From NCBI GenBank assembly GCA_903838705.1, contig CAILZL010000010.1, positions 62,001 through 126,000 of the forward strand: 64,000 nt of DNA, given 5' to 3'. Below are positions 1 through 64,000 of the stretch, one piece after another. Source of the stretch: an uncultured Pseudomonadota bacterium (GTDB lineage: Bacteria > Pseudomonadota > Gammaproteobacteria > Steroidobacterales > Steroidobacteraceae). Position 1 is the first letter of the stretch. Each line of letters starts with the position of its first letter. The position numbers and the translations under genes were made by a program. The notes under the pieces were generated by a model. The model was not told the DNA's origin. It ran no database searches and saw only the letters and a program-made list of their open reading frames with translations.

Positions 1-1221
1 CTGAACCGCCACAGTGGCGCCAACTGTAGGAATGTAGATCACATCACCCTGCATAAGCCTGGCATCACCACTGGTGTCACCCTTCATCAGCAAATCGTAT
101 AGATCCAGTGTCCGGACTACTGCCCCCTGACGCTTGAGTTGCACTGTCCTCAACGAACCGATTGTTTTCACACCACCGGACACAAACAGCGCGGTGGTCA
201 TGGTCGACAGACCACTTACTGTGTAAGACCCTGGCTGGTTGGCTTCACCCAGCACAAACACCCGGATTGAACGCGTTGCGCCCATGGAGATACTGGCGTT
301 GGTACCAATCATCTGGCGTGACACACGGGCCTCAAGCGACGCTTGCACAACACTGAAATTCTGCCCGGCAACACTGATTGGCCCAAGAGCAGGAAAGTTG
401 ATACGTCCATCCCGTCCAACAACCAGTTTGAATGTACGATTAGTATTACCGTATAGCTGGACAGTCAGCTCGTCACCCGTACCCAGCACATAGTCGTCGG
501 TCACAGGGACATCTGTGACAGGCGCAAAGGTGGATGCCGATCCGTTGAACAGGTCATAGCCATAAGGCGATAGACCAGCCACGCCCGACTTATCCAAGGG
601 CAAAAGTGAAAGCTTGACCTTTAAATCCCTTAATGCCGGATCAGCTGCCACGCGACTACTGGCCTGTTCAATGGTAAGTCCAGATAGCGGTATCGACTTG
701 AAACCAGGCAACTGCAAACTTCCGTCACGAGTAAGAAGATAAGGATTTTTTGAGCGAATTAAATTAATTAATTCATTCATATTTTGTTCCTGTGGATGCA
801 GCTCCTGCTTATCAGAAAGCATTTCTATATCCACCAAGACGGTATCCTCACCCTTCAAGGTAATCACCTCAGGCGACACACCCTTAACGTCCCTTTTGCC
901 AGCGAGAACAGAGGACCCAATCCGACCATATCCAATGTTACCGAAGGAACTTGGATTTGCCTCAAGCTGACCTTCTATCGTGTTACCCAGATTGATTTGG
1001 GTACTGGTCTGACCAGAAAGAGAACTTCCGGAGGCCTGCCCTATACTTTGGAGAATAGATTGCTGCTGACTTGGATCAAGCTGGTTAAAAAGCTGTAATT
1101 GCTCTGCGGTAGGTGCAGTCTGCGCCTGAGCAACACTGGCAAAAAGGGTAAATACCACCAGCAAGCTTTGACAACTTATACGCAACTGACTGCCCCTTGA
1201 CCTGATCACAGATGTACTCAC
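1..1221 (-). CDS. SLBB-domain polysaccharide export protein (partial, C-terminus beyond window)
   Basis: Open for 407 codons and runs off the left edge. The family (OPX/Wza-like) builds the outer-membrane or periplasmic channel that exports capsule or exopolysaccharide. The chosen GTG start gives a basic N-terminus, a hydrophobic stretch and an ASVAQAQ cleavage region near residues 30-35, a good signal peptide. After a Gln/Ser-rich linker comes the poly-export domain around residues 240-310, with YVLGTGDELTVQLYG and the phrase VVGRDGRINFPALG. An SLBB domain begins with RVFVLGEANQPGSYTV near residue 317. It lies 120 bases downstream of rmlB on the same strand, with its own promoter-like sequence, so it probably opens an export cluster that continues to the left. 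I see no lipobox Cys at the signal-peptide end, unlike classic Wza. Family assignment is firm; substrate unknown. Confidence 0.85.
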   Translation of the reverse strand, partial: MSTSVIRSRGSQLRISCQSLLVVFTLFASVAQAQTAPTAEQLQLFNQLDPSQQQSILQSIGQASGSSLSGQTSTQINLGNTIEGQLEANPSSFGNIGYGRIGSSVLAGKRDVKGVSPEVITLKGEDTVLVDIEMLSDKQELHPQEQNMNELINLIRSKNPYLLTRDGSLQLPGFKSIPLSGLTIEQASSRVAADPALRDLKVKLSLLPLDKSGVAGLSPYGYDLFNGSASTFAPVTDVPVTDDYVLGTGDELTVQLYGNTNRTFKLVVGRDGRINFPALGPISVAGQNFSVVQASLEARVSRQMIGTNASISMGATRSIRVFVLGEANQPGSYTVSGLSTMTTALFVSGGVKTIGSLRTVQLKRQGAVVRTLDLYDLLMKGDTSGDARLMQGDVIYIPTVGATVAVQ

Positions 1222-1263
1222 CAGTACTTATCCCATCAAAATCCGGGATACAGTGGTTCACGA

Positions 1264-1292
1264 ATTCTAGGCAGTACAACGACATACCGCAA
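1264..1292 (-). promoter_or_regulatory. Putative sigma-70 promoter of the export gene
   Basis: On the minus strand a TTGCGG hexamer (1287-1292) is followed after exactly 17 bases by TAGAAT (1264-1269), 5 of 6 to the -10 consensus. The predicted start site falls about 35 bases upstream of the GTG start at 1221. Seen by eye only. Confidence 0.45.
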
Positions 1293-1341
1293 TGAAATAT
1301 AGGAAATCAAGCGCTCCGGGTACGCCCAGCTGTAACACACC

Positions 1342-2442
1342 CTAAGCTGAGTACTGCTTTGCTACCCACTGGCGATAACTGCCATCCATCACCGCTCGCC
1401 ACCACGATTCATTGTTCAGATACCAGTCGACTGTACTTCGCAGACCGGCATCAATCTTTACCTGCGCACGATAACCCAGCTCGGTTTCTATCTTGTGGCA
1501 GTTGATGGCGTAACGGCGATCATGGCCGGGACGGTCTTTCACATAGGTCATCAGGCTATTGCTGGGATTGCCATTGGCGGCAGGCGCGTTACGGAAGCGG
1601 GCCTTGAGTGCATGATCTCCGGCAAACTTTTCATCCATGATGGCGCATAGCGTTCGCACCAGATAGATGTTCTCGGCTTCAGAACCACCACCGATGTTGT
1701 ACACCTCACCAACTCTGCCTTTCTGCAATATCAGCTCGATACCACGACAGTGATCCGTCACGTGCAGCCAGTCCCGAACATTCCGGCCATCACCATAAAT
1801 AGGTAATGCCTTGCCCTCAAGGATGTTGACTATCATCAGCGGAATGAGCTTTTCAGGGAAGTGATAAGGACCGTAATTATTCGAACAATTACTGGTCGTT
1901 ACTTTCAGTCCATAGGTGTGATGATAAGCACGCACCAGATGATCGGACGCCGCCTTGCTGGCTGAATAGGGCGAATTGGGCGCATAGGGTGTAATTTCAC
2001 TGAAGGCCGGATCTTCCGGACCAAGTGAACCATACACCTCATCGGTAGACACATGATGGAACCGATGTTCCGGCACGGTCTTTTCATCCAGCCAGACCTT
2101 GCGTGCCGCCTTGAGCAGAGAATGGGTACCGAGCACGTTGGCTTCGATGAAGGCATCCGGTCCATGAATGGAACGATCGACATGCGACTCAGCAGCAAAA
2201 TGCACCAGGGTATCAATGGCTTCATCACGTAACAATGATTCAACCAGCGATGTGTTCCCGATATCACCTTGTACAAACCGGAATTCATTTCGCTGAGCTA
2301 TACCCGACAGATTGGTCATATTTCCAGCATAAGTAAGTGCGTCGAGCACCACGAGCCGGTCACCGGGATGCTGAGTAAGCCAGTGATGCACAAAATTCGA
2401 ACCGATGAATCCGGCACCGCCGGTAACAAGCAATTTCTTCAC
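1342..2442 (-). CDS. rmlB: dTDP-glucose 4,6-dehydratase RmlB
   Basis: Converts dTDP-glucose to dTDP-4-keto-6-deoxyglucose, step two of dTDP-L-rhamnose synthesis, in the cytoplasm. It is an extended short-chain dehydrogenase: the NAD-binding GGAGFIGSN lies at residues 8-16, the catalytic Thr-Asp-Glu at 133-135 (STDEVYG), and Tyr159/Lys163 form the YxxxK pair. At 366 residues it is of normal family length. The start is a GTG preceded by AGGAACC. It is the last of four rml genes read in the order A-C-D-B, 35 bases after rmlD. Function is near certain from the intact motifs and operon. Confidence 0.97.
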   Translation of the reverse strand: MKKLLVTGGAGFIGSNFVHHWLTQHPGDRLVVLDALTYAGNMTNLSGIAQRNEFRFVQGDIGNTSLVESLLRDEAIDTLVHFAAESHVDRSIHGPDAFIEANVLGTHSLLKAARKVWLDEKTVPEHRFHHVSTDEVYGSLGPEDPAFSEITPYAPNSPYSASKAASDHLVRAYHHTYGLKVTTSNCSNNYGPYHFPEKLIPLMIVNILEGKALPIYGDGRNVRDWLHVTDHCRGIELILQKGRVGEVYNIGGGSEAENIYLVRTLCAIMDEKFAGDHALKARFRNAPAANGNPSNSLMTYVKDRPGHDRRYAINCHKIETELGYRAQVKIDAGLRSTVDWYLNNESWWRAVMDGSYRQWVAKQYSA

Positions 2443-2477
2443 TTTCTGGTTCCTGAAATCCGGGGATAGACCCGACT

Positions 2478-3350
2478 TTATAAGACCACCTTCGCCATGA
2501 CCGCTCGCAGCTGCTCACGCCAATGTACTGGCCTGACCCCCAACGCTGCGTAAGTGGCAGACTTGTCCAGCACACTGTATGCAGGTCTCTGCGCCGGGGT
2601 TGGATAATCCTGCGTAGCTATAGGCGTAATTGCCGGCATGCTCTTGAGTACACCTGCTGCCACCGCTTCTTCAGCGATCGCCACCGCAAAGTCATACCAG
2701 CTGGCCACACCTGCGTCAGTCCAATGAAAAACGCCACTCAATTCAGAATGTAGTACAAACTGCCACAGCACCGACGCCAGGGAAGCCGCACTGGTTGGCG
2801 TACCAATCTGGTCAGCAACCACCCTTACAGCACCGCGCTCCTGCATCAACCGGAGCATGGTACGTAAAAAGTTCTTGCCCACCGCGTCGTACACCCAGGC
2901 TGTCCGCACGATCAACGCTCGCTGACCTGCCACTTCCTGCACTGCCTTTTCCCCAGCCAGCTTGGTACGTCCATACACGCCCAGAGGTGCGGTTTTGCTA
3001 TCAGGCTGGTAAGGACTGCTACTACGGCCATCAAAGACAAAATCAGTTGAAATGTGGATCACTCTGGCCTGAATTTCATTTGCCGCCAGCGCCAGATTAC
3101 GCGGCGCGATCGCATTACCCTGCTCGGCCAGTTCCGGTTCACTCTCCGCCTTATCAACGGCCGTGTAGGCCGCGGCATTGATGATGACATCAGGTCGCCA
3201 GGTCTCAACCATGGCATGCACAGCCGCCCGGTCGGTCACATCCAGCTCGTTGCGCGAAACAGCACGAACCTGCATCGCATCAGGCACTGCATCCTGCAAG
3301 GCACGCCCCAATTGACCATTGGCGCCTGTTACCAGCACTTTCATGGTCAT
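2478..3350 (-). CDS. rmlD: dTDP-4-dehydrorhamnose reductase RmlD
   Basis: NADPH-dependent last step to dTDP-L-rhamnose. The N-terminal TGANGQLGRAL (residues 8-18) is the nucleotide-binding loop and VYGRTKLAGEK carries the YxxxK catalytic pair; HISTDFVFDG is the conserved strand before it. The 290-residue length is typical. Its ATG overlaps the rmlC stop in an ATGA, so the two are translationally coupled. A second ATG two codons later (MKVLVTGANG) is an equally plausible start. Confidence 0.96.
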   Translation of the reverse strand: MTMKVLVTGANGQLGRALQDAVPDAMQVRAVSRNELDVTDRAAVHAMVETWRPDVIINAAAYTAVDKAESEPELAEQGNAIAPRNLALAANEIQARVIHISTDFVFDGRSSSPYQPDSKTAPLGVYGRTKLAGEKAVQEVAGQRALIVRTAWVYDAVGKNFLRTMLRLMQERGAVRVVADQIGTPTSAASLASVLWQFVLHSELSGVFHWTDAGVASWYDFAVAIAEEAVAAGVLKSMPAITPIATQDYPTPAQRPAYSVLDKSATYAALGVRPVHWREQLRAVMAKVVL

Positions 3351-3895
3351 GGAAAAACTTCAGCATTCCTGATGCCCGGTGCCTGTGCATCCCGCGCAGC
3401 AAGCTGTGGTGATACACCCACCGGCAAGGGCCACTGAATGCCCACATCCGGATCGTCCCAGCGAATGCAACGTTCATATTGCGGGGAATACAGTTCAGTG
3501 CATTTGTACATGAAGTCCACTTTCTCAGTGAGCGTCAGAAAGCCATGGGCAAACCCCGGCGGAATCCACATCATGTGATGATTGGTATCACTGAGCTCTA
3601 CGCCCACCCATTCCCCGAATCTTGGCGAACTGCGTCGTACATCAATCGCCACGTCATATACCGCACCTCGGGAGACGCGTACCAGCTTTCCCTGTGTATT
3701 CTGGATCTGATAGTGCATACCGCGCAGAATCCACTGCGAGGAATGACTGTGATTATCCTGAACAAAGTCGGCATGAATGCCGGCATCCGCAAACTTCTTC
3801 TGTTGCCATGATTCCAGGAAAAAACCACGCTCGTCACCGAATACTTTCGGCTTGATCAGGACGACTTCGGGCAATCGGGTAGGAATAAATTCCAT
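3347..3895 (-). CDS. rmlC: dTDP-4-dehydrorhamnose 3,5-epimerase RmlC
   Basis: Cupin-fold epimerase acting between RmlB and RmlD. The catalytic His is seen at residue 61 in LRGMHYQ, and the conserved KVFGDERGFFLESW segment at 17-30 forms the sugar-nucleotide pocket; VDFMYKCTELY holds the region of the catalytic Tyr. The 182 residues match the family. It follows rmlA by 10 bases and overlaps rmlD by 4, inside the rmlACDB operon. Confidence 0.97.
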   Translation of the reverse strand: MEFIPTRLPEVVLIKPKVFGDERGFFLESWQQKKFADAGIHADFVQDNHSHSSQWILRGMHYQIQNTQGKLVRVSRGAVYDVAIDVRRSSPRFGEWVGVELSDTNHHMMWIPPGFAHGFLTLTEKVDFMYKCTELYSPQYERCIRWDDPDVGIQWPLPVGVSPQLAARDAQAPGIRNAEVFP

Positions 3896-3905
3896 CAGCT
3901 CACTC

Positions 3906-4775
3906 TCAAACGGTTTCTTTCAGCAAGTCCAGAAGGTATGCACCATAGCCATTTTTAGCCAGGGGTCTGGCAATAGTTTCAAGCTGTGCGGCGTTGATAT
4001 AACCGGCCCGGTAGGCAATCTCTTCGGGGCAGGACACTTTCAATCCCTGCCGGCTTTCAATCGCCTCAATGAACATGGAAGCCTGCAACAATGAATCATG
4101 GGTACCTGTATCCAGCCAGGCAACCCCGCGACCCAGCAACTCCACACTGAGCGAACCACGCTCCAGATAGGCGCGATTCACATCCGTGATCTCATATTCA
4201 CCACGGGCAGAAGGTTTGATGCTGGCGGCAATATCCACCACATCATTGTCATAGAAATACAGTCCAGTCACAGCATAGTTCGACTTGGGCTGTGCGGGTT
4301 TTTCTTCAATGCCCAGCGCCTTGCCCTGCGCATCGAAATGCACCACGCCATAACGCTCAGGATCTTTCACACGATAGGCAAACACGGTTGCGCCCGGCCT
4401 TGCTGCTGCCGCCTTCAATTGTTCGGGCAGTCCGTGACCAAAGAAAATGTTGTCGCCCAGCACCAGCGCACAGCGATCGTTACCTATGAATGATCGACCA
4501 ATCGTAAACGCCTGAGCCAAACCATCCGGTCTGGGCTGTTCGGCATAACTCAGACTGATTCCCCACTGGCTACCATCACCCAGCAGGCGCTGATATAGCG
4601 GCAGATCAGTTGGAGTGGAGATCAGCAAAATGTCACGCAGTCCGGCGAGCATTAATGTTGCAAGCGGGTAGTACACCATCGGCTTGTCATACACCGGCAG
4701 CAATTGCTTGCTGACCCCCAGCGTGACAGGGTGCAGTCGCGTTCCGGAACCGCCGGCCAGAATAATACCTTTCAT
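3906..4775 (-). CDS. rmlA: Glucose-1-phosphate thymidylyltransferase RmlA
   Basis: Makes dTDP-glucose from dTTP and glucose-1-phosphate, the committing step of the rhamnose pathway. [18 protein letters not shown] at the N-terminus is the nucleotidyltransferase signature, and [18 protein letters not shown] is the sugar-binding region. An upstream ATG at 4844 would add 23 residues unlike the family, so I use 4775, which has a GAAGAG ribosome site and gives the usual 289 residues. It heads rmlACDB, after a 171-base gap from pgi. That gap probably holds the operon promoter, but I could not pick a convincing one. Confidence 0.96.
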
Positions 4776-4946
4776 GTATTTCTCTTCATTATCGTTATCG
4801 TGCTCAACTGACACCTGCAGACTTTCAGCAGGATCATCCAGCATCCCGAGTTTGCAACAGACCGGAATTTATGCTGAAACAGCCGCAACAGGTAGATCAA
4901 TTCGCAAATCAATATGACATATCGTCTTCACAAGTGCCGTTATCTC

Positions 4947-6578
4947 TCACTTGCGCCACTTGCTGATGTGACTCAAAAACCCCTGCAGGTTTACGGGCCC
5001 AGTTTCAGGTTTTTCCACCGCCGAAACCAGTGAATCAGCGACTTTCTTGCCCAGCTCTACACCCCACTGATCGAAAGCATTGATATCCCATATCACGCTT
5101 TGCACGAACACCTTATGCTCGTACATGGCAATCAGCTTGCCTAGTGTCACCGGATCCAGGTGCGGAAACAGCAGGATGGAACTGGGACGGTTGCCGGGAT
5201 GAAGTTTATGCTGTTTCAGCCGTGCAATTGTAGCGGTATCCATACCGCGTGACTGCAACTCCTCCTGCACTTCCTGCTCGTTATATCCCAGCGCAAAGGC
5301 CTGCGCCTGTCCCAGACAGTTAGCCAGAGCCAGATTCTGCTGCCCCTGATAATCACTTGATGCATTCACGGGTGCGATGAAGTCCAGTGCCGCACGCGCT
5401 GTACCCTGATGCAGCAACTGGAAGAATGAATGCTGCGCATTGGAGCCGGGCTCACCCCACAACACGGCACCGGTATCGCACTCAACAGGCTCACCTGAAT
5501 GCGTCACGCGTTTACCATTACTTTCCATATCAAGCTGCTGCAGATAAGCCGGAAATCGATGCAGCCGCTGGTCATAAGGCAGTACGCACAATGAATCCAG
5601 TCCGAGGAAATTGCGGTTCCAGATACCCAGCATGCCCATCAGTACCGGATAGTTATTCTCAAACGGCGCACTCAGGAAATGCTCATCCATGATGCGTGCG
5701 CCATTCAGCAGCAATCTGAAGTTAGCCGTGCCGATGGTCAAGGCAACAGACAGACCGATAGCTGACCACAACGAATATCGACCACCCACCCAGTCCCATA
5801 GCGTGAAGCGTGATTCCGGCGCTATCTGGAATGCATCCATTGCCTTGTCATTAGTCGAGACAGCAACAAAATGGCCTGATACCGCCTCAGAACCCAGTCG
5901 ATCAACCAGCCACTGACGGGCAATCCTCGCATTTGAAAGTGTTTCCAGGGTGCTGAATGTTTTAGAACACACAACGAACAGTGTGCTAGCCGCATCCACT
6001 TTTTCCAGCACATCTGCCAGCTGGGAACCATCAATATTAGAAACACAATGCAGCTTGATGCTGGGCTGTCGATAACGTGCCAGTGCCTCTGTCACCATGA
6101 CAACTCCCAGATCGGAGCCACCAATTCCTATATTGACGATGTCAGTAAATACTTTCCCGTTGCTGCCGCGCTTCCTGCCGGAATGCACATCTTCAACAAA
6201 GCCTTGCATGCGTTGCAGATTTGCCTGCACCTCATGCGTTACATTCCTGCCGTTGACTGTGATATTACGGTCTGAACTTGCGCGTAAGGCCGTATGCAAT
6301 ACAGCACGTTGTTCAGTGGTATTGATAATCTCGCCATTGAACATGGCATTTATTTTTGCCCGTAAGCCGCGCGCTTCAGCCAGCTTCAGCAAACCTGCAA
6401 GTACGGGATGCGTGACTCGCTGCCTAGAAAAATCAAACAGAATATCCATTTCACAACGCGAGAAAGCATTAAACCTTTCCGTCTGCTCAGCAAACAGATC
6501 ACGCAGATGACGCGTACCATCACTGAGCATCAATGCGTTCAGTGATTGCCATTCTGGACTCTGCAACAGGGAACTCAT
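4947..6578 (-). CDS. pgi: Glucose-6-phosphate isomerase
   Basis: Interconverts glucose-6-phosphate and fructose-6-phosphate in glycolysis and gluconeogenesis. Diagnostic motifs are present: NIGIGGSDLG (phosphate binding), the SKTFSTLET segment, WDWVGGRYSLWS, and GSNAQHSFFQLLHQGT with the catalytic Glu/His region. Its 543 residues match the long bacterial form. The ATG overlaps the folA stop by 4 bases, so it is the last gene of the lgt-thyA-SET-folA-pgi operon. Its product also feeds glucose-1-phosphate supply for the rml genes just downstream. Confidence 0.97.
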   Translation of the reverse strand: MSSLLQSPEWQSLNALMLSDGTRHLRDLFAEQTERFNAFSRCEMDILFDFSRQRVTHPVLAGLLKLAEARGLRAKINAMFNGEIINTTEQRAVLHTALRASSDRNITVNGRNVTHEVQANLQRMQGFVEDVHSGRKRGSNGKVFTDIVNIGIGGSDLGVVMVTEALARYRQPSIKLHCVSNIDGSQLADVLEKVDAASTLFVVCSKTFSTLETLSNARIARQWLVDRLGSEAVSGHFVAVSTNDKAMDAFQIAPESRFTLWDWVGGRYSLWSAIGLSVALTIGTANFRLLLNGARIMDEHFLSAPFENNYPVLMGMLGIWNRNFLGLDSLCVLPYDQRLHRFPAYLQQLDMESNGKRVTHSGEPVECDTGAVLWGEPGSNAQHSFFQLLHQGTARAALDFIAPVNASSDYQGQQNLALANCLGQAQAFALGYNEQEVQEELQSRGMDTATIARLKQHKLHPGNRPSSILLFPHLDPVTLGKLIAMYEHKVFVQSVIWDINAFDQWGVELGKKVADSLVSAVEKPETGPVNLQGFLSHISKWRK

Positions 6579-7063
6579 GAACTCACCCGCTCGAGAGTAA
6601 TAAAACTGTATGCATGCTCATGCTGCGGATCGGCCGGCACATCTTCACGTGATACTTCGCGCCATTGATCCGGTTCCAGCTCTGGAAACCAGGCATCTCC
6701 GGATACGCTGGCATGCACCTGAGTAAGATAGATCCGACGTGCCAGAGGCAGTGCCTGACGATAGATGTCCGCACCACCGATGACCATCAATTCATCCGCC
6801 GCCACACTATTACAAGCCTCCGGCAACGATCCTGCAACCAGACATCCGGCCAGCTGCAGACCCGCCTGACGGGTGATCACGATGTTGGTTCGCCCGGGCA
6901 ATGGCTTACCAATAGATTCATAGGTCTTTCGCCCCATGATAATCGGCTTGCCCATGGTCAGAGCCTTGAACCGTTTCAGATCGCCCGGCAATCGCCACGG
7001 CAACCCATTGTCCTGACCGATGACGCCGTTCTTAGCGACAGCAACGATCAAGGCTATGTTCAC
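6575..7063 (-). CDS. folA: Dihydrofolate reductase
   Basis: NADPH-dependent reduction of dihydrofolate, regenerating the cofactor oxidised by ThyA, whose gene is two positions upstream. IALIVAVAKNGVIGQDNGLPWRLPGDLKRFK carries the Met20-loop region and substrate pocket, MGRKTYESIG the cofactor site, and VIGGADIYRQAL the conserved C-terminal GG pair. 162 residues, normal size. The start is GTG in a GTGA overlap with the SET gene stop; it overlaps pgi by 4 bases at the other end. Confidence 0.96.
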   Translation of the reverse strand: MNIALIVAVAKNGVIGQDNGLPWRLPGDLKRFKALTMGKPIIMGRKTYESIGKPLPGRTNIVITRQAGLQLAGCLVAGSLPEACNSVAADELMVIGGADIYRQALPLARRIYLTQVHASVSGDAWFPELEPDQWREVSREDVPADPQHEHAYSFITLERVSS

Positions 7064-7740
7064 TTCCGGCCTCGCTTGCTGACAGCCTTTTTCCTGGCAG
7101 CCTTTTTCCTGGCAGCCTTTTTAGTGGTTGCTCTGGATTTGGTCTTGACGGTCTTCTTGCTGGCCGCACGTGCCTTGGCGCGTTTGCGGCTGGCGCGCTC
7201 TGCTACCAGATGCTGCTCGATCGATTTGGCATCCAGCATGGTGCCACGGCATTTTCTGGAACCGCACAGGCATTGGTACAACGCCAGATCTTCAGGCGTA
7301 TCGGACTCACTCCATGTCAGCTGATAGTCATAACCCAGTTCTTCACCGGTTTTGATGTTACGGATCGCCTCTATGAAGATACGATTATCCTCAGTGATGG
7401 TCTCGCAGTTGGCTTCACAGCGGTGATTGATGTAACGGGCATCATTGCCCTTTTTGCTGCCATCAATCACGGTTTTGCGGTTCACTACAAACAGGAATGT
7501 GTGCCCGTCGTCATGGCGTTTTTTCCAGAAACGGCGATCCGCTTCGGAGTGGGTTATCCGCTCGCCGACGTATTCATAAACTCTGGTTCCGGACTTGATC
7601 GGCTGGGTCGCATAAACACCACGGCCGTGAATAGGTGAATTTCGGACTTCTACCAGCTCTGAATGAATCAGGTTGTCAGGAATTGCTTGCTTCTTGATTT
7701 TGTTTTTCTCGGTCTTGATAGGCTTTTTCTTGCTTGCCAT
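7060..7740 (-). CDS. SET-domain protein methyltransferase with lysine-rich H1-like tail
   Basis: SET proteins transfer methyl groups from S-adenosylmethionine to lysines. Visible are GRGVYAT (39-45), YINHRCEANC (103-112), GEELGYDYQ (132-140) and a post-SET zinc motif with Cys157, Cys159 and Cys164. The usual NHS is NHR here, a change in the cofactor pocket. Residues 1-20 are basic, and 183-226 are almost only Lys, Arg, Ala, Ser and Thr with KKAARKKAARKKA-type repeats, resembling histone H1 or bacterial H1-like DNA-binding tails. It lies 32 bases after thyA and overlaps folA, so it is co-transcribed with folate genes. The target is unknown; a nucleoid protein or its own tail is an inference. 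Confidence 0.85.
   Translation of the reverse strand: MASKKKPIKTEKNKIKKQAIPDNLIHSELVEVRNSPIHGRGVYATQPIKSGTRVYEYVGERITHSEADRRFWKKRHDDGHTFLFVVNRKTVIDGSKKGNDARYINHRCEANCETITEDNRIFIEAIRNIKTGEELGYDYQLTWSESDTPEDLALYQCLCGSRKCRGTMLDAKSIEQHLVAERASRKRAKARAASKKTVKTKSRATTKKAARKKAARKKAVSKRGRK
7083..7127 (-). repeat. Three tandem 15-bp units inside the SET gene tail
   Basis: Two exact copies (7083-7097 and 7098-7112) of a unit that reads CAGCCTTTTTCCTGG on the plus strand are followed by a third copy (7113-7127) that is identical for its first 10 bases. The array encodes repeated Lys/Ala/Arg residues and keeps frame, so copy-number change by slippage would lengthen or shorten the basic tail in steps of five residues. 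Confidence 0.85.
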
Positions 7741-7772
7741 GGGTACGCTTACTGGGTGCCTGATGAAATAAA

Positions 7773-8567
7773 TTAAATTGCCACTGCCGCCTTGATATGC
7801 GGGTGTGGGTCGTATTCGCTGATCTCGAAATCTTCAAACTGATATTCAAATATGGATGCAGGCCGTCGCTTGATGATTAACCTGGGCAGGCTGCGCGGCT
7901 CACGCGACAGCTGCAAGTCCGCCTGCTCAAGATGATTCAGGTACAGATGGCAGTCGCCGCCGGTCCAGATAAAGTCGCCCACCTGAAGATCACACTGCTG
8001 AGCAAACATATGCGTCAGCAAAGCATAAGAGGCAATATTGAATGGCACGCCAAGAAAGATATCCGCACTGCGCTGATACAGCTGGCATGACAACTTGCCA
8101 TCTCCCACCCAGAACTGGAACAGCGCATGACAGGGCGTTAAGGCCATCTGTTCCAGCTCCCCGACATTCCAGGCATTGACCAGAATTCGGCGGGAATCCG
8201 GATTGCGCCGGATCAGATCCACCGTCCGGCTGATCTGGTCGATATATCCACCATCTGGAGTTGGCCAGGTGCGCCATTGCCGGCCATAGACAGGACCGAG
8301 CTCACCCTGCTCATCGGCCCACTCATCCCAGATCGACACATTATTGTCTTTGAGGTAGCGGATATTGGTATCACCGCGCAGGAACCACAGCAGTTCGTAG
8401 ACAATCGAGCGTAGATGCAGCTTCTTGGTGGTCAGCATTGGAAAGCCGTCAGCAAGATTGAAGCGCATCTGATGGCCAAAGACAGAACGCGTACCGGTTC
8501 CGGTTCTGTCGGTTTTTATCAGTCCCTGGTGCCGTACCAGCTGCATCAATTCAAGGTATTGCCGCAT
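7773..8567 (-). CDS. thyA: Thymidylate synthase
   Basis: Methylates dUMP to dTMP using methylenetetrahydrofolate. The nucleophilic Cys is in [12 protein letters not shown], the phosphate-binding [19 protein letters not shown] follows, and the [13 protein letters not shown] stretch is conserved. 264 residues equals the usual bacterial enzyme. It is second in lgt-thyA-SET-folA-pgi, 62 bases after lgt; the lgt-thyA neighbourhood is common in gammaproteobacteria. Confidence 0.97.
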
Positions 8568-8629
8568 TTATCCAACACCCATCAAGCAGGATTGCCCACA
8601 TCCAGCAAGGTAATGGCCTGCGCTGAACT

Positions 8630-9433
8630 TCAAGATGCCACTCTCGCATAATTGCCGCTGGGCCGGTTCAAGCGAGTGGCGCGCAGAAATATATACAGAC
8701 CACCCAGAATCATCGGCAGGCACAATAACTGACCTTCCGTCACCCAGCCCAGCATGAGATAGCCGCGATTGGCATCCGGAACCCGTACAAATTCCACTGT
8801 AAATCGGAACAGGCCATAACAGAGCAGCCACAGACTGGTGGGCGCCAGCTGTGGTCGCGGCTTGCGGGTATACAGCCAGACAATAGTGAACAGCACGATG
8901 CCTTCAAGAAATGCCTCATAGAGCTGCGAAGCGTGTCTGGGCGTGCCATCTACGATGAATGCCCACGGCACATCAGTGGGCTTGCCCCACAGCTCGCCAT
9001 TGATGAAGTTGGCAATACGTCCCGTGAAGAGACCCAGCGCGGGCAACGGGGCGGCGAAATCCAGTGCATCAGCAATATTCCGGCCCCGGCTGCGGGCAAA
9101 CCAGGCCACGCCGGTCATCCCGCCGATAATGCCGCCGTGAAATGACATGCCGCCTTCCCATATCCGCAAGGCACGCAGAGGCGCATGAATCACCTCTTCA
9201 ATCCCGTAGAACAGTACCCAGCCCAGCCGGCCGCCGATGATCAGACCCATGGAAGCAAAGAACACCATGTCATCGACATCCAGAGGCTTCCAGGTAGACC
9301 CGGGCAACGCTGCTCGGCGACGCGCCAGATACCAGCCGCCAAAAATGCCGACCACATACATCAGCCCATACCAGCGCACTGCCAGCGGGCCGACGGAAAA
9401 GATGATTGGACTGATTTCAGGATAAGTAAGCAT
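8630..9433 (-). CDS. lgt: Prolipoprotein diacylglyceryl transferase Lgt
   Basis: Inner-membrane enzyme that adds diacylglycerol to the lipobox Cys of prolipoproteins, the first step of lipoprotein maturation; lnt, the last step, is also in this window. Several hydrophobic segments are visible. The family signatures are GGMSFHGGIIGG and GRIANFINGELWG, the latter containing the essential Arg/Asn region. I use the ATG at 9433; a GTG one codon earlier is possible. First gene of the lgt-to-pgi operon. Confidence 0.96.
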   Translation of the reverse strand: MLTYPEISPIIFSVGPLAVRWYGLMYVVGIFGGWYLARRRAALPGSTWKPLDVDDMVFFASMGLIIGGRLGWVLFYGIEEVIHAPLRALRIWEGGMSFHGGIIGGMTGVAWFARSRGRNIADALDFAAPLPALGLFTGRIANFINGELWGKPTDVPWAFIVDGTPRHASQLYEAFLEGIVLFTIVWLYTRKPRPQLAPTSLWLLCYGLFRFTVEFVRVPDANRGYLMLGWVTEGQLLCLPMILGGLYIFLRATRLNRPSGNYARVAS

Positions 9434-9507
9434 CACTCGTAATCTTATCAGCAGACCCGTGTCTTAGGCACAGATGAATCGCCAGCGGATGTCCACATCA
9501 GACACAG

Positions 9508-10710
9508 CTACTCAGATACCACTCTTGCAATAAATGCCTTCAGGTAACGGGTCTCTTCAATGCCCGGATGAATGGGATGGTCCGGCGCCTGACCGCCCAC
9601 CTCGATGATCTGCACATGCTTGTTGAGGTGCCGGGCGGCACGCTGGATGGAATCGATCAGTGCATCAGCATGCATGTGATACGAACATGAGCAGGACACC
9701 AGCAGACCATCGCGTTCCACGAGCTGCATGGCGAGCTGGTTAAGACGCTTGTAAGCGGCTTCGCCCTTGGGCAAATCCTTCTTGCGCTTGATAAAGGCGG
9801 GTGGATCAATGATCACCACATCAAATTTGCGCTTCTCCTGATGCATTTTTTCCATGACATCAAACGCATCTCCCTTGATGGCTTCCACCTTCAGATCATT
9901 CGCTGCGGCGTTCTGTGCAAGAAACTCCAGCGCTCTGGCAGATCCATCCACGCATGTCACTTCGGCTGCACCGGCCCTGGCGGCCGTCAAACCCCACGCT
10001 CCGATGTAACTGAACACATCCAGCACCTTCGCTCCTTTCACGTACTTGAGCAGAGCCTGACGATTGAATGACTGGTCATAGAACCAGCCGGTCTTCTGCC
10101 CTTCCTGCGCCGGTACACTGAACTCCACGCCACTTTCGGTCAGCTTCAAAAATTCCGGCACATCACCGAACGCGGTTTCCACATAGGAATCCAGCCCTTC
10201 CAGTTCGCGTGCGCCGCTGTCGTTTTTCCATAGCATGGCTCTGGGTTTGATCACCTGCCTGACCGCTGCAACCACCAGCTCTTTCATGGCCTCCATACCG
10301 GCTGTACTGATCTGGCCGACCACCACATCACCGAAGCGATCCAGCACCAGCCCCGGCAGCAGATCAGATTCGCCGTAAATCAGCCGGTAGCAAGGCTGTG
10401 CATATACCCGCTCCCGCAGCGACAAAGCCACCTGCAAGCGATGCACGATGAGTGACTTGTCGCCAGGCGGGTGCTGCATGTCACGGCTGACAATGCGGGC
10501 ACAGATCAGCGCACGCGGATTGACATAGGCATAACCCATGAACTTGTCACGGTGCGACCTGACCTGACAGATCGCTCCGGGCTGGAATGCGGTCAGCGGC
10601 GTCTCCGCAGTATTCACTTCATTGGAGAACACCCACAGATGTCCGGCGGACAGCCTTCTATCTTCATCACGCTTCAAACGCAGGACGGGCAATTCGGCTT
10701 GATCAGACAT
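9508..10710 (-). CDS. rlmI: 23S rRNA (cytosine-C5)-methyltransferase RlmI family
   Basis: SAM-dependent m5C methylation of 23S rRNA (C1962 in E. coli). The N-terminal part (GHLWVFSNEVNTAE, residues 23-36) is a PUA-like RNA-binding domain. The C-terminal Rossmann methyltransferase shows VLDVFSYIGAWGL (motif I), IIDPPAFIKRKKDLPKG (motif IV) and the Cys-rich SCSCSYHM strand bearing the catalytic Cys. 400 residues, normal. It stands alone: lgt is 74 bases downstream and the efp terminator lies upstream. Closely related class-I methyltransferases share this layout, so the exact target base is inferred. Confidence 0.92.
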   Translation of the reverse strand: MSDQAELPVLRLKRDEDRRLSAGHLWVFSNEVNTAETPLTAFQPGAICQVRSHRDKFMGYAYVNPRALICARIVSRDMQHPPGDKSLIVHRLQVALSLRERVYAQPCYRLIYGESDLLPGLVLDRFGDVVVGQISTAGMEAMKELVVAAVRQVIKPRAMLWKNDSGARELEGLDSYVETAFGDVPEFLKLTESGVEFSVPAQEGQKTGWFYDQSFNRQALLKYVKGAKVLDVFSYIGAWGLTAARAGAAEVTCVDGSARALEFLAQNAAANDLKVEAIKGDAFDVMEKMHQEKRKFDVVIIDPPAFIKRKKDLPKGEAAYKRLNQLAMQLVERDGLLVSCSCSYHMHADALIDSIQRAARHLNKHVQIIEVGGQAPDHPIHPGIEETRYLKAFIARVVSE

Positions 10711-10736
10711 GGTGACAACTCGCTACAAACATCATT

Positions 10737-10766
10737 CAAAAATGAAAGACCGCCCGCAGGCGGTCT
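10737..10766 (-). terminator. Rho-independent terminator of efp
   Basis: An 8-bp stem AGACCGCC/GGCGGTCT (10747-10754 with 10759-10766) with a 4-base loop is followed on the minus strand by TTTCATTTTT. It sits between the efp stop and rlmI and faces the direction of efp transcription. Confidence 0.75.
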
Positions 10767-10832
10767 CTGAACTCACAATGTGCCTGCTCATGAAAGACAG
10801 GCAGCAGCACTATGAAAAAGCTGAGCGCCTGC

Positions 10833-11402
10833 TCAACCCTTGCCGCGCGCCAGATATTCGCCGGTTCGCGTATCCACGCGCACCACTTCACCTTCGCCGA
10901 TAAACAGGGGAACACGCACAACGGCACCTGTCTCAAGCTTGGCAGGCTTGGAACCGCCCGTAGCGGTATCACCACGCATGCCGGGGTCGGTTTCAACAAT
11001 TTTCAGTTCCACATGGGCAGGTGGCGTCACTGACAGTGGCTGACCATTCCACAACATCACGGTGCAGTTCATGCCATCCTTGATCCACTGCGGTGTGTCA
11101 CCCATCGCGGCTTTACCAGCGGTATGCTGTTCAAAGTTGTCGGGAACCATGAAGGTCCAGAACTCGCCATCGCTGTACAGATACTGCATTTCGGTTTCGA
11201 CCACATCAGCGCCTTCAACCGAATCACCCGACTTGAACGTACGTTCAACGGTACGACCCGTCTTCAGGTTGCGAACCTTAACGCGGTTGAAGGCCTGGCC
11301 TTTACCGGGCTTGACCATTTCGTTTTCCACGATGGTATAGGGATCGTTATCAAGAATAATCTTGAGCCCGGACTTGAATTCATTTGTGCTATAGCTAGCC
11401 AT
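10833..11402 (-). CDS. efp: Elongation factor P
   Basis: Binds stalled ribosomes at polyproline stretches and promotes peptide-bond formation. The three-domain protein of 189 residues starts [12 protein letters not shown]; a longer frame upstream has no family similarity. The tip loop reads KPGKGQA with Lys34 at the position beta-lysylated in E. coli EF-P, rather than the Arg of rhamnosylated EF-Ps. This fits the divergently transcribed epmB. The C-terminal OB domains ([19 protein letters not shown]) are intact. EpmA, the ligase partner, is not in this window. Confidence 0.97.
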
Positions 11403-11466
11403 CTCGGCACCGTGGTGGTTTGATAAAACTCCGGGAACGCCCGAAGATCTGGTAAAAAGGCCGCCG

Positions 11467-12516
11467 ATGATAGCCGCAAGCACCCAATCTAACCAGACCA
11501 AGCTGCAACAACCGGCCGCGCCCGCCGCCAGTCACCTGCCCGCGTGGCAGCAGGCACTGGCTCAGGCGATCACCGATCCGGCAGAACTGCTGGCGGAGTT
11601 AGGTCTGGATCCGGCCCTGCTGCCGGCTGCCGAAGCCGCCGCCAGACTGTTTCCATTGCGGGTACCACGCAGCTTTGTCGCACGTATGGAGCCCGGAAAT
11701 CCTGAAGATCCATTACTCAAACAGGTACTGCCACTGGGCGCGGAGACGCTGCAAATACCGGGTTTTGTCAGTGATCCGGTAGGCGATATTGCCAGCCGGA
11801 TTGCACCCGGCGTACTGCACAAATATCAGGGTCGGGCGCTACTGATCGCCACCGGCGCCTGCGGCATTCATTGCCGGTATTGCTTCCGTCGCCATTTCCC
11901 CTATGGCGATGAAACTGCCAGCAGCGGTCAGTGGCAGACATCACTGGCAGCGATCCGCGCCGACAGCAGCATTAACGAACTCATTCTGAGCGGCGGCGAC
12001 CCGCTCAGTCTGAATGACCGGCGGCTGCGCGAACTCAGCTCAGGCCTTGCCCGGATTCCGCACCTGCGACGGCTGCGCATCCACACCCGCCAGCCCATCG
12101 TCCTGCCCGAACGGGTCGATAACGAACTTCTGCAATGGCTGGATTCCATACCACTGCAGAAAGTCATGGTGCTGCATGTCAACCACGCCCGCGAAATCAA
12201 TGTCGAAGTCACGCGCGCCTGTCAGGATCTGACCCGGCATGGAGTCAGGCTGCTGAATCAGTCGGTACTGCTCAGGGGAGTGAACGATTCCCCTGCCGCG
12301 CTGGCTGAACTCAGTGAAACCCTGTTCGCTGCCGGTATTCAGCCTTACTACCTGCACCTGCTGGACCGGGTACAGGGCGCGGCTCATTTTGAAGTCCCTG
12401 AATCAGATGCACGGAATCTGATGACCACGCTGCTGGCCCGGCTACCCGGCTTCCTCGTGCCGAAACTGGTACGTGAGCTGCCGGGTTACGCATCCAAGAC
12501 GCCCGTCCCATTTTGA
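11467..12516 (+). CDS. epmB: EF-P beta-lysylation protein EpmB (lysine 2,3-aminomutase family)
   Basis: Radical-SAM, PLP-dependent enzyme that makes (R)-beta-lysine for EF-P Lys34 modification. The Cx3Cx2C cluster motif is at Cys132, Cys136 and Cys139 ([15 protein letters not shown]). [15 protein letters not shown] is the family glycine-rich motif. 349 residues, short like EpmB/YjeK rather than the longer clostridial aminomutases. It is divergent from efp with only 64 bases between starts, so both probably share a regulatory region. ATG start at 11467. Confidence 0.95.
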
Positions 12517-12623
12517 TAAAAAGCTTGCTGCTAGTATCCGACGCGAACTGATCCCGACCAACGTCGTTATCAGTCTGTAAAGCCCTGAACCGGGTCAAAC
12601 GTTACAAGCCGTCGAGGTTTGCT

Positions 12624-14681
12624 GTGGTGGACTTATCTGACAACAGCGCTGTGCCAATGGTTGTGCTGGCCAGCCAGCAGGAACAAGTTGAATTCATCAA
12701 CAGCACCCTGCGCAAGGTCGGGCATGCCGTACATTGCCACTGGGTCAATGAACTGAATGATCTGAGTGAAACGCTGACCCAGATCAATGCGCAGATGATA
12801 GTGGCCATTGTGGGTCAGGATGCCGGTGAGACCGCCACGACTCTGCAGGCCATCCGGCAACTCGCACCCGGCATCCCTGCCCTGCTGGTTCGGGAACAGA
12901 TCGACGAAAGCATCATGATCGAGGCCATGCAGGCCGGCGCCCGTGATGTGGTGAGCATGAGCAATCCCCAGCGCATGCAGGCGGTAGTCACACGTGAACT
13001 GCGCAGCTACCGGATCGAACACAAACTGGCTGCTGCGCTCAACTCGACCCAGGAATACCACGCACAGATCAAGCAACTGATGTCCGGCTCGGTGGATGCC
13101 ATCGTTCAGGTTCAGGAAGGCATCGTGATCAATCCGAATCCAGCCTGGTTGAAGCTGCTGGGTCATGACGATGCATCAGCCATGGAAGGTAATCCGGTAA
13201 TGGATTTTTTCGAGCCTGACTCGCATAACGCACTGAAAGGTGCGCTGGCTGCATGCCTGCAAGGCAAATGGGCGGGGCATGTGCTGAAAATCAACGCCCT
13301 GCTTGCCAATGGCAATCATCTGCCACTGGAACTGTTACTGCAGGCAGTGGAAATTGATGCCGAACCTGCTGTGCAACTGAAAGTTTCTGCAAATAAACAA
13401 TCTGAGCAGCCACTGGAAAGCCAGATGAGTGCTGCGCTGGAACGCGATGCCACGACCGGCTTCCTGCAATGGCGCTACTTTGTTGATCAGCTTCGCCAGC
13501 GACTGACTACGCCCATCAAGGCTGGAGTACGCGAACTGGTATGCATACAGCCAGATCAGTTTCCTGACACGCTGAAAGAAGTGGGCACAACCCGGATTGA
13601 AGAATACATTGCGCATTTCATCAGACCGGTCAAGGAACAGTTACAAAGCCATGATCTGGCCGGACGCTTCGGCAGCTCAATGGTTTTCGTGTTACTGGAA
13701 CGGGGCACACATAGTGACGTGGAAGCATGGTGTGCGAATGCCATTCGCAGAATGGCCGAGCAACCTTTCACAGCAAATGACAGATCGTTCAACTGTACGG
13801 GCATATCCAGCAGCGCGCGTATCACTTCCCACGCAACTGACATTGATTCGCTGATTAATGCAGCAATGCATGGCACAGACCCTGCTCAGGAGACGGCGCC
13901 TGAAACAGAATCAGAGAAAAAGCTTGATGAAGACACCCTGCAACAAATGAACGACAAGCTGTGGGTGAAACTGCTGAAATCAGCACTCATGGAAAACCGC
14001 TTCCGTCTGTTGCAGCAGCCTATCGTTACCCTGAATGGTGAAGACAAGGGCATGTTCGATGTACTGGTACGCATGCTTGACGAGTTGAACCAGGAAGTAC
14101 TTCCTTCGGAATTCCTTGCGGCCGCAGAACGCAATGACCTGATGAAGAATATTGATCGGTGGGTCATCGGTGCTGCGATTTCGTATTGCGGCACACGCAA
14201 GATCGGCAAACTGTTTGTACGTCTCTCCAGAGATTCCGTGCTGGACAAGTCCCTGCCCATCTGGCTCGACAATCAGTTGCGCGCCAATCGCATGAACCCC
14301 GGTCAGATCGTATTCGAGATCAGCGAGTCCGTAGCGAACGGGAATCTCAGCGAAACCATCGAACTGGCTACGCACCTGCACAAGTCCGGATTCTGCATGG
14401 CACTGGAACATGCAGGCACCTCTCCCAATGCAATTCAATTGCTCAACCATCTGCCGCTGGAATTCCTCAAGGTGGATGGATCATTGATGCAAACCCTTGC
14501 AACCGATATGCGCGCACAGCAGATCATCAGCGAGCTGGTCGCAGCCGCAAATAAACACAACATCAGCACCATCGCTGAGCGTGTTGAAGAAGCCAGTACC
14601 ATGGCTGTGCTCTGGCAACTGGGTATCGAATTTGTACAGGGATACTTTGTACATGAACCCGAGCGGGTCACGCTGGGTTAA
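12624..14681 (+). CDS. fimX: FimX-like protein: receiver-PAS-degenerate GGDEF-degenerate EAL
   Basis: FimX is a non-enzymatic c-di-GMP receptor that drives type IV pilus assembly. Residues 1-130 look like a receiver domain lacking a clear phospho-acceptor. A PAS-like segment follows (IVQVQEGIVINPNPAWLKLLG). The GGDEF site is replaced by GSS in GRFGSSMVFVLLERG. The EAL site is DVL, and the catalytic DDFGTG motif reads LEHAGTSP, yet QPIV, AERVEE and QGYFV remain. So it should bind but not make or cut c-di-GMP. 685 residues is close to the FimX length. Start is GTG with GAGG six bases upstream. No pilus genes are nearby, as for FimX in Pseudomonas. Confidence 0.78.
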   Translation: MVDLSDNSAVPMVVLASQQEQVEFINSTLRKVGHAVHCHWVNELNDLSETLTQINAQMIVAIVGQDAGETATTLQAIRQLAPGIPALLVREQIDESIMIEAMQAGARDVVSMSNPQRMQAVVTRELRSYRIEHKLAAALNSTQEYHAQIKQLMSGSVDAIVQVQEGIVINPNPAWLKLLGHDDASAMEGNPVMDFFEPDSHNALKGALAACLQGKWAGHVLKINALLANGNHLPLELLLQAVEIDAEPAVQLKVSANKQSEQPLESQMSAALERDATTGFLQWRYFVDQLRQRLTTPIKAGVRELVCIQPDQFPDTLKEVGTTRIEEYIAHFIRPVKEQLQSHDLAGRFGSSMVFVLLERGTHSDVEAWCANAIRRMAEQPFTANDRSFNCTGISSSARITSHATDIDSLINAAMHGTDPAQETAPETESEKKLDEDTLQQMNDKLWVKLLKSALMENRFRLLQQPIVTLNGEDKGMFDVLVRMLDELNQEVLPSEFLAAAERNDLMKNIDRWVIGAAISYCGTRKIGKLFVRLSRDSVLDKSLPIWLDNQLRANRMNPGQIVFEISESVANGNLSETIELATHLHKSGFCMALEHAGTSPNAIQLLNHLPLEFLKVDGSLMQTLATDMRAQQIISELVAAANKHNISTIAERVEEASTMAVLWQLGIEFVQGYFVHEPERVTLG

Positions 14682-14724
14682 CTAATCCGGCCAGATGGCC
14701 GGTCATAATTGATAAAACCATTTT

Positions 14725-14751
14725 CTCAGTGACTCATTCGCAGTCACTGAG
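14725..14751 (+). terminator. Perfect 10-bp hairpin, possible fimX terminator
   Basis: CTCAGTGACT (14725-14734), 7-base loop, AGTCACTGAG (14742-14751). It is preceded by AACCATTTT and followed by TTAAAT rather than a clean T run, so it may be a weak terminator or a protein site. Confidence 0.4.
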
Positions 14752-14818
14752 TTAAATCCGTCAGTCGCCGCGCCGTTCACCGGCATCACTCGCGCATTCA
14801 GCACAACAGCATGTCGCG

Positions 14819-14843
14819 CAGAAAGACCAACCGTGTCTTTCTG
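14819..14843. repeat. 9-bp inverted repeat
   Basis: CAGAAAGAC (14819-14827) and GTCTTTCTG (14835-14843) with a 7-base loop. Flanking GCGC on both sides could extend it with a small bulge. No T tract; function unknown. Confidence 0.6.
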
Positions 14844-15177
14844 ATTGCGCCCGCGTCACTCATAAATAACCTCGGGGATAAAAAACCCTCTGCGGCTCAG
14901 TGAAAACAGACGAAAACATGCGCATCCTTCAACTCAAAAGCAATGCCATAACCACATCAGGCACGCATGGTATTTACCATAGATCAGTTCTTTACCAGCT
15001 CCGGATTACATATACATGCCAGCACTTTTTGCTGCTACATAACCTGCTAATACATAACAGGAATATTTTCATGACGAACTTCACTTTCTGGTTGTGATGA
15101 CCTACTGTGCGAACACAGGGAATGCGAAGTGGATCACAAATAGCGAAGCAAGAATTGTGAACTGAATCGAGCTTGTC

Positions 15178-16212
15178 ATGAAATTTACAAATCTTCTCAT
15201 CATCAGCACTTCATTTGTTTTTGCCGCTCTGTCCGGATGCTCTTCAACGGCAACCAACAGCGACAACGCCACCGCACTGCGCCCCAGAAGCTCACTGGTT
15301 GTCGACACCATCACCAGCGATACCAGTGCCGAACTGATCGGCAGCGCTCAGGTTCAGGAATTCTCAACCCAGGAAACAATTGATGGCACTGCTTATGGCC
15401 TGATCGGTGATGGCAGCACTGACAACACTGCAACATTCAGAAAGCTGATGTCCGTAACCGGCCGCAAAATCACGATCAATGCCGGAACCTATGTGACCGG
15501 CAGCTTTTCGATTCCCGACAACACTGAACTTGTCCTGATGCCCGGAACAGTCATCAAGGACCTCGGTCATCTGGGAAGTGACGAGCGCCTGATTTCAATC
15601 AGAAGCAATAACGTCAAGATAATCGGCTATGGCGCCCGTGTTATATCGGACAGAACTTTTTACACCGGCGGCGAGCAACGTCACGGCATCTTCATCTTCG
15701 GCGCCACCAACGTCACAATTGAAGGACTGGCCAGCGAAAGTCACAGCGGTGATGGTTTCTATATCGGTGGCCCGACGCTGCACCCTTCCATGGACATTGT
15801 TCTGCTGTCCTGCAATGCCAGCAATAACCGCCGCCAGGGTCTGAGCATCACCTCAGCCAGACGGGTGGACATTGTTGACATCGAAACCACCCGCACAGCC
15901 GGCACCTCTCCACAATTCGGTATCGACATTGAGCCTAATCTGGAAAGTAATTTCATTGATGAGATTACGCTTGTCAGACCCAGAACCGGCAACAATGAAG
16001 GCGGTGGCATCATGGTGTATCTCGCCAAGCTCACATCAGCGAGCCCTCCCGTCTCCGTCAAAGTACTCTCGCACCTGAGCATGAACGAAAAATCGTTCGT
16101 GGTTGCCGGGGATGCCGGTGTCATCGGCACGATTTCATACAGCGAGAGCGATGTGAAGAATCAATGCGCCGGCAACAACAGCTGCATTGCCAAATCCTTC
16201 ATCAATCCCTGA
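15178..16212 (+). CDS. Lipoprotein with right-handed beta-helix (pectate-lyase-like) domain
   Basis: The N-terminus has a Lys, a hydrophobic core and the lipobox ALSGC (Cys at residue 21), predicting an acylated lipoprotein. AYGLIGDGSTDNTATFRKLM is the opening of the pectate-lyase-3 / GH28-like beta-helix family. Repeated short strands follow (NNVKIIGYG, TNVTIEGLAS, ARRVDIVDIE), the rung pattern of a parallel beta-helix. Acidic residues that could form a GH28 active site are not obvious, so it may bind or cleave polysaccharide; substrate unknown. 344 residues. It stands alone between the fimX-like gene and the accessory patch. The fold call is fairly sure, the activity is not. Confidence 0.7.
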   Translation: MKFTNLLIISTSFVFAALSGCSSTATNSDNATALRPRSSLVVDTITSDTSAELIGSAQVQEFSTQETIDGTAYGLIGDGSTDNTATFRKLMSVTGRKITINAGTYVTGSFSIPDNTELVLMPGTVIKDLGHLGSDERLISIRSNNVKIIGYGARVISDRTFYTGGEQRHGIFIFGATNVTIEGLASESHSGDGFYIGGPTLHPSMDIVLLSCNASNNRRQGLSITSARRVDIVDIETTRTAGTSPQFGIDIEPNLESNFIDEITLVRPRTGNNEGGGIMVYLAKLTSASPPVSVKVLSHLSMNEKSFVVAGDAGVIGTISYSESDVKNQCAGNNSCIAKSFINP

Positions 16213-16271
16213 TCTGCCTGTCGATCATCAACGATTCCAGCTGCAAAAGCAGACACCTCTGAGCAACCCGC

Positions 16272-16538
16272 TCAATGCGGAGCAAGCCCCATCTCGTCGA
16301 GGCGTAAGAGTATTTCTGTTCGCCGCGTCTTTGCGACTTCACGCCAATCGAGATCTTCCTGCGCTGCGATGATGGCGTACAGGAAATTCCTGCTGGTACC
16401 GGGAACCTGCTTTTTCAGATTTGCATAGACCTCATAGGCATCGCGCGTTTTCAACTGCTGCATCGTTGTGATGCCGATCTTTGCAAGTGCTTCAGTGCTC
16501 TTCGGACCGAACCCCGGAATACGCACTGACTTCGACAC
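16272..16538 (-). CDS. TfoX C-terminal-domain protein
   Basis: VRIPGFGPKSTEALAKIGI and the LKTRDAYEVYANLKK segment match the TfoX/Sxy C-terminal domain, a helical, helix-hairpin-helix-like module found in competence regulators. Only this domain is present; the N-terminal half of a full TfoX is absent, as in many stand-alone family members. I chose a GTG at 16538 just before the domain. A TTG at 16583 is open and would start inside the attC-like element. It is downstream of a secreted-protein gene on the same strand. A regulatory role is only inferred. Confidence 0.65.
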   Translation of the reverse strand: MSKSVRIPGFGPKSTEALAKIGITTMQQLKTRDAYEVYANLKKQVPGTSRNFLYAIIAAQEDLDWREVAKTRRTEILLRLDEMGLAPH

Positions 16539-16577
16539 ATTTGACGCTTTCAATCGCTTGCACTCGCTATGGAAAGG

Positions 16578-16649
16578 GGCCAACGTTGTGCTTGAGCCGT
16601 AAGCAAAAGCGCCTCGCTTTTGTGAGTCTGAACCAGCGGTTTGTTAGGC
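16578..16649 (-). other. attC-like (integron cassette) site, or terminator
   Basis: Read on the minus strand, GCCTAAC stands 3 bases after the stop of the upstream gene and GTTGGCC closes the element 72 bases on. GCCTAAC fits the RYYYAAC core and GTTGGCC fits GTTRRRY at six of seven positions; the two ends pair in reverse with one mismatch and one wobble. Inside is a perfect 8-bp stem, CAAAAGCG/CGCTTTTG, with a 3-base loop. Size and placement suit attC, but the inner L boxes pair poorly. The central AAAAGCG/CGCTTTT stem could instead be a plain terminator. Confidence 0.35.
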
Positions 16650-16652
16650 TTC

Positions 16653-17021
16653 TTACGGCTTGTCAATCGGTTCACCAACGGTGAAATCTTCCATATCCCA
16701 CTCTCGAACCTCTCCGGTCTTACGATTCACTCCGAACCAGCCCCGCAGGTTGCTACAGAATCCATCACACTGGCGGAACGATCTTAAGGCGATCAGCCAC
16801 CATTCGGAATGATCGTTGTAGTCATCCACGGCAATGTCACAGAACCACGTCTTCTCCAAATCCGCGGGCGGCACCCCATCGTGAGATCCCATTCGGTTCA
16901 TCAGTGCCGAACACGCCTGCTGACCTGAGAGCAACGCCAACTCTGAGGAGTTTGCAGAGACGGGGTCAAGCGTCGCACCCAGGGCCAATAGAGCCGACGC
17001 GTGTATTGCATGAAATCGCAT
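16653..17021 (-). CDS. Secreted protein of unknown function
   Basis: I do not recognise the family. The ATG at 17021 has a strong ribosome site (TTAGGAGAGAG) and yields a signal peptide, MRFHAIHASALLALGATLDPVSA, with cleavage near residue 24. The mature part, about 100 residues, has Cys pairs (one in QQACSALM, then WFCDIAV, QCDGFC) and aromatic-rich segments such as HSEWWLIALRSF and LRGWFGVNRKTG, suggesting a small disulfide-bonded periplasmic protein. The attC-like element follows 3 bases after the stop, and GTTAGGA, near the integron core, lies just before the start, so it could be a captured cassette. Confidence 0.6.
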   Translation of the reverse strand: MRFHAIHASALLALGATLDPVSANSSELALLSGQQACSALMNRMGSHDGVPPADLEKTWFCDIAVDDYNDHSEWWLIALRSFRQCDGFCSNLRGWFGVNRKTGEVREWDMEDFTVGEPIDKP

Positions 17022-17065
17022 CTCTCTCCTAACTAGGAATAGACGACGGTGATATGGGCCCACAT

Positions 17066-17083
17066 GTCCCTTTACAAAGGGAC
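17066..17083. repeat. 8-bp inverted repeat upstream of the secreted-protein gene
   Basis: GTCCCTTT (17066-17073) and AAAGGGAC (17076-17083) with a 2-base centre, about 45 bases before the start codon on the minus strand. GGGCCC lies beside it. It could be an operator or a hairpin; nothing else supports either. Confidence 0.55.
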
Positions 17084-17297
17084 TTAGCACTGTATCTATT
17101 GCCAGTCATTCCAGTCTCTCCTTTACCTTTCAATTGGTTATATCTTTGTAGCACGCAATATTGGGAAACAGCAAGCAGGCCCAGCGAACCCGGATACCAG
17201 CATGCTCATGGGTTCAGGTTACCCTGAATGAATTGATATATGCCGCAGCGAACAGGAAACGATACCGTGGTTTGTTGATGCCGAAATTGGCTACGGC

Positions 17298-17690
17298 TCA
17301 AGCTCGTGCAGAAAGGTCGGGTCGCAATAAATTTTGAGTGGCCGCAACCAGGTCCTGAATATTGACCGGCTTGAGCATACATTTACGCACTCCGATCAGG
17401 GCAGCTTGCTGCTGTTGCTCCGGTTCGATAAAACCAGAAAGCAGCAATACAGCCAGTTCCGGATAGTGACTCAATGCCTTGCGGGCAAACTCCAGTCCCG
17501 ACATGCCCGGCAGATGGATGTCACTCATCACCAGATCATACTGTCCTTGCTGCTCTGTCAGTTTCTGCAATGCCTCCGCCGCTGCGCTGCAAACCGTTAC
17601 TGCGTAGCCGGCATCCATCAGGAAGCGCCGCACCAGAAAGGCAAGCGCTTCATCATCATCTACATACAACAGCCGGGCTTGAGTTGTCAT
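17298..17690 (-). CDS. Stand-alone response-regulator receiver protein
   Basis: Single CheY-like domain of 130 residues with no output domain. The acidic pocket is YVDDDEA (10-16), the phospho-acceptor Asp is in LVMSDIHLPGMSG, the Thr/Ser switch position in LLLSGF, and the conserved Lys in MLKPVN. It lies 26 bases downstream of potI on the same strand, so it may be co-transcribed with the putrescine transporter. No histidine kinase is nearby. A stem TTCAGG/CCTGAA at 17213-17228 follows the gene. Confidence 0.88.
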   Translation of the reverse strand: MTTQARLLYVDDDEALAFLVRRFLMDAGYAVTVCSAAAEALQKLTEQQGQYDLVMSDIHLPGMSGLEFARKALSHYPELAVLLLSGFIEPEQQQQAALIGVRKCMLKPVNIQDLVAATQNLLRPDLSARA

Positions 17691-17716
17691 GCCTTTGCTA
17701 AGCGGAGATCTGGATT

Positions 17717-18556
17717 TCAGGCTGCGCTGCTGGCCAGCTGCATATCCCGCTGACGCAGACGTTCCCGCCTGAACATCAGATAGCCGGTAATCATGACACC
17801 CAGACTTACCAGCCCCACCATGATCGTGGCCAGTGCATTGATGTCGGGACTGACGCCCAGCCTTACCTTTGAGTAAATCAGCATGGGCAAGGTGCTGGAA
17901 CCCGGCCCGGATACAAAGCTGGCGATAACCAGATCATCCAGCGAAATGGTGAAGGCCAGTAACCAGCCTGATACCAGTGCCGGCGCAATGATCGGCAGCG
18001 TGACCAGCAGGAATACTCTGGCAGGGCGTGCGCCCAGATCCATCGCTGCTTCTTCAAGCGAACCATCCAGCGTTGCCAGCCTTGATTGTACGATGACGGT
18101 TACATACGAAAGGGTCAGCGTAATGTGGGCAATGGTGATGGTGGTGATACCGCGGCCGGCCGGCCAGCCGAATGCCTGCTCCATGGCGACAAACATCAGC
18201 AGCAAGGAAAGACCGGTAATCACATCCGGCATCACCAGTGGCGCGGTGGTCATGGCTGAGAGCATGGTGCGACCACGGAACTGACCGAAGCGCGCCAGCA
18301 CAAGACCGGCAAAGGTGCCGATGATGGTGGCGCCGGTGGCATTGACGGTGGCAATGCGCAATGACAACCATGCGGCATCCAGAATCTGATCGTTCTCCAG
18401 CAGCTTGCCATACCACTGGGTCGAGAATCCGCCCCAGACAGTCACCAGCTTGGACTTGTTGAATGAATACACAATCAACGACAGGATCGGGATATACAGG
18501 AAGGCAAAACCAAAGACCAGTGATGACAACCTGAACCAGGGAGTTTGCGACTTCAT
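17717..18556 (-). CDS. potI: Putrescine ABC transporter permease PotI
   Basis: Inner-membrane permease of the putrescine importer, six predicted hydrophobic segments. The EAA loop reads SLEEAAMDLGARPARVF, which contacts the ATPase. I start at the ATG at 18556 (MKSQTPWFRL), which overlaps the potH stop by ATGA; the longer open frame is a potH shadow. 279 residues, as expected. Last transporter gene of potF-G-H-I. Confidence 0.93.
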   Translation of the reverse strand: MKSQTPWFRLSSLVFGFAFLYIPILSLIVYSFNKSKLVTVWGGFSTQWYGKLLENDQILDAAWLSLRIATVNATGATIIGTFAGLVLARFGQFRGRTMLSAMTTAPLVMPDVITGLSLLLMFVAMEQAFGWPAGRGITTITIAHITLTLSYVTVIVQSRLATLDGSLEEAAMDLGARPARVFLLVTLPIIAPALVSGWLLAFTISLDDLVIASFVSGPGSSTLPMLIYSKVRLGVSPDINALATIMVGLVSLGVMITGYLMFRRERLRQRDMQLASSAA

Positions 18557-19575
18557 GCCTGACCCGCCTGTGCGGTACGTGCCTGCGCTCGCTGGAAGTA
18601 GACGATCGGCACGACAAGGAAAATCAACAGCGCAATGGCAACGGCACTCGCCACGGGCCAGTCGCGGTTGTTGAAAAACTCGGTCCACAGCACCTTGCCG
18701 ATCATCAATGAATCCGGCGGCCCAAGTAACGAAGGGATGACGAACTCGCCCACTGCTGGAATAAATACCAGCATGCAACCCGCCACCACTCCGGGCATGG
18801 AAAGCGGCAAGGTGATATTGAAAAATGCCCGCATCGGCCGGCAGCCAAGATCTTTTGCAGCTTCCAGCAGAGTCAGATCCATTTTCTCAAGGTTGGCATA
18901 CAGCGGCATGACCATGAAGGGTAGATATGAATACACAATGCCCATATACACAGCAAAGTTGGTTTGCAGCATCACAACAGGTTCATCAATCACACCGGCC
19001 CAGATCAGGAAGTTATTGAGCAGGCCATTGTTCTTGAGAATGCCGATCCATGCATACACACGCAGCAGAAACGAAGTCCAGAATGGCAGGATCACCATCA
19101 TCATCAGCACGCCGCGCCACTTGGTCGAAGAACGTGCAATGGCATAGGCAAGCGGATAGCCGATCAGCAGGGTAATCAGGGTGGACACCGCTGCCACCTG
19201 TATGGAATTTACAAACGCCCGGCCGTACAGACTGTCCTGCCAGAGATAAAGATAGTTGCCGGGATTGATATTGAGCCGCAGGCTGGTGAGCTTTTCGCCG
19301 GTCCATTGCAACAGAGGCTGATAGGGCGGCATGGAAAGCTGTGTGGCCGAAAACGAAATCTTCAGCACAATCACGAAAGGGATTAAAAAGAACAGCAACA
19401 GCCACAGATAAGGCAGTGCAACTACAGCCGTGCGTCCCCGTACTCCCCAGCGTGCCAGTCGCGCCTGTGTCCAGCGATAAGGCGGCAGATGCTGCAACGC
19501 GCGCAGCATGAGTTGCACACCGGCACTAAGGCGCTCGCCCTGAGGTGGCTGTGCCTGTCGGTGATGCTGCGTCAT
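18553..19575 (-). CDS. potH: Putrescine ABC transporter permease PotH
   Basis: Second permease subunit. A basic N-terminal cytoplasmic stretch of about 45 residues precedes the first membrane segment (ALPYLWLLLFFLIPFVIVL). The coupling loop is LLEAAKDLGCRPMRAFF. 340 residues, slightly long because of the N-terminal extension. It overlaps potG by 4 bases and potI by 4, so the three are translationally coupled. Confidence 0.93.
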   Translation of the reverse strand: MTQHHRQAQPPQGERLSAGVQLMLRALQHLPPYRWTQARLARWGVRGRTAVVALPYLWLLLFFLIPFVIVLKISFSATQLSMPPYQPLLQWTGEKLTSLRLNINPGNYLYLWQDSLYGRAFVNSIQVAAVSTLITLLIGYPLAYAIARSSTKWRGVLMMMVILPFWTSFLLRVYAWIGILKNNGLLNNFLIWAGVIDEPVVMLQTNFAVYMGIVYSYLPFMVMPLYANLEKMDLTLLEAAKDLGCRPMRAFFNITLPLSMPGVVAGCMLVFIPAVGEFVIPSLLGPPDSLMIGKVLWTEFFNNRDWPVASAVAIALLIFLVVPIVYFQRAQARTAQAGQA

Positions 19576-20717
19576 GCACTGACCACTACTGGACTTGTGT
19601 CATGCCAGTGCAGATAGACTTCCTGCTCCCAGGTGATGTTCTCGTCATCGTGTCGCCACATGTTCGGGCGAGTCACGCGCAACGTCTTGCCTGAATCAAG
19701 AAGAATCAGAAACACGGACAGGTCGCCCAGATAGGCGATTTCCTTCACGATACCGCGTGTCCAGTTTTCATCACCGGCTGGACGCTTCAGGGACAACTGG
19801 ATTTTTTCTGGGCGGATCGCCACCCATAGTTTCGCCTGTGGTGCTGAACTGATGCCATGCGCCACAAACACGGGACGATCAAGTTCCGGACAGGCGATAC
19901 GAACGTGATCGGGTTCATCGGCGATCAGGCGACCTTCAAACAGATTCACCGAACCGATGAATTCGGCAACAAACTTGCTGATCGGGAATTCGTAAATTTC
20001 CTTGGGTGTACCTACCTGCACTATCCTGCCCTGATCCATCACGCCGATGCGTGACGCCAGTGTCATGGCCTCTTCCTGATCGTGAGTGACCACAACGAAG
20101 GTCACACCGAGCTTTTCCTGCAGATTGACCAGCTCGAACTGGGTGCGTTCTCGCAGTTTTTTGTCCAGCGCACCCAGCGGTTCATCCAGCAACAGTAACT
20201 TGGGCTGTTTTATCAGCGCCCTGGCCAGCGCGACACGCTGCCGCTGACCACCTGACAGCTGATGCGGTTTGCGTTTGCTGAATTCACCCATACTGACCAG
20301 CTTGAGCATGTTGGCGACTCGATCAGCAATTTCAGATTTCGCCTTGCCTTCCATCTTCAAGCCGAAGCCCACGTTCTGCTCCACCGTCATGTGCGGAAAC
20401 AGCGCATAGGACTGAAACATCATATTGACCGGCCGCTCATAAGGCGGAATGCCACTCATGTCGATGCCGTCGATGAAAATTTTGCCGCTGCTCGGTTCCT
20501 CAAATCCAGCCAGCATTCGCAGCAAAGTTGTCTTGCCACAACCTGAACCACCCAGCAGACAGAACAGCTCAGTGCGATAAATGTTCAGTGAAACATCATT
20601 GACCGCAACAAATTCCCCGAAACACTTGGTAACACGTTCAATGCGTATATAAGGTTCAGCCCGGGGATCGTTCCAGGGTTGACGGATTGCAGCCGACTCA
20701 AGTACAGATGAAGCCAT
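19572..20717 (-). CDS. potG: Putrescine ABC transporter ATP-binding protein PotG
   Basis: Cytoplasmic ATPase. Walker A GGSGCGKTT (56-64), Q loop MMFQSYALFPHMTV, signature LSGGQRQRVALARAL, Walker B LLLLDEPLGALD and switch His in VVVTHDQEEA are all intact. The C-terminal TOBE domain (KLWVAIRPEKIQL) is the family regulatory part. 381 residues. It follows potF after a 92-base gap and overlaps potH. Confidence 0.95.
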   Translation of the reverse strand: MASSVLESAAIRQPWNDPRAEPYIRIERVTKCFGEFVAVNDVSLNIYRTELFCLLGGSGCGKTTLLRMLAGFEEPSSGKIFIDGIDMSGIPPYERPVNMMFQSYALFPHMTVEQNVGFGLKMEGKAKSEIADRVANMLKLVSMGEFSKRKPHQLSGGQRQRVALARALIKQPKLLLLDEPLGALDKKLRERTQFELVNLQEKLGVTFVVVTHDQEEAMTLASRIGVMDQGRIVQVGTPKEIYEFPISKFVAEFIGSVNLFEGRLIADEPDHVRIACPELDRPVFVAHGISSAPQAKLWVAIRPEKIQLSLKRPAGDENWTRGIVKEIAYLGDLSVFLILLDSGKTLRVTRPNMWRHDDENITWEQEVYLHWHDTSPVVVSA

Positions 20718-20809
20718 TTATGGATCTCACAGGCACGGCTGTAATACCGTGCTTTGTACAATCAGCAGACAGCGCACGATGCATCCGCCGTCTGTGCACA
20801 ATTCATACT

Positions 20810-21979
20810 CTATTTTCCGGTCTGAAAGCGTGTCCAGGTACGGGTCAGCAGACGATTATAATCATCCGCCACGGATAACTCCGGAGTAAGCTTGGCCTTG
20901 ATTTCCGCATTGGGATAAACAGCAGGATCATTCTTTACTGATTCATTCAGGAATGGTTCGGAAGCCGTATTGCCATTGGCGTAATTCACCTTATTCGAGT
21001 TGGCTGCTGCGACCTTGGGTTCCATCAGGTAATTCATGAACAGGTGTGCATTCTTGGGGTGTTTTGCATCAGCAGGAATAACCATGGTGTCGATGGTCAC
21101 GATGCTGCCTTCCTTGGGTATGGCATAGGCGATGTTGATACCATTGCCCGCCTCAAGCGCCCGATCGCGGGCCTGCAACACATCCCCGTTATAGCCAATC
21201 GCTACGCACAGATCTCCATTTGCCAGATCTTCAATATATTGAGATGAGTTGATCTTGCGGATGTAGGGACGGATCTTCATCAGCTGGTCTTCAACCAGTT
21301 TGAGGTCCTCAGGACTCTGACTGTTCGGATCCTTGCCCAGATAGATCAGCACAATACTGCGAATATCCGATGCAGCATCAAGCACGGATATGCCACATCC
21401 CTTGAGCTTCGAAGCATATTTCGGGTCGAGCACCAGAGACCAGCTATCAAGTGGCGCATCGGGCGCAAATTGCTTGACCTTGTCCACGTTATAACCAATG
21501 CCGTCAGTACTCCACATGTAAGGAATGGCATGCTGATTGTCAGGGTCGTACATGGCCACCTGCTTGAGCGTAGCCGGATCAAGATTGCCTATATTTGTCA
21601 GCAAAGTCTTGTCGAGTCTGGCGAACACCCCCGCCTTGACCTGACGCTCCATGAACTGTGATGACGGCACGACAATGTCGTATCCGGAGCTGCCGGCGAG
21701 CATCTTGGTTTCAACCAGCTCGTTTGAATCAAAGACATCATAGTTAACCTTGATGCCGTACCTTGATTCAAAGTTTTTCACTGTGTCATCGGCAATATAG
21801 TCAGACCAGTTATAAATATTCAGTACTTTCTCTGGATCGGTCGCAACCGCCAGACCTGTTGCTGGTGCAGCAGGAGGCACAGCCACTTCTTTTTTTCCAC
21901 AACCAGCCAACATCAGCGCGACAAGAAATAACCAGGCGATCCTTGCAATGGAGATGTTCAGGCCGGAAGTAGAAATCAT
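20810..21979 (-). CDS. potF: Putrescine-binding protein PotF, predicted lipoprotein
   Basis: Captures putrescine for the PotGHI permease. VLNIYNWSDYIADDTVKNFE and YDIVVPSSQFMERQ are family hallmarks; WSTDGIGYNVDKV lines the ligand cleft. The N-terminus has a hydrophobic run ending in the lipobox LMLAGC, and a Pro/Ala-rich linker follows, so it is probably membrane-anchored, unlike the soluble E. coli PotF. 389 residues. It heads potFGHI, 106 bases after puuA on the same strand. Confidence 0.93.
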   Translation of the reverse strand: MISTSGLNISIARIAWLFLVALMLAGCGKKEVAVPPAAPATGLAVATDPEKVLNIYNWSDYIADDTVKNFESRYGIKVNYDVFDSNELVETKMLAGSSGYDIVVPSSQFMERQVKAGVFARLDKTLLTNIGNLDPATLKQVAMYDPDNQHAIPYMWSTDGIGYNVDKVKQFAPDAPLDSWSLVLDPKYASKLKGCGISVLDAASDIRSIVLIYLGKDPNSQSPEDLKLVEDQLMKIRPYIRKINSSQYIEDLANGDLCVAIGYNGDVLQARDRALEAGNGINIAYAIPKEGSIVTIDTMVIPADAKHPKNAHLFMNYLMEPKVAAANSNKVNYANGNTASEPFLNESVKNDPAVYPNAEIKAKLTPELSVADDYNRLLTRTWTRFQTGK

Positions 21980-22085
21980 GGCAAAGTGCCTCGCGAAATT
22001 CTGGGTGGAATACGGAAAGCGTAACGTAGTGGCGCAACTGCGCCAAGAGGAAGTTCAGCTGTGAACCGGGGCAAGCAGGCACACA

Positions 22086-23420
22086 TCAGACATTCAGCAG
22101 CAAGTACTCACGCTCCCAGGAACTTATGACGCGCAGGAAGGTTTCATACTCGGTTTCTTTCACGGCGGTGTAGGCCAGTACAAAACGCTCACCCAGCAGA
22201 TCAATCATGGGACGGCTGTCACGCAACAGCCGCAGGGATTCCTCAAGGTTTCTCGGCAGGGAATAAGGCAGATCGTAAGCACTGCCGCTCAATGGCTCAG
22301 TGGGCTTCAGGCCTTCCAGCATACCCAGATAACCACAGGCCAGGGATGCGGCAATCGCCAGATAACTGTTGGCATCAGCTCCGCCCACGCGATTTTCAAT
22401 ACGTCTGTTCTCCGGACCGGAGACCGGCACACGTAATCCGGCAGTGCGGTTGTCGTAGCCCCACTGGGTATTGATCGGTGCTGCAAGATGGCGCTGCAGA
22501 CGACGATAGGAATTCACATTGGGTGCAAATATGGACATCACAGCCGGCAGATATTTTTGCAGGCCGGCGATGTGCGCAAAAAACAATTCTGATGCAGAGC
22601 CATCTTCATTACTGAAAATGTTCCTGCCTGTGGCTGCATCAACAATACTCTGGTGAATATGCATTGCGCTTCCAGGTTCACGGGCCATAGGCTTGGCCAT
22701 GAACGTGGCATACATCTTGTGCCGCATGGCAGCTTCGCGGGCAGTGCGCTTGAACAGGAACACCTGATCAGCCAGTGACAATGCGTTGCCATGGATCAGG
22801 TTGATTTCCATCTGCGCAGCGCCGTCCTCATGGATCAAGGTATCGATCTCAATACCCTGAGCCTCACAGAATGCATACATGTCGTCAAACATCGGATCAA
22901 ATTCATTCACCGCTGCGATTGAATATGACTGACGACCGATCTCGGGGCGTCCCGAACGACCCATCGGCGGCTTGAGGGGATAATCCGAATCTACATTCGG
23001 TTCGACCAGATAGAACTCCAGCTCAGGCGCCACCACAGGCTTCCAGCCACGTTGCTCATAGAGCGCCATGATCTTCTGCAACACATAGCGCGGCGCCATC
23101 GGCACCGGCACGCCATCCGAATAGAAACTGTCGTGAATAACCTGCGCCGTCGCTTCCGCAGCCCATGGCACAACATGCACTGCGTTCGGATCACCCTTGA
23201 GCACAATGTCGATTTCAGCAGGATTGATGGCCCGTTCATCTGCCGGGTAATCACCTGTCACCGTTTGCAGGAAAATGCTTTCCGGTAGACGCATGCCCTC
23301 CTCTTCAGCAAATTTTTCTGCGGGCATGATCTTGCCGCGTGCGACACCCGCCATATCGGGAATGACCGCTTCGACCTCCGAGATGCCGTATTCCTTGAAA
23401 AAAGTATGAATCTTGCTCAT
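22086..23420 (-). CDS. puuA: Gamma-glutamylputrescine synthetase (glutamine synthetase family)
   Basis: ATP-dependent ligation of glutamate to putrescine, first step of the Puu pathway. It has the class-III glutamine synthetase layout: VAPELEFYLVEPN (metal-binding Glu), GAAQMEINLIHGNAL, and AMHIHQSIVD with NRRIENRVGGADANSYLAIAA. 444 residues, matching PuuA/SpuI proteins rather than GlnA. The context, between potF and puuD with puuB next, supports putrescine as substrate; a spermidine or other-amine preference cannot be excluded. Confidence 0.92.
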   Translation of the reverse strand: MSKIHTFFKEYGISEVEAVIPDMAGVARGKIMPAEKFAEEEGMRLPESIFLQTVTGDYPADERAINPAEIDIVLKGDPNAVHVVPWAAEATAQVIHDSFYSDGVPVPMAPRYVLQKIMALYEQRGWKPVVAPELEFYLVEPNVDSDYPLKPPMGRSGRPEIGRQSYSIAAVNEFDPMFDDMYAFCEAQGIEIDTLIHEDGAAQMEINLIHGNALSLADQVFLFKRTAREAAMRHKMYATFMAKPMAREPGSAMHIHQSIVDAATGRNIFSNEDGSASELFFAHIAGLQKYLPAVMSIFAPNVNSYRRLQRHLAAPINTQWGYDNRTAGLRVPVSGPENRRIENRVGGADANSYLAIAASLACGYLGMLEGLKPTEPLSGSAYDLPYSLPRNLEESLRLLRDSRPMIDLLGERFVLAYTAVKETEYETFLRVISSWEREYLLLNV

Positions 23421-23449
23421 CTTGATTCTCCCGGTTCAATCCGGTTTAT

Positions 23450-24202
23450 TCAGTTACGGGCCGCATGTTCATAAGCAGCCTTACCAAAGGCAGCAAATAA
23501 CGCAACAGAAAATGGATTCTTCATTGCCTGCCATTCCGGGTGCCACTGGACGCCAACGGCAAATGTTCTGGCATCCCGCACCGTAAACGCCTCCACCACA
23601 CCATCCGGTGACTTCGCCTCCACCACCAGTGCTGGAGCCAGCTGGCGCACTCCCTGCCAGTGCAAGGAGTTCACCTGGATGGTATCGGTGCCGGCAATTG
23701 AGTGCAGCATACCGCCGGGTACCAGCGCGACAGGATGGGAGGGACCATACTGCACATTCAGCGGATCCGACTCGTTTTCACGATGGTCATTCAGGCCCGG
23801 CACTTCGTGAAGCTTGGGCCAGAGACTGCCGCCGTAGGCTACATTCATTTCCTGAAAGCCACGGCAGATCGCCAGCAGCGGCACACCCTGCGCAACGATT
23901 TTCGGGATCAGAGGCAAGGTGGTGGCATCACGGTGAGGATCATGCAGGGTGCCGGGCTCCACCGGTTCACCGTAATGATGCGGTTCAATATTGGAAGGAC
24001 TGCCGGGCAACAGGATGCCATCCAGCTGTGAGATCAATGCGTCCAGTCTTTCACCTGAACCCAGGGCAGGTATCACCACAGGTACACAGTCTGCACCCTC
24101 CACAATGGCATTGAGATATTTCTCGCCGACACAGTGAAAGTAATGATTGCCCAGCAGCTTGCGATCTGCCGGCAGGCCAATGAGGGGTTTATGTTTCGAC
24201 AT
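23450..24202 (-). CDS. puuD: Gamma-glutamyl-GABA hydrolase PuuD (class C26 peptidase)
   Basis: Releases GABA and glutamate from gamma-glutamyl-GABA. Class-I glutamine-amidotransferase fold: nucleophile Cys in LAICRGFQEMNVAYGG, catalytic His in VGVQWHPEW. LPGSPSNIEPHHYG is the PuuD substrate-pocket motif. I start at MSKHKPLIGLPAD (24202); the longer frame adds 24 residues unlike the family. 250 residues. It is 29 bases upstream of puuA and divergent from puuB. Confidence 0.93.
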   Translation of the reverse strand: MSKHKPLIGLPADRKLLGNHYFHCVGEKYLNAIVEGADCVPVVIPALGSGERLDALISQLDGILLPGSPSNIEPHHYGEPVEPGTLHDPHRDATTLPLIPKIVAQGVPLLAICRGFQEMNVAYGGSLWPKLHEVPGLNDHRENESDPLNVQYGPSHPVALVPGGMLHSIAGTDTIQVNSLHWQGVRQLAPALVVEAKSPDGVVEAFTVRDARTFAVGVQWHPEWQAMKNPFSVALFAAFGKAAYEHAARN

Positions 24203-24315
24203 AGATACAAAACCAGAAACTGTTGCCGCATTTAAGCACAGTTTACGGGCTGAAAAGCAGGGACTGATGCCCATTTACAGTGTCGGAAATGATGCCAAGC
24301 AGCTAGGATTCAACG

Positions 24316-25602
24316 ATGAACCTCGCATCGTCCCCCACCGGCAGGAATTACTATCAGGCTCACGCCCATCGGCAAACCGGCTTCCCGAACTTGCAGGGTG
24401 AAATGACTGCCGATGTCTGCATCATCGGGGGCGGCATTGCAGGCTGTTCCACCGCACTGCATCTGGCACAGCGCGGCTATACAGTCATTCTGCTTGAAGC
24501 AGAAAGCATCGGCTTCGGTGCATCCGGCCGGAGTGGCGGCCAGCTGTTGCCCGGCTATTCAAGCGGTCAGGCAACACTGGTAAAGCAAGCCGGTAAGCAC
24601 ATCGCACAGCAGCTATGGGCGCTGTCAGTTGAAGCCGTGCAACTCTCAACACAGCTCATTCAAAGCCACCACATTGACTGTGACCTGCAGTACGGACATC
24701 TTGATGTGGCTATCAAGCAGCGGCAACGTATGGAACTTCTGCGGCATCAGCAGGAGTTATCCGGACTGTATCAATATCGCAATCTGCACTTCATGGAAAG
24801 AGAAGAACTCAGTGAATGGGTGGCCAGTGAACGTTACTGCGCCGGGTTATATGACAGCTTCAGCGCGCATGTGAATCCGCTTGATTACACACTCGGGCTG
24901 TCGCTGGCTGCACAGCGTATGGGCGTCATACTGTATGAATATACTCGAGTATTAGACATTACCGGGCAGCGAGATCTGCGCATCCAGACTGCGCAAGGAA
25001 CCATTAACGCCCGGTACGCTGTACTGTGTGCCAACGTCGGCAACGCAACATTTTCCTCGCACCTTGCACAGCGCATGATGCCGGTCAGCACCTATATCGT
25101 CGCAACTGAATCCCTCGGCGCAGAACGAGCGAATAATCTTATTCGTGAACGTGTATCAGTCGCAGACATGAATTTCATTCTGGATTACTTCCGCGTTTCG
25201 GCAGATCACCGCCTGCTGTTTGGTGGCCGTGTCAGCTATTCCGGACATGATTTCCGTGATTCAACCATGGCAACCCGGCAACGCATGGTGCAGGTTTTCC
25301 CTCAACTCATAGACACGCGCATTGAATACAGCTGGGGCGGCAAACTTGATATCAGCCTGAATCGCGCGCCGGATTTTGGCCGGCTGCAGGACAATGTTTT
25401 TTATTTACAGGGTTTTTCCGGTCACGGCATGGCACTGGCCGGGCTGGCTGGCAAGCTGGTTGCGGAGACACTGGCCGGACAGGCCGAGCGATTTGATCTA
25501 TTTACCCGATTGAAACACCGGCACTTTCCGGGCGGCCCCATGCTACGCACACCCGCGCTGGTACTGGCGATGCTCTGGCACCGGCTGCGTGACCTGCTCT
25601 AG
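24316..25602 (+). CDS. puuB: Gamma-glutamylputrescine oxidoreductase PuuB
   Basis: FAD-dependent oxidation of gamma-glutamylputrescine to the aldehyde. The dinucleotide-binding motif DVCIIGGGIAGCS sits near residues 33-45; IGFGASGRSGGQLLPGY is the DAO-family FAD segment and GFSGHGMALAGLAGKL the C-terminal one. 428 residues, as PuuB. It faces away from puuD-puuA-pot with a 113-base divergent gap. The aldehyde dehydrogenase PuuC, GABA transaminase PuuE and repressor PuuR are not in the window. Confidence 0.93.
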   Translation: MNLASSPTGRNYYQAHAHRQTGFPNLQGEMTADVCIIGGGIAGCSTALHLAQRGYTVILLEAESIGFGASGRSGGQLLPGYSSGQATLVKQAGKHIAQQLWALSVEAVQLSTQLIQSHHIDCDLQYGHLDVAIKQRQRMELLRHQQELSGLYQYRNLHFMEREELSEWVASERYCAGLYDSFSAHVNPLDYTLGLSLAAQRMGVILYEYTRVLDITGQRDLRIQTAQGTINARYAVLCANVGNATFSSHLAQRMMPVSTYIVATESLGAERANNLIRERVSVADMNFILDYFRVSADHRLLFGGRVSYSGHDFRDSTMATRQRMVQVFPQLIDTRIEYSWGGKLDISLNRAPDFGRLQDNVFYLQGFSGHGMALAGLAGKLVAETLAGQAERFDLFTRLKHRHFPGGPMLRTPALVLAMLWHRLRDLL

Positions 25603-25608
25603 CAGAGC

Positions 25609-25965
25609 TCAACTACCTGAGTAACTGCAACCGCTGGTGCAGGTTTCATGCACTATCACTTTACTGAGCAAGGGTAACTGTGACTTGATTTCATTCCAGA
25701 TCCAGCGCGCCAGATTTTCACTGGTCGGATTCTCAAGGCCGGCAATATCATTGAGACAGTGATGATCGAGTCGATCATAAACAGGCTGAAAGATAGCTTT
25801 CACTTCTGCAAAATCCATGATCCAGCCAGTCCGTTCGTCCACTTCGCCGGATACATGCAACTCGACCCGGAACGAATGACCATGCAAACGTGCGCATTTA
25901 TGCCCGGCTGGAACATTCGGCAGACGATGTGCAGCTTCAATGGTAAAGATTCGGAAGATATCCAT
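25609..25965 (-). CDS. queD: 6-carboxy-tetrahydropterin synthase QueD
   Basis: Makes 6-carboxy-tetrahydropterin in the queuosine/7-deazaguanine pathway. Zinc ligands are His in EAAHRLPN and the two in RLHGHSF; the catalytic Cys is in HKCARLHGH, and DHHCLND plus [13 protein letters not shown] are conserved. 118 residues, the usual short form. It converges on puuB with only 6 bases between stops. No other que genes are here. Confidence 0.94.
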
Positions 25966-26065
25966 CGGCTGCTATTCAGTTGCTATCAGAAGTTGAACTT
26001 GGGGTAACAGGCTCTGCATTGCGCAGAACCGGATCCAGTCGAACAGTAACCCGTATGAGTGCCGG

Positions 26066-26434
26066 TCAGGCTGCCTTTCTTTTGCGTGCCACACAGTTAC
26101 ATGTGCCGCAGGTACAACGTACTGCATTGCAGTCGGTACATACTGAAAAATCGACCGAACCAAAGTGACGGCGACAACCCGTACAGTAAGGCTTGAGTTT
26201 ATTGCCCCGTGCAGCACGATAGGCGTCTACTGCGTTTGCTGATTCCTGAATCACATCAGGCTCGCCTGCACCGAGGTCCTTGCTAACTATGTCACGACGA
26301 AAACTCGTCATGGACATGCTGCTGATCTTGAACAGACGTAGCTGATCCTTGGCGATACCCATCTGTGCAAGCGGGTCATAAATAACCACGCCCAGCTTGG
26401 AATGAAAACGTACCTGAAACGGATCGCCGCTCAT
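26066..26434 (-). CDS. Cysteine-rich zinc-ribbon protein of unknown function
   Basis: I do not recognise the family. 122 residues: the first 80 are mixed helix/strand without membrane segments, and the C-terminal 40 carry eight cysteines in pairs (YCTGCRRHF, VCTDCNAVRCTCGTCNC) followed by RKRK. This looks like one or two zinc ribbons with a basic end, suggesting nucleic-acid or protein binding. It is on the same strand as rlmKL, about 195 bases downstream, and separated from it by a strong palindrome. Confidence 0.6.
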   Translation of the reverse strand: MSGDPFQVRFHSKLGVVIYDPLAQMGIAKDQLRLFKISSMSMTSFRRDIVSKDLGAGEPDVIQESANAVDAYRAARGNKLKPYCTGCRRHFGSVDFSVCTDCNAVRCTCGTCNCVARKRKAA

Positions 26435-26536
26435 GGGAACCAGCCTGAATCACTCAGTGTCGGGAGTTGGGGGGGAGATATTGTGCGGCAATGCCCCTTG
26501 CATGGCAATGTTTCAGGTACCCGCGCCCGGATCAAA

Positions 26537-26562
26537 ATGGCTATTTCCCGGGAAATAGCCAT
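26537..26562. repeat. Perfect 26-bp palindrome
   Basis: ATGGCTATTTCCC (26537-26549) is followed at once by its exact reverse complement (26550-26562). On the minus strand TTTTG overlaps its end, so it could be the rlmKL terminator; as duplex DNA it could be an operator of the zinc-ribbon gene that starts about 100 bases further on. A second small palindrome, CACCAC-T-GTGGTG, lies at 26568-26580. Confidence 0.8.
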
Positions 26563-26628
26563 ACTTTCACCACTGTGGTGCACATAACCACCAGCGCCAG
26601 TCGCACCGGAATGCGCTGACGCCCGCAA

Positions 26629-28896
26629 TCATTTTCGCCTTATGGCAAAACAGCAATGGATTCTGGGATTACGCTCGAAATCCCTGGGCAGGGTCTCGCG
26701 ACTCCAATCCTGAATCTGGAAGTCCTTCAACCCATGCTGATCCAGCTTGAAGCGCGTGTAGTTGTTGGAAAATACAATCACACCATCTTCAGTCAGCAGC
26801 TGGCTTGCCCAGACAATCAGCTGCACATGATCCTGCTGAACCTCAAAGTCGCGATTCATACGCTTGGAACGCGAGAAGGTGGGGGGATCAATGAAAATCA
26901 CATCGTACTGCTGCTGTCGGGCTTGCGCTTCATGCTCCAGCCATTGCAGGCAGTCACCCTGAATCAATTCGTGCTCAGGTGCATCCATGCCGTTGAGTTG
27001 CAGATTCTTTTCTGCCCATTCCAGATAGGTATACGACATATCAACTGTGGTGGAAGCAACAGCTCCACCACCGACTGCATACACAGTTGCTGCACCGGTA
27101 TACGCAAACAGATTCAGGAACCGTTTGCCCCTGCACAGCTCACTCAGTCGCTGCCGGGTGATTCGGTGGTCAAGAAACAGGCCAGTATCAAGATAGTCAC
27201 TGAAGTTCACGTAGAAGCGATACCCACCTTCCGCCACCACCTGGAACTCTCGCTGCGCATCGAGCTTTTCATATTGAGAATGATCGCTCTGCTGACGACG
27301 GGTACGTACATGGATGCGCTCACGAGGCAATTCCAGCACTTCAGGCAATACAGACAGGACCTGCATGCGCCGCGTACGGGCCGCATCGCGGTTGACACTG
27401 TCCGGCGCAGCATATTCCTGCACATAGGCCCAGTTGAGCGTAACGTCATCTGCCGAACCATACAGGTCAATGGCAAATGAATATTCAGGCATGTCTGCAT
27501 CGTAGATGCGATAACAACGGATGCTGTTTTTATTTGCCCAGGATCTTGCGGTTTTCAGATTCTTGCGCAGCCGGTTGGCAAACATCTCTGCGCCCGCACT
27601 CTGACGCAGCTCGGCAAATTTTTCTTCAGCACTGGGTCTTGATTCTGGAGTATTGAAATGCGCCGGATCGATATCAAAACGCAACAGCCTGCATTCAAGT
27701 GCGCCGTTATACAGCGTGTGACTTCGTCTGGCATTGATGCCCAGTTCCTTCGCCAAGGGTGGATTGCCGGTAAAAATTGCAGCCTTCCAGCCGGGAAATT
27801 CCTGCCGCAGTTTTGTGCCGAGCAATCCATACAGACCCTGCAGGCTTTCCTGATCACCAATGCGTTCACCATAGGGTGGATTGCATACGAGCAGGCCCAG
27901 CTCTGCCCCAGGGGTTTTCAGCCCATCACCTGATTCGTGTGGGTGAGTGTTTTTCAGGGAATTCTGCAACTCGCTCAAGCCACGCTTCTCAAAATGCACG
28001 ATGCCGCGTAACCCGGCACGTTCTGCATTTTCCAGCGCTGCGCGCACTGCAAAGGCATCCTGATCATAGCCACGCAGCACTCGGTCAGACATGCATTTTC
28101 TGCCTGCCAGAGCGCGGTCATTCACCTCATCCATCAAGCGCTGCCACAGCTGTGCATCATGACCCCGCCAGTTCAACATGCCCCAATGTGCTCCCTGCAT
28201 GCGCATCCAGCCCGGTGCGATATCGCAGGCCATCAATGCCGCCTCAATCACCAGCGTGCCTGATCCGCACATAGGATCAACCAGTGTTGCACCCGCAGAG
28301 AACAATGCCGGCCAGCCAGCACGCAACAATATGGCAGCCGCCAGATTTTCCTTCAGAGGTGCTGCCACACCCCGCGCACGATAACCACGGCGATGTAATG
28401 AATCTCCCGACAGATCAATGCTCACTGTCGCCTGCTCACGATGCGCATGCACATTGATACGCACATCAGGTGTTTGCGTATCAACCGAAGGTCGCTCACC
28501 AAATTTTTCGCGGAACTGATCCACGATAGCGTCCTTAGTTTTCAAGGCGCCGAATTGTGTGTGCTTCACACCCAGAGACGTGCCCTGGAAATCCACCACC
28601 AGCGATCCCGCCGGTGCCAGATGCTGCGACCAGTCGATTCGTTGCAAGCCTTGATACATCGCGTTGGCATCATGTGCTGCCACCTGCGTGATGGGCATCA
28701 GGATACGACTGGCCGTGCGCGACCAGAGACAGGCCCGATACGCTGTCTCAAGCGTGCCATCAAACTCAACGCCTGCCTTCATCTCCCGTGCTCGCGTCGC
28801 ACCACAGGCCTTGAGTTCAGCCGCAAGCAGATCAACCACACCTAACGGACATGTGGCGAAAAACGATTGGACTTTGGTGAGAATCGTGTCAGTCAT
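26629..28896 (-). CDS. rlmL: Bifunctional 23S rRNA methyltransferase RlmKL
   Basis: Fused enzyme making m2G2445 (RlmL half) and m7G2069 (RlmK half) of 23S rRNA. The N-terminal half has a THUMP domain followed by a methyltransferase with VDPMCGSGTLVIEAAL (motif I) and LLVCNPPYGERIG (motif IV). The C-terminal half has FLNLFAYTGAATVYA and IFIDPPTFSRSKRM. 755 residues, consistent with an intact fusion. Transcribed alone. Confidence 0.95.
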   Translation of the reverse strand: MTDTILTKVQSFFATCPLGVVDLLAAELKACGATRAREMKAGVEFDGTLETAYRACLWSRTASRILMPITQVAAHDANAMYQGLQRIDWSQHLAPAGSLVVDFQGTSLGVKHTQFGALKTKDAIVDQFREKFGERPSVDTQTPDVRINVHAHREQATVSIDLSGDSLHRRGYRARGVAAPLKENLAAAILLRAGWPALFSAGATLVDPMCGSGTLVIEAALMACDIAPGWMRMQGAHWGMLNWRGHDAQLWQRLMDEVNDRALAGRKCMSDRVLRGYDQDAFAVRAALENAERAGLRGIVHFEKRGLSELQNSLKNTHPHESGDGLKTPGAELGLLVCNPPYGERIGDQESLQGLYGLLGTKLRQEFPGWKAAIFTGNPPLAKELGINARRSHTLYNGALECRLLRFDIDPAHFNTPESRPSAEEKFAELRQSAGAEMFANRLRKNLKTARSWANKNSIRCYRIYDADMPEYSFAIDLYGSADDVTLNWAYVQEYAAPDSVNRDAARTRRMQVLSVLPEVLELPRERIHVRTRRQQSDHSQYEKLDAQREFQVVAEGGYRFYVNFSDYLDTGLFLDHRITRQRLSELCRGKRFLNLFAYTGAATVYAVGGGAVASTTVDMSYTYLEWAEKNLQLNGMDAPEHELIQGDCLQWLEHEAQARQQQYDVIFIDPPTFSRSKRMNRDFEVQQDHVQLIVWASQLLTEDGVIVFSNNYTRFKLDQHGLKDFQIQDWSRETLPRDFERNPRIHCCFAIRRK

Positions 28897-28977
28897 GATG
28901 CATGCAGTGTAAGCGAACGGAGAAACGCCCGCCGTTATACAGAAGAGCGCGTCAGCATGCCCGGTGAATAAAGCCCA

Positions 28978-29760
28978 TCAGACGGACAGCAGCAATATCA
29001 CTCCCAACACCAGTCGATACCAGGCGAAGACTGTGAACCTGTGGGTCTGGATATAACGCAGCAGCCATTTCACGGCGATGAAAGCAACGATGGCTGATAC
29101 TACAAAGCCAACAGCCAGCGCACTCCAGTCCTCCCCAGCCGTATCACCGCTCTTGATGACTTTCAGCAACTCATAACCCGTAGCGGCAAACATGGTCGGA
29201 ATGCCGACCAGAAAGGCAAACTCGGTAGCAGCAGCGCGTGAACTCAGGCCAGCCAGCATCGCAGCGAAGATGGTCGCAGCTGAACGAGAAGTACCGGGAA
29301 ATACCGCCGCCAGTATCTGACCTAATCCCACCACCACCGCCACTTTCCAGGTGACCTGCTCAGAGAGTTGATGATGACTTACATACCGCTCGATCAGAAA
29401 GATGAGCAGACCACCAATAATCAATGCCCATGCCACCGGCGCAATGGTTTCCGGCAACTTCAAACCAAGCTTTTTAGCGATGGCACCGCCGATTGCAGTA
29501 ATCATGAAAGCAATAGTCAATTTAACCAGATAATCACGATTCTCGGGGTTGGCAAAGCCCAGCAGCAGATCCCACAAACGCCGCCAGTAAATCAGAACCA
29601 CAGCAAGAATGGCGCCCGCCTGGATGGCGACGTTGAACAGCTCGGAACGCTGTCCCAGCCAATGCTCAGCAATCAACAGGTGACCGGTACTGGAAATCGG
29701 CAGAAACTCGGTAATGCCTTCAATGATGCCAAGCAGGACAGTTTGCAGAAGATAATCCAT
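28978..29760 (-). CDS. uppP: Undecaprenyl-diphosphatase UppP/BacA
   Basis: Inner-membrane phosphatase that recycles the undecaprenyl carrier for peptidoglycan and surface polysaccharides. The two signature regions are present: GIIEGITEFLPISSTGHL (residues 11-28) with the acidic ExxxE, and FPGTSRSAAT with the catalytic Arg/Ser. About seven hydrophobic segments, 260 residues. It follows lnt by 3 bases, so the two are one unit. Confidence 0.96.
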   Translation of the reverse strand: MDYLLQTVLLGIIEGITEFLPISSTGHLLIAEHWLGQRSELFNVAIQAGAILAVVLIYWRRLWDLLLGFANPENRDYLVKLTIAFMITAIGGAIAKKLGLKLPETIAPVAWALIIGGLLIFLIERYVSHHQLSEQVTWKVAVVVGLGQILAAVFPGTSRSAATIFAAMLAGLSSRAAATEFAFLVGIPTMFAATGYELLKVIKSGDTAGEDWSALAVGFVVSAIVAFIAVKWLLRYIQTHRFTVFAWYRLVLGVILLLSV

Positions 29761-29763
29761 GAT

Positions 29764-31290
29764 TTACCCGTTATCAGTTGATTCAGAATTGGAACCAGTA
29801 TTGCTTGATGTCCGTGCATTGAACTTTGTACTCAACACAGACCATAGCAGAGCCAGCATACAGGCAAGCAACACCGGCCAGTTTCCCGATCGGGCATAAG
29901 GCGTCAGCCCCGTTCGCGGTTGCACCGTACCAGTCAGAACCGCTTCCTTGAAACGCGGCAGTGTTGACATCACCGTACCATCAGCAGAAATCAGCGCAGA
30001 AATTCCATCGTTAGCAGCGCGCACCATATCGCGGCCTGCTTCCAGCGCGCGCATGCGACTGATTTCCAGGTGCTGCGGTGGCGCACTGGTATCACCGAAC
30101 CAGGCATCGTTGGTGACATTCACCAGCAGGGTGGCATCTTTCAATATGGCAAGTTGCTCTGCACCAAACCCATCTTCATAACAGATGGTCAGTCCGAGTT
30201 TCTGGCCAGCTGCCTGTAATGCAGGCTGCTGTGCAGCACCCGCTGTGAAGTCACTGTATGGCAGGCTCATCAGCCTTAACCAGCTGCGAACCGACTCAGG
30301 CACTGGAAAGAATTCGGCGAATGGCACCAGATGGCGTTTGTGATACCACTGCACATCATCGCTCAACGCCAGTACTCCGTTGTAATAGTCACCGGAGTGA
30401 AAGTCGTAATGCAGAAGCCCCATCACCAGATCGCTTTGTGCCGCATGTGCCTCACTCCATAAACTGCCCAGATAACTGGTCAGCTCGTGAGCAAGATCAG
30501 GCAATGCGGCTTCAGGCCAGACAATGAGCTGGGTGCCGAAATGCGGCTCTGCCAGCTTGCGGTAAAGATCCAGAGTTTTGTCACGCCATTCGGGACTCCA
30601 TTTGTGATCCTGTGGAATGGACGCCTGCACTACCGCCACCGTCACCGGCGAATCCATACGGTCTGTCCAGTCATGCCGCCAGAGAATCCACCCGGCCAGC
30701 CATAGCGGAACCAGCAATGCCAGAGCAACCATGCGTTGTGGGCGCTTACCCAGCAGCAATGTAACCAGTCCGCCAGCCGTCACTGCACAGACCAGACTGA
30801 TCCCATACACGCCGGACACCGGTGCGAGGCCCGCCAGAGGCGTGTCGATCTGCGCATAGCCAAGCGACAACCATGGAAAGCCGCTTAGAAACCATCCCCG
30901 CCACCATTCAAGCAACACCCACAATGCCGGCAAACCAATCAGCCAGCGCAACGCGCCGGACACCGGCAGAACACGCGCCTGCAAGTACCCCAGCAGTGCC
31001 AGATAAGCACCCATGATGGCGACCAGTCCCAGCATCAGCAGCATGGCCACCCAAATGGGTGCACCACCAATGGTATGAACACTGTGATAAAGCCAGTAAG
31101 TACCCGCGAGAAAGGTGCCGGAATGAAACCAGAAGCCGATGACCGCTGCGCGACGAGGTGTCGCTCCCTGCCAGGCGAGAAACAGCCAGGCGGGACAAAT
31201 AAGTGCCAGCGGCCAGATACCAAAGGGCGCAAAGGCCAACGCCAGGATGGCGCCCATCAGAAATGACAGCAGCATGGGGTGACGCATCAT
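29764..31290 (-). CDS. lnt: Apolipoprotein N-acyltransferase Lnt
   Basis: Adds the third acyl chain to lipoproteins, completing what Lgt starts. Six or more hydrophobic N-terminal segments precede a nitrilase-like periplasmic domain with the Glu-Lys-Cys triad: VWPEAALP, YHKRHLVPFAEFFP and TICYEDGFG. I start at MMRHPMLLSFLMG (31290, AGG upstream), giving 508 residues; TTG at 31371 or ATG at 31317 are possible but add atypical sequence. Normally it sits next to corC; here a block of unrelated genes separates them. Confidence 0.93.
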   Translation of the reverse strand: MMRHPMLLSFLMGAILALAFAPFGIWPLALICPAWLFLAWQGATPRRAAVIGFWFHSGTFLAGTYWLYHSVHTIGGAPIWVAMLLMLGLVAIMGAYLALLGYLQARVLPVSGALRWLIGLPALWVLLEWWRGWFLSGFPWLSLGYAQIDTPLAGLAPVSGVYGISLVCAVTAGGLVTLLLGKRPQRMVALALLVPLWLAGWILWRHDWTDRMDSPVTVAVVQASIPQDHKWSPEWRDKTLDLYRKLAEPHFGTQLIVWPEAALPDLAHELTSYLGSLWSEAHAAQSDLVMGLLHYDFHSGDYYNGVLALSDDVQWYHKRHLVPFAEFFPVPESVRSWLRLMSLPYSDFTAGAAQQPALQAAGQKLGLTICYEDGFGAEQLAILKDATLLVNVTNDAWFGDTSAPPQHLEISRMRALEAGRDMVRAANDGISALISADGTVMSTLPRFKEAVLTGTVQPRTGLTPYARSGNWPVLLACMLALLWSVLSTKFNARTSSNTGSNSESTDNG

Positions 31291-31478
31291 TGCCAGCCTG
31301 CACAATCGCGCTTGCATCTCTGAATGAGACAATGGTTTCAGACTCTGGCTCAGCAATGTGATGACACTCAAGTCAGCAGGTAAACCGCAATTATCACACA
31401 GACGTCATGAAACTTTTCATTCACATGATCTAAACTGTTTTTAGTAACTGCGTATACGATCAGGCAGCACTGCAATAC

Positions 31479-32246
31479 ATGGCCTTTACACTTTCACATC
31501 CCGCCGCCGTCATTCCAATGCGGAAACTGCCATTTCTCAGCCTCCTGCCATTAATCATTGGCAGCATGTCACCCGACCTGCTCGGGTATCTGCCACCATC
31601 CGTACAACGGCATTTTCCATCCACCCACTCGCCCATCGGCACCGTATTGATCGATTTGCCTTTGGGGTATGTACTGTTACTCGTTTTACTGCTTTGCAAA
31701 CGGCCACTTACAGAACCATTGTGGGAACCGCACCGGTCGGTAATATCCGACTACGTAAACAGCAGTTTCACTTCATACAAGGCCTGGTTCATAGCGATAC
31801 CATCCCTGTTGATTGGTAGCTGGACACACATCATATGGGATCGTATCACTCACGAATCATACTGGACATTTCGTAACATGCAGTTCCTGTATCAACCGCT
31901 TTTTCCTGATGGCTCGCACCAGCTGCCCATCTATCATGTTCTTCAGTATCTATCCTCACTGTTCGGGCTGATGTTCATCACTTACTGCTACCTGAACAGC
32001 ATTCAGGAGTCACCCCACATGCAACCTCTGAATTCCACAACCCGCGCCAGAAAGATATTGCTTCTGCTTGTTCTGCCGGTTATCTCATGCCTCACAGGTG
32101 TGATAAGCCTCCTGCATAGCAACCCTGACTCTCTGTCCATTTATGAATCCATATCGGTAATATTGAAAACCGCTATCGTAACTTTCTGCATCATTTACCT
32201 GATTAGCGGCCTGCTCTTCGTGCGAATTTTTCGCAAGATCCATTGA
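31479..32246 (+). CDS. DUF4184 family membrane protein
   Basis: MAFTLSHPAAVIPM is the hallmark start of DUF4184, and GSMSPDLLGY plus SWTHIIWDRITHESYW hold the conserved Asp/His residues that suggest a metal-binding phospholipase-C-like site. At least five hydrophobic segments; 255 residues. Biochemical function is not known. The gene looks A+T-richer than its neighbours. It is divergent from lnt and 18 bases upstream of the glutathione peroxidase gene on the same strand. Confidence 0.8.
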   Translation: MAFTLSHPAAVIPMRKLPFLSLLPLIIGSMSPDLLGYLPPSVQRHFPSTHSPIGTVLIDLPLGYVLLLVLLLCKRPLTEPLWEPHRSVISDYVNSSFTSYKAWFIAIPSLLIGSWTHIIWDRITHESYWTFRNMQFLYQPLFPDGSHQLPIYHVLQYLSSLFGLMFITYCYLNSIQESPHMQPLNSTTRARKILLLLVLPVISCLTGVISLLHSNPDSLSIYESISVILKTAIVTFCIIYLISGLLFVRIFRKIH

Positions 32247-32264
32247 ACAAACTAGCAGTGTGTT

Positions 32265-32750
32265 ATGAACCTTCACGACATTGAAGTACGCAACATAGAC
32301 GGCTTAACACAGACGCTCAACGCCTACCGTGGCAAGACCATGCTGATTGTCAATGTCGCCAGCAAGTGCGGCTTCACGCCTCAATACACTGGCCTTGAGA
32401 AACTCTATCGGCAATTCTGCCAACGCGGATTTTCTGTACTTGGCTTCCCATGTGATCAATTCGGTCATCAGGAACCCGGCGATGCTGCGGAGATCAAAAA
32501 CTTTTGCAGCATTAACTATGACATCAGCTTTCCGCTGTTCGATAAAGTGAAAGTAAACGGTCCTGATACGCATCCCTTGTTCCAGTACCTGAAGTCATCG
32601 CAACCCGGCTTGCTGGGTACTCAGGCTATCAAGTGGAATTTCACCAAATTCCTTGTGAATGGCGAGGGCAAGGTGCTGAAGAGATATGCACCTACCGACA
32701 CGCCGGAAAGCCTCATTGCCGATATTGAAAAGCAATTACCACCATTATGA
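32265..32750 (+). CDS. Glutathione peroxidase family protein (BtuE-like)
   Basis: Thiol peroxidase that reduces peroxides. Active-site Cys is in NVASKCGFTPQYTGLEKLY; the conserved Gln region FPCDQFGHQEPG and Trp/Asn in KWNFTKFLVN complete the site. 161 residues, Cys rather than Sec enzyme, probably thioredoxin-dependent. The stop overlaps the GNAT gene start (ATGA), so the pair is coupled. Confidence 0.93.
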   Translation: MNLHDIEVRNIDGLTQTLNAYRGKTMLIVNVASKCGFTPQYTGLEKLYRQFCQRGFSVLGFPCDQFGHQEPGDAAEIKNFCSINYDISFPLFDKVKVNGPDTHPLFQYLKSSQPGLLGTQAIKWNFTKFLVNGEGKVLKRYAPTDTPESLIADIEKQLPPL

Positions 32751-33028
32751 ACAACGTCATCGATAATCCAGCCCGGCAGCGCTATGAACTGGAAATAGCA
32801 GGGCAAATCGCGTTTATCAATTATCAACGTGCTGCTGGCGTGGTAACCATGACCTACGCAAAAGTACCGGCCGAATTGAATGGTCAGGGTATAGGTTCCA
32901 TGCTGGTTAAGGGCGCACTGCAACTGACCCGGGCACAGGGCGAACAGGTCGTCCCCTTATGCTCATTCATTGCCGCTTATATGGATCGCCACCCTGAATA
33001 CAGCGATCTGTTAGCCGGCGCCAAATAG
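32747..33028 (+). CDS. Small GNAT-fold N-acetyltransferase (YjdJ-like)
   Basis: 93-residue member of the short acetyltransferase group. Acetyl-CoA binding is suggested by VPAELNGQGIGSMLVKGAL (the Q/RxxGxG/A region), and VPLCSFIAAYMDRHPEY is the conserved C-terminal motif of this group. Substrate unknown. It is coupled to the glutathione peroxidase gene and converges on slyX. Confidence 0.88.
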   Translation: MNNVIDNPARQRYELEIAGQIAFINYQRAAGVVTMTYAKVPAELNGQGIGSMLVKGALQLTRAQGEQVVPLCSFIAAYMDRHPEYSDLLAGAK

Positions 33029-33051
33029 TCCCGGCACAGGTGTGCTACGCC

Positions 33052-33258
33052 TCAATAATGAGGGGGCCGCTCCTCTTCCTCGGTGTAGGGGCGTTGCTGA
33101 TGTGCTGATTCAGCAAACCGTGTTGATAAGGACATCAATCTGGCACGCAAATCGTCAAGCTCACGCTGCTGACGATAGACCACATCGCTCAAATCGTGAT
33201 TGGCGCGTTCCAGATAGGCCAGCTTTAATTCCAGCCGTTCGAGAGTGTGTTCATCCAC
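33052..33258 (-). CDS. slyX: SlyX family protein
   Basis: Small coiled-coil protein of unknown molecular role. LERLELKLAYLERANHDLSDVV and QQRELDDLRARL give the heptad pattern and the C-terminal ERPPHY is typical of SlyX. I prefer the GTG at 33258, which has GAGG at proper spacing; a GTG at 33267 is too close to it. It is downstream of corC by about 16 bases. Confidence 0.88.
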   Translation of the reverse strand: MDEHTLERLELKLAYLERANHDLSDVVYRQQRELDDLRARLMSLSTRFAESAHQQRPYTEEEERPPHY

Positions 33259-33274
33259 GACAGTCACACCTCAT

Positions 33275-34138
33275 TTACTCTGCCTCAGGCTCGGCAATAT
33301 CATGCGGAGCAATCAATCGCAGTAACTCAAGGCGACGACGGTCACCACGCAGCACCTTGTATTCAAAGCCATCCATCTGGATCGTTTCACCACGACGCGG
33401 CAACCGTCCCAGATAGTTCAGCAATACACCGCCAATGGTGTCGAATTCCTCATCTGTATACGAGGTAGCAAAGTACTGGTTGAAATCATCAATCCGGGTC
33501 TGTGCACGGACCGTGAAACTGCGAGCAGTTTCCCGGTGAATATCCATTTCATCATCAATATCGTATTCATCATCTATTTCACCGACGATCTGTTCCAGCA
33601 CGTCTTCAATCGTGACCAGACCGGCCACGCCACCATACTCATCGACCACAATAGCCATGTGATTGTGATTGGCCCGGAACTCCTTCAATAGCACATTGAG
33701 ACGCTTGCTCTCCGGAATAAAAACAGCATTACGCAGACACTCTTTGATATCAAAATGGTCGTCATCTTCGTGTATCAGCCGTAACAGATCTTTTGCCAGC
33801 AATATGCCGATTACCTTGTCACGATCATCGCCTACCACAGGGAATCGTGAATGACCCGACTCAATAACAGCGGGCAGAATTGCATCCAGAGAATCATCCC
33901 TGTTGATCACTACAATCTGTGAACGCGGCACCATGATGTCGCGCACCTGCTGCTCTCCCACTTCCAGAACACCCTGCAGCATACCGAACACTTCGTCGTC
34001 AATGATGTCGCGATCACGGGCGTTTTCCAGCGTTTCAAGCAATTCATCGCGATCACGCGGATCACCACTGAGTGAGTCAGCCAGCTTACGGATCCAGCGT
34101 CCGGTTCTGCCTGTATCGCGCTCCGTATCGTCGTTCAT
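33275..34138 (-). CDS. corC: CBS-domain transport-associated protein CorC
   Basis: Cytoplasmic protein linked to Mg/Co efflux. Two CBS domains (MVPRSQIVVINRDDSLDA and later VFIPESKRLNVLLKEF) are followed by the CorC/HlyC domain (FDTIGGVLLNYLGRLPRRGE). 287 residues, no membrane part, as E. coli CorC. It overlaps ybeY by ATGA, in the miaB-phoH-ybeY-corC operon. Confidence 0.95.
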   Translation of the reverse strand: MNDDTERDTGRTGRWIRKLADSLSGDPRDRDELLETLENARDRDIIDDEVFGMLQGVLEVGEQQVRDIMVPRSQIVVINRDDSLDAILPAVIESGHSRFPVVGDDRDKVIGILLAKDLLRLIHEDDDHFDIKECLRNAVFIPESKRLNVLLKEFRANHNHMAIVVDEYGGVAGLVTIEDVLEQIVGEIDDEYDIDDEMDIHRETARSFTVRAQTRIDDFNQYFATSYTDEEFDTIGGVLLNYLGRLPRRGETIQMDGFEYKVLRGDRRRLELLRLIAPHDIAEPEAE

Positions 34139-34728
34139 CTTGCTCCTGCCTTTTCATTTGCCACATAAGGATTGGCAATGCCAAATTGTTCAAGTATGGC
34201 GATCTCGCAGGCTTCCATCACGAGTGCATCGCGCTCCACTTCGTGATCGTAACCAAGCAGATGCAGTACGCCATGAACCATCAGATGCGCCCAGTGTGCA
34301 GCCAGCGTGATGCCCTGCTCTCTGGCTTCCCGCGCTACAACGGGTACACAAATAGCCAGATCACCCAGAGTGGGCAGTTCATCCATTTCGAAATTTTCAC
34401 CTGCAGGGAAGGACAGCACATTGGTCGCATGATCTTCATTTCGCCAATCGCGATTGAGTCTGCGACTTTCAGCCGCTCCCACCAGCTTGAGCGAAACCTG
34501 TACCGGTGCAACTACGCGCTTGCGCCGGCCGGCATGTGCGGCGTGATGAACCAGGTAGGCAGCCTGTGCCCACAGCTGTAACTTCCTGTTCGCCGGTACA
34601 CCCTGACGATTGACCGCCGCCTGCACCTCAAGCTTCAGCACCGCCTGTTTTAAAGCAGGATCAGCAGTTTTTTTAACTGCCGCCCGGCGAGCGGTTTTCA
34701 CGATGGGCTGTTTTTTAACTTTCGGCAT
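34135..34728 (-). CDS. ybeY: Endoribonuclease YbeY with basic N-terminal extension
   Basis: Metal-dependent RNase needed for 16S rRNA maturation and ribosome quality control. The zinc motif H-x3-H-x5-H is in MVHGVLHLLGYDH, and RDWRNEDHATNVLSFP is the family signature. The family core starts near QAAVNRQGVP; upstream are about 35 mostly Lys/Ala/Arg residues (MPKVKKQPIVKTARRAAVKK). I take the ATG at 34728, which overlaps phoH by 14 bases. A later non-ATG start would remove the extension. Confidence 0.93.
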   Translation of the reverse strand: MPKVKKQPIVKTARRAAVKKTADPALKQAVLKLEVQAAVNRQGVPANRKLQLWAQAAYLVHHAAHAGRRKRVVAPVQVSLKLVGAAESRRLNRDWRNEDHATNVLSFPAGENFEMDELPTLGDLAICVPVVAREAREQGITLAAHWAHLMVHGVLHLLGYDHEVERDALVMEACEIAILEQFGIANPYVANEKAGAR

Positions 34729-35755
34729 CAGGATTGCGCTCGTTACTGCTTGAATCAATGTCATGCTGTCGCCGCTCATAGGCACGCACAATGCGTTGTA
34801 CCAGCGGATGACGCACTACATCATGGGATTGAAAATAGCTGAATGCCACACCTTCCACGCCGGGCAGCAGATCCATCACCTGCCGTAATCCCGACACCTG
34901 ATGTCTGGGCAGATCAGTCTGTGTGATGTCACCTGTTACTACCGCCTTGGAACCAAAGCCAAGCCGGGTCAGAAACATCTTCATCTGCTCGCCGGTGGTA
35001 TTCTGTGCCTCATCAAGAATGATGAAGGAATCATTGAGTGACCGGCCGCGCATGAATGCCAGGGGCGCAACTTCAATGATGTTTCTTTCTATGGCTCTGC
35101 TGACACGATCAGGCCCCATCATGTCGTACAACGCGTCGTACATGGGCCGCAGATAGGGATCCACTTTCTGCGAAAGATCCCCCGGCAAAAAGCCAAGTCG
35201 CTCGCCCGCTTCTACTGCCGGCCTGACCAGCACAATGCGCCTCACGCGATCTGATTGCAGCGCATCCACGGCACAGGCCACTGCCAGATAGGTCTTGCCG
35301 GTACCCGCCGGACCGATACCAAAGGTCAGATCATGGCTGCGCATGTTGTCCAGATACTGCCGCTGATTTGCGCCACGGGCCCGCACTCCACCACGCTGGG
35401 TGTGAATAACCGGCTCCTGTTGCAGTCGGGTATCAGGCGAGTGAGCTTGCCCTTCACCATCCATGCTGTCAGCAAACTCCTGTATGCAGAGATGCACACG
35501 ATCCGGCGTAAGTTGTTCAAGTCCGGCCAATTGATCAAGCCGCTTCACCACACGCTCTGCCTGTTGGGTGTTCGACTCAGCACCGATCAAATGTACCTGA
35601 GTACCGCGCCGACGTACTTCAACACCCAGCCGGGCCTCAACCTGGCGCAGATGTTCTTCCAGAGGCCCGACCAGATTAGCCAGTCGCGCAGGGGTTGCAG
35701 ATTCCAGATTCAGCTCACGGGTCGTGGCTGCAGACTTGGTAAGGGGAGCGTTCAC
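34715..35755 (-). CDS. phoH: PhoH-like ATPase (YbeZ)
   Basis: P-loop ATPase that works with YbeY. Walker A is FGIGPAGTGKTYLAVA and Walker B SFIILDEAQNTT; an N-terminal KH-like segment (RGTQVHLIGAESN) may bind RNA. 346 residues. The start is GTG. It follows miaB by 43 bases and overlaps ybeY, the standard gammaproteobacterial order. Confidence 0.95.
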   Translation of the reverse strand: MNAPLTKSAATTRELNLESATPARLANLVGPLEEHLRQVEARLGVEVRRRGTQVHLIGAESNTQQAERVVKRLDQLAGLEQLTPDRVHLCIQEFADSMDGEGQAHSPDTRLQQEPVIHTQRGGVRARGANQRQYLDNMRSHDLTFGIGPAGTGKTYLAVACAVDALQSDRVRRIVLVRPAVEAGERLGFLPGDLSQKVDPYLRPMYDALYDMMGPDRVSRAIERNIIEVAPLAFMRGRSLNDSFIILDEAQNTTGEQMKMFLTRLGFGSKAVVTGDITQTDLPRHQVSGLRQVMDLLPGVEGVAFSYFQSHDVVRHPLVQRIVRAYERRQHDIDSSSNERNPDAES

Positions 35756-35798
35756 AAGTTGTGGTTTATAAACTCTTTGAAATTAAGTGATTAACAAA

Positions 35799-37169
35799 TC
35801 AACACGCCGCAGCCCGTGCCGCAGCAGACCGGTCTTCAGATACAGCGGCAGGCACCCAGCGTCCACGCAGCGAATTTTTCAGTACTTCCACAATCTGAAC
35901 TTCAGCAAACTGGTTGATGAGTTGCTGCGGCCCCTCGAAATGTACCCAGCGCATATTCTCTGTGCGCCCCGACAACAGCCGCTCATTTGTCTTTGAAGGC
36001 CCCGTCACCAGCACGCGCTGTATGGACCCGAGCATGGTTTCACTGATGGCAGCAGCCTGCTGATTAAGACGTTCCTGCAGACGTTCCAGTCGTTGCTGCT
36101 TTTCATCATGGCTGACCTCATCCAGCAGCGACGCCGCTGGAGTTCCGGGTCGACGACTGTAGATAAAACTGAACGACTGATCAAAACCTGCTTCTGCCAC
36201 CAGTTTCATGGTGTCCTCAAAATCCCGATCAGTCTCGCCGGGAAACCCGACGATGAAGTCAGAGGAAATACAGATATCCGGACGCACCGTGCGCAGCTTG
36301 CGCAGTTTCTGCTTGTACTCAAGCACGGTATGTCGGCGCCCCATCAGTGACAGCACGCGGTCTGAACCGCTTTGCACAGGCAGGTGGAGATAGTTGGCCA
36401 GCTTGGGCACATCACGATACGCTGCAATCAGGGCATCATTGAATTCAACCGGATGTGAGGTGGTAAAACGGATACGTTCAATCCCGTCAATTGCAGCCAC
36501 TTTCCTGATCAGTGTAGCAAGGTCGCATTCCTCATCATTCTCCATCGCGCCCGCATAAGCGTTCACCGTCTGACCCAGCAGATTAACTTCCTTCACGCCC
36601 TGCTGTGCCAGGCTACGCACTTCATACATGACCTGTTCGACAGGTCGACTGACCTCTTCACCCCGGGTATAGGGCACTACGCAAAAAGTGCAGAATTTGC
36701 TGCAACCTTCGATGATCGACACAAATGCAGTCGCACCCTCGGCACGCGGTTCCGGCATGAGGTCGAACTTTTCAATCTCGGGAAAGCTGACATCGACCTG
36801 CGAACGGCCGGATTGTTTGAGCGCCTCCAGCATTTGCGGCAGGCGGTGCAGAGTCTGCGGCCCGAACACCAGATCAACATAAGGCGCGCGGTCAGTGATT
36901 CCCTCGCCCTCCTGACTGGCGACACACCCCCCGACACCAATGATGATCTCTGGCCGAAGCTGCTTCAGCTGATTCCAGCGACCCAGTTGCGAAAATACTT
37001 TCTCCTGTGCCTTCTCGCGTATGGAGCAGGTATTGAGCAGCAGCACATCGGCCTGTTCAGGTTCGTCAGTAAGCTCATACCCGGCAGCTTTGTTGAGCAC
37101 ATCCAGCATTTTTGCCGAATCGTACTCATTCATCTGACAACCAAAAGTGCGGATAAACAGGCGAGGCAT
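35799..37169 (-). CDS. miaB: tRNA methylthiotransferase MiaB
   Basis: Radical-SAM enzyme adding the methylthio group at position 2 of i6A37 in tRNA. The N-terminal domain ([12 protein letters not shown]) binds the second iron-sulfur cluster; the radical-SAM Cx3Cx2C is in [21 protein letters not shown]; a TRAM domain closes the protein. I use ATG 37169 ([10 protein letters not shown]); a TTG at 37190 is also open. First gene of the block leading to corC. Confidence 0.95.
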
Positions 37170-37391
37170 CGGGTGATCGGGGTCAATCAATTATTTCTGG
37201 GGCACCAAGGATACGGCCAGGTGCCGATTTTTTCCATGTGTGATCGCCGTATTACACGCTGCAACACACCCTTTTCTGTCAAAACTGAATACTGACATGC
37301 ACCGGACGGACGTCCAGACTCAGAAAGTGTCCGACGGAATCGGGGGCCGGTTCCGTTATAGTCACGTTTCTACATTGCCGATCCAGTCATC

Positions 37392-39449
37392 ATGTCCGAT
37401 ACCACACAAAACCAGCTGCAACACAGCAGCAGCCCCTATCTCCTGCAACATGCAGACAACCCGGTGCACTGGCAACCATGGGGAGAACAAGCCTTGCAGA
37501 TGGCGCGCGACACCGGCAAGCCCATCCTGCTGTCGATTGGCTATTCAGCCTGTCACTGGTGCCATGTCATGGCGCACGAGTCGTTTGAAGATGAAACCAC
37601 TGCGGCTTTGATGAACCAGCTGTTCGTGAATATCAAGGTGGATCGCGAAGAACGCCCCGACCTGGACAGGATCTATCAACTGGCTCAGCAGATCCTTACA
37701 CAACATACAGGCGGCTGGCCGTTAACCATGTTCCTGAGTCACGACACGCAGCAACCATTTTTCGGCGGCACCTATTTTCCACCTGTTCCACGCCATGGCT
37801 TGCCGGGATTTCAGGATCTGTTGCAACGGGTTGCCCAGTATTACCGGGAACGGCAGAGTGACATCCAGCAACAGCAACAGGCACTGATGCAGGTGTTCCA
37901 TGATCTCCAACCTGAATCACTGCTTGAAGCCGCACTGGATGATTCACCACTGCGCATCGCACGCGAAACGCTGCAAACCCAGTTTGACAGCGAATTCGGC
38001 GGTTTCGGTGGCGCACCCAAATTTCCTCACCCTCGCACACTTGAGTTCCTGTTACGTCAATGGCGTGCCAGCAGTGGCGCTGAACAGCCTGACCTGCATG
38101 CGTTGTACATGTGTGCCCTGACACTGACACGCATGGCTGAAGGTGGAATTTACGATCAGCTCGGTGGCGGCTTTTACCGGTATTCAGTCGACAGATACTG
38201 GATGATTCCTCACTTTGAAAAAATGCTGTATGACAACGCCGAGTTACTGCGCATTTATGCTCAGACAGCGATAGCGACGGGTGACCCCCTGTTCAAGCGG
38301 ATTACGCATGAAACAGCGCAATGGCTGCTGCGTGACATGCGCGCTCCGCAGGGCAGTTTCTGGTCAACTCTGGATGCTGATTCCGAAGGCCATGAAGGCC
38401 GCTACTACGTCTGGGATAACGCACAACTCATGCGCCTGCTGACACCCGGCGAATACGCAGTGTTTTCACGTCGTTTCGGTCTTGATGGCGCACCTAATTT
38501 TGAAAGTCACTGGCATCTGCACAGTTATCGCAATCTGGATGAGATCGCCAAAGAGCTGAATCTGAGTACGGCAGATGCCGAACACGAATTGCAGCATGCG
38601 CGACAGAAACTGCTGGCCCTGCGTGCACAGCGCATTGCCCCCGGGCTGGACAATAAAATTCTCACTGCATGGAATGGTCTGTTGATTGCCGGCCTGTGCC
38701 AGGCTGCACGCTGCCTGAATGACACCAGCCTGATAGAAGCCGCCTGCACAGCAACCGATCAGCTGCGTGCTTCGGCATGGCAGGATGGCCGGTTGTACGC
38801 AGTGCAAGCAGGTGGACAGACGCAGTTCCCGGCGTATCTGGATGATCACGCCTTCCTGCTGGCCGGGCTGCTTGAACTATTACAAACACGCTGGCGCAGC
38901 AGTGATCTGCAATGGGCTATTGAGCTGGCAGAAACTTTGTTGAATCGCTTTTACGATCAGGAGCGTGGAGGCTTTTACTTCACCGCTGACGATCACGAAA
39001 CACTGATCCATCGCAGCAAGTCATTTGCAGACGAAGCCACGCCCTCAGGTAACGCGATCGCCGCGCAGTCATTGTTGCGACTGGGCTATCTGCTGGGTGA
39101 ACCACGTTACCTGCATGCAGCAGAACAGACACTTCGCGCTGACTGGGCTGCATTGCAAGACCATCCTTCAACTCATGCGAGCCTGTTGATTGGTCTGGAA
39201 GAGTTCCTGTACGCGCCACAACTCATCATCATTCGCGGTGCCGCATCCGAAGCGAACGAATGGCAGCAGGCTCTCAACCAGCTGTATAAGCCGGATAGAA
39301 TGGTATTCGCCATTCCAGCCGGAGCTGAATTGCCTGCAAGCATTGCCGGCAAAAGCTCTGCTGATAAAACTCTGGCATACGTCTGTCACGGAACCCAGTG
39401 CGGTGCACCGGTACATACACTTGAAGCCCTGATTGCACTTGGCCGGTAA
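37392..39449 (+). CDS. YyaL/SSP411-type thioredoxin-domain protein (DUF255)
   Basis: 685-residue protein with an N-terminal thioredoxin-like domain ([13 protein letters not shown], then Cys54 and Cys57 in SACHWCHVM) and a C-terminal alpha/alpha-barrel resembling N-acylglucosamine epimerases ([37 protein letters not shown]). The family is conserved from bacteria to animals; the biochemical role is not settled. Divergent from miaB with a 222-base gap. Confidence 0.9.
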
Positions 39450-39501
39450 GATCCGATCAATCACGTAAATTGCGCAGAACAGGCAAGGCCTGATGAACCC
39501 G

Positions 39502-39966
39502 TCAGGGCTGTAATGCAGCCCTGATTTCAAACAACAGTCCCGCATCGCGCCGGTCATCAAACTGTGGGGCCTGAGCCCAGTCATAAGCCCAGGGATGAGC
39601 GGTTTTCAACTCGACAGATTCATCCGTATATCTGGGCACGACATGCGCATGCAAGGCAGGCTCTACGTTACCGAACATCGCATAGTTGATACGCAGTGCA
39701 CCGGTCACCTTGAACACCGCATCACCCAGTGAAGCCATATCTTTGAGAAACTGCTCGCGATGCAATAACGCCATGGCATTAAGGTGTGGCACCACCGGAT
39801 CGGGCAACAGCAGACTGTAGCCACGCAGGAATTGCGACTGCCCCAGCACCGCCCAACCCGATGCCATGCGCATGATCAAGGCGGAATATGATCCTGACCG
39901 ACACGCCTCGACCATGCGGTGGATGGCTGTTTGTTGCTGTGAACTGTTTTCAGTTGAAAGTGACAT
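39502..39966 (-). CDS. HIT-family protein
   Basis: Histidine-triad nucleotide-binding fold: the triad HAHVVPRY replaces the classic HxHxHxx third His by Pro, as in galactose-1-phosphate uridylyltransferase-like and some HIT members. FLRGYSLLLPDPVVPHLNAM is the conserved strand. 154 residues. Substrate unknown. It converges on the yyaL-like gene; a GGGCTG/CAGCCC hairpin overlaps its C-terminal codons. Confidence 0.8.
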   Translation of the reverse strand: MSLSTENSSQQQTAIHRMVEACRSGSYSALIMRMASGWAVLGQSQFLRGYSLLLPDPVVPHLNAMALLHREQFLKDMASLGDAVFKVTGALRINYAMFGNVEPALHAHVVPRYTDESVELKTAHPWAYDWAQAPQFDDRRDAGLLFEIRAALQP

Positions 39967-40328
39967 TTGATTTCCATGTGTGCAGAGCAGCGATGGGCAA
40001 GCCTAGACACCCGGCAACCTGCTGACAATTGCTTCTTATCCCCTGCCTTGCTGGAATCAGAAGTCACACCCCCGAATCAGACATGACTTTCATTACGGGC
40101 ACATGAGTTACCACAGCGCAGCAGATGCTTTAGCCACTCTGGATGCTTACTCAGCCCGGAATACTGCATAGGGCGGGTTTTGTTTTTACATAAAACCACC
40201 CATATGTCCTGCCGATGCATTTACTATTGGCAATTACAGAAAAATCCAGCACCGCAGCCATTTTTCCGCTTGCAATTCCCACGGCAATTAATCATATTTG
40301 GTCTCAATTGATCCAAATGTGGTTTTAG
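39967..40328. other. Divergent intergenic region upstream of the DUF6502 gene
   Basis: 362 bases with no convincing gene. It contains a stem-loop at 40171-40201 (GGG and GGTTTT pairing with AAAACC and CCC around a T-rich loop), and at the right end the promoter/inverted-repeat element described separately. The middle 40020-40160 shows nothing I can name. Confidence 0.6.
40270..40321 (+). promoter_or_regulatory. Promoter with overlapping operator-like inverted repeat
   Basis: TTGCAA (40270-40275), 17-base spacer, CATATT (40293-40298) is a modest sigma-70 match. The -10 lies inside an inverted repeat CATATTTGG (40293-40301) / CCAAATGTG (40313-40321), 8 of 9 matched, with an 11-base centre holding CAATTG. 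A repressor bound here would block initiation; alternatively the arms fold in the short leader just before the ATG at 40329. Confidence 0.4.
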
Positions 40329-41153
40329 ATGGCCCTTGATTCCAAACAAGCCCTGCTTACCGCCTGTCGCAGATTACTGCGACCGCTGGCGCGCCTGCTT
40401 ATCAAAAGCGGCGTGTCATGGAAAGAATTTGCCGATGTATCCAAGGTTGCGTTTGTGGAAGTCGCCACGGAGGAATTCGGCATTCGTGGTCGTCCCACCA
40501 ACCAGGCGCGGGTAGCCATCCTGACTGGTATCAATCGTCGCGAAGTCGCGCGCCTGCGCGAAATCATCGAATCAGGCGAACAGGAAGAGCCACGTTATCT
40601 GAGTGCAGCGCAGCGCCTGCTCTCCGGCTGGCACCAGGATCCCGAATATCTGGATGCAGGACGCCCTCTGGTTCTGCCCCACAGCGGAGCTGCCCCGTCA
40701 TTCGCCAGTTTGTGTGAACGCTATGGCGGCGACATGCCAGTCACGGCACTACTGAAAGAACTCAAAGCAGTCAACGCGGTGGCTGAACAGGCTGATGGTC
40801 GTTTACAGGTGCTGACCCGCGTGTATATCCCGCAGGAAATTGACGGCGATCGCGCATTACGTTCCGGCAGCGTGCTGGAAGACATGGGTAATGTCATTAC
40901 TCACAACCTGATCAGCCCGCTAAGTGAACCCCGGCGTTTCGAGCGTCGTGCTGAAAACGATGCCATCGATCCCAAGCACTTGCCGGCATTCCAGTCATTT
41001 CTGGCTGATGAAGGTCAGGCATTTCTTGAGCGCGTTGACGACTGGCTGACGCAACACGAACAAACCGATTCAGAAAGTCCCGATGCCAAACGCATCCGCC
41101 TTGGTGCCGGGCTCTATCACATACAGAACCACAAGCCTAGAGGTCGCAAATGA
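40329..41153 (+). CDS. DUF6502 family protein (possible DNA-binding regulator)
   Basis: Resembles the DUF6502 family, whose role is unknown. The first 85 residues look like a helical DNA-binding unit: RLLIKSGVSWKEFADVSKVAFVEVA, then TNQARVAILTGINRREVARLREI, which reads as a helix-turn-helix. The rest (residues 90-274) is soluble and charged, with a C-terminal helix region ending RLGAGLYHIQNHKPRGRK. No signal or membrane segment. The stop overlaps the lipoprotein start by ATGA, so the pair is obligately linked. A regulator of the next gene or of itself is inferred from position and the upstream inverted repeat. Confidence 0.72.
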   Translation: MALDSKQALLTACRRLLRPLARLLIKSGVSWKEFADVSKVAFVEVATEEFGIRGRPTNQARVAILTGINRREVARLREIIESGEQEEPRYLSAAQRLLSGWHQDPEYLDAGRPLVLPHSGAAPSFASLCERYGGDMPVTALLKELKAVNAVAEQADGRLQVLTRVYIPQEIDGDRALRSGSVLEDMGNVITHNLISPLSEPRRFERRAENDAIDPKHLPAFQSFLADEGQAFLERVDDWLTQHEQTDSESPDAKRIRLGAGLYHIQNHKPRGRK

Positions 41154-42553
41154 ATACTCGCCCGTTTTTTTCTACAGTGCTGATGGCACTTGCGGCCCTG
41201 CTCAGCGCCTGCGGCGGTGATAGCCAGCTCGCCGGTATCAATGGCGGCGGGATTTCCAACGGCGGCACCAGTGACCCCGGTGTAGTGGTCGGCCCTATCA
41301 CGGGATTCGGCAGCATTTTTGTCAATGGGATCGAGTTCGATCTGAATGGCAGTACCGTAACGGTAGATGGCGTATCCAGCACAGGACAAACCGATCTGCG
41401 TATCGGCCAGATTGTCACGGTCAAAGGCAAAATCAATCAAAGCACCGGCATGGGCACGGCTGATAGCGTTGAGTACGGTAACAATCTGAAAGGCGTGGTT
41501 TCAGCTGTAGATACTGTTAACAATACTTTCACTGTCATTGGTCAGACGGTGACAGTCACGGGCACCACTGTGTTTGATGGAAGAACCGGACTCACTGACC
41601 TTGCGGCTAACGATATCGTCGAAGTGAGTGGCTTCGTGAATGCAACGGGGAAAATAGTGGCCACTCGCGTTGAACGTCAAACCACATCAGGCAGCTCTGA
41701 ATTGAAAGGCGCTGTTTCAAGCCTTGATACATTTCTGCAAACTTTCATGATTGGCACCACCAAAGTCAGCTATTTAGGCGTCGCGCTAGTTACTGGCGGA
41801 ACCCTTGCGAATGACGCATGCGTTGAAGTCAAGGGCGCTTACAGCGGGACCCAACTGAACGCCAGCAGCATTGAGGTTAAAAGCTGTGGCCTGTCTGTAT
41901 CAGCTAATGACATTGGCGAGATTGAAGGCATCATCACCACTTCACTAACTGGCTCCACCTTCACTATGGGTACATTGACGGTCAGCACAGCCAACACGCC
42001 TCAGTATGTGAATGGCACAACAGCCGACCTGCTGGCTGGTAAAGAAGTGGAAGTGGAAGGCACTTTCAATAGCAGCAATGTATTGGTGGCACGCAAGATC
42101 GAGATCAAACAGGGAACTGATGTGCGCATGACAGGCCTGGTTGATGTGGGCTCGGTCAATATTGCAGCAAAGACTTTCACCATGTACGGCGTCACCGTAT
42201 CGACCAATGCCAGCACACAGTTTGTGAACAAGCTGGGAAATTCGAATGACTCCTATTCTTTGATCAATTTGCAGGATAGTAACTTCGTCGAGGTGCGCGG
42301 TTATGAAAACGCAAGCCACACCGCAATGACCGCCGTGACTTTGGAGCGCAGAAATCCAGACTCGCGCTTGGAAATTCAGGCAACTGCGACCAATACAGCC
42401 CCATCAGCCACAGCTTTTTCACTGCTCGGAATTCCCGTCAGTGCTACCAGCTCAATTCTCATATCCAAGGATGACCATGTACGGGCGCGAGGCACATGGT
42501 CATCCGCAACCAGTACCTTTTCGGCAACCAGCGTGGAAAACAACGCATTCTGA
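41150..42553 (+). CDS. DUF5666 repeat lipoprotein
   Basis: Lipobox LLSAC (Cys at residue 21) after a hydrophobic run, so an anchored lipoprotein. A Gly/Ser linker is followed by GPITGFGSIFVNGIEFD and then five or six repeats of about 70 residues. Each has a pattern like G-x-V-x(5-8)-F-x-V-x-G-x-x-V-T-V ... L-x-x-G-x-x-V-x-V-x-G ... V-x-A-x-x-V-E, an OB-like beta barrel. Clear units begin near KGVVSAVDTVNN, KGAVSSLDTFLQ, EGIITTSLTGST and TGLVDVGSVNIA. 467 residues. No function is known; binding of metal, sugar or envelope polymer is open. Coupled to the DUF6502 gene. Confidence 0.8.
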   Translation: MNTRPFFSTVLMALAALLSACGGDSQLAGINGGGISNGGTSDPGVVVGPITGFGSIFVNGIEFDLNGSTVTVDGVSSTGQTDLRIGQIVTVKGKINQSTGMGTADSVEYGNNLKGVVSAVDTVNNTFTVIGQTVTVTGTTVFDGRTGLTDLAANDIVEVSGFVNATGKIVATRVERQTTSGSSELKGAVSSLDTFLQTFMIGTTKVSYLGVALVTGGTLANDACVEVKGAYSGTQLNASSIEVKSCGLSVSANDIGEIEGIITTSLTGSTFTMGTLTVSTANTPQYVNGTTADLLAGKEVEVEGTFNSSNVLVARKIEIKQGTDVRMTGLVDVGSVNIAAKTFTMYGVTVSTNASTQFVNKLGNSNDSYSLINLQDSNFVEVRGYENASHTAMTAVTLERRNPDSRLEIQATATNTAPSATAFSLLGIPVSATSSILISKDDHVRARGTWSSATSTFSATSVENNAF

Positions 42554-42601
42554 TTACAGTCTCAGTCTGATTGCCTGCTGAGCAAACCCGGAACCTGCGC
42601 A

Positions 42602-42769
42602 TCAATCTCCGCGCAGGTTCTTCATCAGGGTATTGACCGCAACCATCACCACCACAAACAGCAGCAGTGAAATGATCTGCGTAGCCAGCTCAGAAAAGTA
42701 CTGGCCAATAAAATGGCTGAGCCAGTACACAAGGGTAGCGGCAACAGCGATAGCAGGCAGCAGGGTCAT
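42602..42769 (-). CDS. Small membrane protein, 55 residues
   Basis: The ATG at 42769 has an excellent GGAGG site 6 bases upstream, which favours it over a longer frame to 42829. Two hydrophobic segments (LLPAIAVAATLVYWLSHFIG and IISLLLFVVVMVAVNTLM) with a short basic end KNLRGD. Unknown family. Convergent with the DUF5666 gene. Confidence 0.6.
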   Translation of the reverse strand: MTLLPAIAVAATLVYWLSHFIGQYFSELATQIISLLLFVVVMVAVNTLMKNLRGD

Positions 42770-43162
42770 CGCGATCCTCCGGAATCCACTTGATGCAGCG
42801 CAATATAGAACATTCAGCAGGCAGGGCATCTAACTGAATGCCAGCAGGTGTACCGGTTACTCTTGTAACGGGTGGCTTCGGAACAAGCTGTCCCATCATC
42901 CTCCGGCCCGACCAGGTCCGGGCAATACCATAATCAGCTTTCCGACCGGCCCGGACACCCTTCCCCGGTCACTCCTGCACCCCGGGACGGGCCCAGACCC
43001 GCGAATTATTTTTTTCCCGAACGACAAGTTCGGATAGAATCGCGCGCCTCATGAACAGGCCGAGCGGCCGAAGGCAGTGGTTTGACGACTCAAATCCGCC
43101 CTCACAGTTGCTGGTTAGGTTCGACTTTTACCCTTACTTTAATGCTGTGACGGAAACTTGTA
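42770..43162. other. Intergenic region upstream of fusA
   Basis: 393 bases. 42850-43000 is GC-rich with several GGCCCG/CCGGGC pieces but no gene. 43017-43040 holds the putative fusA promoter, followed by a leader of about 120 bases with GGCCGAGCGGCC and TTTGACGACTCAAA stem-forming stretches. Confidence 0.6.
43017..43040 (+). promoter_or_regulatory. Putative fusA promoter with inverted repeat
   Basis: TAGAAT at 43035-43040 is a good -10 box. Directly before it, CCGAAC (43017-43022), 5 bases, GTTCGG (43028-43033) form an inverted repeat where the spacer would be. The -35 region is only a T run (weak). A regulator site in the spacer is possible. Confidence 0.4.
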
Positions 43163-45319
43163 ATGGCTCGTACAACTCCCCTTTCTGACATCCGCAACAT
43201 CGGGATCATTGCCCACGTTGACGCCGGTAAAACCACGACTACTGAGCGCATCCTGTATTACACAGGCCGCAAGCACACGATCATCGACGTGCATGAAACA
43301 AAAGATCTGAAGACCTCGACCACCACTGACTATCTGGAACAGGAACAGAAGCGCGGTATCACCATTCAGTCCGCAGCCGTGTCGGCTTTCTGGAAGGGCA
43401 AAAAGCTCAACGTCATCGACACTCCCGGGCACGTGGACTTCACCATCGAAGTAAACCGTTCATTGCGCGTACTCGACGGCGCCGTGGTGGTATTTGACGG
43501 TGTGGCCGGTGTAGAACCTCAGTCCGAAACCAACTGGCGCCTGGCCGATAACTATCGCGTACCACGCATTTGCTACGTCAACAAAATGGACCGCAGCGGC
43601 GCAGGCTTTTTGCGTTGCGTAGACATGATCAAGAAGCGCCTGGGCGCACGTCCATTGCCGATTCAATTGCCGATTGGTTCTGAAGACAACTTCAAGGGCA
43701 TGATCGACCTCGTTGAAATGAAGGCTCTGGTGTGGTCCTCCGATGACAAAGACGCCGAATGGGAAGTCATTGATGTAACCGAAGGTATGGCTGACAAACT
43801 CGGCGTCACCGTGCCTTCCGATCGCGCCATTCTCGATAACATCGAAAAATTCCGCGCTGATCTGGTCGACACCTGCCTGGAAATGGACGACGCAGCGATG
43901 GAAGCTTACCTGGGCGAAGGCACCGTTCCTTCTGCTGATGTGCTGCGCGCTTGCTTGCGCAAAGGCACCAACACCGGCGCGTTCACCCCAGTACTGTGCG
44001 GCTCTTCGTACAAGAACAAAGGTGTGCAGCAAGTTCTCGACGCCGTGGTGTGGTACCTGCCCGCCCCGACCGACGTGGACGCAATTGCCACAGTGGATGC
44101 GGACGGTAACGCCAATGGCGAACGTAAGTGCTCAGACGACGAACCTTTCTCCGCGCTGGCATTCAAGGTCATCAACGATGCCTACGGCGCATTGACCTTC
44201 ATCCGCGTGTATTCAGGTGTGCTGACCAAGGGCATGTCCATTCAGAACAGCACCCGCGGCAAGCGCGAAAAAATTGGCCGCATGGTGGAAATGTTCGCCA
44301 AAGAAGCCAATGCCATTGAAGAAGCCCGCGCCGGTGACATCGTTGCACTGGTATCGCTGGCCGAAACTGAAACAGGTGACACGCTGTGCGATTCTTCCGC
44401 CCCCGTGGTGCTGGAGCGCATGCGCTTCCCTGAACCGGTAATCAGCGTATCGGTACAACCTAAAGTGAAAGGCGAACTGGAAAAATTCAGCGCCGCGCTG
44501 GGCAAGATGGTGCGCGCCGATCCATCACTCAAACTGGAAACAGATCGCGAAACCGGCGAAACCATTCTGCGCGGCATGGGCGAACTGCACTTGGAAGTAA
44601 CGCTGGATCGTATGCGTACCGAGTTCAACGTCGAAGGCACCATGGGTATGCCGCAAGTGGCTTACCGTGAAACCTTCACCAAGCCCGTCTCTGAACAATA
44701 CGTACACAAGAAGCAGACTGGTGGTGCCGGCCAGTTCGCCGAAGTGTGGATTACCTTTGAACCGCGTGAGCGTGGCGAAGGCTTCGAGTTCATCGACGAA
44801 ACCGTGGGTGGCTCAGTACCTCGTGAATACGTACCTGCAGTGGAAAAGGGCTTGAAGATACAGATGGAACAAGGTGTGCTCGCACAGTACCCCACTGTGG
44901 ACTTCCGTGCCCGCCTCACCGACGGTTCGTACCACGACGTGGACTCGAACGCGCTGACCTTCGAAATCGCAGCTCGTGCCTGCTTCCGCGAAGCCATTCG
45001 CAAGGCCGGTCCTGTGTTGCTTGAACCTGTGATGAAGGTGGAAACCGTCACGCCGCAAGATTATCTCGGCGATGTGATCGGCGACTTCAACCGTCGTCGC
45101 GGCATGATTCAGGAACAGCTGGAGCGCGGCACCAACATCGCTGTGATCTCCACCGTGCCCCTGTCGGAAATGTTCGGCTACATCGGCCATCTGCGTGGCA
45201 TGACTTCAGGTCGCGCCTCGTTCACGATGGAATTCTCGCACTATGACCCAGTGCCGAAGAACGTCGCTGATCAGGTAATTGCCGATGTTGCCAAGGCACG
45301 CACTGCTGGCAAGGGCTAA
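43163..45319 (+). CDS. fusA: Elongation factor G (isolated copy)
   Basis: GTPase driving ribosomal translocation and, with RRF, recycling. G1 [12 protein letters not shown], switch [10 protein letters not shown] and G4 NKMD are intact; domain IV ([17 protein letters not shown]) and domain V ([18 protein letters not shown]) are complete. 718 residues, slightly longer than usual. It is not in the rpsL-rpsG-fusA-tuf operon. The switch-I area ([20 protein letters not shown]) and [17 protein letters not shown] differ from the common gammaproteobacterial EF-G, resembling EF-Gs of other phyla or paralogues. So it may be a second EF-G or an acquired one. Confidence 0.93.
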
Positions 45320-45357
45320 TCACCCGCATTTCCAGTTGTTACTCAACTTGAGATAAA

Positions 45358-45387
45358 CAAAAGGCCCGTCGCAAGATGGGCCTTTTG
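45358..45387 (+). terminator. Rho-independent terminator of fusA
   Basis: CAAAAGGCCC (45358-45367), 10-base loop, GGGCCTTTTG (45378-45387), then TTA. Ten paired bases with A and T tracts in the arms, 38 bases after the fusA stop; it may also act for transcription from the other side. Confidence 0.75.
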
Positions 45388-45478
45388 TTATGGCGGCAAA
45401 ATCAGAATAAAAGCAGCGCCAATCTATTTAACTAACAACAGCGCAACTCGCCGCAACCACTACAGCAGCTGTCAGCAC

Positions 45479-45871
45479 TCATGCTCTCTCTAAAGCATTC
45501 TTCAACTTCTGATCAGCGACCTGCGCGAGTTCCGCAAGGGCTTTATCACCCAGCATATTCATCAACGCTGTTGGCTTCGCCAATTCCACCGATACTCGCC
45601 CCTGGCCTATATCCCTCACCACAGCATTACAGGGCAGTAAACTGGTGACGTCTGGCGCGCGTGAATAAGCCTCAAACGCCATTTGTGGATTACAGGCACC
45701 GAGAATAATAACGGCCGGCACATCCTGCCCGACTTTCTCCTTGAATCTGGCATGCATATCAATGCGGGTCAGAATGCCGAAGCCCTCTTGCTTCAATGCA
45801 TCAGAAATCCGCTCAATGGCTTCATCAACCGTTGCCTGAAGTTCTCGCTTAAAGTTAATCGATTGAGTCAT
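45479..45871 (-). CDS. DUF302 domain protein
   Basis: 130 residues with the DUF302 pattern: ISDALKQEGFGILTRIDMHARFKEK, AVIILGACNPQMAFEAY and LLPCNAVVRDIGQGRVSV. The family folds as a small alpha/beta dimer; function unknown, though members are often beside redox genes. Here it follows trxC by 22 bases on the same strand, so it is probably co-transcribed with it. Confidence 0.9.
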   Translation of the reverse strand: MTQSINFKRELQATVDEAIERISDALKQEGFGILTRIDMHARFKEKVGQDVPAVIILGACNPQMAFEAYSRAPDVTSLLPCNAVVRDIGQGRVSVELAKPTALMNMLGDKALAELAQVADQKLKNALERA

Positions 45872-45893
45872 AGTCGCTCCTCAGTTTCACTGT

Positions 45894-46331
45894 TTACGCT
45901 TTCCATCTCGCCAGATACTGCGTGAACATGGCCTGCGGCATCGCGCCTGATTGACGGTCCACTTCTGCACCATTTTTAAAAACGATCAAAGTCGGAATAC
46001 TCCGAATTTGATAAGTTTGTGCCGCCTGCCCATGTTGCTCGGTGTTCAGCTTTGCAAAAATAAACTGCCCACCCAGCTGCCTTGCTGCTGCCGTGAATGT
46101 CGGGGCAAATGCCTTACAGGGACCACACCACTCTGCCCAGAAGTCCACCACCACTGGCTGATCCGCTGTGCGAATGAGCTTGACCAGACCTGCACCACTG
46201 ACATCCTGCACGCCATCATGCAAAGGCAATTTGGCCTTACAACTCCCACAAACAGGATGCGCAGCCGCAACCTTATCGAGGGGAACTCGATTGATCTTTT
46301 CGCAATGAGAACAAACAACCAGTGTGTTCAT
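45894..46331 (-). CDS. trxC: Thioredoxin 2 (TrxC) with zinc-binding N-terminus
   Basis: Cytosolic disulfide reductase induced by oxidative stress in relatives. Two CxxC pairs (VCSHCEKIN and PVCGSCKAKL) form the N-terminal zinc site, and the redox centre is EWCGPCKAFAPTF; SIPTLIVFKNG contains the cis-Pro. 145 residues, standard TrxC. Upstream of DUF302, downstream of the pseudouridine synthase gene on the same strand. Confidence 0.95.
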   Translation of the reverse strand: MNTLVVCSHCEKINRVPLDKVAAAHPVCGSCKAKLPLHDGVQDVSGAGLVKLIRTADQPVVVDFWAEWCGPCKAFAPTFTAAARQLGGQFIFAKLNTEQHGQAAQTYQIRSIPTLIVFKNGAEVDRQSGAMPQAMFTQYLARWKA

Positions 46332-46512
46332 TAGCCGCCCCCATCAAACTCAAGAAAAAATTACAAACCTCTCCCTGAGATGCAAAATTTTCCCCGGCAG
46401 GGTCAAATGCATCCCAACCCAGCTGATTATGGGCATTAGAAAACCAAACTATATAAGGCAAAACCGAACGTGCAGCTTGAGTCCAATGAAATTCAAATGA
46501 CTCACACATCAT
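46273..46512 (-). CDS. Possible small protein between pseudouridine synthase and trxC
   Basis: An open frame of 79 codons starts 3 bases after the upstream stop codon, with TGAGGG at the junction, and overlaps the first 59 bases of trxC in another frame. The product (MMCESFEFHWTQAARSVL) has no recognised family, signal or membrane helix. Position suggests translational coupling, but the overlap with trxC and lack of family make it doubtful. Confidence 0.2.
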   Translation of the reverse strand: MMCESFEFHWTQAARSVLPYIVWFSNAHNQLGWDAFDPAGENFASQGEVCNFFLSLMGAANEHTGCLFSLRKDQSSSPR

Positions 46513-46515
46513 CCC

Positions 46516-47394
46516 TCATAAGCTCAACTTACTACTGAAAGACCTCGGTTCACCCGTCACCGGATCGGTAAACGACAACTTGGCAGCCAATAGCTTCAGG
46601 GGGCGCGAATAATCACTCTCATCACGCTCAGTGAGAGATGGATAGAAATCATCGTTCACGATCGGCGCGCCGAGTGCAGCCATGTGTACGCGCAGCTGAT
46701 GCTTCTTGCCCGTGACCGGCGCCAGTTTATAGCGCCAATGTATTGACCCCCGATCAAGCACATCGATGTGAGTTTCAGTATTCGCCTCGCCCTGACTCTC
46801 CTGCATACGAAAGAATGGTTCGCCAGCAACCATACGGCTGCGATGCACGAAGGGAAAGGAGAGATGAGACAGCGCAGGGGCAATGGCCTGATACTGCTTT
46901 GCAATCCGTCGCTCACTGAACAGAGCATGGTACAGCGCACGTGTGGCCGGATTGACCGAGAACATCACCAGCCCTGCCGTGCCACGATCAATACGATGCA
47001 GCGGTGCAAGCTGCGGCAGATCAAGCCGGGCCATCAGTCGCGCCAGCAGTGTCTGCGTCACATACCTGCCCTTGGGTGTGACCGGCAGAAAGTGTGGCTT
47101 GTCGGCCACGACGATATTTTCATCAATATATAAAACCGATTCAGTGAAGGGAATCGTTCGTTCAGCTTCAATTTCCCGGAAGTAGCGTACGGTCAATCCA
47201 GTTCGGTAGGGCGTGCTGGCGTGCAACGGTTGTCCGTGTAAATCCAGCACCCGCCCGCGCGCCATCCGGCTCAGCCATTGATCACGACTGACATGAGCAA
47301 AGTGCGCACACAGGCAATCGAGTACTGTCACCCATGTTCCCGGCGGAAGCTGCAGGGTGCTGGCAGGCACAGGCTTGTCAGGCAATATGGTCAT
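46516..47394 (-). CDS. RluA-family pseudouridine synthase
   Basis: Isomerises uridine to pseudouridine in rRNA or tRNA. The catalytic Asp is in LAPLHRIDRGTAGLVMFS; LPVTPKGRYVTQTLLARL and KKHQLRVHMAALGAPIVND are conserved neighbours. No S4 domain is obvious at the N-terminus. 292 residues. Which RNA position it modifies cannot be read from the sequence. It is divergent from zwf. Confidence 0.9.
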   Translation of the reverse strand: MTILPDKPVPASTLQLPPGTWVTVLDCLCAHFAHVSRDQWLSRMARGRVLDLHGQPLHASTPYRTGLTVRYFREIEAERTIPFTESVLYIDENIVVADKPHFLPVTPKGRYVTQTLLARLMARLDLPQLAPLHRIDRGTAGLVMFSVNPATRALYHALFSERRIAKQYQAIAPALSHLSFPFVHRSRMVAGEPFFRMQESQGEANTETHIDVLDRGSIHWRYKLAPVTGKKHQLRVHMAALGAPIVNDDFYPSLTERDESDYSRPLKLLAAKLSFTDPVTGEPRSFSSKLSL

Positions 47395-47658
47395 GGCAAT
47401 TCAATAACAGGACATTCAGCAGAATCGGCCAGCAGGATGCCTGATCCCGGCTCATTCTGGTGCGAATAACGTGCACTACTGCGCACGATGTGCTGGTGAA
47501 CCCTTCAGTCATTCACAGATTGAAACTAATGGTTTGAGTGAAACAGCCGATATTCCTGTTCTGCACATGGCAGCAGCGAATCAATCAACATGGCTTTCAT
47601 TTTGCATGTTATTCATTCGCAAGTGCGACGCATTATTCAGTTTCAGAGGTTTGGCACG

Positions 47659-49122
47659 ATGGCAAAGATTCCTCCCGGAGTGGGCCCCAAGTATCCGCAG
47701 GTCGTGATCCTGGTGGGTGCCAATGGTGACCTGTCCCGACGCAAGTTGCTGCCCGGCCTGTTTCATCTGGCCAGGTCCGGTTTTATTCCGGATTGCCGGA
47801 TCATCGGCGTTTCGCTGGACAACCTTGATCCGGAAGGCTTCCGTGCGTTCGCGCGCAAGGCCATTGATGAACACGCCACCCGCAAGGTGGATGAAGCTGA
47901 CTGGCAGGCGTTTGCTGCGAAGCTGGATTACGTGCCGATGGCCGCAGGCACCGCAGCACTGAAAGCGGCGGTGGATCAGGCTGAAAAATCTTTCACCGGC
48001 GAAAGTCGCCGGCTGCACTACTTGAGCGTGCCACCCAATGCTGCACTGTCCGTGGTGCGCATGCTGGGTGAGGCCGGACTGGTTGAGCGCTCACGGATCA
48101 TCATGGAAAAGCCCTTCGGCACTGATCTTGAGAGTGCCGTATTGCTGAACACCAAGCTGCATGAAGTGTTTTCGGAGGAACAGATATTCCGCATCGATCA
48201 CTTTCTGGGCAAGGAGCCGGCCCAGAACATTCTGGCGTTCCGCTTTGCCAATGGTCTGTTTGAACCCATCTGGAATCGCAACTTCATCGACCATGTACAG
48301 ATCGACGTACCGGAAACTCTGGGGCTGGGTAACCGTGCCGGGTTTTATGAACATACCGGCGCGTTCCGCGACATGGTGGTCACGCACCTGTTCCAGATTC
48401 TGGGTTTCGTGGCAATGGAACCTCCCACTGCACTGGAACCCAAGCCCATCAGTGAAGAAAAGAACAAGGTATTTCGCAGCATGGTGCCGATCGAACCGGC
48501 CCATGTGGTACGCGGGCAATACAGCGGCTATCGCAGTGAAGAAGGCGTCGCGCCTGAATCCGATACGGAAACCTTCATCGCCCTGAAATGCAGTATCGAC
48601 AACTGGCGCTGGGCCGGCGTGCCGTTCTTCCTGCGCACCGGCAAGCGCATGGGTGCGGGACAACGCATTATCTCCATCGCTTTCCGTGAACCGCCGAAAA
48701 GCATGTTTCCGGCCGGCTCAGGTGTCGGCGCACAAGGCCCGGATCACCTCACATTCGATCTGGCAGACATTTCGAAAATGTCGCTGTCGTTTTACGGCAA
48801 GCGTCCCGGTCCGGGCATGAAACTGGACAAACTCAGTCTGCAATTCGCCATGCATGACACGGGGCTGGGTGGCGATGTACTGGAGGCCTACGAACGTCTG
48901 ATCCTCGACGCAATGCGGGGTGACCACACACTGTTTACCACTGCGGAAGGCATCGAGCGTCTGTGGGAGGTATCCGCGCCCCTGCTGGAGTCACCGCCGC
49001 CGGTCCGCTTCTATGCCCCTGGCTCGTGGGGCCCGAATGCCATCCACCAGCTGATAGCACCCCATGCCTGGCGACTGCCGTTCGAGCGAGCCTGGCGCGA
49101 CCCTAACCCGATAGGTGCCTGA
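47659..49122 (+). CDS. zwf: Glucose-6-phosphate 1-dehydrogenase
   Basis: First enzyme of the pentose-phosphate/Entner-Doudoroff route, making NADPH. Start at MAKIPPGVG, with AGAGG 9 bases before; a longer frame from 47590 is less likely. Cofactor loop [15 protein letters not shown] (usually GASGDL or GALGDL), catalytic [13 protein letters not shown], and [12 protein letters not shown] are present. 487 residues. pgl and edd/eda, often adjacent, are absent here. Confidence 0.96.
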
Positions 49123-49131
49123 GTCCGGTAA

Positions 49132-49155
49132 GCAGCGGCAGTCATTTGCCGCTGC
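49132..49155 (+). terminator. Hairpin after zwf
   Basis: GCAGCGGCA (49132-49140), 6-base loop, TGCCGCTGC (49147-49155), starting 10 bases after the zwf stop. The stem is strong, but there is no T tract, so termination may be partial. Confidence 0.45.
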
Positions 49156-49193
49156 CTATGACAACAATCCTCGGGCAATCTGTCCAAGCCCGC

Positions 49194-49199
49194 TATAAT
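49194..49199 (+). promoter_or_regulatory. Consensus -10 box upstream of valS
   Basis: TATAAT lies 33 bases before the valS ATG and just after the zwf hairpin. No good -35 hexamer is seen 16-18 bases upstream (CGGGCA is the best), so the promoter is tentative. Confidence 0.4.
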
Positions 49200-49232
49200 T
49201 TGCCGCTTTACCAGCTGCAGACTTCAAGCCTG

Positions 49233-52103
49233 ATGGACAAATCCTACTCCCCGCGCGACATCGAACAGCCCATTTATCAGAAATGGGAAGCCAACGGCTG
49301 GTTCAAACCCACCGGCACAGGCACACCCTACTGCATCATGATTCCGCCGCCCAATGTGACCGGCACGCTGCACATGGGCCATGCTTTCCAGCACACGCTG
49401 ATGGACACCCTCACCCGCCTGCATCGCATGGATGGTGACAACACCCTGTGGCAACCGGGCACCGACCATGCAGGTATTGCAACACAGATGGTGGTGGAAC
49501 GTCAGCTCAACGCACAGGGCAAGAACCGTCACGATCTCGGCCGTGAAAAATTCATTGAACGTGTCTGGGAATGGAAAGCTGAATCCGGCGGCACGATCAA
49601 CAAACAGATGCGTCGACTCGGCAATTCCGTGGACTGGGAACGTGATCGCTTCACGATGGATGAAGGCCTGTCCAAAGCCGTCACCGAAGTGTTCGTCAAA
49701 CTCCACGAAGAAGGACTCATCTATCGCGGCAGGCGACTGGTTAACTGGGACCCGGTACTGCACACAGCACTCTCTGATCTGGAAGTATTGAGCGAACCTG
49801 AGAAAGGTTCGCTGTGGCATTTCAAGTACCCACTCGCTGATGGCACAGGTCATCTTGTCGTCGCCACCACCCGTCCGGAAACCATGCTCGGCGACACTGC
49901 GGTGGCCGTGCATCCGGAAGATGAGCGTTACCAGCACCTTATCGGCAAGCAGATCAAACTGCCGCTGACAGATCGCTTGATTCCCATAATTGCTGATTAC
50001 TATGTAGATCGTGAGTTCGGTACCGGCTGCGTGAAAATTACACCCGCGCATGACTTCAATGACTACGAGATGGGCAAGCGACACGACTTACCGTTTATAA
50101 ATATCTTTGACGCCAGTGCTAACTTGAATGACGCTGTTCCCACGCAGTATCAAGGCTTGGAACGCTTTGCCGCACGCAAGAAAATCGTTGCTGATCTTGA
50201 AGCGCTGGAACTGGTCGAAAAGATCGACCCGCATACGCTCAACGTACCACGCGGTGATCGCAGCAATGCCGTACTCGAACCATGGCTGACCGATCAATGG
50301 TATGTGCGTATCGCGCCGCTGGCCGAACCGGCCATCAAGTGCGTGGAGGATGGCCGCATCAAGTTCGTGCCGGATAACTGGAGCAAGACTTATTACCAGT
50401 GGATGCACAATATTCAGGACTGGTGCATCAGCCGTCAGCTGTGGTGGGGTCATCGCGCCCCAGCATGGTATGACAAGCATGGAGCCTACTATGTAGCACG
50501 CTCCGTTTATGAAGCTTACTCACAGTACCTGAATGCCATCGAATATCCAGCAGACACCCTAACTAAGGCTGATATCAAACCTAGTGATAGTCAAACAGAA
50601 ATTGAAGAAAAGCTTTTTCGTTTCACAGGAAGATCATCGTCTGACTTTGGCTTGAAACAGGATGACGACGTACTCGACACCTGGTTCTCATCTGCCCTGT
50701 GGCCGTTCTCGACACTGGGCTGGCCGGAACAGACACCTGCACTCAAGACCTTCTATCCAACCAATGTACTGGTCACCGGCTTCGACATCATTTTCTTCTG
50801 GGTTGCCAGAATGATCATGATGGGCCTGAAATTCACCGGCGAAGTGCCATTCAAAGAGGTGTACATCACCGGCCTGATCCGCGACGAGAACGGCGACAAA
50901 ATGTCCAAGTCCAAGGGCAACATCATTGATCCGCTGGATCTGATCGACGGCATTGATCTGGAAGCACTGGTTGCTAAACGCACCAGTGGCATGATGCAGC
51001 CGCATCTTAAAGACAAGATTGAAAAGAATACCCGCAAGCAATTTCCTTCCGGCATTCCTGCCTATGGAACCGATGCACTGCGCTTTACCTTCGCAGCACT
51101 GGCCACACAGGGTCGCGACATCCGCTTTGATCTGGGCCGTATCGAAGGCTATCGCAACTTCTGCAACAAGCTCTGGAATGCAGCGCGCTATGTGCTGATG
51201 AACACTGAAGGTCAGGATTGCGGCCTTGCAGGCAGCTGTGAATACAGCATTGCTGATCGCTGGATCCGTTCACGCATCGGTCACACCGTTGAACAGACGC
51301 GCAAACAATTCGAAGCCTATCGATTCGATCTGGCATCACAGGCGATGTATGAATTTGCGTGGTATGAATACTGCGACTGGTATCTGGAACTGTGCAAACC
51401 CGTACTGCAATCCGACTCATCGACAGCCGAACAGAAGCGCGGCACACGGCAAACACTGGTGCAGGTATTTGAAGCCTACCTGCGGCTGCTGCACCCGCTG
51501 ATGCCATTCATCACCGAAGAAATCTGGCAGGCCATTGCACCGCTTGCCGGCAAGTCGGGTGAAACCATCATGTTGCAGTCGTATCCCAAAACAGTCGACT
51601 TCCCGATTGATGTTGCCGCAGACAATGCCATCGCACCGATCAAAGCTGCGATTCTCGGTCCACGTCAGATTCGCGGCCAACTGGATGTGCCGCAGTCGCG
51701 CAAGATCACGCTGTACTTTAAAGCCGCACAAGCCGGTGACTGGCAAGCCATTGCCGATAATCTGACGCTTGTCGTCGGGGCCGCTAATGTCAGCAGCATC
51801 ATTGAAGTAAAAGACGAAGCATCATTACCTCCTACTGCCTTGCAGGTCGTCGATGGCCGGTCACTCTATGCGCCGCTCAAGGAGCTTATTGATGATATTG
51901 ATGCGGAACTGGCACGTATCGAAAAGCGCAAGGTCAAAACTGCGCAGGAGCTGAGCAAGTGCGAGAACAAACTCAGCAATGCCAATTTCGTTGCCAATGC
52001 ACCCGCAGAAGTAGTGGAACAGGAACGTGCCCGCATTGCGGCATTCAAAGCTGAACTGGCGCAGTTCGAGGAGCAGGCCAGACGAGTGGCGACACTGCGG
52101 TAA
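49233..52103 (+). CDS. valS: Valyl-tRNA synthetase
   Basis: Charges tRNA-Val. Class I signatures are [14 protein letters not shown] (HIGH region), the editing domain with [20 protein letters not shown], and DKMSKSKGN (KMSKS). A C-terminal coiled coil ([24 protein letters not shown]) is present. I start at [12 protein letters not shown]; the extra frame from 49146 is leader. 956 residues. Between [11 protein letters not shown] and [17 protein letters not shown] there are roughly 30 more residues than in E. coli ValS, in an A+T-richer DNA stretch. Confidence 0.97.
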
Positions 52104-52130
52104 CGGGTAAGCATGCACCCTGCCCGGGGT

Positions 52131-52161
52131 TCTCTCTCCTTCTCACGGAAAGAGAACCGGA
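52131..52161 (+). terminator. Possible valS terminator hairpin
   Basis: GGTTCTCT (52131-52138), 15-base loop, AGAGAACC (52154-52161), 28 bases after the valS stop. No downstream T run, so the call is weak. Confidence 0.35.
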
Positions 52162-52236
52162 CTGTCAGATTACCTTCTCTCATAAACCTGTCTGAAACAT
52201 TGCCGCTCCAGCCAGAGTCAATGCTAAATTCAGCGT

Positions 52237-53202
52237 ATGAATAACAATCCGCTGCTGCATTTACTCGAAACACCGGCTGGCGACCCCATTGCCGCAATCA
52301 ACAGCACTGTTTCACAGCTCAGCCAGATCATCCTTGGCAAGGAAATTCAGATCAGACTGGCGATGGCCTGCCTGCTGGCACGGGGCCACTTGCTGATCGA
52401 GGATCTGCCCGGCATGGGCAAGACCACTCTGGCGCATGCACTGGCACACTGCCTGGGTCTGACCTACAACCGCGTGCAGTTCACCAGTGACATACTCCCG
52501 GCCGACATCATTGGTGTATCTGTTTTTGATCGTAACAACAGCAGTTTTCATTTTCACAAGGGACCGATTTTCGCGCAGCTGGTGCTGGCTGACGAAGTGA
52601 ACCGCGCCACCCCCAAGGCACAAAGTGCATTGCTCGAAGCGATGGAAGAACAGCAGGTCACCGCCGATGGTCACACCTATCCGCTGTCATCGCCGTTCTT
52701 CGTGATCGCCACACAGAACCCGACTTACCAGATCGGCACCTATCCCCTGCCTGAGTCACAACTCGACCGATTCCTGATGCGTCTGCAACTGGGTTATCCG
52801 GATGCCGCGCATGAACGGCAACTGCTCAGTGGGCGTGACCGTCGTGACCTGCTCAGTGAAATGCCGGTAACGCTGTTGCCTGCACAACTGCTGATTCTGC
52901 AAAACCGCGTTCCAAAAGTGCATGTATCCACTGCCTTGCTGGATTACCTGCAAGCCATAGTCAGCTATACGCGCACCTCGAACAAATTTGTTGCAGGACT
53001 GTCACCGCGCGCCGGTCTGGCGCTGTTACGCGCTGCACAGGCCTGGGCTCTGATGCAGGGACACACGGGCGTGCTGCCGGAAGATCTGCAGGCCGTACTC
53101 ACTCCTGTCATCGGCCATCGACTGGTGCCCGCAGAAGATGCCGCGTTGAATAAACCAGCGGAGATTGGTGCGCATGTATTACAGTCGGTTGCAGTACAGT
53201 AA
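52237..53202 (+). CDS. MoxR-family AAA+ ATPase
   Basis: Chaperone-like ATPase. Walker A is EDLPGMGKTTLAHAL, Walker B VLADEVNRATPKAQSALLEAM, sensor region FFVIATQNPTYQIGTYPLPESQLDRFLMRL. 321 residues, the MRP subfamily. It precedes a DUF58 gene and a TgpA gene on the same strand, a very conserved trio thought to act on envelope protein maturation. 100 bases to the DUF58 gene. Confidence 0.94.
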   Translation: MNNNPLLHLLETPAGDPIAAINSTVSQLSQIILGKEIQIRLAMACLLARGHLLIEDLPGMGKTTLAHALAHCLGLTYNRVQFTSDILPADIIGVSVFDRNNSSFHFHKGPIFAQLVLADEVNRATPKAQSALLEAMEEQQVTADGHTYPLSSPFFVIATQNPTYQIGTYPLPESQLDRFLMRLQLGYPDAAHERQLLSGRDRRDLLSEMPVTLLPAQLLILQNRVPKVHVSTALLDYLQAIVSYTRTSNKFVAGLSPRAGLALLRAAQAWALMQGHTGVLPEDLQAVLTPVIGHRLVPAEDAALNKPAEIGAHVLQSVAVQ

Positions 53203-53302
53203 AGTTATTCACCGCCAATAGCAGGCGATAGTGACTCTCGCAACATTGATCCTCACCCGACACCCATAGCACTGTCTTCACCGGCGCGACCCATGCTAAG
53301 TC

Positions 53303-54277
53303 ATGTCTCTCTCCTCCACACTCCAACAACGAATCGGTAACTGGGCCAGGCGCCGTCATGGCGTGGACACATCGCCGGTGACGATTACCAACCGTCGCAT
53401 TTACATTCTGCCCACCCGTCTTGGACTCATGTACGCGGTGGCCGTGATTGCGATGGGCGTTGGCGGCATGAACTATGGAAACAATCTGGCGCTGATGCTG
53501 TCGTTCCTGCTGGCCGCACTGGGCTTCGTGGCCATGCATCACACGCATCGCAATCTGGCCGGATTGCGTATTCATGCACTGGCGAATGAACCTGTTTTTG
53601 CCGGACAGCAATTACATATACAACTGGCCATTGAGAATCCTTCGCTGCAATTACGGCTGGGTTTACAGGCCGTGATAAATAATTCTGAAGACCCAGCTCA
53701 TTCGCAGTCAGTCATGGTGAACGGTGACACGCCAACCACCCTGCAATTGCCACTCACCAGTCAACGACGCGGGTGGTTGCAGATTGATCGTCTCACGATC
53801 AGCACCCGTTACCCCTTCGGCCTGTTTCGCGGCTGGACCGTACTGCATCTGCCAATCAGATGTCTCGTTTACCCACGACCCAGTGAACGCAGTAACACAC
53901 CTCCGCCCACACAATTTGATAGCCGTCATACACAGGACATGCATCGGGGTGATGAAGAGTTTGCCGGTCTGCGCAGCTTTCATCCCGGCGATTCACCGCG
54001 ACGCATTGCCTGGAAAGCATATGCACGTGAACAGGGTCTGATGGTCAAACAGTATGCCGGTACATCCATCAGTACCTGCATGTTTGACTGGGATGCACTG
54101 GCAGGACTGGATACTGAGTTAAGACTGTCACGCCTGTGCCGCTGGGTCCTGGACAGCCACCAGCAGGGTATTGCCTACGGCCTCAAATTGCCCGGATTTA
54201 ATGCAGCACCCGCTTTGAGAGAAGCGCATCGCAGCCGTTGCCTGCAGGCGCTGGCTCTGTTTCAAGGGAGTGCCTGA
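53303..54277 (+). CDS. DUF58 domain protein
   Basis: 324 residues. Two hydrophobic segments near residues 35-80 (LGLMYAVAVIAMGVGGMNYG then LALMLSFLLAALGFVAMHH) anchor it. The DUF58 core is EFAGLRSFHPGDSPRRIAWK, and the C-terminal half resembles a von Willebrand A-like fold. It is the middle gene of MoxR-DUF58-TgpA; its TGA overlaps the next ATG. Precise role unknown. Confidence 0.92.
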   Translation: MSLSSTLQQRIGNWARRRHGVDTSPVTITNRRIYILPTRLGLMYAVAVIAMGVGGMNYGNNLALMLSFLLAALGFVAMHHTHRNLAGLRIHALANEPVFAGQQLHIQLAIENPSLQLRLGLQAVINNSEDPAHSQSVMVNGDTPTTLQLPLTSQRRGWLQIDRLTISTRYPFGLFRGWTVLHLPIRCLVYPRPSERSNTPPPTQFDSRHTQDMHRGDEEFAGLRSFHPGDSPRRIAWKAYAREQGLMVKQYAGTSISTCMFDWDALAGLDTELRLSRLCRWVLDSHQQGIAYGLKLPGFNAAPALREAHRSRCLQALALFQGSA

Positions 54278-56256
54278 TGCCTGCGGGCATTGCCATGCTG
54301 CGAGTTCAGGCCTGGCCCGAATCAGCCAGATCACTGGGCATGCTGTCCCTGATGTTACTGATGGCGCTGCTGCCACATGTCGCTCATCTGCCCGTATGGA
54401 TTCCACTGTGCGTAACAGGCGCCATGGTGTGGCGTCTGTGGATTGAAGTGCATGCTGCTGCCCTGCCCAATAAATGGTTACGCAGCATCATGGCGCTGCT
54501 GGCATTGATCGCCGTGCTGGTCAATTTCCGCAGCCTGAACGGACTGGAAGCGGGCACTGCGCTGCTGTCGATGATGGCTGGCATGAAGCTGCTGGAATCC
54601 AGACAGTTACGTGACTACAGCATTCTGATTTTCATCGCACTGTTCCTGCTGTTCGCGGAACTGTTGTACGAACAGAGCATGATTCTGTTGCCTTATCTGT
54701 TGCTGAGTACGACGTTCATCGTCACCTGCCTGTTGCACCTTCATGATGGCGGCAGCCAGATCAGCTTTGGCGCATCCCTGATGCGTAGTACACGCATGCT
54801 GCTGCAAGCCCTGCCGCTGGCAGCGCTGTTATTTCTGCTGGTGCCCAGATTACCGGGTCAGTTCTGGGTACTGCCTTCACATGGTGCCGCCACGACCGGA
54901 TTGAATGATGAGATGAGTCCGGGTGATGTAGCCGATTTGAGCCTGTCCAGTGAGGTGGCCTTCCGTGTCGAGTTTCAGGGCACCCCACCACCCAAATCAC
55001 AGCGCTACTGGCGTGCAGTGGTACTGCATGATTTTGATGGTCGAACCTGGCGCCGTCATCGCAGCGAATTACTAACGCCACAGAAAATCATTACCAGCCA
55101 GCAGACTTATCGTTATCGCATGTTGATGGAACCCAGCAATGAGCCATGGATTCCGGTACTGGATATTCCCCTGCAAACCAGCCTGCGCCGCAGCATGCTG
55201 ACCAGCGACCTGCAATTACTCGCACGCCAGCCCGTTACACAACTTATCGCCGTTGATGTACTGGCTGCCACCGAATACCAGTTCGGAGTGTCGCTGGACG
55301 AAACAATGCGCCGCCTGGACACCCAACTGGCAGGCAGTCTCAACCCGCGCAGCCGCGAACTTGCCCTTCAGATGCGTGCAGCAAGCAATGATGATTCCGT
55401 TTACGTGAACACTGTGCTCAATCTGTTCCGTCAGCAGGAATTTTTCTACACATTGCAGCCGCCCGCGCTGGGCGCACACACAGTAGATGATTTCCTGTTC
55501 AACACCCGGCGGGGTTTCTGCGAGCACTATGCATCCGCATTCACCTTCATGATGCGAGCAGCGGGAATTCCTGCGCGGGTTGTCACGGGCTATCAGGGCG
55601 GTGAGCTGAATGAAGTAAATAACTACCTGGTCGTGCGTCAGTCGGATGCACATGCGTGGGCCGAGGTATGGCTGGCGGATCGGGGCTGGGTGCGGGTTGA
55701 TCCCACTGCCGCCATCGCTCCACAGAGAATTGAACAGGGTCTGGAATCCGCAGGCACTTACAATGAAGCTCTGACAGGGCACATGCTGAGCCGCAGCCAC
55801 TGGCTCTATCAGATGCGACAGAACTGGGATGCCGTCAATACTTTCTGGAAGGCCCGTATTGTCAACTTTGACAGTGATGATCAACGCAGTGTGATGAGTC
55901 TGCTGGGTTTCAGTAACCCGGACTGGCGCACACTGGGCTGGGCATTACTGATCTCATTCATCAGTTTCTTCGCTGCCATGATGCTGTGGCTGGGCTGGAA
56001 GTATCGACCAAGGCAACGCGATCCGGTGGTAGAAGCCTATGCAACGCTGAAGCGCAAGCTGTCCAGAGCAGGAATTGATGCCCTGCCACACGAAGGCCCC
56101 GTGGACTATCTGTCGCGAGCGGCGCTGGCAAAACCTGCTCTGGCCGGTGAATTGCGTGAGCTATGTGATCTTTACATCACGCTACGCTACACACCCGATG
56201 CACGGCCACACCTGCTCAACCGGCTGCGCCAGCTGGTTAGACAACTGCCAGCCTGA
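54277..56256 (+). CDS. tgpA: TgpA-type membrane transglutaminase
   Basis: 659 residues. Five or six N-terminal hydrophobic segments, a periplasmic domain with the transglutaminase triad: Cys in RRGFCEHYASAF, His in DAHAWAEVW, Asp in VRVDPTAAI; then a late membrane segment (ALLISFISFFAAMMLWLGW) and a cytosolic DUF4129-like tail. TgpA is essential in Pseudomonas aeruginosa. I start at MPAGIAMLRV (54277), which overlaps the DUF58 stop; the upstream frame is a shadow. Confidence 0.92.
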   Translation: MPAGIAMLRVQAWPESARSLGMLSLMLLMALLPHVAHLPVWIPLCVTGAMVWRLWIEVHAAALPNKWLRSIMALLALIAVLVNFRSLNGLEAGTALLSMMAGMKLLESRQLRDYSILIFIALFLLFAELLYEQSMILLPYLLLSTTFIVTCLLHLHDGGSQISFGASLMRSTRMLLQALPLAALLFLLVPRLPGQFWVLPSHGAATTGLNDEMSPGDVADLSLSSEVAFRVEFQGTPPPKSQRYWRAVVLHDFDGRTWRRHRSELLTPQKIITSQQTYRYRMLMEPSNEPWIPVLDIPLQTSLRRSMLTSDLQLLARQPVTQLIAVDVLAATEYQFGVSLDETMRRLDTQLAGSLNPRSRELALQMRAASNDDSVYVNTVLNLFRQQEFFYTLQPPALGAHTVDDFLFNTRRGFCEHYASAFTFMMRAAGIPARVVTGYQGGELNEVNNYLVVRQSDAHAWAEVWLADRGWVRVDPTAAIAPQRIEQGLESAGTYNEALTGHMLSRSHWLYQMRQNWDAVNTFWKARIVNFDSDDQRSVMSLLGFSNPDWRTLGWALLISFISFFAAMMLWLGWKYRPRQRDPVVEAYATLKRKLSRAGIDALPHEGPVDYLSRAALAKPALAGELRELCDLYITLRYTPDARPHLLNRLRQLVRQLPA

Positions 56257-56266
56257 ACACTGCCGA

Positions 56267-56737
56267 TCAGAGAATCGGCTTGCCTGCCAGCAGCAATTCA
56301 AGCTGATCGGTTGCCTTGCCCCAGCCTTAATGAAAGCCCATCTGCAAGTGGCTTTGATAATCCGCATCGTTCCAGTGTCTGACGCGTGCCGTATATCGCG
56401 TCTTGCCATCTTCATTGTCGAAATCAAGAATGACCGTCATGAATGCTTTCCCGGAAGGCTGCCACGCACTGGTGTAAGCATCAGTAAATACCAGCTTTTT
56501 ACCGGGCATTACCTCCAGATACACACCGCGATTGGGAAACTCCTGCCCCTCCGGTCCTTTCATAATCAGGTAAGTGGCACCGCCCGGACGCACGTCGGTT
56601 TCCGCATGCGTAACGCGCCAGGGTCGGGGACAGAACCACTCCTTGATCATCTCAGGATCAACCCATGCCTGATAAACACGATCGGGTGGTGCATCGATCA
56701 ACCGGGTCAACACCAGCTCATGATTCGATACAGACAC
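56267..56737 (-). pseudogene. SRPBCC (AHSA1-like) protein truncated by an in-frame stop
   Basis: The frame from 56737 encodes 136 residues of an activator-of-Hsp90-homology START-like protein (ELVLTRLIDAPPDRVYQAWV, PEMIKEWFCPRPW). It ends with LQMGFH then TAA at 56327-56329. Directly after that stop the same frame continues GWGKATDQLELLLAGKPIL and ends at TGA 56267. The family normally reads MGFHEGWG, so one G-to-T change (GAA to TAA) explains the stop. The last helix of about 20 residues, which closes the ligand pocket, is lost unless read through. I call it a probable fresh pseudogene; a functional shortened protein or a sequencing error are alternatives. Confidence 0.7.
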
Positions 56738-56779
56738 ATCGGTTTAAGCAGACATGATCAGCCTCAACAATTATTCGGG

Positions 56780-57301
56780 TTACTGTTCGGCAATGTTTTT
56801 CAGATTGCTCAGACCACGTTCAAAGTCACCGCCCACCATCTTGTCCATATTGAAGAACAGTGACATCAATCTGGACATAAAGGGACTTGGCCCAAACATG
56901 GCCCACCTGACTTCAGTGACATCACCCTGAGCCTGAAAATTGAACTCGGTTGTGTTGTGTGCTTCAAATGGCGCAAAGAAATCCAGCTTGATACGAATCG
57001 ATTTTGACGAAATCGAGTCGACAATTTCCATCCGTCCCTTGCCGACCTTTTTGTTGCCTTGCCACTCATACACCGCGCCCTTGCCGACACTGACATTTCC
57101 GTAGGCTCTTGCCATGGATGGATCGAGTATTTCCCATGGCGACCAGCTACCCCATTGATGAAAATCATTGATGAGTGCAAACAACTTTTCGGGAGTGGCC
57201 CTGATACGCATTGAACGCTCGATGCGGAAGCTAGCCGGCCTAGTAAATACATATATCAGCATTGCCGCTATTACTAGGATTATCAGGATCAGTACATTCA
57301 T
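56780..57301 (-). CDS. Membrane-anchored SRPBCC (START-like) protein
   Basis: Start at MNVLILIILVIAAMLIYVFT (57301, GGGAGA upstream) gives one N-terminal membrane helix, then a polyketide-cyclase-like fold: IERSMRIRATPEKLFALINDFHQWGSWSPWE and EVRWAMFGPSPFMSRLM. 173 residues. These proteins bind hydrophobic ligands; none is known here. It lies between the VOC gene and the truncated AHSA1-like gene, same strand. Confidence 0.85.
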   Translation of the reverse strand: MNVLILIILVIAAMLIYVFTRPASFRIERSMRIRATPEKLFALINDFHQWGSWSPWEILDPSMARAYGNVSVGKGAVYEWQGNKKVGKGRMEIVDSISSKSIRIKLDFFAPFEAHNTTEFNFQAQGDVTEVRWAMFGPSPFMSRLMSLFFNMDKMVGGDFERGLSNLKNIAEQ

Positions 57302-57348
57302 ATTATTCTCCCGTAACAAGTTTGATAGCACTTGATGGTTTGTACTGA

Positions 57349-57723
57349 CTACATCGAGTGCAGACCAAACATATTCCCTTCGGTATCGAAGGCCAGCGTG
57401 ATGTATCCGTATTCACCAATCGACATCTTGCTCTGTTTGATTCGCCCGCCGGCAGGCACGATTCGCGCCTCCTCAACTGCGCAATCCGGCGAACTGAAGT
57501 AAACCAGCGTACCGCACCCGCCTGAAGGAACTCCCTTCATTCTGACCAGCATCCCAGATGCACCGGGTGCATTCTGATTCATCTGGAAAGCCCACATTTC
57601 CGTATCAGGAATTGGCGACTTCAGTGGGCTTAATGTCTGCTTGAGTACGGTTTCGTAGAATTTTCTGGCGCGATCCATGTCCTGCACGTAAATCTCGAAC
57701 CATACAACGGGATTGATATTCAT
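57349..57723 (-). CDS. VOC-family (glyoxalase-like) protein
   Basis: 124 residues with one vicinal-oxygen-chelate domain: MNINPVVWFEIYVQDMDRARKFYETVL, then GTLVYFSSPDCAVEEARIVPAGGRI and a C-terminal DTEGNMFGLHSM. The ATG at 57723 has GGAGAG at good spacing. Substrate unknown. VOC and SRPBCC genes clustered like this are common in small accessory operons. Confidence 0.87.
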   Translation of the reverse strand: MNINPVVWFEIYVQDMDRARKFYETVLKQTLSPLKSPIPDTEMWAFQMNQNAPGASGMLVRMKGVPSGGCGTLVYFSSPDCAVEEARIVPAGGRIKQSKMSIGEYGYITLAFDTEGNMFGLHSM

Positions 57724-58062
57724 CGCTGCTCTCCTGCAATCAAGTTGAACAACTGCTGCACCTGCCGGACTGACAGGGTGAATGAGCAGCGTACTCCCGG
57801 GACAGGTATATTTGAAGCGCAACTCATGGTTACGCCAGACCAGGAATGTATGACAGCAGCCGGCTGAACACATTTCGTGCTGCACAAGCCCATATCCAGT
57901 CTGTGACGAAAGCAGAGAGGTGCGACATCTCGCCCTCTGCAATTTGATCAAGGCCAGGCAAACTGTCATATGAGCAAAGGTACGTTCTACTGGTACTATC
58001 CCGCCCCATGTGCCTGCCATATCCATTTTGATTTGTCGCTACTTATGACCCGATGATGCGTG
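57724..58062. other. Divergent intergenic region between VOC gene and modB
   Basis: 339 bases with no gene. It holds a stem at 57912-57940 (GCAGAG/CTCTGC plus GGTG/CGCC with one bulge), followed by TTGATC and CATATG spaced 17 bases apart, a weak promoter towards modB. I see no clear molybdate-regulator palindrome or cofactor riboswitch. Confidence 0.5.
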
Positions 58063-58770
58063 ATGCCTGACTGGTTCACCCTTACCGCCACCGAATTACA
58101 GGCTTTGCAACTGAGCCTGAGCGTCGCGCTGCGCAGCGTGTTGTTCAATCTGTTGCCCGCCATTGCCATTGCCTGGCTGCTGACACGTCGCCGCTTTCCG
58201 GGTCGATTATTACTGGACGCCATGGTGCACCTGCCACTGGTATTACCACCCGTCGTGATTGGCTATTTACTGTTGCTGCTGTTTGGCGTGCGCGGTCCAC
58301 TCGGTGCCTGGCTGCAACACGCCTTTGATGTAAGGCTGGTTTTCACCAGCACAGGTGCGGCACTGGCAACGGCGGTGATGTCCTTTCCTCTGATGGTGCG
58401 ATCAATGCGCATCGCACTGGAGAATGCAGACGGTGGACTGGAAGAGGCTGCCCGCACACTGGGCGCGAGTGTCATGGATCGCTTCTGCACCATCACCCTG
58501 CCGCTGATGTTACCCGGCGTGCTTGCCGGGGTCGTGACTGCATTTGCTGCCGGTCTGGGTGAGTTTGGCGCGGTAATCACCTTTGTCGGTAACATTCCCG
58601 GTGAAACTCAAACCCTGCCACTGGCTCTGTATTCAGCTTTGCAGACTCCTGATGGCGATACTCATGCTGTGCATCTGGCAACACTTTCCTGTGTGCTGGG
58701 ATTGAGCGGGTTAGTACTCGCCGAATGGCTGGCGCGAGCATTGAGACGGTATCTTGGGCGTACTGCATGA
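58063..58770 (+). CDS. modB: Molybdate ABC transporter permease ModB
   Basis: Inner-membrane permease for molybdate or tungstate. LNLSVALRS-type first helix, LPLVLPPVVIGYLLLLLFG, and the ATPase-coupling loop GGLEEAARTLGASVMDRFCTITLPL are typical. 235 residues. I use ATG 58063; a GTG directly before is possible. Ten bases upstream of modC. The periplasmic binding gene modA, normally first, is not here. Confidence 0.92.
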   Translation: MPDWFTLTATELQALQLSLSVALRSVLFNLLPAIAIAWLLTRRRFPGRLLLDAMVHLPLVLPPVVIGYLLLLLFGVRGPLGAWLQHAFDVRLVFTSTGAALATAVMSFPLMVRSMRIALENADGGLEEAARTLGASVMDRFCTITLPLMLPGVLAGVVTAFAAGLGEFGAVITFVGNIPGETQTLPLALYSALQTPDGDTHAVHLATLSCVLGLSGLVLAEWLARALRRYLGRTA

Positions 58771-58780
58771 GTAATGCGCC

Positions 58781-59884
58781 ATGCTGACAGTGCAACTCAG
58801 GAAACGCCGCAGTGAATTCTCGCTTGATCTGCAATTCAGCGTACCTGAATCCGGTGTGGTGGCATTGTTTGGAGCTTCCGGTTGCGGAAAAAGCACCACA
58901 GCGAATCTGATCGCAGGATTGATAACGCCTGACTCCGGCTTTATCCAGCTAGGTGATGAGGTGTTGCTGGATACCGCACAGAACATCAACCAGCCTGCCG
59001 AACAACGCCGGATCGGCTATGTCTTTCAGGATGCGCGTTTGTTTCCTCACTACACAGTGGAAGGCAATCTCCGATACGGACTGCAACGCGCAAGACAACA
59101 ACCTGTTATTAAATTTGATGCGGTTGTGACCCTGCTCGGGCTTGAGCCACTTCTGCAACGCAGACCGCAGCAGCTGTCCGGCGGTGAGAAACAACGTGTT
59201 GCGCTGGGACGCGCACTGCTTGCCCAACCACGACTGTTGCTGCTGGATGAACCGCTTGCTTCTCTGGATCAGCCCCGCCGTGAAGAAGTATTGCCCTATC
59301 TTGAACGGGTTCGCGATCAACTGAAGATCCCGATGGTTTACATCAGCCATCAGTTCGAAGAAGTCCTGCGACTTGCGACCCACGTCGTACTCATGCAACA
59401 AGGCCGGACTCTGGCTCAAGGTGACCTTGCAGCGATGAGCCTGGAACCGGCATTGCGTGGCTTGATTGGTGCCGAAGCCCTCGGTGCTGTTGTAGATGGA
59501 AAGGTGCAGGAGATAGATGAATACAGCCGTCTTGCCAGGGTCGCGCTAGGTAACGGGCATGTCAGTGTTGACGCGAATCAGTTGCAATGTGGTCAGCGGG
59601 TGCGACTGCAACTGCTGGCGCGAGATTTGATTCTGGCTCTGTCACCGCCACAAGGTTTGAGCGTGCGTAACATGCTGCAAGGCGTCATCACCAGACTGAC
59701 ACCTGACGATCGACATGCAACGCTGGTGACGGTTGATGTGGGTGGCGTAATGCTGATTGCACGTATCACTACATCTTCTGCAGATGAAATGAAACTGCAT
59801 GATGGACTTTGCATCTGGATATTAGTGAAAGCCGTGACACTGCGCGGCCATGTCTTTGCCTCTGGCGACACCCGCTCAGTCTGA
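58781..59884 (+). CDS. modC: Molybdate ABC transporter ATP-binding protein ModC
   Basis: Walker A GASGCGKSTT (31-40), Q loop VFQDARLFPHYTV, signature LSGGEKQRVALGRAL, Walker B LLLLDEPLASLD. The C-terminal molybdopterin-binding-like (Mop) domain runs from about residue 297 (VRNMLQGVITRLTPDD) to the end and senses oxyanion. 367 residues, usual for ModC. Follows modB, ends before a strong terminator. Confidence 0.95.
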   Translation: MLTVQLRKRRSEFSLDLQFSVPESGVVALFGASGCGKSTTANLIAGLITPDSGFIQLGDEVLLDTAQNINQPAEQRRIGYVFQDARLFPHYTVEGNLRYGLQRARQQPVIKFDAVVTLLGLEPLLQRRPQQLSGGEKQRVALGRALLAQPRLLLLDEPLASLDQPRREEVLPYLERVRDQLKIPMVYISHQFEEVLRLATHVVLMQQGRTLAQGDLAAMSLEPALRGLIGAEALGAVVDGKVQEIDEYSRLARVALGNGHVSVDANQLQCGQRVRLQLLARDLILALSPPQGLSVRNMLQGVITRLTPDDRHATLVTVDVGGVMLIARITTSSADEMKLHDGLCIWILVKAVTLRGHVFASGDTRSV

Positions 59885-59991
59885 ACATTTATACTCACCT
59901 GTATTCCAGCAGGTGATCAGGGCATTCTCAGCCGACAATAATAGATACCCGGGCCGGCTACCCTAGCCAGCAGACTACGCAACCTGATAAA

Positions 59992-60025
59992 AAACCCGGG
60001 CAAGCCATAAGCCCTGCCCGGGTTT
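59992..60025. terminator. Bidirectional terminator between modC and ssb
   Basis: AAACCCGGGCA (59992-60002), 12-base loop, TGCCCGGGTTT (60015-60025): 11 paired bases. On the minus strand a run of six T follows, ideal for ending ssb; on the plus strand TTTGTTG follows for modC. Confidence 0.8.
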
Positions 60026-60050
60026 GTTGTAGTTTGCCTGCTGATTATTT

Positions 60051-60506
60051 TCAGAACGGAATATCGTCGTCAAATCCGCCATCATCACTGGGCGGTGGCG
60101 CAGAATTCGAAGAACTGCGTTCAGGCGCAGAACGACCACCACCAGATGACTCGCCACTTCCGGCACCGCCACGCCCGCCAAGCATCTGCATGTCACGACC
60201 AACGATCTCAGTGGTGTAACGGTCTTTGCCTTCCTTATCCTGCCACTTGCGGGTGCGCAGACTGCCTTCGATATAAACCTGTGAGCCTTTATGCAGGTAT
60301 TCGGCTGCAATCTCAGCGAGTTTTTCAAACAGCACTACGTTGTGCCATTCGGTACGTTCCTGCTTGTCGCCGGTCTGTTTGTCCGTCCAGCCTTCCGAGG
60401 TAGCAACACTGAAGTTGGTCACGGCCTTGCCATTGGGCATGTAGCGCGTTTCAGGGTCTTTGCCGATATTCCCCACCAGGATGACTTTGTTGATGCCGCG
60501 CGCCAT
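60051..60506 (-). CDS. ssb: Single-stranded DNA-binding protein
   Basis: Protects ssDNA and recruits repair and replication partners. OB fold: [19 protein letters not shown], then [23 protein letters not shown] Gly/Ser-rich linker ends in the acidic tip DDDIPF that binds partner proteins. 151 residues. It is near uvrA with an MFS gene between, as in pseudomonads. Confidence 0.97.
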
Positions 60507-60590
60507 GAGAACGGTACTCCGCTGTAAATCAGGTTGATGTATGAAAACGAATTGTAGTCGCTCAGGTCCGTCTGGTCAGCATGCGTCCGG

Positions 60591-61805
60591 TCAGGTTTCA
60601 GCCGATGCCAGCATCACCACCGTTGCCCAGATCAGCGCTACTCCGGCGCTGAGCCAGAATACGCCAGCGTACCCGAAACGGGCCGCAACCATTCCGCCTG
60701 CAACCGGGCCGCAGGCTGAGCCGAGTGACTGGCAGGTTCCGAACACGCCCAGAGCCGCTCCTCGATCTGATCCGGGTGCTGCCTTAGAGAGCGCAGCAGG
60801 TAATCTGGCTTCAAGAAAATTGAATACAGCAAAATACAATGTGAATACTAGCAGCATAGGCCACAGCTGCGCACTTAGCAGCGCCAGCAGCGCCTGGGCC
60901 AGGGCTGCAATCAGGATCGCCGCAATAGTCAGGCGACCCGGACGCCTGAGACGCTCAACGCCGCGAATCAGCACAACCGTCCCCGCCAGAGAGGCCAGGA
61001 ACACACCCAGGTACACCTGCCAGTGAACTGACTTGGGAATACCCAGCACATTCACCAGTATCTGCGGAACTGACAAAAATGTACCGGACAGGATGAAATG
61101 CAACGCGAACACGCCTACAAAGTGGCCACGCAGGTTGGGCAGGCAACTGACACGCCACAGGGAGGTACGGATTGCAACTTTGCGATCACCGCTCATGACG
61201 TCATCTGGCGCACCCCAATGCAGTAGCGCCAGACCTGCCAGCGCCATAATCGCCATTACCCCGAATACGCCCCGCATGCCGATCGCTGTATCCAGCACCG
61301 GAGCAACCACCAGCGACAGGACAAACGAAGCACCAATGCTGATCCCGATAAAGGCCATGGCCCGTGTGCGTACTTCGTCACGTGTGTGGTCAGCCAGCAG
61401 CGCAGTCACCGCCGCAGACATGGAGCCTGCACCCTGCAGCGCCCGCGCCACAATGACCCACCCGAAGGTATGCGCGAACGCCCCCACCAGTGAACCCAGT
61501 AAAAACAACAGCAACCCAATAGCAATCATGGGGCGTCGCCCGAATCGATCCGACCAGCGCCCGAATGGAATCTGAAACAGCGTCTGAACCAGTGCGTACG
61601 TCCCCATAGCCCAGCCCACCTGGACGGGTGTTGCACCCGGCAGGCCCGATACGTACAGCGACAACACGGTCAAGGGTAAAAACAGGCCGAGCATCCGGGT
61701 GGCATAAATGCCGGCCAGCGCTGCAACCGTACGCCGTTCTGTTGCAGTCAGACTGATCTTGTCCGGCGGAGAAACTGTACTGCCTGCAGAAGTTTTTATA
61801 GACAT
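60591..61805 (-). CDS. MFS transporter
   Basis: About twelve hydrophobic segments, with the MFS loop motif GRWSDRFGRRPMIAIG between helices 2 and 3. I start at MSIKTSAG (61805); the longer frame adds 25 atypical residues. 404 residues. The position between ssb and uvrA is conserved in Pseudomonas-like genomes. Substrate unknown; a drug or sugar efflux role is a guess. Confidence 0.92.
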   Translation of the reverse strand: MSIKTSAGSTVSPPDKISLTATERRTVAALAGIYATRMLGLFLPLTVLSLYVSGLPGATPVQVGWAMGTYALVQTLFQIPFGRWSDRFGRRPMIAIGLLLFLLGSLVGAFAHTFGWVIVARALQGAGSMSAAVTALLADHTRDEVRTRAMAFIGISIGASFVLSLVVAPVLDTAIGMRGVFGVMAIMALAGLALLHWGAPDDVMSGDRKVAIRTSLWRVSCLPNLRGHFVGVFALHFILSGTFLSVPQILVNVLGIPKSVHWQVYLGVFLASLAGTVVLIRGVERLRRPGRLTIAAILIAALAQALLALLSAQLWPMLLVFTLYFAVFNFLEARLPAALSKAAPGSDRGAALGVFGTCQSLGSACGPVAGGMVAARFGYAGVFWLSAGVALIWATVVMLASAET

Positions 61806-61941
61806 GTTGCCATTGAGATGGGGAATGGGTTTTGCCACGCAACCAAGCTGCGTATAGTACCAAGTCCGCTCGTATACCAAGCAATGTTTAACCCGTCCGG
61901 GCCGATACCTGAATCTTCAGTCGCCACAGCAGCCACACATC

Positions 61942-64000
61942 ATGTCCGAGATCCGAATCAGGGGCGCACGCACCCACAACCTTCGCAATATCAATCTTGA
62001 TCTGCCGCGCGACAAACTGATCGTGTTCACGGGATTGTCTGGCTCGGGAAAATCATCGCTGGCATTCGACACAATTTATGCCGAAGGTCAGCGTCGCTAT
62101 GTGGAATCGCTTTCGGCTTATGCACGGCAATTTCTGTCCGTCATGGAAAAACCGGATGTAGACACCATTGAAGGTTTGTCGCCTGCCATTGCCATCGAGC
62201 AGAAGTCCACCTCACACAACCCGCGCTCAACTGTCGGCACCGTTACGGAAATCTATGATTACCTGCGCCTGCTGTTTGCCCGTGCCGGCACACCGAGGTG
62301 TCCTGATCACCATATTGATCTGAGCGCACAGACAGTCAGCCAGATGGTAGATCAGGTGCTGCAACAACCAGAAGGCACGGCCCTGCTGTTGCTGGCACCG
62401 ATGATCCAGGAGCGTAAGGGAGAACATCAGCAGGTGTTCGATGAACTCAGAGCGCAGGGGTTTGTGCGGGTACGCATCGATAACCATGTCCATGATCTGG
62501 ACGCGTTACCCAGAATGGACAGCAAGCGCAAACACAGCATTGATGCGGTGGTAGATCGCTTCAAAGTACGCGCTGATCTGGCACAGCGTCTGGCCGAGTC
62601 GTTTGAAACTGCATTGCGTCTATCCAATGGCACGGCACGCGTGGTGGCGATGGCGGTGGAAGGGGACAAGCAGCCCCCCAAAGAATGGGTATTTTCCAAT
62701 CGTTTCGCCTGCCCTGAATGCGGATATTCCTTGGCAGAGCTCGAACCACGACTTTTTTCATTCAACAATCCCTCCGGTGCCTGCCCTGCCTGCGATGGTC
62801 TGGGTGTGCAGGAATTTTTTGATCCCGCACGGGTGGTACATCATCCCGAGCTGTCACTGGCTGATGGTGCTGTGCGTGGCTGGGACCGCCGCAATGCCTA
62901 CTATTTCCAGCTCATCCAGTCACTCGCAAAACATTTCAAGTTCGCCGTCGATACTGAATACAGAAAGCTGCCTGCCAATATCAGGAAGATTCTGATGGAT
63001 GGCAGCCCGGAGAAAATTGAATTCCGTTACATCGACGCCAGAGGTGGTAACACAAAGCGCAGTCATGCGTGGGAAGGCGTCCTGCCCAACATGCAGCGGC
63101 GCTATCGTGAAACAGAATCCATGTCTGTGCGTGAGGAACTGCGCAAGTATCTGAGCAGCAGACCCTGTGCCGAATGTCATGGCACACGCCTTAACAGATC
63201 GGCATCGAATGTATTTGTGGCGGATCATGCCGTACCGCAAATTACTGCCATGAGTGTTGGCAACGCATTGACCTTCTTTGAAGCCCTCACCCTGCCCGGC
63301 TGGCGCGGTGAAATTGCTGGCAAGATCCGCAAGGAAATTGCAGATCGCCTGCGATTTCTGGCCAATGTCGGTCTGGACTATCTCACCCTTGATCGCAGTG
63401 CTGAAACCCTGTCTGGCGGCGAAGCACAACGCATCCGTCTGGCCAGCCAGATTGGCTCCGGATTAGTGGGCGTGATGTACATTCTTGATGAACCCTCAAT
63501 CGGCCTGCATCAACGCGACAACGACAGACTGCTTGCTACGCTGATTCATTTACGCAATCTGGGCAATACCGTGATTGTGGTAGAGCACGATGAAGATGCC
63601 ATCCGGCATGCTGATTACGTAGTGGATCTCGGTCCCGGAGCAGGCGTTCATGGTGGACAGGTCTTGTCGCAAGGCACACCCGAAGAGATCATTGCCGATC
63701 CCGGCTCCATTACCGGCCAGTTCCTGTCGGGTCGACGCGCGATTGCAATCCCGGCGTTGCGTACGCCACCACAGAAAGGCCTCCATCTGCGTGTGGTCAA
63801 TGCCACCGGCAACAATCTGCGCGGGGTCAGCGTCGACTTCCCGATTGGTTTGCTCACCTGTGTAACCGGCGTATCCGGTTCCGGCAAATCCACGCTGGTG
63901 AATGACACGCTTTTGCAGCATGTAGCCCGGCATCTGAATGACAGCAGCGTTGATGCTGAACCCTGCGACTCCATCGAAGGTCTGCAACATATCGATCGAA
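61942..64000 (+). CDS. uvrA: Excinuclease ABC subunit A UvrA (partial, 3' end beyond window)
   Basis: DNA-damage recognition ATPase of nucleotide excision repair. 686 codons are in the window. First Walker [11 protein letters not shown] (30-39); [14 protein letters not shown] follows. A zinc module begins with [14 protein letters not shown] near residue 257. The first ABC signature [16 protein letters not shown] is near 490, Walker [14 protein letters not shown] follows, and the second Walker [14 protein letters not shown] is near residue 642. Start ATG 61942, divergent from the MFS gene with 136 bases between; I could not identify a LexA box with confidence. Confidence 0.97.

Follow-up and report, generated by a model that had tools for sequence, protein, structure and literature searches.

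A DUF6502 gene and a DUF5666-repeat lipoprotein gene, which overlap in the 64,000-nucleotide stretch of DNA analyzed here (the window), probably constitute a self-regulated, peptide-responsive two-gene operon in which the C-terminal domain of the DUF6502 protein reads a short motif of its exported partner. Comparisons of sequences among loci give good support to the operator and its connection to the recognition helix, and likewise to the link between the motif and DUF6502 and the coevolution of regulator and motif. We infer repression and direct binding, as well as what binding does to DNA and where regulator and motif meet. All of the evidence is computational, and the loci come largely from metagenome-assembled genomes. 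Two families without an assigned function would thereby gain a concrete mechanism, comprising an operator whose code can be read in part and a motif with a swappable recognition residue.

The first gene (40329–41153, forward strand) encodes a protein of 274 aa that matches PF20112 in Pfam over residues 7–270, with an E-value of 4.5e-49 and 167 bits against a gathering cut-off of 27. The second (41150–42553, forward strand) encodes a protein of 467 aa with five DUF5666 stretches (PF18914, E-value 1.7e-45, 153.6 bits, above the cut-off). The preliminary description of this DNA had claimed translational coupling, a lipobox, and five or six OB-like repeats, and these claims are borne out. The lipoprotein start overlaps the DUF6502 stop in an ATGA read at 41150–41153, and the lipobox, LSAC, occupies residues 18–21 of the lipoprotein (41201–41212, forward strand) and is kept in most partners of DUF6502 across loci. 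In the structural model of the lipoprotein (pLDDT 86.9), single DUF5666 repeats are OB folds according to VIA, with PilY2 at Z 9.6 and CusF at Z 8.7. Whereas the periplasmic OB-fold proteins CusF, PilY2, and CcmE are matched by single repeats (Z 7.5–9.6), the window lipoprotein carries at least five such repeats on a lipid anchor. A sequence search of the PDB returned no relative of either protein; the open-access literature searched held no mention of DUF6502, and DUF5666 appeared there in tables only. Convergent with the lipoprotein gene lies a possible 55-aa membrane ORF (42602–42769, reverse strand), and at its end it runs into a 10-bp inverted repeat, GAACCTGCGC...GCGCAGGTTC, a possible terminator of the operon.

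The relatives found belong to Gammaproteobacteria. DUF6502 is present as a single copy in the host genome and occurs in 29 of the 40 genomes searched around it, being absent from three other genomes of the host genus; in a phylum-wide draw of 150 genomes it is rare (8). Conserved adjacency, by which the preliminary description had proposed to judge the pair, held. When loci were gathered through DUF6502 alone, a DUF5666 gene was located directly 3' in 47 of 53, frequently with the same ATGA overlap, and two of the six remaining loci are contig ends. Likewise, DUF5666 adjoins DUF6502 in all seven loci of the phylum-wide draw other than the window. The 40 relatives contain 29 DUF5666 loci, of which 19 are no more than 3 kb away from DUF6502; by chance this would be expected for approximately 0.2% for any one pair. 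A search of viral contigs yielded no DUF6502. Neighboring genes were considered as functional partners and dropped; given that the recurrent ones are housekeeping genes (smc-zipA-ligA; aroK-aroB-dgt; acyl-CoA ligase and GDSL lipase), they were counted as plain synteny.

The predicted operator is a 31-bp palindrome at 40292–40322 (strandless, center 40307). Within it, the window carries the described inverted repeat, with arms CATATTTGG (40293–40301) and CCAAATGTG (40313–40321) pairing at eight of nine positions. On its own this repeat is not significant, as an equally good one appears in 18–39% of the region's dinucleotide shuffles; it was counted as real because it is conserved upstream of orthologues, a matching 31-bp palindrome occurring 5' of DUF6502 in 33 orthologous loci in addition to the window. 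The consensus among orthologues, of odd length, is approximately CCATAwwTGnGnTAwAwTnnCnCAwwTATGG. Paired positions covary (n = 34) at ±4 (27 pairs versus 8.6 expected), ±6 (31 versus 14.6), and ±10 (27 versus 14.4), and the ±9 pair also lies well above independence, while ±7 and ±8 are nearly fixed as TG/CA. When all ATG triplets of the same loci were scored, 88 of 12,339 scored as high, many of them being these operators or their reverse complements. Each genome examined has a single site: the host genome yields one palindrome even when three mismatches are allowed, and the core is likewise single in the G030 genome. A wider regulon was sought with the operator in the 40 relatives, the host's own genome, and G030, and was rejected, convincing matches being confined to DUF6502 genes. 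Where a DUF5666 gene precedes DUF6502, as in five loci, a palindrome was located at a distance of 1.4 to 2.1 kb on the upstream side of DUF6502, and in the two that were checked (L077 and L113) it stands in front of the first DUF5666 gene.

In 31 of 52 orthologues the palindrome is centered precisely 12 nt ahead of the start codon, over a −10 box. A TTG box is found 22–27 nt before the center in 25 of these 31, and a TATAAT-like box often coincides with the center. Owing to the positions of these boxes, transcription is predicted to start a few nucleotides before the ATG, which would leave the mRNA nearly leaderless; a Shine-Dalgarno core was present in just one of the 31 loci. In the window, the start codon is 22 rather than 12 nt from the center, a downstream displacement of 10 nt, and relative to orthologues the promoter boxes are displaced upstream by about 11 nt. 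The probable window promoter (40270–40298, forward strand) consists of TTGCAA (40270–40275), a 17-nt spacer, and CATATT (40293–40298). The −10 box that the preliminary description had placed under the repeat is accordingly present, yet it is weak in consensus, and the promoter was not called by a scan at 9 of 12. Other palindromes of a GGG..CCC type with shorter spacers were observed in the upstream regions of the distant operons L140, L141, and L136 (CATAATGGGAAAAAATCCCATTATA; AATGGGAAAATTTCCCATT; ATGGGAATACAATCCCAAAT), and the two in L136 are alike. In L054, an operator-like palindrome, TTTGTATGTGGGGAGAATAACCCCAAATATGAG, at 13937 (score 25.4) lies about 6 kb from the DUF6502 gene and has no DUF5666 gene behind it.

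The AlphaFold2 model of DUF6502, built with 52 sequences (pLDDT 88.7, pTM 0.72), comprises a DNA-binding N-terminal domain, a winged-helix-like unit at residues 125–161, and a C-terminal domain with two long helices. The helix-turn-helix-like N-terminus that had been suggested from the sequence reappears in the model as a predicted helix-turn-helix at residues 59–81 (40503–40571, forward strand). A search of a viral fold library returned nothing at E below 0.001. The association between this helix and the operator was examined in a non-redundant set of 36 loci by ranking 220 variable columns after overall divergence had been removed by regression. Residue 68 ranks first for base −6 and residue 71 first for base −4, while for base −5 residue 77 ranks first and residue 69 third; residue 74 is also among the residues associated with bases −6, −5, and −4. 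In terms of sequence, K71 accompanies TGGGG, an N or D at residue 69 accompanies TGGT, and L68 accompanies TGTG, and the outer operator bases show no association with the recognition helix. Given that half-site bases covary with its predicted recognition helix, DUF6502 itself is most likely the protein that binds the palindrome. Since the palindrome overlaps the −10 box and the start, the effect of binding is likely to be repression of its own promoter. The preliminary description had proposed a self-regulated, envelope-sensing or envelope-coating two-gene system; the self-regulated part is well supported, because adjacency, the helix-turn-helix, and conservation of the palindrome all held, whereas the envelope part gained no such support. 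The auxiliary flap helix of HetR also touches DNA. In the middle region of DUF6502, G133 ranks second for base −6 and may be a second DNA contact.

The downstream partner carries a motif, G-I-x-[R/G]-[G/S/T/L]-G, behind the lipid cysteine. In the window it reads AGINGGGI, and its core GINGGGI (residues 29–35; 41234–41254, forward strand) is the proposed DUF6502 ligand; it lies in the low-pLDDT tether of the lipoprotein model. The motif thus resides in an exported protein while DUF6502 is cytoplasmic, a separation that speaks against the peptide-responsive reading. A regular expression modeled on the initial loci was then tried on 60 further loci, where it matched 30 of the 39 partners directly downstream, none of 14 upstream DUF5666 genes, and none of 20 unlinked DUF5666 genes (Fisher p 3e-6, linked versus unlinked); about a quarter of these held-out downstream partners lack the strict motif. 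In paralogous loci, some partners repeat the motif in tandem, with 4 to approximately 41 copies: RAIRGSGV about 18 times in L039, GIDGSGAST about 41 times in L040, SIQGTG 16 times in L055, GITGVG at least 34 times in L063, and GIIGSG 9–10 times in L058 and L066, with GIDEGGT in L041. Some partners have arrays at the C-terminal end, and the 84-aa partner in L050 consists of a signal peptide and six SILGSGAAPK, with nothing else. At least four copies of [ILVM]xG[STV]G were found in 11 of 1265 six-frame ORFs near DUF6502 and in none of 2794 elsewhere.

Coevolution between the motif and the regulator was analyzed in 89 regulator–motif pairs of less than 80% identity, corrected for divergence, over 256 columns. 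Motif position 3 and DUF6502 residue 206 show a partial correlation of 0.79, with the next best column at 0.43. This reflects a reciprocal swap in which a peptide G is paired with a regulator R in 51 pairs and a peptide R with a regulator G in 29, leaving one exception (80 of 81); the exception probably arises from wrong extraction of the motif in L057, the real repeat there being GQTGSDRL. Residue 206 and residue 207, which also covaries with the motif (position 2, D with R in 23 pairs), belong to the segment RRFERRA (residues 202–208; 40932–40952, forward strand) between the two long C-terminal helices. Weaker coevolution links motif position 4 to residues 175–182 and position 6 to residue 262. 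When columns 206 and 207 were left out of tree construction, five changes of residue 206, six of the motif, and six of their joint state were counted, while shuffled labels require at least 17 changes. As the joint state needs six changes against five and six for its parts, the changes are concerted, with about five switches; because support is low at some nodes, the independent events may number three to five. These patterns support the view that a C-terminal strand of DUF6502 binds the linked peptide motif in a HetR-like manner. The preliminary description had overlooked the motif and its coevolution with the C-terminal domain, and it is these two that point to a peptide switch of the HetR–PatS kind.

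HetR, together with PatS, HetN, and PatX, controls heterocyst patterning in multicellular filamentous cyanobacteria. Before the motif had been noticed, cyanobacterial HetR ranked first for the DUF6502 model in both Foldseek and VIA. The match to HetR 4j00 is moderate (VIA Z 8.4, rmsd 10.3, 217 residues aligned, model 7–268 versus 12–298); the top five VIA entries are all HetR and colinear at Z 7.4–8.4, with rmsd near 10 and Z near background. In a Pfam scan at E up to 1, DUF6502 gave its own family and a weak DUF2179 only, without a match to the HetR families PF03574 and PF18460, and a HetR sequence used as a control gave both families in the same library. Homology to HetR by sequence was also sought with hhalign, using three DUF6502 profiles (Neff up to 6.5), just two HetR sequences, and 80–87 decoys, without a significant result, the E-values of 0.73 and 0.045 falling within the decoy range; the deeper profile gave a colinear alignment ranking 9 among 80 decoys. 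Further HetR sequences were sought in plasmids and viral contigs, with none found there; Pfam HetR_C matched in no control genome, and its silence therefore carries no weight. The HetR query sequence agreed with PDB entries 3qod and 4hri. The order of HetR domains, DNA-binding, flap, and hood (PMC4649674), is compatible with the DUF6502 model, and a palindromic site and autoregulation are likewise proposed here. The HetR hood follows the order alpha-beta-alpha-beta, and PatS runs alongside its strand beta3; E253 is indispensable, and R223, where the hood begins, is also important (PMC4649674). DUF6502 shows a hood-like order of helix 173–195, segment 202–208 with E205 (present in 38 of 52 sequences), helix 215–242, and RLGAGLYHI, and it is to these elements that the residues coevolving with the motif map. 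Segment 202–208 may be the equivalent of the PatS-binding strand, an equivalence of topology and order only, as the monomer model shows no strands there.

The RG[S/T]GR core of HetR ligands (PMC7761841), shared by PatS, PatX, and HetN, resembles the xG[S/T]G of the partners, one of which, in L039, has RAIRGSGV. The pentapeptide itself was not found: the window has GINGGGI, L039 and L120 have RGSG without the final R, and L034 has GSGR. HetR has tens of targets in vivo and the site GGGnnnnnCCC (PMC4192349), whereas a single target is visible for DUF6502, and its palindrome is longer and varies among species; neither the palindrome in the window (CATATTTGG-N11-CCAAATGTG) nor the consensus (TGnG-N9-CnCA) follows GGGnnnnnCCC. 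The systems also differ in that the motif here resides within an OB-fold lipoprotein or tandem arrays, and in that DUF6502 belongs to Pseudomonadota rather than filamentous cyanobacteria. Given the lack of a HetR Pfam match and of significant profile similarity, together with the different DNA site, we state that the DUF6502 system appears to work like HetR–PatS and regard descent from HetR as evenly balanced. The peptide-responsive RRNPP regulators have TPR domains, and Gram-positive bacteria use lipoprotein-derived pheromones. Those systems similarly place a regulator beside an exported protein that possibly yields a peptide ligand; they differ in that the motif here follows the signal peptide rather than lying inside it, and the same Pfam scan (E up to 1) detected no TPR family in DUF6502.

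In the mechanism that we favor, DUF6502, presumably as a dimer, would bind a single dedicated 31-bp palindrome over its own promoter and would most likely repress that promoter; in most orthologues the palindrome reaches from the −10 box as far as the start codon. The co-translated partner would be exported with the short motif, GIx[R/G][G/S/T]G in its narrower form, soon after its lipid anchor, and the C-terminal domain of DUF6502 would bind this motif via the strand containing residues 205–208, as in HetR–PatS. Binding of the motif would alter DNA binding and so tie expression to the amount of the partner, its export state, or a released peptide. A version of this mechanism, less likely than not in our judgment, holds that DUF6502 binds the motif solely on the cytoplasmic precursor, so that backed-up export changes DNA binding and no peptide is released or taken up. 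The ATGA coupling and the position of the motif just after the lipobox would let DUF6502 meet the nascent precursor; however, partners made of a signal peptide plus repeats look more like multi-copy peptide sources, and arrays at the C-terminal end of some partners also speak against it. More broadly, we tentatively suggest that DUF6502 and its partners constitute a form of peptide signaling in Pseudomonadota related by descent to HetR–PatS. Exported precursors, each bearing between one and about forty copies of an xG[S/T]G-type motif, would supply peptides; these would find their way back to an autoregulator of the HetR fold, or encounter it in the cytoplasm, and switch its operon. Should the peptide mechanism hold, the HetR–PatS principle would extend to proteobacteria, where its natural ligands vary widely, and the origin of HetR would become easier to explain.

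Explanations that dispense with a peptide signal seem less likely. A plain autorepressor with a cargo gene, whose motif acts outside the cell in surface display, multimerization, or as a protease site without binding DUF6502, is consistent with the location of the motif in an exported protein, and the operator and helix evidence needs no peptide. Nevertheless, the motif is confined to downstream genes linked to DUF6502, and the swap between position 3 and residue 206, with about five concerted changes, counts against a purely external role, which should not couple to a cytoplasmic regulator; we consider this explanation unlikely. The envelope-stress or envelope-coating module of the preliminary description, responding to an unknown signal, would suit a lipoprotein with OB folds. 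It seems quite improbable, as no stress gene shares the operator in the 40 relatives or the host genome, and the neighbors examined are housekeeping genes or vary from genome to genome. Finally, the palindrome could act in RNA as a start-codon hairpin controlling translation, given that its right arm includes the start codon in 31 loci and that the non-Watson-Crick pairs at ±13/±14 are G-T in 11 of 11. From ±4 to ±10, however, just 4 of 34 such pairs are G-T, a central −10-like box would leave the left arm untranscribed, and the half-site bases covary with a protein recognition helix, making this the least plausible of the explanations weighed. The peptide-responsive operon remains our preferred reading.

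Several loci depart from the arrangement in the window. DUF6502 paralogues recur at two fixed sites, one following smc-zipA-ligA and the other next to aroK-aroB-dgt, in many cases with two or three copies that are tandem or convergent (L033, L039, L040, L045, L048, L050, L051; L055, L056, L058, L063, L066). The pair is also present in L106 and L088, titled Klebsiella pneumoniae and Rheinheimera tuosuensis, labels that look doubtful for what are metagenome bins. In L037, DUF6502 has two operators (7255 and 7382) and no DUF5666, and is followed at 8272–8562 by a 96-aa lipoprotein with IIKNGK repeats. In a Cellvibrionaceae assembly (L113:1451–3325), the first gene of an operon DUF5666-DUF6502-DUF5666 encodes a lipoprotein in which DUF5666 is joined to a cytochrome c-like domain at the C-terminus; this domain matches Cytochrome_CBB3 below its cut-off.
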